In this document: positions 1-27,962 of the stretch, in pieces
Numbering within the stretch: the stretch's first letter is position 1
How the letters are laid out: every line of letters begins with the position of its first letter
Virus record (IMG/VR): IMGVR_UViG_3300037264_001076
Coordinates: 1-27,962 of that record
Source of the DNA: a virus
Reading direction: 5' to 3' (one strand)
Length of the DNA stretch: 27,962 bases
Translations under genes and position numbers: made by a program
Notes under the pieces: model-generated
Told to the model about the DNA's origin: nothing
Seen by the model: the letters and a program-made list of their open reading frames with translations, nothing else
Database searches by the model: none

Positions 1-114
1 CTGAAGCAGCATGTGGTGGGGAGCACCGACACCTACCAGTACCTCAACTACACCTGCGCGACGACCGCAGCGACGGTAGGAGTGATCTATCCGTTCTTCT
101 ATGAGCTGAGTTAG
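1..114 (+). CDS. 3' end of a virion structural gene (partial)
   Basis: Only the last 37 codons are in the window, read in the frame that ends at the TAG at 112-114. The visible part is rich in Thr, Tyr and Val and ends in YPFFYELS. It lies directly upstream of head-completion genes, where the major capsid protein or a capsid-adjacent structural protein normally sits. That identity is an inference from position, because the fragment is too short to show a fold. Confidence 0.5.
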   Translation: MKQHVVGSTDTYQYLNYTCATTAATVGVIYPFFYELS

Positions 115-119
115 CCGTC

Positions 120-401
120 ATGGCCCTCCAGGGGACCATCACGGTAAGCACCTGTGGGAATGCCGTGCTGTTCAGTACGAGCAACACGGCATTCCGTGCG
201 AGCTCGCTCTATCTCTACAACCTGACGGCCGGGAACAGCGCGCTTCTGGACATCAGTGCGACGTCTGGCAATTCGACCGGCTTCACGGTACCGCCGACCG
301 TCCTGATGCAGTTCCCGCAACTGAGTGGCATTCGCGGATTCTCCGTTATCGCATCCACGGCGGCTGGTTCTCTGAGCCTGTCGTACCTGGCCTCGAGGTA
401 A
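120..401 (+). CDS. small putative head or virion structural protein
   Basis: A 93-residue protein starting at ATG 120, five bases after the preceding stop. It is rich in Ser, Thr, Ala and Leu with alternating hydrophobic residues, as expected for an all-beta structural domain, and has no signal peptide or catalytic motif. Its place between the putative capsid-end gene and the head-tail connector suits a head decoration or capsid-stabilising protein, but I do not recognise the family. GC-rich codon use matches its neighbours. Confidence 0.6.
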   Translation: MALQGTITVSTCGNAVLFSTSNTAFRASSLYLYNLTAGNSALLDISATSGNSTGFTVPPTVLMQFPQLSGIRGFSVIASTAAGSLSLSYLASR

Positions 402-404
402 GCG

Positions 405-851
405 GTGAGCTGGTCGTATCAAGACACGATGCCGAGGGACATAGACAAGGTGCGGTTCTATGTCGGCGACACCGTGTCTACGGATCAGCTTTTCTCGGAT
501 CAGGAGATCGAGTTTGCTCTGACCGAGGCCGGCAGCATCCGCTCGGCAGCTACGTTGTGCGCGAACCGCAAGGCGGCCGAGTGGGCACGCTATGCGGACC
601 TGAAGGAAGGACAGCTCAGCATCTCGTACTCGCAGCGATCACAGCAGATGCTGGCAATAGCCGACGCGATTCAGGAGTCGGCTACGCTGACCGATCCGCC
701 AGTGCCGTGGGCCGGCGCCGTGTTCGTGGCTGACAAGACGACCAACGAGGAAGACGAGACGCTCGTCCGGCCATCGTTCACGGCGACCATGCTGGACAGC
801 GAAGACGTCGGGCGGCTCGACATGAGGCATGGGTCGGAGGAGACGGAGTAG
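405..851 (+). CDS. head-tail connector (gp6-like adaptor)
   Basis: A 148-residue protein starting at GTG 405. Near residues 14-40 it has the pattern RFYVGDTVSTDQLFSDQEIE, followed by helices rich in Ala and Arg. This is the signature of short phage head-tail connector proteins of the HK97 gp6/SPP1 gp15 type, which form a ring beneath the portal. The usual length (100-150 residues) and position before a head-closure gene agree. The next gene starts at the last base of its stop codon (TAGTG), so translation is probably coupled. The family call rests on pattern and order; the C-terminal 40 acidic residues are unassigned. Confidence 0.75.
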   Translation: MSWSYQDTMPRDIDKVRFYVGDTVSTDQLFSDQEIEFALTEAGSIRSAATLCANRKAAEWARYADLKEGQLSISYSQRSQQMLAIADAIQESATLTDPPVPWAGAVFVADKTTNEEDETLVRPSFTATMLDSEDVGRLDMRHGSEETE

Positions 852-1201
852 TGGCACTCGATCCGCAACTCGTCGTCCCGATGATCCACGAGATTGTGGT
901 AGAGCATATCTCTGGGACGACGGGGGGCTACGCACAGCGGGTCTATAACACGGCGAGCACGTTCAAGGCGCGGATCGAGTTCCTACAGCGGCTCGTGAAG
1001 GATGCGAACGGGCGCGATGTGGTTTCGAATACGCGGATCTTTACGCCGATGTACGACGCGGACGGCTCTACCTCGGCCACGATCACAGTTAGTGACCGGA
1101 TCACGTTGCCGTCGCACTTCATTCCGCGCCAGCCGCCGATCATCAGCGTGGAGCCGCACTACGACCACGAGGGACCGCACCATTACGAGGTGTACCTCTG
1201 A
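851..1201 (+). CDS. putative head closure protein
   Basis: A 116-residue protein starting at GTG 851, overlapping the previous stop by one base. It is predicted to be mostly beta. The C-terminal half (residues about 78-116) has the ITVSDRITLP...PPIISVEPHYD arrangement seen in small head-closure or stopper proteins (HK97 gp7/SPP1 gp16-like), which cap the connector and receive the tail. Order (connector, closure, gp10-like neck, terminator) strongly supports this. No enzymatic motifs are present. The gene ends in TGATG and is coupled to the next gene. Confidence 0.65.
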   Translation: MALDPQLVVPMIHEIVVEHISGTTGGYAQRVYNTASTFKARIEFLQRLVKDANGRDVVSNTRIFTPMYDADGSTSATITVSDRITLPSHFIPRQPPIISVEPHYDHEGPHHYEVYL

Positions 1202-1662
1202 TGGCGGTCACGGGCGTCACGATCACGGGCATGGACGAGGTGCTCCGCAACCTCGCTGCGTTCGGAGAGAATACGCGCGCGGCTGCGGCGCAGGCGCTGT
1301 TCGAGGAAGCGAACGCGATCAAGAACGAGAGCCAGGCGCGCTACGTCCCGGTGGACACTGGCGAACTCCGGCAAGAGCACGCTTTCGTGGACGAGGCGGC
1401 GAGCATCTCTGGCGGTAGGGTGTCGATCACGTTTGGCTACACCGGGCCATACGCGGCCAGCGTCCACGAGAACCCGCGCGCCGGCAAGACGGGCGGTGTG
1501 AGTCCGAGCGGGAAGAAGTATCGGCACTGGGCGACGACCGGCGGGTTCAAGTTCCTCGAGATCCCGCTGCTCAATGCCGAGCGCGGAATGCTCGGACGGA
1601 TGGCGGATCGGATCCGAAACGGGCTAGGCGGAAGGCTCGCGGCTACCTTCTATGGTGAGTGA
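1201..1662 (+). CDS. HK97 gp10-like neck/tail-completion protein
   Basis: A 153-residue protein whose ATG shares one base with the preceding TGA. It has the hallmark of the HK97 gp10 family: an N-terminal G-M-D-E-V-L-R-N-L helix, an Ala-rich helix, then YVPVDTGELRQEH at about residues 49-61 and a YAASVHENPRAGK segment at about residues 79-91. Members act at the head-tail joint or in tail completion. Length is typical. The stop overlaps the start region of the next gene. Confidence is high because the PVDTG(E/A)LR and Y(A)xxVHE motifs are both present and correctly spaced. Confidence 0.85.
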   Translation: MAVTGVTITGMDEVLRNLAAFGENTRAAAAQALFEEANAIKNESQARYVPVDTGELRQEHAFVDEAASISGGRVSITFGYTGPYAASVHENPRAGKTGGVSPSGKKYRHWATTGGFKFLEIPLLNAERGMLGRMADRIRNGLGGRLAATFYGE

Positions 1663-2081
1663 TGCTGCTGGACGACATCGCGAATCATCTGAGTACGTCA
1701 GTCAGCGGGCTCATGATCGGCGTGAACCTGTGGAAGATCCCAGTCCCAGAGACGGCGTCGTCATCCGCGATCCAGGTTTCCATCGTGGAGTACGGTGGAC
1801 GGCCGGCGATGCGGTCCATGGGGCCGAGCGCCGGCGCCCCAGTCGCGGAGATCAGCCGCTTCAACGTGGGAGTCTACGGCCAGCTCAGCGACTTCCAGAA
1901 CACACGGACGATGGCCGAAGACATCTACTCGACGCTGGACTACTTGAGCGAGACGACGCTGAGCACCACGCGGTATCTGCACGTGCGGGCCTTGCAGCCG
2001 CCGATCCACTTCGCGCCAGACGACGAGAACGCCCAGCATCGCTTCAGTTTGAACTTCGAGGCCATGAAGGTCCGAGGGTAG
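1662..2081 (+). CDS. putative tail terminator / minor capsid-type protein
   Basis: A 139-residue protein. I place the start at ATG 1662, which overlaps the previous TGA by one base; a GTG one codon upstream (1659) is also possible. It opens with LLDDIANHLST and shows alternating beta segments and VGVYGQLSDFQNTRTMAEDIYSTLD at about residues 68-92 (described by its motif ends VGVYG and MAEDIYSTLD). This resembles phage minor capsid/tail terminator proteins (PF12691-like), which cap the end of the tail tube. Its position just before the tube genes fits the terminator role. Confidence 0.65.
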   Translation: MLLDDIANHLSTSVSGLMIGVNLWKIPVPETASSSAIQVSIVEYGGRPAMRSMGPSAGAPVAEISRFNVGVYGQLSDFQNTRTMAEDIYSTLDYLSETTLSTTRYLHVRALQPPIHFAPDDENAQHRFSLNFEAMKVRG

Positions 2082-2100
2082 TGAAGAAGGAGAACGAAAC

Positions 2101-2526
2101 ATGGCGATCGTAGTCAGCTACAACGCCCAGGTGCTCGTGAACAGCGTGGATCTCTCGGACCATTGCGTCGGCGTGATCGTCAACGATGGTCAGGAGAGCC
2201 GCGATGTGACTGCGATGGGCGATCAGTCTCGACGCTTCCGCGCCGGCCTCGGCACGTCTTCGATCGAGGCGACGTTCTGGGGCGACACGGCCTCGGGATC
2301 GGTGACTCAGACCTTGACCGGGCTCATCGCCCTGAGTTCGACCGGATTCCCTGTTACCGTGCGCAAGGACAACGCGGCGCGCAGCGTGAACAACCCCGAG
2401 TACTCTATGACCGCCATCATCGATGGGGACGTGAACGCGCTGGACGAGAAGCCCGGTGAGGTGAGCCAGCTCAAGGTCAAGTTCATGCCGTATGACGCCT
2501 TCAACATCTACACCAGCTCCTCGTAG
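2101..2526 (+). CDS. major tail tube protein (short paralogue)
   Basis: A 141-residue protein with a strong ribosome-binding site (AAGGAG, 2085-2090) before ATG 2101. It opens with an SVDLSDHCVGVIVNDGQESR segment, continues with RRFRAGL and closes with DEKPGEVSQLKVKF. These are typical of siphovirus tail tube subunits with a beta-sandwich core and flexible loop. Such proteins polymerise as stacked hexameric rings around the tape measure. The next gene is a clear paralogue with near-identical N- and C-terminal blocks. The intergenic space has its own ribosome-binding site, consistent with high expression. Confidence 0.85.
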   Translation: MAIVVSYNAQVLVNSVDLSDHCVGVIVNDGQESRDVTAMGDQSRRFRAGLGTSSIEATFWGDTASGSVTQTLTGLIALSSTGFPVTVRKDNAARSVNNPEYSMTAIIDGDVNALDEKPGEVSQLKVKFMPYDAFNIYTSSS

Positions 2527-2549
2527 GGGGCCGTTGAGGAGGCGAACAG

Positions 2550-3335
2550 GTGGCGATTCAAGTATCGTGGGACGGATTCATCTCCGTCTCTGGAACGGAC
2601 CTCTCCGATCACTGCGTTCAGATCCTGCTGAACGACGGACAGGAGTCTAGAGACGTAACTGCGTTCGGTGACACGTCGCGCAGGTTCCGGGCCGGTCTGG
2701 GCCTAGCCTCGATTGAGGCGACGTTTCTCAACGACCTGTCCACGGGCTCGATCGAGAACACGCTCCGGACGCATCTGCTGTTCCAGAACGAGCCAGGGAC
2801 CAAGACGCCGGCATCGGCGCCGACCGCCGCGCTGTCGGGCTCGACCGGCAACCTGATCGCCGGAGCGTACCGGTACTGGCTGACCTACACCTTCCCGGCC
2901 TTCGAGACGGCGCCCTCGACGTATGCCTCCGTGACGGTTGTCTCTGCCACGTCTGGCGAGGTGGCCCTGACGGCGATCCCGGCGAGTACGGAGTGGTTCG
3001 TCACTGGCAAGAACCTCTACCGCAGCATCGCGGGGGGCGGATCGACCACGGGCGTCCTGCTCGCCTCGATTGCGAACTCCGCGACCAGCTACCTCGATAA
3101 TGCATCGTCCTCGAGCCTAGTCGGGAATGCGGCGCTCAACTTCATGTGGCAGCCGAGCGCGTTTGACGTGATCGTGAAGAAGCACGACACGGCGACCTCG
3201 ACCGACAATCCGGCCTGGACGCTCGAGGCGCTGATCACGGACGATCTGAACGTGCAAGACGAGAAGCCCGGCGAAGTCTCTCAGATGAAGGTGAAGTTCA
3301 CGAAGCATGGCGCATTCAGTGTGGCGACCGCCTAA
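2550..3335 (+). CDS. tail tube paralogue with inserted Ig/FN3-like domain
   Basis: A 261-residue protein with GTG start 2550 behind GAGGAGG. Residues 1-81 and about 197-261 match the preceding tail tube protein almost block for block (DLSDHC, NDGQESRDVTA, SRRFRAGLG, SIEATF, then DEKPGEVSQ and KVKF). Between them lies an insert of about 115 residues beginning SAPTAAL and including AGAYRYWLTYTF and LYRSIAGGGSTTG. That pattern is typical of beta-sandwich (Ig/fibronectin III-like) domains in phage virion proteins. It may form a mixed tube, a specialised ring, or a tube that displays surface domains. Paralogy is seen directly; the fold of the insert is inferred. Confidence 0.85.
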   Translation: MAIQVSWDGFISVSGTDLSDHCVQILLNDGQESRDVTAFGDTSRRFRAGLGLASIEATFLNDLSTGSIENTLRTHLLFQNEPGTKTPASAPTAALSGSTGNLIAGAYRYWLTYTFPAFETAPSTYASVTVVSATSGEVALTAIPASTEWFVTGKNLYRSIAGGGSTTGVLLASIANSATSYLDNASSSSLVGNAALNFMWQPSAFDVIVKKHDTATSTDNPAWTLEALITDDLNVQDEKPGEVSQMKVKFTKHGAFSVATA

Positions 3336-3356
3336 TCCAGAAAGGATCCCGGTCAC

Positions 3357-3797
3357 ATGGCGAAAGAGTATTACGTCGAGCTCGGGGGGAAGAAGCGTCT
3401 GCTGCGGTACACGCGGCAGGAGCGCGTAGAGATCGAGAGTCGCTTCGACTGCGATATCAAGGACTTCGTCTACGCGAAGGCGTTTCCGCTCGTAGACGGG
3501 AAGCCCACCCTCGGCGGCCGGATCGAGTGCCAAGAGGCGTTGATCTTCTATGGCCTGCGGCACAGCGGGCCGAAGGTCACCGAGGATCAGGTGTCGAAGT
3601 GGCTACAGGAGAAGATCGAGGCCGGCGGCTCGATCTACGAGCCGCTGTCGCACGCGATCATCGGGCTGCTGGCGAGTGGGGTGATGGGGTGGAATCCTCC
3701 GTTAGCTGAGGCTGAGGAAGAGGCCGACGAGGGAAAAGAGAAGGCCGGGGACGAAAAGGTTCCAAGGGTCGTGGAACCGATCAAGAGAACCGGCTAG
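3357..3797 (+). CDS. tail assembly chaperone, short form (gpG-like)
   Basis: A 146-residue protein starting at ATG 3357 with AGAAAGGA upstream. The N-terminal 100 residues are a mixed alpha/beta domain (YYVELGGKKR, then RQERVEIESRF); the C-terminal tail is Glu/Lys-rich and disordered. Position between the tube and tape measure genes, plus a lambda-like slippery heptamer (3731-3737) near its 3' end, identifies it as the G-type tail chaperone. G proteins bind the tape measure and recruit tube subunits, and are absent from mature virions. A fraction of ribosomes should shift -1 to make the longer GT product described separately. Confidence 0.85.
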   Translation: MAKEYYVELGGKKRLLRYTRQERVEIESRFDCDIKDFVYAKAFPLVDGKPTLGGRIECQEALIFYGLRHSGPKVTEDQVSKWLQEKIEAGGSIYEPLSHAIIGLLASGVMGWNPPLAEAEEEADEGKEKAGDEKVPRVVEPIKRTG

Positions 3798-4123
3798 CGG
3801 CTGTTCCACTCAAGGAGTTCGAGCGATGGATGGACGACATAGCTTCCGAGCTCCAGATTCCCCCGTGGCAAGCCAACCGATTTCAGCCGGCCGAGTTGTT
3901 CACGCTGATGCGCGGGCGTCAGCGGCAGTGGAACCGGCAGTGTCTGCTCACGGCCTGGAGCACGTACATCATCGCGTCGGCGTTCGGGGCGTTCGAGCAC
4001 ATCAATTTCTCGATGTTCCTCGAGCGGTACTCGCCGCCGGGGTACGTGCCGGAGAAGCAGCGTGAGCGCGCCAAGCCTGCTGATCCTGGGCGCGTTGTTG
4101 CTGGCACAGTCCGAGGCCGGTAA
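3357..4123 (+). CDS. tail assembly chaperone, frameshifted form (gpGT-like)
   Basis: Zero-frame reading from 3357 to 3737 (127 codons), followed by a -1 shift and reading from 3737 to 4120, gives a 255-residue fusion ending at TAA 4121-4123. The -1 frame is open from 3716 and continues through RLAAVPLKEFERWMDDIASEL into a T-like domain containing SELQIPPWQANRFQPAELF and an Arg/Trp-rich helix. A separate start at ATG 3830 is possible but lacks a well-spaced ribosome-binding site. The layout matches lambda G/GT, where the T part contacts the tube protein. The shift is inferred from sequence, not measured. Confidence 0.8.
3731..3778 (+). promoter_or_regulatory. -1 programmed ribosomal frameshift site
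   Basis: The heptamer GGGAAAA at 3731-3737 lies exactly in the X_XXY_YYZ phase of the G-frame (G GGA AAA), so both tRNAs can re-pair after slipping back. It is of the same type as the lambda GGGAAAG site. A 7-bp hairpin follows: GGTTCCA at 3758-3764 with TGGAACC at 3772-3778. It starts 21 bases downstream, farther than the usual 5-9, so its role in stimulation is uncertain. Confidence 0.85.
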
Positions 4124-4493
4124 ACCTATCTCCAAGGAAGTGGCGAAGCCGATTGAACTGTATACTTCAGCAGAGATGTATCGGGCTTGTGTCGATGCAT
4201 TGCTTATCGAGAGCCGTGCGAGGCGAGAATACATTGAACGTCCCGGGCCAATGACGCGGCTTCGCAGGCAGGAAGCGGTAGCGGCTCGCGAGGCTGCGGA
4301 GGGAATTGGTATTCTGCTTCGGCTCGATGAGGGTGCGCAGTTAGAAGTGTCGTCCAATCCTGGTCAATGCTCCGTGCCGGATGCGGACAAGGCCACGCCC
4401 AAGATGCTTCGTGTTCGGATTACCAGCGGGAGCGATGCTGGCAAGATCGGGTGCGTGGTGGCGTCCATGCTCCGTGATCCGGTGGCGTTCTAA
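4062..4493 (+). CDS. exported small protein with signal peptide, unknown function
   Basis: A 143-residue protein with GTG start 4062 inside the 3' end of the GT frame (62-base overlap). The first 19-20 residues form a signal peptide: short N-region, hydrophobic LLILGALLLA core and a likely signal peptidase I site after SEA. There is no lipobox Cys. The C-terminal 40 residues, with VRITSGSDAGKIGCVV, resemble a small SH3-like beta fold. Codon use is visibly more AT-rich than the flanking tail genes. Export is unusual for a tail assembly gene, so it may act in the host envelope, for example in superinfection exclusion. The next gene starts at the last base of its stop (TAATG). Confidence 0.7.
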   Translation: MSAPSLLILGALLLAQSEAGKPISKEVAKPIELYTSAEMYRACVDALLIESRARREYIERPGPMTRLRRQEAVAAREAAEGIGILLRLDEGAQLEVSSNPGQCSVPDADKATPKMLRVRITSGSDAGKIGCVVASMLRDPVAF

Positions 4494-7400
4494 TGGGCGA
4501 TGTCAACCTCGGATCTGTCAAGGCCAAGCTAGAGTTTGACGCCTCTGGTGTAGAGCAGGGCGTCAGCAAGATCACCAATGCGCTGAACCTTACGCGGGAT
4601 CAGATCGTTGCGTTGGCAAATGCTACAGAGAGCCAGCGCGTCAAGATGATCGCGGCCTTTGAGGCAGTAAGCAAGGGAGCAACTCAGGCAGCGCAAAGCA
4701 CGGCGCAGTGGACTGAACAGGCACAGCGCGCCGCGATGCGGATGAGCGCAATGCATTCTGAAGCGCTCAAGATGAACGCAGGATTCGACCGATCTGCGCA
4801 AGCGGCAACTGGATTCTCAGTTGGAATGGCAGCCATGGCTGCTGGGATCACGATTGCAATAGGGGCAGCCATAAAATTCGGGTCAACGCTAGCTGGTCTG
4901 GTCGCGGATGTCGCACGGTACTCCGAACAGATAGACAAGATGGCGAAGGTCACGGGCCTGTCTACAGACATGATCCAAGGTCTTGGCAAGGCCGCACAAG
5001 AGACAGGCACTAACTCTGAAGTATTGGTCAGGGCCGTAGCTAAGATGGAGGCTGCGATCGGGAACGACAGCAAAGCCATTAAGGAAATGGGGCTGTCGCT
5101 GACGCAACTGAAGAACGCCAGCCCAGAGGAAATGCTTCGCATCGTCAGTACGCGGCTCCTATCGATGACAGACGTAACGGAGCGGAATGCCGCAGCACAG
5201 AAGCTTTTAGGGCGCGCGTACATGGATGTCCTGCCTGCTCTCGAACAATACGCAGTGAGTGCTGATCGCTACGTGAACCTGAGTAAGGAGCAGATCGCAG
5301 CCGGGAAGGACATGGACGATGCACTAGATGCGATCGGCACCGCATGGAAGGAACTCGGTCAGCAGATCGGGGCTGCGTTGAATACTCCAGAAGTACGCGA
5401 GGCGCTTAGGAGCCTGGCATCTAGCATTCGCGAGATGGCCTTGGCGGTAAAGGATAGCCACGGCCCGATAGCGGGATTCTTCCAAGCCATTGCCACCGGG
5501 GCGCAAAATGCAGCGAAGTGGTTTGTCTTTCTCAGTGGCGCAATGGACGGAATGAAAGAGCGTATGGCCTCGCTCTCTAAGGACACGCCCGGAGCCATTG
5601 CCCGTGGGATGGAAGCACTCGACGCATTCGACAAGCGTGTAGCTGCGGACAAGAACAAGGCGTGGGGACGGGAGATGTTTCCGTCTCTGTTTGAGCAGCC
5701 AACTGGCGGCGGGGGTGGAATCTCCAAGGAACTGCAGTCCGAGATGGACAGTCTCTCGGGAGCGAAGGCACAAGCTGAGGTAGACAACATCGCCGCAGCG
5801 TTCACGGCTCTACAGAAGAGTGGACGTGCTACTGGCGTCGATCTGGACGATCTCGGCAAGCGGCTAATCGGTCTTGCCGAGAAGGGCGCGAAGATCCCGG
5901 ACAGCCTACGTCCTGCGATCCAGGCGTTCGCGCAGACGGCAGCGATGAAGGGCGTCCCGCAGTTGGCCGAGAAGGCGTTGGACGAGATGACGAAGAAGGC
6001 CGAGGGCAACATCGCCAAGCAAGCCGCCCTGAAGATCAAAGGATGGAAGGAAGACGAGAAAGCCGCCGAGGCGAACGCGAAGGCTCTCATAGCCATCGAC
6101 AGAAGCAGGAGGGACATTCTGCAGCGGATGTTGCAGGACGAGACGCTCTCGATACGCCAGCAGTACGACATCAGGCGGGCGCAGATTGCCGTTGATGCAG
6201 ACCTGGAAATCGATCAACTGCGAAAGCGGCAGATTGCCGCCACCGATCCGGCCATCATCGCCGCGATAGAGGCCGAGATCGCCGCATGGGAACGGCTTGC
6301 CGCCGCAGAGATTGAGGCCACATTTGAGGCTCAGCGATACGCACAAGTCAGCGCACTGTTCAGGGATTTCGGGGACATCCTCAACGGCATAGCAGACGTG
6401 TTCGATGCTGTCGGGATCAGCGCCGACTCCACGCTGGGCGGGATCGTATCGGGGCTACAGACTGCCACGGCGGCAGTCCAGAATTTCGCGGCGCAGACGA
6501 CAACCGCCGGGAAGATCGGCGCCGGCTTGAGCGCGGTTGCCAGCATCTACAAGACGGGCCAGGAAAAAGGTAAAGCCGCCGGTATCGCATCTGGAGCATT
6601 AACTGGAGCGGGAATCGGCTTCATGGTGGGCGGTCCTGTCGGTGCCGCAGTCGGTGCGGTGGCAGGCGCGGTTGTCGGCCTTGTCGGGGCTCTGAGGAAG
6701 CCAGAGTACAAGAAGATCATGGAGGACGTAGGCAAGTCTTGGGGGGTGAATATCTCTCAGGGCCTCGCCAAGGAAATCGAAGCCATAGCCAAGACGCACA
6801 ACCTCAGCCGCACGATGGCCTCGCTCTTGGCTACATCGAAGATCATGGGCGAGTCCGGCAAGGATCCCCGCGAGTTCACCGGCAAGATCAACGACCTGAT
6901 GAACGCTATCGCCTCCGGTGCGGTCCCCGCCAAGGAAGGGCTCGCCGAACTCGGCAAGGCGTTCACGATGGTCGCCGATGCCGCCATCGCAGCCGGAACC
7001 GTGGGCGACAAGGCCATGGTCGGCCTCCTCAAGCGGGCTCGCGAACTCGGCCAGGTCACGCCCGAGATGAAGGCGTTTGTAGGCGCGCAACTGGACAGCG
7101 CGCTCGCCGGGATCAACAAGTACGTCGCAGCCATCAAGAAACTAAACGACTCAGCGACGACAACGCCAGAGAGGCTCGCGGAGATAGGTAAGACGTCGGG
7201 CATCGTGTTCGGTGCAATGTTCGACGCGATGGTGTCTGAGCGCGGCATCGTCGGCGCCGTGGACGCCATGAAGGACAGCTACAACACGCTCCACGAGACG
7301 CTGACGGAGACGCTTGGCCCGGAGGCCGTGTCAGCAATCCTCGGGCCTTTCGGTGGCGCCTTCGCCACGCTCCAAGACGAAACCTTGCGCCCGATCTTCG

Positions 7401-8170
7401 AGGGGATCGACGGTATCACGCAGGCGATGATCGGGCTGGCGAATGCCGGCTACCTGTCAACGGATCAGTTCGTGGCGATGCAGGATGCCACAGCCCAGCT
7501 CTTCGATGAGGCTGTGGCCGGCGGCGCCGACATGCGAACCGCGCTTCTGGCCGTGGCGCCCGGCATCCAGGCTGCGATATCTGCGGCCGAGCAGTTTGGC
7601 GTCCCGCTTGACGCGGATATGGCTCGCCTGAAGGCGCTGGCCGACCAGAATGGGATCACGTTCAAGACCGACCCCCAGATGGCGATGCTCGACGTGCTCG
7701 TCAGCATCGCGCAGGTGCTCGGTGCCGATGTGCCCGCGAGCGCACTGCGGGCGAAGCAGGCCATGCAGGACTTGGCGAGCTCGGTCCCGAACGACCTCAA
7801 CGTGAATGTCAACGTGAACCGGAACTACACCGAAAGCGGCGGCGGTGGTGGCGAGACATTCATTCCACCCTATGAGGGCGGCGGACCGATTGAACCATAC
7901 GAAGGCTTCCAGCACGGCACGGGTGGATTCAAGGACTTCGGGCCGGGCACGCCAGTCGTACTTCATGGCCGCGAGGCTGTCGTCACGGAGAAGCAAGCCG
8001 CTTCGATGGCTGGCCCGAGCCTGACATTCAACCCCACGTTCAGCAACGACCCGCTCATGTCGAATGAGTCCCGCGCCGAACTGACTCAATACCAGATCGA
8101 GGAGTTCGTCCGCCAGGTACGGAGCAACACGCTGTTCCAGCAGATACTCCGGGATCAGGGGTTGCGGTGA
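4493..8170 (+). CDS. tape measure protein
   Basis: The largest gene in the window encodes 1225 residues. It shows the tape measure pattern: an Ala/Gln-rich helical N-terminus, hydrophobic segments near residues 105-140 (GMAAMAAGITIAIGAAIKFG) and about 700-730 (Gly/Ala/Val-rich), and long charged helical stretches at about 490-610. The C-terminus has FQHGTGGF, PVVLHGREAVVTEKQA and a long helix. The protein sets tail length; at the usual ~1.5 angstrom per residue it predicts a tail of about 180 nm. The first third looks less GC-rich than the rest, suggesting mosaic ancestry. The stop overlaps the GTG of the next gene. Confidence 0.95.
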   Translation: MGDVNLGSVKAKLEFDASGVEQGVSKITNALNLTRDQIVALANATESQRVKMIAAFEAVSKGATQAAQSTAQWTEQAQRAAMRMSAMHSEALKMNAGFDRSAQAATGFSVGMAAMAAGITIAIGAAIKFGSTLAGLVADVARYSEQIDKMAKVTGLSTDMIQGLGKAAQETGTNSEVLVRAVAKMEAAIGNDSKAIKEMGLSLTQLKNASPEEMLRIVSTRLLSMTDVTERNAAAQKLLGRAYMDVLPALEQYAVSADRYVNLSKEQIAAGKDMDDALDAIGTAWKELGQQIGAALNTPEVREALRSLASSIREMALAVKDSHGPIAGFFQAIATGAQNAAKWFVFLSGAMDGMKERMASLSKDTPGAIARGMEALDAFDKRVAADKNKAWGREMFPSLFEQPTGGGGGISKELQSEMDSLSGAKAQAEVDNIAAAFTALQKSGRATGVDLDDLGKRLIGLAEKGAKIPDSLRPAIQAFAQTAAMKGVPQLAEKALDEMTKKAEGNIAKQAALKIKGWKEDEKAAEANAKALIAIDRSRRDILQRMLQDETLSIRQQYDIRRAQIAVDADLEIDQLRKRQIAATDPAIIAAIEAEIAAWERLAAAEIEATFEAQRYAQVSALFRDFGDILNGIADVFDAVGISADSTLGGIVSGLQTATAAVQNFAAQTTTAGKIGAGLSAVASIYKTGQEKGKAAGIASGALTGAGIGFMVGGPVGAAVGAVAGAVVGLVGALRKPEYKKIMEDVGKSWGVNISQGLAKEIEAIAKTHNLSRTMASLLATSKIMGESGKDPREFTGKINDLMNAIASGAVPAKEGLAELGKAFTMVADAAIAAGTVGDKAMVGLLKRARELGQVTPEMKAFVGAQLDSALAGINKYVAAIKKLNDSATTTPERLAEIGKTSGIVFGAMFDAMVSERGIVGAVDAMKDSYNTLHETLTETLGPEAVSAILGPFGGAFATLQDETLRPIFEGIDGITQAMIGLANAGYLSTDQFVAMQDATAQLFDEAVAGGADMRTALLAVAPGIQAAISAAEQFGVPLDADMARLKALADQNGITFKTDPQMAMLDVLVSIAQVLGADVPASALRAKQAMQDLASSVPNDLNVNVNVNRNYTESGGGGGETFIPPYEGGGPIEPYEGFQHGTGGFKDFGPGTPVVLHGREAVVTEKQAASMAGPSLTFNPTFSNDPLMSNESRAELTQYQIEEFVRQVRSNTLFQQILRDQGLR

Positions 8171-9558
8171 GTTTCTCGGGCGAGTTCGCGGCTGAGGCTC
8201 AGGCCAACCCGAACGACCTGGCGGTCGTGTGCGAGATCACGCTGAATGATGCGACATGGAATGTCGGATCGGATACCGTTCCAGCATTGACGACGGCGAT
8301 GAACTTGTCCGACCGGGCCGTGCGCGCCCGCACCCGAGCTTACGATCCGCGTGTGGTCAGGGGTGGATGGACGGGGCTACGCCAGCAGATCGAACTGCGC
8401 TCCGCTGGTCTGTCGGGCTACGCAACGTCAGTGACGGTCGGCGATCCAGACAACCGTGTGCGCGATGCGCTGCTCAACGGGGACAATCGGCAGAGTGCGG
8501 CCGTGATCCTGCGCGTGGTGCCGGGATCGGATGACGACTACGACACGCGCTTCACCGGACTGCTGGATTCGTGGGAGTTCATGACGGGCCAGGTGCGATT
8601 GAACCTGAAGACCGACGAGCGGAATTTGAGGGCACACTTCCCGGCGTGGCCATACCTCAAGAGCGAATGGTTCCAGATGGATCCGGCGTTCGATCGGAGT
8701 TATGCGGCGATCGTGTACGGGAAGCATGACAGCACGGCATTGAACCTGAATCATGGGATGGTGCCGACGGTGCCGGTGTGGCTCGGCGAAAACTCATGGC
8801 GCGCGACGAACATCGGACCTGCGAGCTACATCAAGGATGTCTACGTGACCGCCAGTACCACCGTCACCAAGCAGACCGACACCACGGACTACAACAAGGT
8901 CTACGGCTCTCTGGCCGGCGGGAAGATATTCACGATAGTCGAGTTCATCAACTTCCCGAGCACCGACACAACCGTGACGGCCGACCTCTATGGCTATCCA
9001 TTGACGACACCGGGCGTGTTCACCGGCGCCGACGTCATCACGAATCCGGTGACGCAGCTACGTCATTTCCTCGTCAACTTCGCAGCCAACCGGACGCGCG
9101 GTTACATTACAGGCGCATGGGACATGACCGACAACCTGTTGGATACGGCGTCCTGGGATGCGGCTGCGACATGGGCAAACAACCACGGCCTCGAGGGGTC
9201 GCGCTTCATGACGGATCAGGCCACGGCACTTTCCACGATCCGCGAATGGTGCGAGTCCTTCCCGATGTTCCGACCCTTCTGGAATACGGCGGGCAAGGTC
9301 GAGATGTGCGTGCTGAGCGCCGAGTGGCCCGGTTACTGGGACGGGACCAGCCCCATGATTCGACGCGAGGATACGATCGGTAGCGCGTTCCAGTACAGGC
9401 TCGACTCAAGCGACATCACCAGCAAGATCAGCGCGGCTTACCTGCGCGACTCGGTGGACAACAAGTTTCTGAGGATGCTTGACGTGGAGGATCCAACGAC
9501 CGGGGAGCTCGAGGATACGTCAATGCAGATGTTCTGGGCGCCCTCGAGGCAGACATGA
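8167..9558 (+). CDS. minor tail protein (distal tail/tail-tip)
   Basis: A 463-residue protein with GTG start 8167 overlapping the tape measure stop by four bases. It is predicted to be mostly beta. An early region contains VTVGDPDNRVRDALLNGDNR and a TGLLDSWEFMTGQVRLNLK segment (about residues 132-150), a repeat-like strand pattern found in tail-tip and baseplate hub proteins. Being the first gene after the tape measure, it most likely forms the distal tail or hub ring. No enzymatic motif, peptidase or lysozyme domain is visible. The exact family is not recognised, so only the tail-tip role is proposed. Confidence 0.75.
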   Translation: MSFSGEFAAEAQANPNDLAVVCEITLNDATWNVGSDTVPALTTAMNLSDRAVRARTRAYDPRVVRGGWTGLRQQIELRSAGLSGYATSVTVGDPDNRVRDALLNGDNRQSAAVILRVVPGSDDDYDTRFTGLLDSWEFMTGQVRLNLKTDERNLRAHFPAWPYLKSEWFQMDPAFDRSYAAIVYGKHDSTALNLNHGMVPTVPVWLGENSWRATNIGPASYIKDVYVTASTTVTKQTDTTDYNKVYGSLAGGKIFTIVEFINFPSTDTTVTADLYGYPLTTPGVFTGADVITNPVTQLRHFLVNFAANRTRGYITGAWDMTDNLLDTASWDAAATWANNHGLEGSRFMTDQATALSTIREWCESFPMFRPFWNTAGKVEMCVLSAEWPGYWDGTSPMIRREDTIGSAFQYRLDSSDITSKISAAYLRDSVDNKFLRMLDVEDPTTGELEDTSMQMFWAPSRQT

Positions 9559-10031
9559 TACGGCAGGGCGTCAAGCTTCACGGGCGCTTCCATTTCCAGC
9601 ACTATCGATCCGGGACATTGATAGACGACCGCATCGTGAAAAACCTGATCGTAGATGCGGGAGCGGCGGCCGTGGCAGGACTCATCATCCAGACGGGTTC
9701 TACGTCGCCATTCTCCTATATTGCCATCGGCACCAGCACCACGGCGGTGGCATCATCTGACACCGCCCTTTACGCTGAGATGACCACTGCTGGCGGGCAG
9801 CGAGCACTCGCCACGCTCAGCCGGATCACCACAGACGTCACGAACGATACGGCGCAACTCGTCAAGACGTTTACCTTCTCGACGACCGGGACGTATCCGA
9901 TTGTCGAAGCGGGCGTCTTCGACTCGTCAGCCACATCATCGGCGACGATGCTGTGCCGGCAAATCTTCACGGCGATCAATGTGGTAGACACGGACACGCT
10001 GCAGGTAACGTATCGCCTGGACATAGACTAG
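9555..10031 (+). CDS. small tail-tip / tail fibre-domain protein
   Basis: A 158-residue protein starting at ATG 9555 (ATGA overlap with the previous stop). It contains KNLIVDAGAAAVAGLI at about residues 29-44, YIAIGTSTTAV, and ALYAEMTTAGGQRA, and ends in LQVTYRLDID. This arrangement is a recognisable beta-rich domain of phage tail-tip and fibre proteins, often annotated as tail fibre or minor tail protein. It probably oligomerises at the tail tip. It sits among larger minor tail genes and has no catalytic motif. Confidence 0.7.
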   Translation: MIRQGVKLHGRFHFQHYRSGTLIDDRIVKNLIVDAGAAAVAGLIIQTGSTSPFSYIAIGTSTTAVASSDTALYAEMTTAGGQRALATLSRITTDVTNDTAQLVKTFTFSTTGTYPIVEAGVFDSSATSSATMLCRQIFTAINVVDTDTLQVTYRLDID

Positions 10032-10037
10032 GCCACC

Positions 10038-11885
10038 ATGCCGACCTACGTGCCGGAACTGGTGGACATCTACTGCGAACCCATCGGCACGGCGCGGACC
10101 AGTAAATCTACAACGGTTGTAACGCAGAGAATCCTGCTGGCGGGTGGAGGGACGTATTCCTTCATCAACATCCCGGCCAACTACACCAAGGATCTGGATG
10201 AGACGATCAGCGTTACTGACGCGCTGCTGCTCGAGCGACCGTATGCCTACGTCACCAACTCGGTACGAACCAGCGTTTCGACGTTGCTGCGACTCAGACG
10301 AAAGCCGGTGCGGTATGTGATGTTCGAGGTGCCTCCGGCCTTTTCCAACATCCAGCCAGGGCAGACGATCTGGACCGCGCACGAGCTCATGCCCGAGGCT
10401 CCGACCGGAACGGGACGCTACGATACGTGGCGGCTCATTCCGCTGTTCGTCGTGGAAGTCTACGATCCGCTATCGCCGGCCAAGATCGCAGTGAAGTGCG
10501 TCGATCTTCGGGAAATCTATGCGTCCTGGTGGTCCCCACTGCTGACCAACATCGGCATGACGGATGATCTCAACGGCATCGCGATCCTTGACCGCGCCGG
10601 TGGATGGCAGACGGTTCGGGATCAGGTGGGCTATGGCGTCCGGCCTCCAGGGGATGATGCGTGGCAGGAAGTACTCGCGAACAATCCGATTGTGGACACA
10701 TTCGGGCTGCGCTGTGAGGGCGGTGGCGACACGAATCATCTACTGAACAGCACGTTCAGCGAGGGATCTGGGAACGTCTTCACGAGTTGGACGAAGACCA
10801 CAAGCGGTGCGGCAATCGCGGTGGAGTGGCTGCTTTATACGTTGATTGATGCGACTGGATTTAGGCGCGCGACGCAGCTCGCCACCTACGCAGCGGGTGA
10901 GGCGAGTTACTTCTCCCAGACCGTCAACAGTCTTGAGAACAAGCAATTCGTGGTCAAAGTCTACTATAAGGACGGCGGCGCCGACGATCGCATGGGGCTG
11001 CGGATCTCACGTTCGGATACTGGCGAGTATTGGCGCGACTCGGACGGCACGTGGCAGGGATCGACGCAGACGATCTCGCTGACCCCCGGCTCTGGCGTGA
11101 TCGACACCGCGCGCTTCGTGACCAAGCTCTTCGACACGACGGCTGGCGGGGCCGTCAACATCACCGTCGCCGTCGGGCACTTCTCGGCGGCTTCTAGTCT
11201 TCCGCAGATTTCGCAGATCCAGGGAGTGGAACTGCTTGAGGTGGTGAGCCGATACCACGGCTTCCGATCTCCGCTTCCGACAAAGGCGGGCGCTGTTACG
11301 CGGGTCGTCAACTACACGTCGATCGTCAACGACTCTCCGGTGCGCGTGCTGAGTCCGACACGTGGATTCATGAAGTGCCAGATCACTCCAGGCTGGAGCC
11401 ATACGGACTTGGCGGACGCTGACGTCAAGTACATCTGGTCGTCTGACTTCGATGGCGTTACGGCACTCGAACGCTTGCGCTGTCACTACTCGAGGACCAG
11501 CGCAACCGTCGGCCAATATGATCTACGGGTAGGCCCCACGCTTAGCGGCTTCATAGCTAGCGTGGTGGTTTCTGGTACAGACCTGCCGGTTGAGGGTGAG
11601 ACGTATACGATAATCTGTCGTTGGACCTCTGAGGACTTAGACGAGTACGGTCTCGGCGGCCAGGCGTTAGATCTGTGGTTCGGGAATACGGCGGGCGTCT
11701 TCACGCATGGTACTTTCTCCGGCGCCACCACACTGATCCCAGACGCGGAATGCGATGTCTATCTGGGCACAACGATCGACCCTGCCGAGTTGTTAGCTCG
11801 CCCCGATCTGATGCTCGACGGTCACATCTCCAACATCACGATCGGTGACCATTGCCCGAGCGAACTCGTGCTGCTGAGCCTGTGA
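10038..11885 (+). CDS. minor tail protein with carbohydrate-binding-like and lectin-like domains
   Basis: A 615-residue protein, ATG 10038. Residues 1-230 form a virion-attachment region. Residues about 234-400 begin LLNSTFSEGSGNVFTSW, a pattern typical of CBM4/9 or galactose-binding-like beta sandwiches (LxNxxFExG...W). Residues about 420-610 run in alternating strands with a WFGNTAGVFTHGTFSG block and an ending LDGHISNITIGD, like concanavalin A/LamG folds. A role in host glycan recognition at the tail tip is inferred. The domain calls rest on pattern only; the structural role is secure from context. Confidence 0.75.
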   Translation: MPTYVPELVDIYCEPIGTARTSKSTTVVTQRILLAGGGTYSFINIPANYTKDLDETISVTDALLLERPYAYVTNSVRTSVSTLLRLRRKPVRYVMFEVPPAFSNIQPGQTIWTAHELMPEAPTGTGRYDTWRLIPLFVVEVYDPLSPAKIAVKCVDLREIYASWWSPLLTNIGMTDDLNGIAILDRAGGWQTVRDQVGYGVRPPGDDAWQEVLANNPIVDTFGLRCEGGGDTNHLLNSTFSEGSGNVFTSWTKTTSGAAIAVEWLLYTLIDATGFRRATQLATYAAGEASYFSQTVNSLENKQFVVKVYYKDGGADDRMGLRISRSDTGEYWRDSDGTWQGSTQTISLTPGSGVIDTARFVTKLFDTTAGGAVNITVAVGHFSAASSLPQISQIQGVELLEVVSRYHGFRSPLPTKAGAVTRVVNYTSIVNDSPVRVLSPTRGFMKCQITPGWSHTDLADADVKYIWSSDFDGVTALERLRCHYSRTSATVGQYDLRVGPTLSGFIASVVVSGTDLPVEGETYTIICRWTSEDLDEYGLGGQALDLWFGNTAGVFTHGTFSGATTLIPDAECDVYLGTTIDPAELLARPDLMLDGHISNITIGDHCPSELVLLSL

Positions 11886-11902
11886 TGGATTGGAGTTAAG
11901 CG

Positions 11903-13162
11903 ATGTCATTCAAGATGCTCACGGGGCCGTATCTGAATCACCTGACGCGCACCGCGAGCACGTCGTACATGCAGCCGTCGGCACACACGCTCTTTCCGTC
12001 AACCAATCTATTCGACAACCGGAGTTCCAAGCCTGCGATTTTTGGCTCGGCGCAAGACGACTCAGACGTGTTCATCGATCTGAATCTGTTTCTCGGGGAG
12101 TTTGAAAGCTCGGGACAGGCGGCTACGTGGAGTATCTTGGGTGGCTCGGGCACCATCTCCACTAGCTCCGATAGCGCCTATACGGGAACGTATGGTGCGG
12201 TACTTCAGGCGACTGCGGATGAGGTCATCGCATACCGTGATGTGACCGTGCGTAGTGGAGAGGAGTTGAACTTCTTCGGGGCGGCACGCAATACCGGCGC
12301 CGCGCGGATCAGGAACCGACAGACCGGCAATTGGCTTTCCACGGCGGCTACATGGACTAGCAGCCAGGGCAACGTGCTCACTGTGTCGTCCACGAGTTGG
12401 GCTACGTCGAGTGTGAAGTTCTCGGTGGAGAGCTTGGACACGTGCCTCAGCGACACGGTGACTCTCAGGGTCTACCTCCAATCTTCGTCCGCAGCGCGAT
12501 TCGACGCCTTGGAACTCTGGCCGTCCACGAACTGGTTCTCGGTGCATGGGCACAACATCCCGCCGTTCATCACGCCCACGATCGAGTACAGCACGGACGG
12601 GCAATCGTGGACGCCGTTCTCGACCATGACGCTACGGCGCGATAGCTTCTACGACGCCGCGACCTCCGGGCTGACGGCCTATCGGTTCTGGCGGCTGTTG
12701 TTGGACGGGACTCCAGATACCGACTCTCTTATGTACATGGGCGAGCTCGTGCTGGGGCAGTACTATGATCTGCTCCACAATCCTTCGTATGGCGGGACGC
12801 TTCGATGGCAGGATCGCCAGACGCGACTTGAGAGTGACATCGGGGACCAGTTCATCAGCCTGCACAACCAGGCACCGCAGCGGACGCTGCTGTTGAACTT
12901 CGTCTTCCCGAGCTCGACCGAGTACGAGCAGTTCCACAAGCAGATATTCCGTGGCAGTCGTGGGGGCGGGAATCTGATCTGCGTGGCACCCGAGGAGATG
13001 GACGGCTCGGTGGTCATCCTTGGGCGTGTTCGGGATCAGATCGACGTGGCGAAGAACACGACGATGGAGCGGACGAGCCTGCTGGAGATCGTGGAAATGC
13101 CGCTGCCGAACGCGCCCGAGGTGGCGCATGCTTACGATGCGCCGCCCGAGGGCGGGGGCTAG
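11903..13162 (+). CDS. minor tail protein with galactose-binding-like domain
   Basis: A 419-residue protein, ATG 11903, preceded by GGAG. Residues about 58-205 form a Ser/Thr-rich beta domain beginning DLNLFLGEFESSGQAATW, much like the carbohydrate-binding region in the preceding protein. Residues about 205-290 include an FSVHGHNIPPFI strand and a TAYRFWRLLLDG segment typical of discoidin-like folds. The C-terminus (about 300-419) has LRWQDRQTRLESDIGDQF and a LLEIVEMPLP ending seen in tail-tip proteins. It is the last gene of the late block and ends seven bases before a convergent gene. Confidence 0.75.
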   Translation: MSFKMLTGPYLNHLTRTASTSYMQPSAHTLFPSTNLFDNRSSKPAIFGSAQDDSDVFIDLNLFLGEFESSGQAATWSILGGSGTISTSSDSAYTGTYGAVLQATADEVIAYRDVTVRSGEELNFFGAARNTGAARIRNRQTGNWLSTAATWTSSQGNVLTVSSTSWATSSVKFSVESLDTCLSDTVTLRVYLQSSSAARFDALELWPSTNWFSVHGHNIPPFITPTIEYSTDGQSWTPFSTMTLRRDSFYDAATSGLTAYRFWRLLLDGTPDTDSLMYMGELVLGQYYDLLHNPSYGGTLRWQDRQTRLESDIGDQFISLHNQAPQRTLLLNFVFPSSTEYEQFHKQIFRGSRGGGNLICVAPEEMDGSVVILGRVRDQIDVAKNTTMERTSLLEIVEMPLPNAPEVAHAYDAPPEGGG

Positions 13163-13169
13163 TGCTCGC

Positions 13170-13403
13170 TCAGCCGTGAGGGATTGGCTGGGGCCGACGA
13201 GCCGTCTCGAACTCGTCGAGGAAGCGGCGCCGGCATCGCTCGCGGAGGTGCTTCCCGAGGCGTGTCATGGACCGGCCATCGCGGTCGAGCCAGTAGGCCC
13301 AGGCGTCGAGCGGGGTGGCCGTGCTGGGTGACACGGAGGCGACGGCGCGGCCGGCGCGAGCGGATCTGTCGAGGATGGCGACGACGACCTTGGCGTAGCT
13401 CAC
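13170..13403 (-). CDS. small basic protein, unknown
   Basis: A 77-residue protein with GTG start 13403, sharing a GTGA overlap with the upstream gene's stop. It is rich in Arg, with an N-terminal YAKVVVAILDRSARAGRAVA stretch, LDAWAYWLDRDGRS near the middle and a basic helix RLGKHLRERCRRRFLDEF. No known domain is recognised. A basic helical C-terminus could bind nucleic acid, but this is only a possibility. It is the last gene of the minus-strand operon and converges with the tail operon with no terminator visible between them. Confidence 0.6.
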   Translation of the reverse strand: MSYAKVVVAILDRSARAGRAVASVSPSTATPLDAWAYWLDRDGRSMTRLGKHLRERCRRRFLDEFETARRPQPIPHG

Positions 13404-13693
13404 TGGGACTCTCCTGTGGCCTTGGTGATGGCCTTTTCGGCAAGCGCCTTCATGTCTTCGATGGTGTTCGATGCGTGCTCCAGTGGGTCGCGGCTGTATC
13501 GGCCTTCGCCCTTGGCGATCTCTCGTAGCGCCTTCAGCAGGTCGTCGGCTGACATGTCCGTGCACGGCCCGAGGTGATCGTATGGCTTGACGCAGCGGTC
13601 CGGCCCATTTCCCCAGCGGATGCAGCGGTCGGAGCAGACGCAGGCGTCCGGATGGCGCTGGCAGAGGGAGCAGAGGCGTGGCGTGGTGCTCAC
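13400..13693 (-). CDS. small Cys-rich (zinc-binding) protein
   Basis: A 97-residue protein with GTG start 13693, overlapping the previous stop by one base (TAGTG). The N-terminal 45 residues contain CSLCQRHPDACVCSDRC and two more Cys, enough for one or two zinc sites. The remainder is helical: DDLLKALREIAKGEG followed by a Lys/Ala-rich end. The family is not recognised. Overlapping junctions on both sides mark it as a real member of the operon. Confidence 0.7.
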   Translation of the reverse strand: MSTTPRLCSLCQRHPDACVCSDRCIRWGNGPDRCVKPYDHLGPCTDMSADDLLKALREIAKGEGRYSRDPLEHASNTIEDMKALAEKAITKATGESQ

Positions 13694-14004
13694 TACAGCC
13701 CCCAGACGCGCATGAGTGCAGCGCGTTCGAGACTGCGGAACTCGCGCCCGTGCCGCAGTTCATGTCCGCAGCGCATGTGGATGAACTCATGTACCAGCGT
13801 GGCAATGGGGTTGATGCGCTTGCGGTCCCCGAGGCTCAGCAGTACGCGTCGCTCCGAGTAGATCGTCAGGCCAGCGGCGCCACGCATGAAGCCGACCCAT
13901 TCGACGCGCCAGCCCTTCGGCCACGGCTCGCCCGGATAGGCTAGCTTCCAAACCTGACGCGCCCATGGCGTTCCTGCTCGTGGCTTGATCTTGCGTTTCA
14001 TCAT
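13693..14004 (-). CDS. SprT-like HExxH zinc metallopeptidase
   Basis: A 103-residue protein. I choose ATG 14004 because it forms an ATGA overlap with the previous stop and has a GGGGG stretch at proper spacing; ATG 14013 is an alternative. Near residues 73-93 it has LVHEFIHMRCGHELRHGREF, which combines an HExxH zinc motif with a downstream HG-x-x-F third-ligand motif. That arrangement is characteristic of SprT/WSS1-type peptidases, some of which cut DNA-protein crosslinks. The protein is shorter than cellular SprT (about 150-165) and lacks the C-terminal zinc ribbon. The catalytic Glu is present. Substrate unknown. Confidence 0.75.
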   Translation of the reverse strand: MMKRKIKPRAGTPWARQVWKLAYPGEPWPKGWRVEWVGFMRGAAGLTIYSERRVLLSLGDRKRINPIATLVHEFIHMRCGHELRHGREFRSLERAALMRVWGL

Positions 14005-14225
14005 CGCCCCCATGACAGCGGCTTGATCGCCTGTGCTTGCCGCTCGAGCCGCTCGGCGTCTGCCAGGTTCACGGCGGCCTCGGCGGGATTCAGCGCGGCG
14101 GCCCGACGGTGTGCGTCTGCCATCGCCTTGAGGCGCGAGACGTCGGTGTGGGAGCCGGCGCAGGAGCATCGGCGGGCGAGGCGCTCGAGGCCGCAGTAGG
14201 CGCAGTAGTAGCGGGCGGTCATCAT
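14001..14225 (-). CDS. small zinc-ribbon/helical protein
   Basis: A 74-residue protein starting at ATG 14225 (or the adjacent ATG 14222), behind AGGAGG. Residues 8-21 hold CAYCGLERLARRCSC, a CxxC plus CxC zinc site. The rest is an Ala/Arg-rich helix with ALNPAEAAVNLADAERLERQ. The family is not recognised. It overlaps its upstream neighbour by four bases and the HExxH gene by four. Confidence 0.65.
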   Translation of the reverse strand: MMTARYYCAYCGLERLARRCSCAGSHTDVSRLKAMADAHRRAAALNPAEAAVNLADAERLERQAQAIKPLSWGR

Positions 14226-14359
14226 TCCTCCTCGGGCTCGGGCGGGGTATCCTCGCGGAAGCGGTACTCGCGCTCGAAGCGCACCATGTCCTCGGCGGCG
14301 TCGTAGGCTTCTTGGCGAGCCCACTCCTCGGCGGTCATGTCTTCGTCGTAGTGCGGCAT
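14222..14359 (-). CDS. small acidic protein, unknown
   Basis: A 45-residue protein from ATG 14359 to the TGA overlapping the next start. It is strongly acidic, with MTAEEWARQEAYDAAEDM in the first half and a terminal PPEPEEE. Nothing enzymatic is seen. Overlapping start/stop arrangement and regular coding pattern argue that it is real. Its start region (TGAGCCATGCCGCA) is repeated at the start of the gene at 14669. Confidence 0.6.
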   Translation of the reverse strand: MPHYDEDMTAEEWARQEAYDAAEDMVRFEREYRFREDTPPEPEEE

Positions 14360-14362
14360 GGC

Positions 14363-14575
14363 TCAGCCCCTCAGCCCCGGCACGGCGCGGAAGGCTCGAT
14401 CTGCCGCATAGCGCCCATCTTCATACGCGAAATCGCGGTTCTGCTGGATCGAGATGCGCAGCACGGTGCGCCAGCATGGCATCGCGGCCAAGTAAGCGTT
14501 CAGCCGCAGCGTCTCCGCATCCGCCATCGCGTCCGCTCGGGCCTGCTCGCTCGTGGTCATCTCAGCCTTCGGCAT
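14363..14575 (-). CDS. small helical protein, unknown
   Basis: A 70-residue protein from ATG 14575, overlapping the 3' end of the upstream gene by 14 bases. It is helical, with ARADAMADAETLRLNAYLAA and RDFAYEDGRYAADRAFRAVP. No domain is recognised. It lies three bases upstream of the 45-residue gene and probably belongs to the same mRNA. Confidence 0.6.
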   Translation of the reverse strand: MPKAEMTTSEQARADAMADAETLRLNAYLAAMPCWRTVLRISIQQNRDFAYEDGRYAADRAFRAVPGLRG

Positions 14576-14669
14576 GTTCCTGCTCCTCGATTTCGCGCAT
14601 GATCCGCTCGCCCAGTTCGCGGGCGATCTGCCGTAGCGTCTCAGCCATCACGTCGTCAGGCTGCGGCAT
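14562..14669 (-). CDS. tiny helical protein, unknown
   Basis: A 35-residue reading frame, ATG 14669 to TGA 14562-14564, encoding an amphipathic acidic helix (MAETLRQIARELGERIMREI). It fills the space between two better-supported genes and ends within the next gene, matching the spacing pattern of the operon. Its start region shares a 17-base repeat with the 14359 start. No function can be assigned. Confidence 0.45.
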   Translation of the reverse strand: MPQPDDVMAETLRQIARELGERIMREIEEQEHAEG

Positions 14670-14672
14670 GGC

Positions 14673-14888
14673 TCAGCCTTCCCGTGCGACGAGTACCGGG
14701 CATGCGTCACACTGCTTGTCGTGCGTGTGGCTCGGAGCATCGGCCGTCGGTCGCCGTAGTTCGCACGCGCACTCGTGCGAGTCCGCACTATTGCGGTTGG
14801 GGGATATAAACGTATGCGCTATAAACTCATGTACGTCAAAGGTGAACCCACACGCTGCGCAGACCGCACTTGCATCATGGCCGTACAT
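14673..14888 (-). CDS. small Cys/His-rich zinc-binding protein
   Basis: A 71-residue protein, ATG 14888, one base after the preceding stop. It contains CAACGFTFDVHEFIAHTF near residues 10-27, then HECACEL and HDKQCDACP. With eight Cys or His in pairs it likely binds one or two zinc ions. No precise family is recognised. It directly follows the SWIM gene and may share its pathway. Confidence 0.6.
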   Translation of the reverse strand: MYGHDASAVCAACGFTFDVHEFIAHTFISPNRNSADSHECACELRRPTADAPSHTHDKQCDACPVLVAREG

Positions 14889-14889
14889 G

Positions 14890-15456
14890 TCAGCCCTCCA
14901 CTCCCTTTCCCTGGCAGTTCACGCAGGCCTCGCGGCGGAAGCACGTATCGGAGCACTTGTGCCCAAGGTCGCGGTAGTCCCGACCGTTGCACACCAGCGT
15001 CTCTACCTCCCCAGCCCCGTCACAGAGCCAGCAGACGCGCCCTGTAGGCTTCACGGGCTCGATGCGCATCATTTCGCCAGCGTGGATGTGCCCATCGCAA
15101 CGGCACGCACCGCCACCGGCACAGCGCCAAACTCCCCGCATCTGCGCGACCGCGTGCTGCGCGTCCACCTTGCCCGCCCAGAACGCCTCAAGCGCCTCGC
15201 CACGAACGCCCGCGAGCCGGATGCCAGACTTCCGCACGGGGGCCGTAGCCGCGAACGCCTCAACGGCCTTGACGTGCGAGCACGTGGACGCGATGGCGCT
15301 GTGGTGCTTAGCGTAGGCGCAGTTGCACGTCGCACCGCCAGTGCTGAGCGGGACGACCAGATACTTCGAGCCGGACGAGCCGGAGACGACCTCGAAGCCT
15401 GCCGGGGTCGCCGTGACCTTGTGCGTCGCTGCCTTGCTCATCGTGTCCATACCCAT
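14890..15456 (-). CDS. SWIM zinc-finger protein with DnaJ-like Cys motifs
   Basis: A 188-residue protein. The frame is open from 15480, but a near-consensus promoter has its -10 box at 15471-15466, inside that extension. I therefore place the start at ATG 15456, which would be leaderless or nearly so. Residues 44-61 carry CNC...CSH (CxC-x12-CxH), the SWIM motif known from DNA- or protein-binding phage and bacterial proteins. Residues 142 onward have CWLCDGAGEV and CVNCQGKG, each CxxCxGxG as in the DnaJ cysteine-rich domain, with CSDTC between. It is the first gene of a nine-gene operon. Combining both motifs in one small protein is unusual. Binding partner unknown. Confidence 0.75.
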   Translation of the reverse strand: MGMDTMSKAATHKVTATPAGFEVVSGSSGSKYLVVPLSTGGATCNCAYAKHHSAIASTCSHVKAVEAFAATAPVRKSGIRLAGVRGEALEAFWAGKVDAQHAVAQMRGVWRCAGGGACRCDGHIHAGEMMRIEPVKPTGRVCWLCDGAGEVETLVCNGRDYRDLGHKCSDTCFRREACVNCQGKGVEG

Positions 15457-15465
15457 CTGTACGAC

Positions 15466-15494
15466 ATAATATCTAGACATGTTCCGCCTGTCAA
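15466..15494 (-). promoter_or_regulatory. sigma-70-type promoter for the SWIM operon
   Basis: On the minus strand, -35 TTGACA (15494-15489), a 17-base spacer and -10 TATTAT (15471-15466) form a nearly consensus promoter. Transcription should begin around 15460-15457, immediately before ATG 15456. The spacer contains a GTCTAGA half-site (15478-15472). Confidence 0.8.
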
Positions 15495-15507
15495 GCGGAA
15501 AACGACA

Positions 15508-15522
15508 GTCTAGAATCTAGAC
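15508..15522. promoter_or_regulatory. 15-bp palindrome, candidate operator
   Basis: The plus strand reads GTCTAGAATCTAGAC, two inverted 7-mers around one central base. It lies 14 bases upstream of the -35 box of the SWIM operon promoter, and the same GTCTAGA half-site recurs inside the spacer. It overlaps the last codons of the upstream gene. A role as repressor or activator site is inferred. Confidence 0.5.
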
Positions 15523-15680
15523 GCTCGCTGGTCGTCTGGGGGTGTGTCCAGCTTCAGGACTGGCTCGGCAGGGCACTCGCGGTGCGGGTCGTCGCACACG
15601 AGGCAGGCCCCACAGTCCAGGCAAAACGGATGCTGGACGAGCAGCGTCTCGGGAGTGGGCACGAATCCGAGGGTTGCCAC
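15510..15680 (-). CDS. small zinc-ribbon protein
   Basis: A 56-residue protein. I place the start at GTG 15680 because GTGAGG lies five bases upstream; TTG 15713, overlapping the HNH stop, is an alternative. It has HPFCLDCGACLVCDDPHREC near residues 18-37, a compact Cys-rich zinc site, then a Pro/Asp-rich tail. Function unknown. The stop codon TAG is inside the 15-bp palindrome, so the gene ends just before the promoter of the next operon. Confidence 0.6.
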   Translation of the reverse strand: MATLGFVPTPETLLVQHPFCLDCGACLVCDDPHRECPAEPVLKLDTPPDDQRASRF

Positions 15681-15709
15681 AGGAGCCTCACGGGTTGAGG
15701 CTAGCACAC

Positions 15710-16432
15710 TCAAGGCCGCGCTGTCACGCGCCAGACGTTCACGGCCGCATGGATGACGGTCGAAATCCACGCCTCCCGATTCCGGGGCTTCATGTCCTCA
15801 AGCAGCCGCTTGAGCAGGCTGTGGATCATGGAGCAGGTCTGGCAGCAGGCTTCGGCGTGGGCGGTTGGCGGATTCCATGTCTGGCCGCACGTAGCGCAGG
15901 TCCGCATTCCGTACGGCGCAGACGCTGGTTTTGTGATCTGAGACGGCAACATGGTGCGTCTTACGCCGGGTTTACGCCCGGCCTTTTTTGGCTTAGGCGT
16001 GGTGGAGGGCTTGGTCGGCTGGATAAGGTGGACTCGTGGGTGGGCTGCATCCCAAGCGGCATAACCACACTGTCGGCTGCAGTACTTGGCCGATGGCTGT
16101 GAGGAATAGAACTCTGCCGCGCAAGAGGGACGTGCGCAAGTTCTTGATTTCTGCTCGAGTAGTGGTTGTGCGACGACGGTTTTCGATGCGTCTTTATGCA
16201 AGGCGTCCAGACAATAGTTCTGGATTTCAGACAGAGAGTTGAATACCAAAGATCCCTTGATTCTGTTGCAGACATGGCAGGCTGGGACGGTTCCCCTTCC
16301 ACCGGCTGCCTTAGGGCGCGGATGCTCGCGCTCCATTCTCAGGTGTACAGGCTTACCATTCCAAGTGACCAAAGATCCGAAGGTGCGGTGACAGTAGGTA
16401 CAGGCATTAGATCGCCTTGACATCCTACGCAT
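15710..16432 (-). CDS. HNH endonuclease-like protein with added zinc fingers
   Basis: A 240-residue protein, ATG 16432 (ATG 16423 possible). Residues about 8-60 form an HNH domain: CTYCHRTFG, then MEREHPRPKAAGG and CHVCNRIKG. Residues about 100-125 hold a second site CARPSC...KYCSRQC. A basic Lys/Pro/Arg stretch follows, then CATCGQTW...CCQTC and a C-terminal helix. HNH proteins of this kind nick or cut DNA in homing, packaging or recombination; which applies here is not clear. It has its own 107-base leader with short hairpins. The KPKKAGRKPG stretch is opposite a plus-strand terminator-like hairpin. Confidence 0.75.
   Translation of the reverse strand: MRRMSRRSNACTYCHRTFGSLVTWNGKPVHLRMEREHPRPKAAGGRGTVPACHVCNRIKGSLVFNSLSEIQNYCLDALHKDASKTVVAQPLLEQKSRTCARPSCAAEFYSSQPSAKYCSRQCGYAAWDAAHPRVHLIQPTKPSTTPKPKKAGRKPGVRRTMLPSQITKPASAPYGMRTCATCGQTWNPPTAHAEACCQTCSMIHSLLKRLLEDMKPRNREAWISTVIHAAVNVWRVTARP
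15965..15989 (+). terminator. intrinsic terminator-like hairpin, plus strand, antisense to the HNH gene
   Basis: GCCGGG (15965-15970), a six-base loop, CCCGGC (15977-15982), one C, then six T (15984-15989). It has the form of a Rho-independent terminator for rightward transcription. It lies within the HNH gene on the opposite strand, so it may only reflect Lys/Gly/Arg codons; it could also block readthrough from the late tail operon. Confidence 0.45.
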
Positions 16433-16539
16433 CGATACCCCAGGGTAAATCCTTCCTGAGGCTATTGCAACCGCAATCGGTGGCATTCTGTGATGCCTGT
16501 CAGACCGTCCAAGAACAGCCCCCTAGGGGTCTCTCTGGC
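16433..16539 (-). other. 107-base noncoding leader with short inverted repeats
   Basis: No gene is seen. The segment has a 10-bp palindrome CCCCTAGGGG (16520-16529), a hairpin GGCAT/ATGCC (16482-16486 with 16493-16497) and a hairpin ATTGC/GCAAT (16464-16468 with 16473-16477). All lie upstream of the HNH gene and would be in its mRNA leader. I find no convincing promoter here. Confidence 0.4.
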
Positions 16540-16764
16540 TCATGGGAGCTCGCTACAGGGGCCGATCACGTATTCGTAGAGCCCCGGCTCGAGCTCGCGC
16601 ATGGTGTAGCAGTCGCCGGATGAAGCGAATGTCCGATGTCCACGAGTGCAGAATGACTCTGGCAGGTTTCGGGCACGCTTGAGTAAATACTCGCGCAAGC
16701 ATGCCGCGCCCGATCCCGGGCGGGCATCGCGCAGCATGTGAAGCTGGTGGTCAAGATGCAGCAT
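16540..16764 (-). CDS. small protein, unknown
   Basis: A 74-residue protein, ATG 16764, overlapping the preceding gene's TAA by one base (TAATG). It begins with MLHLDHQLHMLRDARPG and a short helix REYLLKRARNLPESF. The C-terminal half is beta-like (YTMRELEPGLYEYVIGP). It is translationally coupled to the radical SAM-GNAT-methyltransferase gene and could therefore assist it, but no domain is recognised. Confidence 0.6.
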   Translation of the reverse strand: MLHLDHQLHMLRDARPGSGAACLREYLLKRARNLPESFCTRGHRTFASSGDCYTMRELEPGLYEYVIGPCSELP

Positions 16765-18950
16765 TACAGTCTACCGATCTTTGCGTAGCGGTCGGTTATC
16801 TCGGATGTGCTGCCCTTGTAGGCCACGATGATCTTCTGCTCGCGCTTCGGGAACTTCCGCGTATTCAGCGTGACCTTTGCTTGGGCCAGCCGCGTGAATT
16901 CACCTTCGAGGTAGACGATTCTGTTGTAGATGCTCAGGCCTTGGCCCCGCAGGAACAGCTCCGTCTCGGCCTCGGAACAGTGGTAGGCGCCCTTCCCGTC
17001 ACGGCTGTCGCCGGTCATCACGACGAAAAAGCATCCGTCGTTCAGGTGCGCGATTGCTCTCGCGTAGCCAGCAAACAACGTGTCGCGGAACTCATCGTAG
17101 GTAGCAAGCGAATTGATCTCGCCGGCCGGCGGCTTCCCGTCGTAGTCGAGGTACTTCTCGACCTTGTAATAAGGCGGGCAAGTGAATATCAGATCGAACA
17201 TGCCCTCTGGTTCGTAGGTCGAACTGTCGGACTGTTCCCATGTCACGCCCGTGAAGTCAGAACAGAGCAGGTTGTTCGCATCGCACTGGTTCTTCCGTAT
17301 CTCGCTCGCCAGGTATTCGTAGCCGTAGGAGCCAGCGACGTAGCCGAACTGGACGCCACCGCCGAAGGGGTTATAGATGCGCCGGCCATCGCGTGGCATG
17401 AAGAAACGCAGCACCACTTCACAGGCGACCGAGTCGAGTACCGATGCGTTCCCGTTGTGCGCGTGCCCGGTGACCACGTTGGCGAATCCGTTCGTCCCCT
17501 GCCAGCAGCCGTCGCGCGAGGCGAACATCGGGTTTGGGATGTCGCGGGCCTTACCGGTCGCCTCGATCTTCTCACGCCAGTCTTTCTTGAGCGTCAGCCA
17601 CATCCCTCGCGTCGAATCCCATACGTTCGTCATGGTGATATGCGCGAGAAGCTTCAGCCGTGAATCGGCAGCCGTGCCACGGCACATGTAATGGAACTCG
17701 CCCATCTTCAGGTAGGTTTCGAAACCAAGGGATTCGAAAAGCTTCGGTGTCTCGAACTTTGACTTGGGGTCGGTGGTCATGAAGCATGGATAGCCTGACG
17801 CATTAGCTCGGTCTATCACCTGCTGTACCATCGAACAGTAGAGCTCGGTCGTATGCAACTCGGGCTTGATGACGGACTGTAACAGACAGAACTCCCGAAC
17901 CTCATCGTTTACCTGGAATGTCATGAAGCCGGCGAAGGCTTCGTCGATGAGCAAGATGATCGCGGAGTGAATCTGCATGTTCTTCCGCGCGGCCCTGTGA
18001 GCGATTCCGTCTTCGAGGGCGAGCGTTGCTACGGCTTGCTCGTATCCAGAACCAATGACGCTTTTGACGTACTGGAACTCCACCTTACGCGAGAACAGTT
18101 GCTTCTGCGTCATCGTGATTTGCTCCCCCCCAGGGACGCCACATTGATCCGGGCAGTTGGCGCATTGCCCGATGTAAATTGATGGGTTGTGCAGTGATAC
18201 CAGCTTGCCGCCGCCTATCGAACCGTTACGCCGCGTGAGCGTGATCTGTCCGCTCTGCGCTAGCCGATGGGCTTTCGTCGCTCGAAGTGGATTGTCTATG
18301 ATCGGCGCGAGCGAGAGCAGATATGCCTGCTTCTCTCGCAATTCGGGTGACGTGAAATCACAGGTGACGACACGACAGACGCTCGTGACGCCGCCATCAC
18401 GTAGGCGGTCACGCTGCTGGAGTCGGTGCCTCAGTTCTGCCTCGGTGTCGAGGGCGCTGATAGATGTGTTGACTACTGCGCCCAACTCTCGGAGCGCGTC
18501 AATCTGTTCATTGTCCAACGCCAGCCAGTGCTTCGTTACGATGACCGGGGTCTTTTTAGTATGCCGGAGCGCTCGCAGCGTCGATAGCGTCCCGGACCAG
18601 TCATGGCATGGATCACCAGCCGTGCCGACGCGATACCAGGACACGGGGATATCATTCATCATCCGGATGAGCGTGCCCCGATGCTCGCGGCCGTGGATGC
18701 GCCGGCTCACGCTCACGGTGAAGTCGATACCGTAGCGAGCCGCAGCCTTGGCCGCATAGCACTCACCGTAGCAGCCACCGATCGGATACGCCGCCATGCC
18801 TCGGGTGCAGCCCTTCACCGTGTCGATATCGAGGCATCCCTTCCCGTTCTCCACCACGGTCAGCACCCCAGAATAGCGGCGCGGCACAACGGGCGGTAGC
18901 TCCACCGCCACCATCCAATCGAAGAGCCTTGCCGTCTGGCGGAACTTCAT
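16764..18950 (-). CDS. radical SAM-like / GNAT (Mom-like) / DNA methyltransferase fusion
   Basis: A 728-residue protein, ATG 18950; an upstream ATG at 18977 lies inside the promoter and is less likely. Domain 1 (about 1-280) has clustered Cys (GCTRG and GGCYGECYAAK: C48, C60, C64) and a TIM barrel-like run including YRVGTAGDPCHDW and TPVIVTKHW. It ends with CANCPDQC (C263, C266, C270). This fits a radical SAM enzyme with an auxiliary cluster. Domain 2 (about 285-425) resembles a GNAT fold, with VIDRANASGYPCF and LFESLGFE, possibly Mom-like. Domain 3 (about 440-728) has NPFGGGVQFGYVAG (SAM motif I, about 527-540) and FTCPPYYKVEKY (motif IV, about 589-600) of DNA amino-methyltransferases. A DNA base hypermodification role is inferred. 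Confidence 0.75.
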   Translation of the reverse strand: MKFRQTARLFDWMVAVELPPVVPRRYSGVLTVVENGKGCLDIDTVKGCTRGMAAYPIGGCYGECYAAKAAARYGIDFTVSVSRRIHGREHRGTLIRMMNDIPVSWYRVGTAGDPCHDWSGTLSTLRALRHTKKTPVIVTKHWLALDNEQIDALRELGAVVNTSISALDTEAELRHRLQQRDRLRDGGVTSVCRVVTCDFTSPELREKQAYLLSLAPIIDNPLRATKAHRLAQSGQITLTRRNGSIGGGKLVSLHNPSIYIGQCANCPDQCGVPGGEQITMTQKQLFSRKVEFQYVKSVIGSGYEQAVATLALEDGIAHRAARKNMQIHSAIILLIDEAFAGFMTFQVNDEVREFCLLQSVIKPELHTTELYCSMVQQVIDRANASGYPCFMTTDPKSKFETPKLFESLGFETYLKMGEFHYMCRGTAADSRLKLLAHITMTNVWDSTRGMWLTLKKDWREKIEATGKARDIPNPMFASRDGCWQGTNGFANVVTGHAHNGNASVLDSVACEVVLRFFMPRDGRRIYNPFGGGVQFGYVAGSYGYEYLASEIRKNQCDANNLLCSDFTGVTWEQSDSSTYEPEGMFDLIFTCPPYYKVEKYLDYDGKPPAGEINSLATYDEFRDTLFAGYARAIAHLNDGCFFVVMTGDSRDGKGAYHCSEAETELFLRGQGLSIYNRIVYLEGEFTRLAQAKVTLNTRKFPKREQKIIVAYKGSTSEITDRYAKIGRL

Positions 18951-18956
18951 GCCGAG

Positions 18957-18985
18957 AGTATAGGCCAAAAACGCCATCTTGACAA
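18957..18985 (-). promoter_or_regulatory. promoter for the fusion gene (leaderless start)
   Basis: Minus strand -35 TTGTCA (18985-18980), 17-base spacer, -10 TATACT (18962-18957). ATG 18950 follows six bases later, so the transcript should begin at or next to the start codon. The -35 box overlaps the opposing promoter's -35 box. Confidence 0.7.
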
Positions 18986-19006
18986 GATAGAATTTCGTGC
19001 TAGATT
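18979..19006 (+). promoter_or_regulatory. promoter for the early operon regulator (leaderless start)
   Basis: Plus strand -35 TTGACA (18979-18984), 16-base spacer, -10 TAGATT (19001-19006). ATG 19014 follows seven bases after the -10 box, as in leaderless cI-type transcripts. TAGAAT (18988-18993) and CTAGATT (19000-19006) resemble the half-sites at the SWIM promoter and could be operators. Confidence 0.6.
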
Positions 19007-19013
19007 GTGAGGC

Positions 19014-19199
19014 ATGACAGGCGAGGAACTACGGGAGCTGAGGGAGCGGCTGGCGCTGACGCAGCGCGAGGCGGCGATACGGCTGGACGTGACGGAGCGG
19101 ACGGTCAGCCGATGGGAGCGTGGGGAGGGGGGTATTCCTGCGCTCAAGGTCGAGGGGATCAGGAAGGCGCTCAACGGCGCCAAGGGGAAACCACGATGA
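19014..19199 (+). CDS. Cro/CI-type (XRE) helix-turn-helix regulator
   Basis: A 61-residue protein, ATG 19014, containing one XRE HTH domain: LRERLALTQREAAIRLDVTE (residues about 8-27) followed by RTVSRWERGEGGIP. The recognition helix TERTVSRWERG is typical of Cro/CI repressors that bind palindromic operators as dimers. There is no C-terminal peptidase or dimerisation domain, so it is Cro-like in size. It is the first gene of the early operon, diverges from the fusion gene and could control both promoters and perhaps the SWIM promoter. Target sites are inferred. Confidence 0.85.
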   Translation: MTGEELRELRERLALTQREAAIRLDVTERTVSRWERGEGGIPALKVEGIRKALNGAKGKPR

Positions 19200-19573
19200 G
19201 CGACTCACGCGAGACGCCCACCAGGCCGTCCATGCGTGCGCTACCGCTGGAGAACGGCTTCAAGACGGTTCGGACGGGCAGCATCGAGCACGACGCCCTC
19301 GTAGCGGGCGGCTATGTGGTTGTAGAGCATGATGACGTCCACACGATCCTGCGGCTTGGCCGGCGTGCGGACGACAGGCCGAAGGCGGCGACGAACGCGG
19401 ACCTGCAGCAGTATCGGATGCTCGAGCGTGAGGTGTGGGAGCAGATCGCGGCGGAGTTCCAGGCGGTGCATGTCCACGTTGAGGCGTCGCAGTTGGAGTG
19501 GGCGATGGCCGAGTTCAAGCGGCGCGTGTTCAAGGAGACCGGGCGGTATCAGGTGAACGGGCGGATCCGATGA
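19196..19573 (+). CDS. early protein, unknown
   Basis: A 125-residue protein, ATG 19196, with ATGA overlap with the regulator gene. It has an N-terminal beta segment (FKTVRTGSIEHDALVAGGYV and VVEHDDVHTILRLGR) and a C-terminal helix region with YRMLEREVWEQIAAEFQAVH. No known domain is recognised. It is co-transcribed with the regulator and shows GC-rich codon use like its neighbours. Confidence 0.7.
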   Translation: MSDSRETPTRPSMRALPLENGFKTVRTGSIEHDALVAGGYVVVEHDDVHTILRLGRRADDRPKAATNADLQQYRMLEREVWEQIAAEFQAVHVHVEASQLEWAMAEFKRRVFKETGRYQVNGRIR

Positions 19574-19689
19574 CGCGCGAGGGGCCGGGGCACGTCATCG
19601 CGGCGGTCCTGCGCGCCGAGGCGGAGGACGTGTGGGCTGGTCGGATCGAGGCACCGGAGCGCGAGGCGGGGGAGGAGACAGGCCGATGA
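19570..19689 (+). CDS. tiny early protein, unknown
   Basis: A 39-residue protein from ATG 19570 with ATGA overlaps at both ends. It is a helix rich in Ala, Glu and Arg (HVIAAVLRAEAEDVWAGRIE). Nothing more can be said about function. The double overlap makes a real gene likely despite its size. Confidence 0.55.
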   Translation: MTREGPGHVIAAVLRAEAEDVWAGRIEAPEREAGEETGR

Positions 19690-19865
19690 GTTTTGACACG
19701 GGGTATCGGGCCGTTCTAGTCATCGTGCTTCTCGGCTTCGGTTGGCAGGTATGGCCGAGCGCGATGGCGGCTTTCAACATGTTCATAGCCGGATTTGTTT
19801 TCGGCTGTGAGATCCAGACGCGGGTGTTCAAGGCTGTCCATCCTGAAGTCAAGGTGCAGTCGTGA
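19686..19865 (+). CDS. small membrane protein
   Basis: A 59-residue protein from ATG 19686. It has two hydrophobic segments: AVLVIVLLGFGWQVW (about residues 9-23) and AFNMFIAGFVFGC (about 29-41), then a polar C-terminus. It is likely an inner membrane protein with two passes. A holin role cannot be excluded, but there is no adjacent endolysin, and the early-operon position argues against it. Confidence 0.6.
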   Translation: MSFDTGYRAVLVIVLLGFGWQVWPSAMAAFNMFIAGFVFGCEIQTRVFKAVHPEVKVQS

Positions 19866-20179
19866 GCGCGAAACTGAGTGACGCTGACCTTGCCTTGATG
19901 GCCCGGGACTGGTGGGCGCAGCACGACAAGCCCCTGGAGCCCATCTATTCCTTCCCTCGTCCGTTGGTTCCGTTCAACGAACTTCCCGAGGCCGGCGCCG
20001 GCGCCATCGTAGCCGAGGCCATCCGCTTTGAGCTGGCAGAGAACGGCTACCAGGAGGGGGTCAACTTCGTGGGCTCGCGGTGGGGCTGGGGTACCTGTCT
20101 TGCGTGTGGATCTCGGCGCCCAGACGTTCTCGACCGTGGTGGTTGGTGCGGACGTTGTGAAGGTGGGGAAGACAGATGA
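19862..20179 (+). CDS. small zinc-ribbon protein, unknown
   Basis: A 105-residue protein, GTG 19862 (GTGA overlap). The N-terminal 70 residues are helical and acidic (SDADLALMARDWWAQHDKP). The last 30 residues contain CLACGSRRPDV...GGWCGRCEGG, a four-Cys zinc ribbon. Family not recognised. Confidence 0.65.
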   Translation: MSAKLSDADLALMARDWWAQHDKPLEPIYSFPRPLVPFNELPEAGAGAIVAEAIRFELAENGYQEGVNFVGSRWGWGTCLACGSRRPDVLDRGGWCGRCEGGEDR

Positions 20180-20745
20180 AGGCATGCCCTCGTTGTGGCG
20201 TAACGCTCTGCCGTGAGATGTTCCGTGATCTCTACGAGTTCAACCGAGCCCGGTATTGTAGCAAGGCGTGCTGGAACGAAAGCCGTCGAACATCCACCGT
20301 CAAGGTGACCGAGCAATCTGCCTGGATTCAGTTTCGTGATGGTCGAATAGCTCAGATCGGTCCGGAGGACGCCATTTGGATTTCGAAGCAGACGTGGTGT
20401 ATCTCGTCTCATGGGTACGTCCAAGCCAGTAAAGGAAAGCGGCTGCACCAACAGATACTCGGAAAGTTGGGGGCTGGCTTGGTGGCCGACCACATCAATC
20501 GAGATCGGCTAGATAACCGGCGGGAGAATCTCCGCGTCGTTACGCACCAGCAAAATGCCCTCAATCGCGAGCCAAGAAGGAATCAGTCTGGCGAGATAGG
20601 GATTTATCTGAAGCGCAAGGGGCAGTGGTATGCCCAGCTAGGGAAGCGGCATATCGGATCGTATGCTTCGATAGAAGCTGCCAAGAGGGCCAGAGAAGAA
20701 AGATTGGCTCTTGTTTGGGCCGGGCGCGAGGAGTGCTCCCGATGA
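20176..20745 (+). CDS. HNH endonuclease with AP2-like DNA-binding domain
   Basis: A 189-residue protein, ATG 20176 with ATGA overlap. Residues 4-35 form a zinc finger (CPRCGVTLC ... RYCSKAC). Residues about 92-133 hold the HNH_3 motif: LHQQILGKL, ADHINRDRLDNRRENLR and NALNR. Residues 135-175 (GEIGIYLKRKGQWYAQLG, HIGSYASIEAAKRAR) resemble an AP2 domain. HNH-AP2 proteins are usually free-standing homing endonucleases. This one is embedded in the overlapping chain on both sides, suggesting that it is now part of the operon. The active-site His and Asn are present. Confidence 0.85.
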   Translation: MKACPRCGVTLCREMFRDLYEFNRARYCSKACWNESRRTSTVKVTEQSAWIQFRDGRIAQIGPEDAIWISKQTWCISSHGYVQASKGKRLHQQILGKLGAGLVADHINRDRLDNRRENLRVVTHQQNALNREPRRNQSGEIGIYLKRKGQWYAQLGKRHIGSYASIEAAKRAREERLALVWAGREECSR

Positions 20746-21062
20746 GCGACAAGGCAACGCCGAGGCCGTGGGAGATAGCCTCTGACGCCAGCCGCGAAGC
20801 GTTCTACGACTGGTGGGTTGAGAACAGCCCGACCGACCATTCGCATCACGTTGTTCACGGCACGAAGTCGAGCATTGCCGCCTTGCGCGTGCGGGTGAAC
20901 AGCCACGACGATCTGTTGGAGGCGCTGCGCTGGCTCGTCAACGCTTGCTGCGATGTCAGCAAGTCCGGCGAACCACTGACCATGAACGAGTACATCGATG
21001 CAGTCGAGTCTGGCAAGGAAGGCCATAGCCAAGGCGGAAGGCAAGTGAGTGGTGCGCTGTGA
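20742..21062 (+). CDS. small conserved-type phage protein, unknown
   Basis: A 106-residue protein, ATG 20742 (ATGA overlap). It opens KATPRPWEIASDASREAFYD and has SHDDLLEALRWLVNACCD near residues 58-75. The T-P-x-P-W opening with a later helix that reads LLEALRWL is shared by many small phage proteins of unknown role. The 3' end overlaps the next gene by 14 bases. Confidence 0.65.
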   Translation: MSDKATPRPWEIASDASREAFYDWWVENSPTDHSHHVVHGTKSSIAALRVRVNSHDDLLEALRWLVNACCDVSKSGEPLTMNEYIDAVESGKEGHSQGGRQVSGAL

Positions 21063-22089
21063 GCGCTGCGGCAAGGTCCGCGAGCGTCCGGGCGAGCCGT
21101 GGCGGGATCATCCCGCGAAGATTCCCGGCGAGGTGCTCGGATTTTGCAAGCTCTGTGGTGACCTATTACGGCTGCTCGGCGAGCGAAAATGGAGACAGCA
21201 AGGCCGGCAGCTTCTACGGGATCGGGCTCGGGGATACGGGCATCTGACGCCGATAGCCGACGTGTTCGCCGGTATGCGTGAGGGGGAGAAGATGAGCGAG
21301 ACAGCCGTAGCCGTGATCGAGCCGGATCGGGAGCGTGCCGTGACGGTCCAGGCGGTAGATGAGGCGAAGGACTTCGGTGGCTATGCGGGCGTGGCGACCG
21401 TGAGCCTGACGACGGAGCAGGCGAAGGATCTGGGCGAGGAGCTCCCGGATGAGGCGCACGACATCCTGCCTACGGGCGAGGTGTACGTGAGCCAGGTTCA
21501 CTACCGGCGCCTGTTGAACAGGGTGTTCGGTCCTGGCGGCTGGGCGCTCGTGCCGCGCGGCCCGTTCGCCATGCAGGGGAACACGATCACGCGCGAGTAT
21601 GCGCTGGTCGGCCCTGGCGGGCGGTTCATCTCCGAGGCGATCGGAGAGACGGAGTACCAGCCGAACAACGCGCGCATGAGCTACGCCTCGGCGTGCGAGG
21701 CCGCGAAGTCGAACGCGCTGACTCGGTGCTGCAAGGATCTCGGGATCGCGTCGGAGTGCTGGGATCGGCGCTGGTGCGACCGCTGGATCGCGAAGCACGC
21801 GGTCAAGGTCTGGCGCAAGGGGGTGACGAAGCCGCAGTGGCGCCGGCGTGACGCGACGCCGTGGTACGACGAGAGCGGCGAGGCGAAGCCGCATGAGGCA
21901 CCACGCCCAGCGCCGACGGTGACGCGCGAGCAGGAGGTGGGTGCCGACGCATACGAGGGCGAGGCGCCGCCATCGCAGACGCCAGCATGCGCGCACTGTG
22001 GCAGCGTAAATGTCCAGCCCGACCCGAAGGCGAAGGGCTGGCTCATGTGCGGTGACTGCAAGAAGGGCACGCGAGTCAAGGCCGCCTGA
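21049..22089 (+). CDS. Mgm101/Rad52-like single-strand annealing protein
   Basis: A 346-residue protein. I use GTG 21049, preceded by GGAAGG; ATG 21292 (residue 82), behind GGGGGAGAAG, is a possible second start. Residues 143-272 match the Mgm101 family: a YRRLLNRVFGPGGWALVPR block, TREYAL, and KSNALTRCCKDLGIASECWD followed by WRRRD. These are characteristic of yeast mitochondrial Mgm101 and phage relatives, which anneal single strands in recombination. Residues 4-36 (CERC...CKLC) and 314-337 (CAHC...CGDC) add zinc ribbons at both ends; the N-terminal one is unusual. The next gene is NinB-like. Confidence 0.85.
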   Translation: MVRCERCGKVRERPGEPWRDHPAKIPGEVLGFCKLCGDLLRLLGERKWRQQGRQLLRDRARGYGHLTPIADVFAGMREGEKMSETAVAVIEPDRERAVTVQAVDEAKDFGGYAGVATVSLTTEQAKDLGEELPDEAHDILPTGEVYVSQVHYRRLLNRVFGPGGWALVPRGPFAMQGNTITREYALVGPGGRFISEAIGETEYQPNNARMSYASACEAAKSNALTRCCKDLGIASECWDRRWCDRWIAKHAVKVWRKGVTKPQWRRRDATPWYDESGEAKPHEAPRPAPTVTREQEVGADAYEGEAPPSQTPACAHCGSVNVQPDPKAKGWLMCGDCKKGTRVKAA

Positions 22090-22490
22090 TGCTCTTCCGG
22101 GGCCATGCCGTCGAAGGCCGTCTGATCCTCCCACCCGAGGCGACGGCATGGCTGTCCCGGTATCACGACGAGCCAATCCGCGTCGAGCTCGAGGCCGTCC
22201 ACGCGCGGCGGTCGGTGCCACAGAACCGCAGATTATGGCTCGGGTACTCCAGGGCGCTGAAGCAGGCGGCGAGCCTGATGCCGTACAGCAAGGACGAGTT
22301 GCACGATGCGTTGAAGCATCGGAGCGAAGTGCTTCAGGACGCGATGCTGTATCTGCCGAATGGGGAACAACTCGGCGTGGCACGTAGCACGAAGCGCCTT
22401 CCGATGCCGCGCTTCAGCGACTACATGGAGGAGGTCAGCGCCACCTTCGCACGCGGGGGAATCGACATCTATGCCGACGACGAGCCATGA
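22089..22490 (+). CDS. NinB/Orf-like recombination protein
   Basis: A 133-residue protein, ATG 22089 directly overlapping the annealing protein's stop. It has RSVPQNRRLWLGYSRALK near residues 41-58 and a later block STKRLPMPRFSDYMEEV near residues 101-117. The QNRxLW motif and the S-T-x-x-L...F-x-x-Y-x-x-x-V spacing recall lambda NinB (Orf), a recombination mediator that helps load annealing proteins on SSB-coated DNA. Context (next to an annealing protein) supports this, but the similarity is limited and no search was run. Confidence 0.55.
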   Translation: MLFRGHAVEGRLILPPEATAWLSRYHDEPIRVELEAVHARRSVPQNRRLWLGYSRALKQAASLMPYSKDELHDALKHRSEVLQDAMLYLPNGEQLGVARSTKRLPMPRFSDYMEEVSATFARGGIDIYADDEP

Positions 22491-22738
22491 ACGAGCCCTT
22501 GCGGAGCTTCGAGTGGGAGTGTGCGTGTGCTCAGGGGGCGAACATCCGATCTGGCAGCCTGCGGCGGTGCCCTCGGTGTGCGGTGGACCGGCCGGACACG
22601 GCAGCGATAGCGGCGATGGAGGCCGAGTCGAAGCGTGTGCTGCAGGCGTTGGACATGTTCGATCGGCTGAGTCCGAGGGTGGGGCGGTTCCAGGCGATGC
22701 AGGCGTGCTTGCGCGAGTACGGGAAGGGGGAGCGATGA
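22487..22738 (+). CDS. small zinc-ribbon protein
   Basis: An 83-residue protein, ATG 22487 (ATGA overlap). Residues 12-30 contain CACAQGANIRSGSLRRCPRC, a four-Cys zinc ribbon. The remainder is helical, with AAMEAESKRVLQALDMFDRL. Function unknown; it follows recombination genes in the same operon. Confidence 0.65.
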   Translation: MNEPLRSFEWECACAQGANIRSGSLRRCPRCAVDRPDTAAIAAMEAESKRVLQALDMFDRLSPRVGRFQAMQACLREYGKGER

Positions 22739-22878
22739 AGTGGAGCCTTTGTGCTGCAATCGCGGGGATCTACCTCTACAGTGCGACGCATGGCGACGGT
22801 GGCCTACTGGCTTGGCTCGGAGTGGCAACATTCTTGACCCTGAGTGCTGAGTTCAAGTCGCGAAAGGGGGTGCGGTAA
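22735..22878 (+). CDS. small membrane protein
   Basis: A 47-residue protein, ATG 22735. Hydrophobic segments LCAAIAGIYLY (residues 5-15) and LLAWLGVATFLTL (about 24-36) suggest one or two membrane passes, then a basic tail KSRKGVR. It is coupled to the next tiny membrane protein (TAATG overlap). Function unknown. Confidence 0.55.
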   Translation: MKWSLCAAIAGIYLYSATHGDGGLLAWLGVATFLTLSAEFKSRKGVR

Positions 22879-22982
22879 TGGGCTTAGTCCTGTTGCAGGT
22901 AGCGGTGCTGGTGGCTGCGGTGGCCGGGTCGCTGTGGCTGCTCCTCGAGATCTGGCGGCAGGACAGAAAGGGACGGCCATGA
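22878..22982 (+). CDS. tiny single-pass membrane protein
   Basis: A 34-residue protein from ATG 22878. A single hydrophobic helix (LVLLQVAVLVAAVAGSLWLL) is followed by a charged tail EIWRQDRKGRP, predicting an N-out or N-in type bitopic membrane protein. Overlaps at both ends (TAATG and ATGA) support expression. Confidence 0.5.
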   Translation: MGLVLLQVAVLVAAVAGSLWLLLEIWRQDRKGRP

Positions 22983-23164
22983 CAACACGCTGCGTGATGT
23001 GCGGTAGGGACGCTATCGTCCATGATGTGGCATTCGCGGAGCCGTTCTCTGGAGAGGATACCACGGCGATGTGTCGTCGTGGCTGGTTGTGCCTTGATTG
23101 TGAGGCCGTGCACTGGGGATGGCGAGTTGAGGACGAAGTAGAGCAATGGGACAGACTGACATGA
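22979..23164 (+). CDS. small zinc-ribbon protein
   Basis: A 61-residue protein, ATG 22979 (ATGA overlap). It carries CVMCGRDAIVHDVAF at residues 5-19 and CRRGWLCLDCEAVHWG near 32-47, two Cys pairs suitable for one zinc. The rest is acidic. Unknown role. Confidence 0.6.
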   Translation: MTTRCVMCGRDAIVHDVAFAEPFSGEDTTAMCRRGWLCLDCEAVHWGWRVEDEVEQWDRLT

Positions 23165-23349
23165 ACCTCCTTGGGGTGGATTCCTACAAGCGCCGTGCGA
23201 AGCGTCTAGCGGAGCGGCCCAAGTGCGGGATGCTCTGGGAGAACTACCAGGGCTGCGAGGAGAGCCATTTTCACAAGTGCAAGCGAGCGAGCCGGCACAC
23301 CTCGGTCCACACGTGCCACTGCGGCGCCCAGCGGAGAAAGAAGCCATGA
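23161..23349 (+). CDS. small basic Cys/His-rich protein
   Basis: A 62-residue protein, ATG 23161 (ATGA overlap). Basic and helical at the N-terminus (SYKRRAKRLAERPKC), then GCEESHFHKCKRASRHTSVH and TCHCGAQRRKKP with five Cys and several His likely to bind zinc. May contact nucleic acid; unproven. Confidence 0.6.
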   Translation: MNLLGVDSYKRRAKRLAERPKCGMLWENYQGCEESHFHKCKRASRHTSVHTCHCGAQRRKKP

Positions 23350-23564
23350 GCGAGGAGAACGCTGGGGCGCGGATGCGTGATCGGTCTGCTCATCTCGAGC
23401 GTGTTGTGGGTGCTGGTGGCTCTGCTGGCTCACTGGGCTGGGATCGTATGAGCTCGTCGGCGGGAGAGGGTACGGGCTTTGGGACCGCGAGTCCATCACG
23501 GCACCCGGCCGCCATATCGGCGGTGACAGAGAGGGCCCGTATCCCCTCGCGCCTGCGAGAATAG
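23346..23564 (+). CDS. doubtful small protein
   Basis: A 72-residue reading frame from ATG 23346, which does fit the ATGA overlap pattern. However, its composition is low-complexity (GAGGSAGSLG, SSSAGEGTG) and unlike its neighbours. The same stretch holds more protein-like reading in two other frames: a hydrophobic 24-residue segment (23377-23451) and a YELVGGRGYGLWDRES-like stretch from 23447. It is listed with low confidence; a frame error or a different gene here is possible. Confidence 0.35.
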   Translation: MSEENAGARMRDRSAHLERVVGAGGSAGSLGWDRMSSSAGEGTGFGTASPSRHPAAISAVTERARIPSRLRE

Positions 23565-23575
23565 GGCCGGGGGGG

Positions 23576-23764
23576 ATGGCGATGAAGCGTGACATGCCGC
23601 GCCCGTTCTTGGTGACAGAGATGAAGGTGTGGCCGACGTCTGAGCCCGGGAAGGCCCGCGAGGTAGAGACGCCACCTCAGACGGCGAAGCTCGACCGGAT
23701 CAGCGAGGTTGGGCTCGAGGCCGAGGTGCTGAAGAAGCTGGGCAAGGTGTCGAGGCGGAAATGA
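23576..23764 (+). CDS. small early protein, unknown
   Basis: A 62-residue protein, ATG 23576 behind a seven-G tract that can act as a ribosome-binding site; ATG 23582 is also possible. It has MPRPFLVTEMKVWPTSEPGK and a terminal helix VGLEAEVLKKLGKV. The frame is open upstream to 23381 without a usual start codon. Function unknown. Confidence 0.6.
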   Translation: MAMKRDMPRPFLVTEMKVWPTSEPGKAREVETPPQTAKLDRISEVGLEAEVLKKLGKVSRRK

Positions 23765-24015
23765 GCACACAGACCAGAATCGAGTTCACACCCCTAGCAA
23801 GCCGCGTGTCTCAGCAGCGGCAGGGGAAGCGCGAGCGGATGCTGGCCCGGCTGCGGCAAGGCCCGGCAACGACGTGGGAAATGAACCAGATAGGTGGCTC
23901 TGGCTTTAGCGCCAGAATCAATGAGTTGCGGGTAGAACTGCGGAAACGAGGCGGCGATATCATTTTTGTGCCTCTGGGAGAAAGCGGTACGTACAAGCTG
24001 GAGGAGCAGGAGTGA
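23761..24015 (+). CDS. winged helix-turn-helix domain protein
   Basis: An 84-residue protein, ATG 23761 (ATGA overlap). Residues about 20-80 follow the pattern of the phage HTH_39-type winged helix: QRQGKRERMLARLRQGPATT, then INELRVELRKRGGDI and a beta hairpin ending GTYKLEEQ. Such proteins are common in phage early regions and are presumed DNA-binding regulators. It directly precedes the cytosine methyltransferase with a GTGA overlap and might regulate it or bind DNA with it. Confidence 0.75.
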   Translation: MSTQTRIEFTPLASRVSQQRQGKRERMLARLRQGPATTWEMNQIGGSGFSARINELRVELRKRGGDIIFVPLGESGTYKLEEQE

Positions 24016-24764
24016 CCCAGTTGGTGCTCTCGCTGTTCCCAGGTATCGGGCTTCTGGACATGGCCTTTGAGGAGGAGGGCTTCTGCGTGGTGCGCGGGCC
24101 GGATCTGCTGTGGGGCGGGGACATCCGGCACTTCTGCCCGCCGGTCGGCCGCTTCGATGGCGTGATCGGGGGGCCGCCGTGCCAGGCATGGAGCCGTCTC
24201 CGGCACATCGTCGAGGCGAACGGTTACAAGACGGCGCCCGACCTCATCCCACAGTTTGAGCGCGTCGTAGCCGAGGCAGAGCCACTCTGGTTCGTCATGG
24301 AGAACGTGCCGGCTGCGCCAGTGCCGAAGATACCGTCGTTCGCGGTGTCGGATCGGCTGATCGAAGACGCGTGGGTAGGCGGGGTCACGTCACGCCTTCG
24401 CCGTTTCTCGTTCGGCGGCACAGCCTACTACGCGCCACGATTCCTCGAGCTTGCCGGGCCACACCGTGAGCCCGAGCATTCCGCCTTGGCATCGGGGGGG
24501 GGGCGCCCGGTCCCGGTCGCGGTCGGCGGCAGTGGAAAGGTCAAGCGCAGCGCAAAGAGCGTCCTGAAGAACTACGGGTACAAGACGGCGGACGCATTCC
24601 GGGAGCACCTCCGGAAGCAGGGCCTCCCGCCTTGGTTTGATCTGCCGCCGTTCACGGTGTCGGCGAAATTCGCGGCGGTCGGCAACGGCGTCCCGCTCCC
24701 GATGGGCCGCGCCATAGCCCGAGCGGTCAAGACTGCGCTGTTTGCTGAGGAGCGGGCCGAATGA
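24012..24764 (+). CDS. C5-cytosine DNA methyltransferase
   Basis: A 250-residue protein, GTG 24012. Core motifs of C5-MTases are in order: LFPGIGLLDMAF (motif I, residues 8-19), GGPPCQAWS (motif IV, 53-61, catalytic Cys57), ENVP (motif VI, 97-100), SRLRRFSFG (motif VIII-like) and VGNGVPLPMG (motif X). It adds a methyl group to cytosine C5 using SAM. At 250 residues it is short for the family (usually 320 or more), with a small target recognition region near residues 140-215. No cognate nuclease is nearby, so it probably protects phage DNA. A run of ten G (24494-24503) sits inside the coding sequence. Confidence 0.9.
   Translation: MTQLVLSLFPGIGLLDMAFEEEGFCVVRGPDLLWGGDIRHFCPPVGRFDGVIGGPPCQAWSRLRHIVEANGYKTAPDLIPQFERVVAEAEPLWFVMENVPAAPVPKIPSFAVSDRLIEDAWVGGVTSRLRRFSFGGTAYYAPRFLELAGPHREPEHSALASGGGRPVPVAVGGSGKVKRSAKSVLKNYGYKTADAFREHLRKQGLPPWFDLPPFTVSAKFAAVGNGVPLPMGRAIARAVKTALFAEERAE
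24494..24503 (+). repeat. G10 homopolymer in the methyltransferase gene
   Basis: Ten consecutive G encode part of SALASGGGRP. The reading frame is intact at this length. Such a tract is prone to slipped-strand changes. Confidence 0.9.
24746..24760 (+). repeat. 15-bp direct repeat, copy 1
   Basis: The sequence TGAGGAGCGGGCCGA just before the ATG of the 72-residue gene. The second copy lies at 24977-24991. It contains GAGGAG and so also acts as a ribosome-binding site. Confidence 0.85.
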
Positions 24765-24979
24765 CATTCTGGCTTGAGCGCGGCTGGCTGTTCTTCCTGC
24801 CTGGTTCGGCACATCTGAACTTCATCGGTCTGATGGCCTGCTCGGAAGACGCCTTCCACGGAGGCTTCAAGCGGATCACTGGGTTCGGTGACGGCTGGGT
24901 GGACTTGCTGGCGATCAACTACAGGTCCTTGGCGGCTGGTCTACGACGAAGGCAATTTCGGCGAGACGTGCAGACTTGA
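24761..24979 (+). CDS. small protein, unknown
   Basis: A 72-residue protein, ATG 24761 (ATGA overlap with the methyltransferase). It has LERGWLFFLPGSAHLNFIG at the N-terminus, FGDGWVDLLAINYRS in the middle and an Arg-rich end. It is not obviously membrane-spanning and no family is recognised. It is bracketed by the 15-bp direct repeats, so it may have been inserted or duplicated as a unit. Confidence 0.6.
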   Translation: MTFWLERGWLFFLPGSAHLNFIGLMACSEDAFHGGFKRITGFGDGWVDLLAINYRSLAAGLRRRQFRRDVQT

Positions 24980-24991
24980 GGAGCGGGCCGA
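24977..24991 (+). repeat. 15-bp direct repeat, copy 2
   Basis: Identical to 24746-24760; it supplies the ribosome-binding site for ATG 24991. Confidence 0.85.
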
Positions 24992-25173
24992 TGCTTGAGG
25001 TGAGCAGACAGCTTCAGTGGCGACGCAAGAAGAAAGCGGCAGGGCTCTGTCTGAGTTGTGGGGCCCGTCCACGCAAGGTGAAGATGTTGATTCACTGCGA
25101 GGTGTGCTGCAAGCGCATGCGAGCGATGGCCGCCAAGAAAAAGGTTGACAACGGGAAACGAACGTCGCTATGA
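24991..25173 (+). CDS. small basic zinc-ribbon protein
   Basis: A 60-residue protein. ATG 24991 has GAGGAG upstream; an in-frame TTG 24976 is less likely. It is very basic (WRRKKKAAG, AAKKKVDNGKR) with CLSCGARPRKVKM and CEVCCKRM, a four- or five-Cys zinc ribbon. Possibly a nucleic acid-binding protein. Its 3' end contains the promoter for the next gene. Confidence 0.65.
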   Translation: MLEVSRQLQWRRKKKAAGLCLSCGARPRKVKMLIHCEVCCKRMRAMAAKKKVDNGKRTSL

Positions 25174-25174
25174 T
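25145..25174 (+). promoter_or_regulatory. internal promoter upstream of the replication gene
   Basis: -35 TTGACA (25145-25150), an 18-base spacer and -10 TATGAT (25169-25174). Transcription would begin near 25181, giving a leader of about 110 bases to ATG 25290. Confidence 0.65.
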
Positions 25175-25180
25175 TGAGAC

Positions 25181-25289
25181 GGCTCTGTCGGACGGGCCCC
25201 GCCCCGAGGATAAATCGGGGAAGGGGATTCGGCAGGGGCCGAGCGCTGGAGACGCTCGACGTGACGAGTATACCACGGAAAGCCGCTTG
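25181..25289 (+). promoter_or_regulatory. structured mRNA leader or replication-origin candidate
   Basis: Two perfect 6-bp hairpins with seven-base loops: CCCCGA/TCGGGG (25202-25207 with 25215-25220) and CGAGCG/CGCTCG (25240-25245 with 25253-25258). An outer pairing GGCCCC/GGGGCC (25195-25200 with 25235-25240) encloses the first. The segment lies between a promoter and a replication-type gene. It is formally open in frame from 25170, but its translation is low-complexity. Confidence 0.45.
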
Positions 25290-25894
<605 letters not shown>

Positions 25895-25898
<4 letters not shown>

Positions 25899-26143
25899 AG
25901 CACGTCTACTTGTTTGAGGCCGGAGAAAGCGACTGGATCGTAGCGACGACAAAGGATCGGGCGCGTGCGATTTACTTTGACCTCTACGGGCAGGATGAGC
26001 CATGCCGCAAACTGCGCGACAACCAACGCCTTACGATCAGATATGACGAAGACGCACCGCCGGGAACGGAAGCACAGACGAAGACTGCGCGCCAGTGGGC
26101 TCGTGAGACGGAACCGGGTCCGCTTGCGAGCACGGCATGGTGA
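25895..26143 (+). CDS. small protein, unknown
   Basis: An 82-residue protein, ATG 25895 (ATGA overlap). It has HVYLFEAGESDWIVATTKDR and AIYFDLYGQDE, a beta-alpha-beta pattern, and a polar end. Family not recognised. A 44-base gap follows, ending with the ribosome-binding site of the next gene. Confidence 0.6.
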
Positions 26144-26187
26144 ATCCTGTGCGAGCCGAGCGACCCCCAGAACCAGAGGAGGGCTAG

Positions 26188-26385
26188 ATGGGAGAGAAAC
26201 GGGTGTCACGCCGGTTTGAAATCGAATGGGACGACGACAGCGGGCCACTCTGGATGAATACCAGCAACCTGCTGCTCTGCCTGACTGAGTACTGTCGGAA
26301 CACTCGTTTTCGCGCTCGGGATGTCACCGGAGACGGCGTGTCCACTACCGAATGGCAGGAGTCCGGGCCGAGAAACCAGCACTGA
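26188..26385 (+). CDS. small acidic phage-type protein, unknown
   Basis: A 65-residue protein, ATG 26188 behind GAGGAGGG. It has RRFEIEWDDDSGPLWMNTSN and LLLCLTEYCRN, then FRARDVTGDG. The F-x-I-E-W-D-D-x-x-G-P-L-W-M-N block occurs in small phage early proteins of unknown role. Stop overlaps the next start by one base (TGATG). Confidence 0.65.
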   Translation: MGEKRVSRRFEIEWDDDSGPLWMNTSNLLLCLTEYCRNTRFRARDVTGDGVSTTEWQESGPRNQH

Positions 26386-26651
26386 TGCCAGCCCTGACCG
26401 ATGACCAGCGGGACAAGTACATCAAGGCTGTCCATGAGACGTTCCAGGACAAGGCCGGCGTGCAGAGGATCTTTTCCTCGGCAGAGTTCAATCAACTGCT
26501 GCGCTGGCTGGACGCCGGGGTGCCGCTCTGGGTGGTCATACGTGGGATCAACGATTTCGAGGGCAAGCCGAGGCGGCTCGAGGCTGTGGTGGCGAGCGTG
26601 GAGCGGGTCCATGCCTATGGATTGCAGGCTGTGCCACGGGGGGAGCGATGA
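26385..26651 (+). CDS. small helical protein, possibly replication-associated
   Basis: An 88-residue protein, ATG 26385 (TGATG overlap); ATG 26352 is an alternative. It is helical: DDQRDKYIKAVHETFQDKAG, then EFNQLLRWLDAGVPLWVVIR and EAVVASVERVHAYG. The W-L-D/E-A-G-V-P-L-x-V-V motif recurs in replication-region proteins, but I cannot name a family. Its place between DUF1376 and NinG-like genes suggests replication or recombination work. Confidence 0.6.
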   Translation: MPALTDDQRDKYIKAVHETFQDKAGVQRIFSSAEFNQLLRWLDAGVPLWVVIRGINDFEGKPRRLEAVVASVERVHAYGLQAVPRGER

Positions 26652-26854
26652 TGCCCAAGGCCAAGAGCAAGCCAAAGAAGCCGCGCCGGGTGGTGCTGGG
26701 AACCGGGCATCCGTGGTTTGAGCGCACTGGTGGTCAATGGCTGAAAGTGCAACTGTTCAAGCATCCCGGACAGTGGCTTCCTGCTGTGCCGATAGACTTC
26801 GATGACTTGGGCAACTGGGACCGCATCCGCCTAGTGGCCGAGGTTCTGAAGTGA
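26648..26854 (+). CDS. small basic protein, unknown
   Basis: A 68-residue protein, ATG 26648 (ATGA overlap; the second ATG 26651 is equally possible). N-terminus is Lys/Pro-rich (MPKAKSKPKKPRRVV), followed by VLGTGHPWFERTGGQWLKV and a C-terminal DLGNWDRIRLVAEVLK. Function unknown. Confidence 0.6.
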   Translation: MMPKAKSKPKKPRRVVLGTGHPWFERTGGQWLKVQLFKHPGQWLPAVPIDFDDLGNWDRIRLVAEVLK

Positions 26855-27273
26855 TTCCGAAGCCGGCCAAGCGAGGCAAGAAGCCAAAGCGCCCGATCCG
26901 CCGCAAGGCCAAGCGTAAGGCCAAGCTCCACGACGCCGACAAGCTGTTCAGTCAGTACATCCGGGGCCGAGATGGCTGGGCCTGTGTTCGTTGTCTCTCG
27001 CCGTACTCGCCCCAGTGCGCGCATCTCGTCAGCCGTCGTTACCGGGCAACGCGCTGGGTTCCCGAGAACGCCACGACGCTTTGTCAGAAATGTCATATGC
27101 GGTTTACCCACAACCCGATTGCTTTCGAGGACTGGTGCGAGGAGCGGTGGCCTGGGCGGCTGGAGATGATGAAGGGGATAGCGCGGGCGAACATCCGGCA
27201 GCATGACCATGCGGGCTACGACGAGTTGTGCGAGTCGCTGCGTGCAGCGATTGGGATCAGGGGGGGGCGATGA
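26851..27273 (+). CDS. NinG-like HNH nuclease/recombination protein
   Basis: A 140-residue protein, GTG 26851 (GTGA overlap). After a very basic N-terminus (KPKRPIRRKAKRKAK) comes LFSQYIRGRDGWACVRCLSP, QCAHLVSRRYRATRWVPEN and LCQKCHMRFTHNPIAFEDWC. The CxxC-H-N-CxxC order with S-R-x-x-x-x-T-R-x-x-x-x-N resembles NinG/Rap-like HNH proteins, which cut recombination intermediates in lambdoid phages. With the NinB-like gene this recalls the lambda nin region. Metal-binding residues are present. The final codons overlap the next start at an eight-G tract. Confidence 0.75.
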   Translation: MIPKPAKRGKKPKRPIRRKAKRKAKLHDADKLFSQYIRGRDGWACVRCLSPYSPQCAHLVSRRYRATRWVPENATTLCQKCHMRFTHNPIAFEDWCEERWPGRLEMMKGIARANIRQHDHAGYDELCESLRAAIGIRGGR

Positions 27274-27770
27274 GCGACGAAGCGATGGAATGGTGGGTGG
27301 AGAACAGTTGGCGGCCCGCGCTCCGCGCCCTGTTGGACTCGGAGGCCCGGCTGAAGGCCGAGGTGGAGAGTCTGGCAGGGCGATTGGCGACCGAGAAAGC
27401 ACATCACCACGAGGCCCACGGACCAGATTGCGTAACCACCGAGGAGGCGCAGGACATCGGGGCAACCCTGATGCTTGACCAGATGGAGCGAGCTGTCACT
27501 GACGGTGGGCTCTTTTCGGACGCACGTGCGAATAGATTTGTGGCCGCCGAGGCGAAGGTCCGGGAGCTGGAGGCCAAGCTCGTAGAGGCGCAGGAGCGAG
27601 TCGCCTTCTTGGAGAAGGCAAGGCCACACCGTCGGCAGTATGAGGCGCTGGAGGCCGAGCTTGCCGCCGCCCGCGAGGAATTTGTTGCCATAAAAAGTAG
27701 TGCAGATTCGTGGCAGAAACAGGCGGAAGCCTGGAAGGCCGAGGTGGATTCCGAGCAAGGGGACGGCTGA
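27270..27770 (+). CDS. coiled-coil protein, unknown
   Basis: A 166-residue protein, ATG 27270 (ATGA overlap). It opens with DEAMEWWVENSWRPALRALL and has two long heptad-like helices: residues about 28-45 and about 97-160 (EAKVRELEAKLVEAQERVAF, LEAELAAAREEFVA). Such proteins are often phage scaffolds, adaptors or inhibitors; no function is evident here. Confidence 0.65.
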   Translation: MSDEAMEWWVENSWRPALRALLDSEARLKAEVESLAGRLATEKAHHHEAHGPDCVTTEEAQDIGATLMLDQMERAVTDGGLFSDARANRFVAAEAKVRELEAKLVEAQERVAFLEKARPHRRQYEALEAELAAAREEFVAIKSSADSWQKQAEAWKAEVDSEQGDG

Positions 27771-27772
27771 GG

Positions 27773-27962
27773 GTGATCCAGAGCAGCCCCGGGGCGGTGC
27801 GTGATGTCAGATGCGGGCGCTGCGGGCATGCCAAGCGCAAGCACATCCCACGCTGTACGGGCGGGGGAGCCGACGTGGCATTCCATCCTGGAGGCACGCC
27901 AGCGTGGGAGCCGTGTGGATGCAATGGCTGGATAGCGCGTAAGCTACGGAAGCATGTCAAAC
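27773..27962 (+). CDS. small zinc-ribbon protein (partial, 3' truncated by window)
   Basis: GTG 27773 follows the previous stop by two bases, with GAGGG just upstream. The visible 63 residues include RCGRCGHAKRKHIPRCTGG and EPCGCNGWIARKL, a Cys pattern for zinc. The frame runs off the window end. Confidence 0.55.
   Translation, partial: MIQSSPGAVRDVRCGRCGHAKRKHIPRCTGGGADVAFHPGGTPAWEPCGCNGWIARKLRKHVK

Follow-up and report, generated by a model that had tools for sequence, protein, structure and literature searches.

Background

Tail tube subunits with an extra domain inside the chain are described for Pseudomonas phage JBD30, in which gp44 carries an Ig-like decoration domain (residues 88-175) just after the peripheral helix 77-83 (PMC11445458), and for Salmonella phage YSD1, in which YSD1_22 holds a beta-sandwich domain (domain2) between alpha1 and beta4 (PMC8718954). 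Plain and decorated subunits are combined in one tail by SPP1 (gp17.1 and gp17.1* at a ratio of 3:1; PMC7666168) and by the lactococcal 936 phage PhiC0139, whose mixed tube of MTP and MTP-TpeX carries the decorated subunits in a spiral (PMC4759559). Two genes for major tail proteins within one genome are found in Gordonia cluster DJ and Microbacterium cluster EL (PMC12859696, PMC11080557); the cluster DJ paper (PMC12859696) reports the two tube genes, and the part of its text available to us gives no function for the pair. Internal decoration (JBD30, YSD1), two tube forms per phage (SPP1, lactococcal 936, Gordonia DJ) and fused double tubes (T5, P74-26) are thus already known from the sources cited in this text.

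The contact between successive rings has been described as well. The hinge loop of JBD30 (residues 42-62) docks in the next ring, between loops that include 217-227 (PMC11445458), residues 40-59 of SPP1 make up the ring-stacking loop between beta2 and beta3 (PMC7666168), and the long beta2-beta3 loop of R4C likewise docks into the next ring (PMC10276861).

Within the open PMC literature (subscription papers fall outside this scope), the texts covered do not describe a second, complete tube gene whose product holds an internal domain, and they do not describe a matching of stacking loops within one genome. What is new here is a pair of tube proteins, A and B, that are most alike in their ring-stacking loop, together with a match of this loop between own partners across 18 further pairs.

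Results and discussion

Two tandem tail tube genes

The stretch of DNA that we analysed (the window) comprises positions 1 to 27,962 of the IMG/VR virus record IMGVR_UViG_3300037264_001076; it is 27,962 nt long and probably a fragment of a genome. The following features concern the tube genes and their surroundings:

1659..2081, plus strand: neighbour 5' of gene A, head-tail connector or tail terminator-like (PHROG 2595, E 1.4e-5)
2087..2092, plus strand: Shine-Dalgarno-like AAGGAG of gene A (pairing energy -8.8, rank 5 of 28 window genes)
2101..2526, plus strand: gene A, plain tail tube protein of 141 aa (ATG start; PHROG 4574; tail-tube fold match)
2537..2542, plus strand: Shine-Dalgarno-like AGGAGG of gene B (pairing energy -12.0, rank 1 of 28 window genes)
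2550..3335, plus strand: gene B, decorated tail tube paralogue of 261 aa (GTG start; identity to A flanking the insert)
2787..3155, plus strand: insert of B, approximately residues 80-202, predicted beta-type domain, absent from A
3357..3797, plus strand: neighbour 3' of B, chaperone-like tail protein (PHROG 2115 'tail protein', E 1.8e-7)
4493..8170, plus strand: tape measure protein (PHROG 167, E 3.8e-6)

A sequence-only reading of this DNA had proposed two intact tube genes in tandem at 2101-3335, the second repeating the first with about 115 extra residues. Both points are borne out with exact coordinates, except that B is longer than A by 120 residues rather than 115. In BLASTP, A and B are identical at 46 of 72 positions over residues 1-72 (64%, E 1e-30) and at 28 of 59 over the last 59 residues (47%), a similarity that, judged by these alignments, is far above chance. 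In profile searches both proteins match PHROG 4574 'major tail protein' (A with E 7e-10, B with E 1e-5). The siphophage order of connector/terminator, tube, chaperone and tape measure is seen in the window and in the related contig L090, as well as in L005 over the stretch of contig read. The family profile match, the tube fold and the gene order that mark a siphophage tail tube protein were all found, and A and B are intact tandem tail tube paralogues. Subunits of this kind would polymerise into stacked rings.

An origin of B by frameshift or read-through is ruled out, since B has its own start and its own Shine-Dalgarno and repeats A from the first residue. This sets it apart from SPP1, where one gene is extended by a frameshifted C-terminal FN3 domain, whereas here two full genes are present and the domain is internal; B is a complete second gene and not an SPP1-type frameshift product. 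PhiC0139 differs in the same respect, its C-terminal extension arising by a +1 frameshift.

Directly after the chaperone-like gene lies a short frame (3830-4123, plus strand), which a programmed frameshift might join to it, as happens for gpG-GT in lambda. Elsewhere in the window, the frame at 9555-10031 (plus strand) matches PHROG 5417 (unknown function, E 5e-22) and PHROG 4176 (tail fiber protein, E 4e-11), while the large genes around it gave no PHROG match at E 0.01. A DNA methyltransferase is found at 24012-24764 (plus strand; PHROG 116, E 8e-21), and an open frame of 737 aa (16764-18977, minus strand) overlaps one of 320 aa (16701-17663, plus strand).

The 28 window ORFs used for the Shine-Dalgarno ranking were picked by hand. 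In each locus A and B have strong sites (between -10.2 and -12.0 for B in all four), stronger than those of the genes for the chaperone, the terminator and the tape measure. Such sites would fit a high expression of A and B but are supportive only: as a low-copy connector gene at position 851 of the window has a pairing energy of -9.5, ribosome-binding strength is a poor gauge of copy number.

Fold of the subunits and the insert of B

The model of A (mean pLDDT 69) has a peripheral helix at residues 68-76, followed by a strand at 83-88, and yields nine PDB hits at E<=0.001, all of them tail tubes (phiCD508, diffocin, monocin, R4C). For B the mean pLDDT is 59, with ten-residue blocks of 68-88 over residues 11-80 and 201-260 and values of 35-45 in the insert. 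Here the helix (68-79) is followed by the insert and then by the strand at 205-210. Compared with PDB chains, the B model reaches a Z of up to 12.3 (Sf11 tail), with lambda gpV among the top rows; the ten best rows match 122-133 residues, running from residue 2-4 to 261 and thus spanning the insert. According to the model, the tube fold is kept on both sides of the insert. The structure prediction that had been proposed as a check thus places the insert between the peripheral helix and the following strand, and the tube fold is not broken.

The inserts of the window B and of three other B proteins are 69-71% identical. When the insert profile was run against 3,662 open frames of at least 70 aa from the window and the loci, the four B proteins and their repeat copies were the only matches. 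A Pfam search with the window insert gave no match; two of the four insert members weakly match a viral polymerase model of Pfam, which is unrelated and was taken as noise. Weak profile matches are to other virion proteins (PHROG 511 with E 3e-7, PHROG 8040 and PHROG 17680), and a comparison with PDB profiles gave three weak matches (including 9vel_C, Gp6.1, with E 0.003 and 8jov_A with E 0.039) that do not give a fold. Of the claim that an Ig/FN3-like domain sits inside the subunit, the internal position therefore stands, whereas the Ig/FN3 label is not confirmed by the Pfam search, the low pLDDT and the weak profile hits. The contrast drawn with lambda gpV, whose Ig domain is C-terminal, is true but not unusual, since the domains of JBD30 gp44 and YSD1 are internal as well.

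In JBD30 gp44 the decoration occupies the same place as the insert of B, between the peripheral helix and the following strand. Nonetheless, JBD30 has a single tube gene, situated between gp43 and the chaperone, and its Ig-like fold is solved whereas that of the B insert is only predicted to be of beta type. YSD1_22 also agrees in the position of the insert; it differs in being one protein that has a C-terminal Ig-like domain in addition, and in that its insert folds onto the neighbouring subunit.

Conservation of the pair

Of the three related contigs that were found, L005 and L090 contain A and B complete and arranged as in the window; L004 begins within the last codons of A and contains B. 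The pN/pS ratio is 0.20-0.29 for A (three comparisons), 0.24-0.35 for B (six comparisons) and 0.30-0.45 for the insert of B alone (six comparisons), and by these ratios both genes are under purifying selection. It might be argued that only one of the two proteins enters the virion and that the other is a surplus or differently used copy. This is hard to reconcile with two intact genes that have their own strong ribosome-binding sites and with purifying selection over lineages in which dS is near 1, and we give it very little credence.

In a tree of the tube domain the B proteins group together (support 100/99) and A and B form one clade (95/88), to which the plain L010 tube is the nearest neighbour (100/98); support for the A group is lower (91/52), and the tree has several long branches. 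This topology places the duplication before the separation of the four phages (window, L004, L005 and L090) but within their lineage.

A tblastn search of B against phage isolates gave no match, whereas A matched five Rhodococcus phage records. Plain tubes of the A family are present in Shagrat, REQ1, Pontimonas phiPsal1 and EBPR siphovirus 6, and none of the genes flanking them is annotated as a second tube protein. As in Gordonia DJ, two homologous tube genes per genome are present in the window and are kept in L005 and L090. The DJ and Microbacterium EL pairs differ in that the extra residues are C-terminal and the genes are in part separated by another gene; the five annotated major tail proteins of DJ and EL that were scanned gave no Pfam match.

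The ring-stacking loop

The elements by which rings would stack are located in A and B as follows:

2182..2247, plus strand: beta2-beta3 (hinge) loop of A, residues 28-49, ring-stacking element in the topological place of JBD30 42-62 and SPP1 40-59
2425..2463, plus strand: loop of A before the last long strand, residues 109-121, probably the socket that receives the hinge of the following ring (equated with JBD30 217-227 by topology only)
2631..2696, plus strand: beta2-beta3 (hinge) loop of B, residues 28-49, 20/22 identical to A
3240..3278, plus strand: loop of B matching the socket of A, residues 231-243, 9/13 identical to A in the window

The loop equivalences with JBD30 rest on strand order, because hhalign of the tube profiles against JBD30 gp44 found no alignment.

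In the window, A and B are identical at 20 of 22 loop residues, 9 of 13 socket residues and 45 of 94 residues elsewhere (Fisher 3e-4). The corresponding counts are 19/22, 13/13 and 42/94 for L005 (Fisher 7e-7) and 20/22, 10/13 and 48/94 for L090 (Fisher 3e-4). Compared with 22 outgroup tubes, A is identical at 42% of the loop, 15% of the socket and 37% of the rest. In a circular-shift null, the A-B excess is not significant for strictly model-defined loops (24/129, 19/129 and 23/129 shifts reach the value), whereas for wider loops it is reached by 8/129, 1/129 and 2/129 shifts. A recent duplication may explain part of the likeness of A and B.

Recent gene conversion was considered as a source of the matching loops and is not supported: where the window A and B have the same residue, the synonymous codons differ at 13 of 20 positions in the loop and at 15 of 25 elsewhere, so that such differences are equally common in both. 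A conversion that is old and saturated may be the source.

Since the probable socket is also alike in the window lineage, A and B should stack either way round, which favours a tube in which both are mixed. Alternatively the tube could be all A, with B forming one hexameric ring at one end, adjoining either the terminator or the distal tail protein; the additional domain of B would there touch neck or tip proteins. A precedent comes from the contractile injection system AlgoCIS, in which both layers of the tube initiator at the baseplate, Alg5 and Alg7, share the tube fold and an extra domain is attached to Alg7 (PMC8894135). Against such a terminal ring stand the likeness of both hinge and probable socket between A and B (though the socket is equated by topology, with no profile alignment to JBD30 gp44) and the ribosome-binding site of B, the strongest of the 28 window genes examined. 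This terminal ring is the main rival of the mixed tube, but we consider it, including the contact with neck or tip proteins, unlikely.

The elements in which A and B are least alike include strands beta2 (2-3 of 6 identical) and beta5 (2-4 of 9). In R4C, beta5 pairs with beta2 of the next subunit (PMC10276861), and rings therefore need not mix at random. This would suit an obligate hetero-ring A3B3, with A and B alternating in each ring as a two-gene version of the fused double tubes: in P74-26 the tube protein is duplicated and fused and builds trimeric pseudohexameric rings (PMC10034513), and in T5 the tube domain of pb6 is duplicated (PMC8718954). However, the strand numbering of R4C is equated with the A model by order only, and a locus with two nearly equal plain copies (L024) requires no alternation. 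Strict alternation strikes us as distinctly unlikely.

Plain and decorated pairs in other phages

Once distant relatives are included, 7 of 86 loci with a tube hit have two tube genes, and 5 of these 7 are among the 53 loci having at least 1 kb on both sides. For these counts the window copies (L001-L003) and repeat contigs (L091-L092) were dropped; L090 lies outside the set, L004 is cut and L006 gave no tube hit. Beyond the window clade, the two-tube loci are L024 and four loci with a C-terminally decorated gene just upstream of the plain gene. L024 (3322-4160) has tandem plain tube genes of 139 aa each that are nearly equal (22/22 in the loop, 74/96 in the rest) and without decoration.

Scans with the decorated proteins raised the number of loci with such a pair to 31, of which 18 are distinct after removal of identical or >85% identical pairs; L118-L121 (a single tube gene, no partner) and L129 (81 bases of match only) were excluded as non-pairs. 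Three complete decorated proteins were scanned, and all three match PHROG 9522 'major tail protein' (a 241-position profile); the decorated proteins of L048 and L089 gave no match among phage isolates. PHROG 9522-type pairs resemble A and B in that the genes for the plain and the decorated tube protein are immediate neighbours; they differ in that the domain is C-terminal and the decorated gene upstream, whereas the domain of B is internal and B lies downstream. At L107 (2501-3274) a decorated protein of this type is split into a 130-aa tube ORF and a 123-aa ORF for the C-terminal domain, followed by the plain tube gene; this may be a separable domain or a frameshift.

The loop limits were fixed beforehand on the window pair and then applied to the 18 pairs. 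Loop identity is 0.60 between own partners and 0.34 between partners taken from different genomes, a difference reached in 0 of 20,000 permutations; outside the loop the two figures are 0.24 and 0.22, a very small excess (8 of 20,000). The loop excess is larger than the rest excess in 17 of the 18 pairs. Between own paralogues the loop is more alike (0.60) than among plain proteins (0.41) or among decorated ones (0.36), whereas the rest shows the pattern of ordinary old paralogues (plain-plain 0.44, decorated-decorated 0.32). When proteins are compared outside the loop, the closest row belongs to the same kind in 36 of 36 cases; when they are compared in the loop, it is the own-genome paralogue in 13 of 36.

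Four pairs (L010, L048, L075 and L089) had been inspected visually ahead of the first test; for the other 14, which came to light once the loop had been defined, the values are 0.64 for own partners and 0.37 across genomes. An unguided sliding window over 12 of these 14 places the peak of the own-genome excess (0.20-0.30) at residues 25-56, with 0.12 at 21-32, about 0.1 at 69-84 and at most 0.06 at other positions. Same-residue codons differ at 119 of 234 positions in the loop and at 222 of 424 in the rest, and this equal frequency of synonymous differences inside and outside the loop speaks against a recent exchange of DNA as the cause of the match. A match between own partners in the loop, with hardly any in the rest of the protein, is what co-assembly in one tube predicts.

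The socket loop is hardly matched in these 18 older pairs (0.40 for own partners against 0.35 across genomes). Here one terminal ring of decorated subunits may therefore be an option: if it were seated on the tube and capped by another component, it would be expected to match the hinge and barely the socket.

Cultured phages offer a comparison in another tube family. In the Microbacterium phages DizzyRudy (L130, 2783-6803), Count (L131, 6016-8948) and Camille (L132, 2907-6405) BLASTP shows three major tail paralogues each, the middle one measuring 586, 215 and 410 aa, respectively, and varying by C-terminal additions. A genome-matching test on cultured Microbacterium and Gordonia phages gave 1-7 matched columns against 0-2 in crossed controls over five comparisons, these being few columns.

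Assembly of the tail

We favour a mixed tube of A and B, to which B would add external domains, and put its probability at roughly 55% on the present sequence evidence. The earlier alternative of a mixed tube or a special ring was the right pair of readings; the conserved loop speaks for a tube common to both proteins and, of the two readings, rather for the mixture. Given that the loop is kept alike in proteins that otherwise drift, the simplest reason would be a common socket, within one tube, on which both proteins dock. Binding of the same assembly chaperone would give this pattern too, and would still mean joint assembly.

In the mixed tube, A would be the plain subunit and B would stem from a duplication in this lineage, having acquired, after the peripheral helix and before strand beta4, a domain that would hang outside the tube. 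With a common stacking loop and probable socket, rings of A and rings of B (or rings with a fixed A/B composition) could stack onto each other. The finished tail would be a two-subunit tube with the B domain on its surface at intervals, resembling what SPP1 and lactococcal PhiC0139 obtain from one gene by frameshifting. We infer for A and B co-assembly, many copies of B, an outward-facing domain and a function at the surface, for example weak cell binding.

More tentatively, and with the odds somewhat against it, two-component tubes might be a recurrent solution that has arisen more than once: with an internal domain and the decorated gene second, with a C-terminal domain and the decorated gene first, and as the near-identical pair of L024. 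The loop would then be a lock common to both subunits while the rest drifts, and an alternation of plain and decorated rings would pattern the surface of the tail.

Pairs of a plain and a decorated tube gene occur among uncultured phages of several groups. With the shared stacking loop, the question of why a phage has two tube genes becomes a testable claim, namely one shared tube, and the residues that would decide it are named; DizzyRudy, Count and Camille, being cultured, are directly testable. If the claim is true, the loop would be a sequence marker for plain-plus-decorated pairs in metagenomes, and a tube made from two genes would lend itself naturally to displaying decorated subunits at a chosen proportion over the length of the tail.

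Follow-up and report, generated by a model that had tools for sequence, protein, structure and literature searches.

A phage polypeptide combining radical SAM-like, GNAT-fold and DNA methyltransferase domains is a candidate enzyme for DNA base hypermodification

Whether one phage polypeptide could by itself carry the activities that build an unusual DNA base is the question raised by a long gene in the window, i.e. the whole stretch of DNA analysed here, a virus record of 27,962 bases. On the minus strand, positions 16764-18977 form one intact open frame of 737 amino acids counted from the first ATG (alternative starts at 18950 and 18914), whose product combines in a single chain an N-terminal radical SAM-like domain (RS), a middle domain of GNAT fold (GN) and a C-terminal DNA methyltransferase domain (MT):

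16764-18977, minus strand: three-domain open frame RS-GN-MT, 737 amino acids, conserved part starting at residue 35
18129-18890, minus strand: RS domain, residues 30-283, partial barrel resembling that of radical SAM enzymes (AF2 model, pLDDT 96.3)
17658-18098, minus strand: GN domain, residues 294-440, of GNAT fold, RxxGxG acetyl-CoA loop absent (model, Foldseek)
16767-17645, minus strand: MT domain, residues 445-737, phage ParB-MTase family (phrog_12517, phrog_498), a SAM-dependent DNA methyltransferase

The sequence-only reading had placed a frame of 728 residues at 16764-18950; the frame exists, but on the minus strand instead of the strand implied and with its first ATG at 18977. Because those 728 residues begin at the second in-frame ATG (18950), the cysteine numbers given then are offset by nine: C48/C60/C64 and C263/C266/C270 correspond to C57/C69/C73 and C272/C275/C279 in the 737-residue numbering. 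A plus-strand reading of 16764-18950 is ruled out by stops throughout. Judging by its long relatives of high identity and its low dN/dS (0.04-0.11 in each domain against L001, with dS near saturation), the gene is no chance open frame, and all three domains appear to be under purifying selection, strong on RS and GN. Searches of the window protein against Pfam and NCBIfam found no domain.

The MT domain is assigned by its matches in PHROGs (phrog_12517, 3e-31; phrog_498, 1.8e-28), by tblastn, in which the window protein matches ParB-MTase phage proteins, and by alignment with ParB-MTases; the DNA methyltransferase domain proposed earlier is thereby supported, and its PFGGG and CPPYY motifs are present at residues 537-541 and 600-604, respectively. 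Foldseek of the full-protein model (overall pLDDT 76.6) also finds methyltransferases, TaqI and CamA among them. The two motifs are located as follows:

17355-17372, minus strand: methyltransferase motif I, NPFGGG, residues 536-541 (conservation, alignment)
17166-17180, minus strand: methyltransferase motif IV, CPPYY, residues 600-604 (CPPY being common to ParB-MTases)

With the ParB-MTase fusions of phrog_498 and phrog_12517 (comparators: Pseudomonas phage ZRG1, Enterococcus phage phiFL3A gp36 and Listeria phage B054 gp77) the window protein shares a homologous methyltransferase including the tryptophan-lysine leader, motif I and the CPPY motif IV; it differs from them in the NPFGGG/CPPYY variants, is about 24-34% identical and carries RS and GN in place of ParB. 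Indeed, no Pfam match to an N-terminal ParB domain was obtained, and residues 30-440 are occupied by RS and GN; as far as the sequences tell, the ParB of phage "CPPY" DNA methyltransferases is replaced by RS and GN in the family of the window protein. Because MT is akin to ParB-fused phage DNA methyltransferases, DNA is the probable substrate. Prophage regions show an enrichment of ParB-MTase fusions, for which a role in anti-defence or phage-host interaction has been suggested (PMC12704722).

For RS, no match at threshold was obtained with the Pfam and NCBIfam radical SAM models, PDB sequence-profile searches gave no meaningful match, and PF04055 is absent among the families listed (25 of 31) for the 62 members of the RS alignment. 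The AlphaFold model built on these 62 sequences reached a mean pLDDT of 96.3 and a pTM of 0.93. When it was compared with the PDB by Foldseek, all eight matches at E <=1e-3 were radical SAM enzymes, namely EpeE structures (2.3e-4) and the pyruvate formate-lyase activase PFL-AE (3.1e-4), with BioB, LipA, viperin-like, QueE and HydE matches ranking lower; in a viral structure library, phage radical SAM proteins rank first. The TM-scores are moderate (0.33-0.51 among the eight best matches, about 0.4-0.55 at best against solved enzymes), and RS is therefore regarded as a distant member: its place in the radical SAM superfamily is supported, and Fe-S and SAM chemistry would presumably go with it. 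The alpha/beta barrel-like fold that had been assigned to the middle of the protein exists as well, but lies in domain 1 (about residues 30-245), the middle being of GNAT fold. Four conserved elements stand out in RS:

18759-18809, minus strand: C57-x11-C69-x3-C73-Tyr-Ala after the first strand, presumed SAM-binding [4Fe-4S] site (conservation, position)
18609-18626, minus strand: GxxGDP, residues 118-123, following a core strand, where the GGE motif lies in radical SAM enzymes
18447-18470, minus strand: N-T-S-x-S-x-L-D, residues 170-177, where radical SAM enzymes have their ribose-binding strand
18141-18164, minus strand: C272-x2-C275-x3-C279-Gly, closing the RS domain (conservation)

Both cysteine clusters reported earlier are thus present; their six cysteines are invariant in the 62-sequence alignment and at least 95% conserved in 76 RS domains. 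According to the model, C57 directly follows strand 1 and C73 lies ahead of a helix, a placement known from radical SAM enzymes, the spacing being C-x11-C-x3-C versus the canonical C-x3-C-x2-C; C57/C69/C73 are presumed to be the site of a putative SAM-binding [4Fe-4S] cluster. By their position in the model, GxxGDP and NTSxSxLD would be the equivalents of the SAM-binding GGE motif and the radical SAM ribose motif, whereas the C272/C275/C279 set (CxxCxxxCG) may form an auxiliary cluster or a zinc site.

The nature of the domain that accompanies GN-MT is further illuminated by two contigs (L202 and L204) on which no RS domain was found: here, the GN-MT gene is followed by the gene of a different protein, with overlapping stop and start. 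The substitute protein matches PF04055 above the cut-off in L204 (9.5e-12) and just below it in L202 (3.7e-6), and its family, P0004, reaches the PF04055 cut-off (45.8 bits versus 29.5). The RS profile is similar to that of the P0004 family over 177 columns (score 39.2, E 9.3e-5), as against at most 26.9 for 60 controls (column-shuffled or reversed) and lower scores for unrelated profiles. From this swap of RS for a PF04055-type protein and from the RS/P0004 profile similarity it is concluded that the partner of GN-MT is a radical SAM enzyme; together with the Foldseek result on the pLDDT 96 model, both observations support the earlier proposal of radical SAM identity for domain 1.

The P0004 family shows SPL-like motifs, and RS itself resembles DUF5131/SPL-like proteins in the Cys-x(n)-Cys-x(2-3)-Cys-(W/Y)-A start, in the GD(P/L) motif and in a weak profile similarity (DUF5131, E 0.0013, below the Pfam threshold); it is distinguished from them by the cysteine spacing of 11 and 3 and by the extra C-terminal CxxCxxxCG. 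Spore photoproduct lyase (SPL) belongs to the radical SAM enzymes and works on DNA, and RS could accordingly be conceived as a DNA-repair enzyme of this kind, with the other domains placing or marking the repaired site; such a role is hardly to be expected of the present protein, as repair needs neither a fused methyltransferase nor a GNAT domain and neighbour clustering revealed no recurrent repair partners nearby.

In GN, weak sequence hints (3bln, E 0.96; Acetyltransf_1, 0.064) are accompanied by GNAT matches in the Foldseek search of the full model, including 3fix (4.6e-6) and 2i79, and the GNAT fold proposed for the middle region is borne out by the structure model and Foldseek. The stretch of GN aligned with the (R/Q)xxGx(G/A) acetyl-CoA loop is variable and has no conserved glycines; because this loop is missing, GN may be no acyltransferase. 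Almost invariant in the family alignment are RAARKNMQIHSA and EFCLLQS:

17964-17996, minus strand: near-invariant RAARKNMQIHS, residues 328-338 of GN (conservation)
17874-17894, minus strand: near-invariant EFCLLQS, residues 362-368 of GN (conservation)

A known GNAT-like protein of phages is Mom of phage Mu, which modifies adenine N6. GN has in common with Mom the GNAT fold, the occurrence in a phage protein, the presumed DNA target and the lack of a normal acetyl-CoA loop, but is devoid of the Mom motifs HYS, ELNR and S-x-AD. The designation as Mom-like did not hold as sequence homology: comparison with eight Mom proteins gave an hhalign E-value of 0.35, by which membership of GN in the Mom family is ruled out.

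How constantly the three domains are associated was apparent from 74 non-redundant GN-MT proteins: RS is fused in 43 and encoded by an adjacent gene in 28 (15 before, 13 after), two have the other radical SAM family as partner and one has none. The domains thus also occur as separate neighbouring genes, a point raised by the sequence-only reading, and a radical SAM partner is fused or adjacent in 73 of the 74 cases, the RS count being inflated as many of these loci came from the RS query. Of the 65 loci that the GN query was the first to retrieve, RS is present in 58, the substitute in two and neither of them in two, while in the remaining three the contig end falls close to GN-MT. Arrangements changed at least 15 times on the tree (shuffled mean, 28.5); GN and MT were always together in the proteins kept for it. 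RS without GN-MT beside ParB genes is rare (L075/L076 and L096, the last also adjoining a PAPS-reductase-like gene), and no MT domain was found on the L075 and L096 contigs. Conversely, GN-MT without RS occurs in L166 and L167, whose neighbouring genes are identical in kind and evidently represent one phage lineage; the 40.8 kb contig of L167 contains no RS or PF04055 match. Neighbour clustering within 7 kb revealed no dedicated partner gene in the relatives, and the few neighbour families common to them are, by sequence, mostly replication/recombination genes and terminase; the module therefore seems self-sufficient apart from host metabolites.

A conventional orphan DNA methyltransferase of phages (m6A or m4C), in which RS and GN would act as DNA-binding or regulatory stand-ins for ParB and no radical chemistry would take place, could account for the family membership of MT, the missing acetyl-CoA loop of GN, the position of RS under the Pfam radical SAM threshold and the one phage with GN-MT but without RS; it is nevertheless considered unlikely in view of the conservation of the six RS cysteines, the strong purifying selection acting on both RS and GN and the PF04055 protein that takes the place of RS twice on the tree. 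The interpretation preferred here, with a probability of roughly 0.58, is that RS-GN-MT works as a phage enzyme complete in itself, hypermodifying a base in the phage's own DNA: since the three domains keep company in many uncultured phages, they probably make an unusual DNA mark, most likely for the purpose of escape from host nucleases. In this hypermodification, MT would bind the DNA and hold the target base, RS would cleave S-adenosylmethionine to yield a radical, GN would hold or transfer a second group, and MT would methylate an exocyclic amine or the previously added group, the order of these reactions being putative; by analogy with Elp3, the joint outcome would be the addition of a carbon group to the base.

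Elp3 combines radical SAM and GNAT domains and, with the Trm9/ALKBH8 methyltransferase acting subsequently, builds mcm5U at the tRNA wobble uridine. The window protein is analogous in the succession of radical SAM and GNAT domains within one chain and in the methyltransferase function after them, but has no acetyl-CoA loop, and its methyltransferase is of DNA type and fused. Profile searches of the PDB with RS or GN brought up no Elp3 chain, nor is Elp3 among the listed Foldseek matches of the RS model. A single-chain Elp3-like radical machine is put forward tentatively, as a possible but somewhat doubtful specification of the preferred reading: a carbon group would be added to the DNA base by radical SAM chemistry together with a non-acetyl-CoA GNAT pocket, and the fused methyltransferase would position or cap it. 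To our knowledge, there is just one case of a radical SAM-GNAT pair succeeded by a methyltransferase, and its target is tRNA; moreover, Trm11 tRNA methyltransferases are among the full-model Foldseek matches. Both would agree with an enzyme acting on RNA, e.g. a phage protein corresponding to Elp3 plus Trm9 that perhaps serves tRNA repair or protection in infection. This is judged quite improbable for a protein whose closest MT relatives are ParB-fused phage DNA methyltransferases, in which no tRNA-binding domain was recognised, and whose genomic context consists of DNA replication/recombination genes in a 27,962-base window free of tRNA genes.

The folds and the methyltransferase family are known; their combination and setting were not found described. 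Specifically, no description of the RS-GN-MT architecture was found in the open-licence papers searched (subscription surveys lay outside this scope, and prior mention is possible), and a class of DNA base hypermodification of the Elp3-like kind was likewise undescribed in the papers searched. Should RS-GN-MT indeed hypermodify DNA, one phage polypeptide would link radical SAM chemistry directly to the modification of DNA bases; the protein could be expressed as a possible source of a new base, would be a likely anti-restriction tool, and would allow testing whether DNA is a target of Elp3-type radical chemistry.

The RS-GN-MT family is widespread in uncultured phages. A first IMG/VR scan yielded 21 relatives, many of them 55-79% identical across nearly full length, and profile scans yielded 199 (RS) and 234 (GN), some redundant, of which the best 80 each were kept. 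Full-length relatives were found neither among 50,697 phage records, where the MT part alone matched, nor in the plasmid collection, where one plasmid matched in the MT part only; searched alone at E up to 1, the window GN and the L096 RS protein had no match in the same phage records. GTDB species genomes contained four loci, all fused, with the titles Desulfobacula, Desulfobacterales, Spirochaetes and Smithella. Desulfobacula, Desulfobacterales and Smithella are anaerobic groups, and anaerobic hosts would suit an oxygen-sensitive enzyme, though four loci prove little. Some copies are impaired: the gene in L021 (1311-2220) is damaged, with the protein middle lost, and the frame is broken once each in L006 (9977-11864) and L014 (6252-8485), which from the sequence may reflect decay or assembly error.

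Within the window, the minus-strand module has plus-strand genes on either side, tail genes at one flank and recombination/replication genes at the other; HNH-like and SprT-like genes lie within its block. A regulatory gene is positioned divergently:

19014-19199, plus strand: small HTH (Xre-type) gene, divergent from the module (sequence)

Within 18950-19199, the promoter-like sites of this gene and of the module overlap, a -10-like site sitting just 5' of the second ATG of the module; regulation is putative. The arrangement is reminiscent of controller proteins in restriction-modification systems. The G+C content at 16000-19000 is 57-60% versus about 65-67% at 13-16 kb and 19-20 kb, a base composition compatible with recent acquisition. 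The same phage encodes a C5-cytosine DNA methylase (PF00145) at 24012-24764, and a gene of C5-cytosine-methylase appearance is located near the module in four relatives, too.

Radical SAM genes were also observed next to ParB-domain genes, with RS or the substitute in this position in L096 (4699-7926), L217 (444-1457), L208 (5393-5833) and L211 (2840-3886), where the ParB protein of L211 additionally bears DUF4417; such loci hint that ParB-linked modification modules of phages may form a wider family. ParB or PAPS-reductase genes lie near the substitute family in several contigs, and PAPS-reductase-like (PF01507) genes adjoin the RS or substitute proteins of L096 and L217. In L075 (5971-9224), the genes of RS, of ParB and of another radical SAM protein distinct from RS (PA0069-like, 481 aa) stand in a row, followed by terminase. 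Pseudomonas phage ZRG1 (L138; 5494-7339 and 10990-11589) has a ParB-MTase of the same MTase family; its gene and that of an adenosylmethionine decarboxylase overlap, and the nucleotide-modification gene Nmad5 lies close by. The donor of this ParB-MTase might be decarboxylated SAM, possibly for aminopropylation of DNA.
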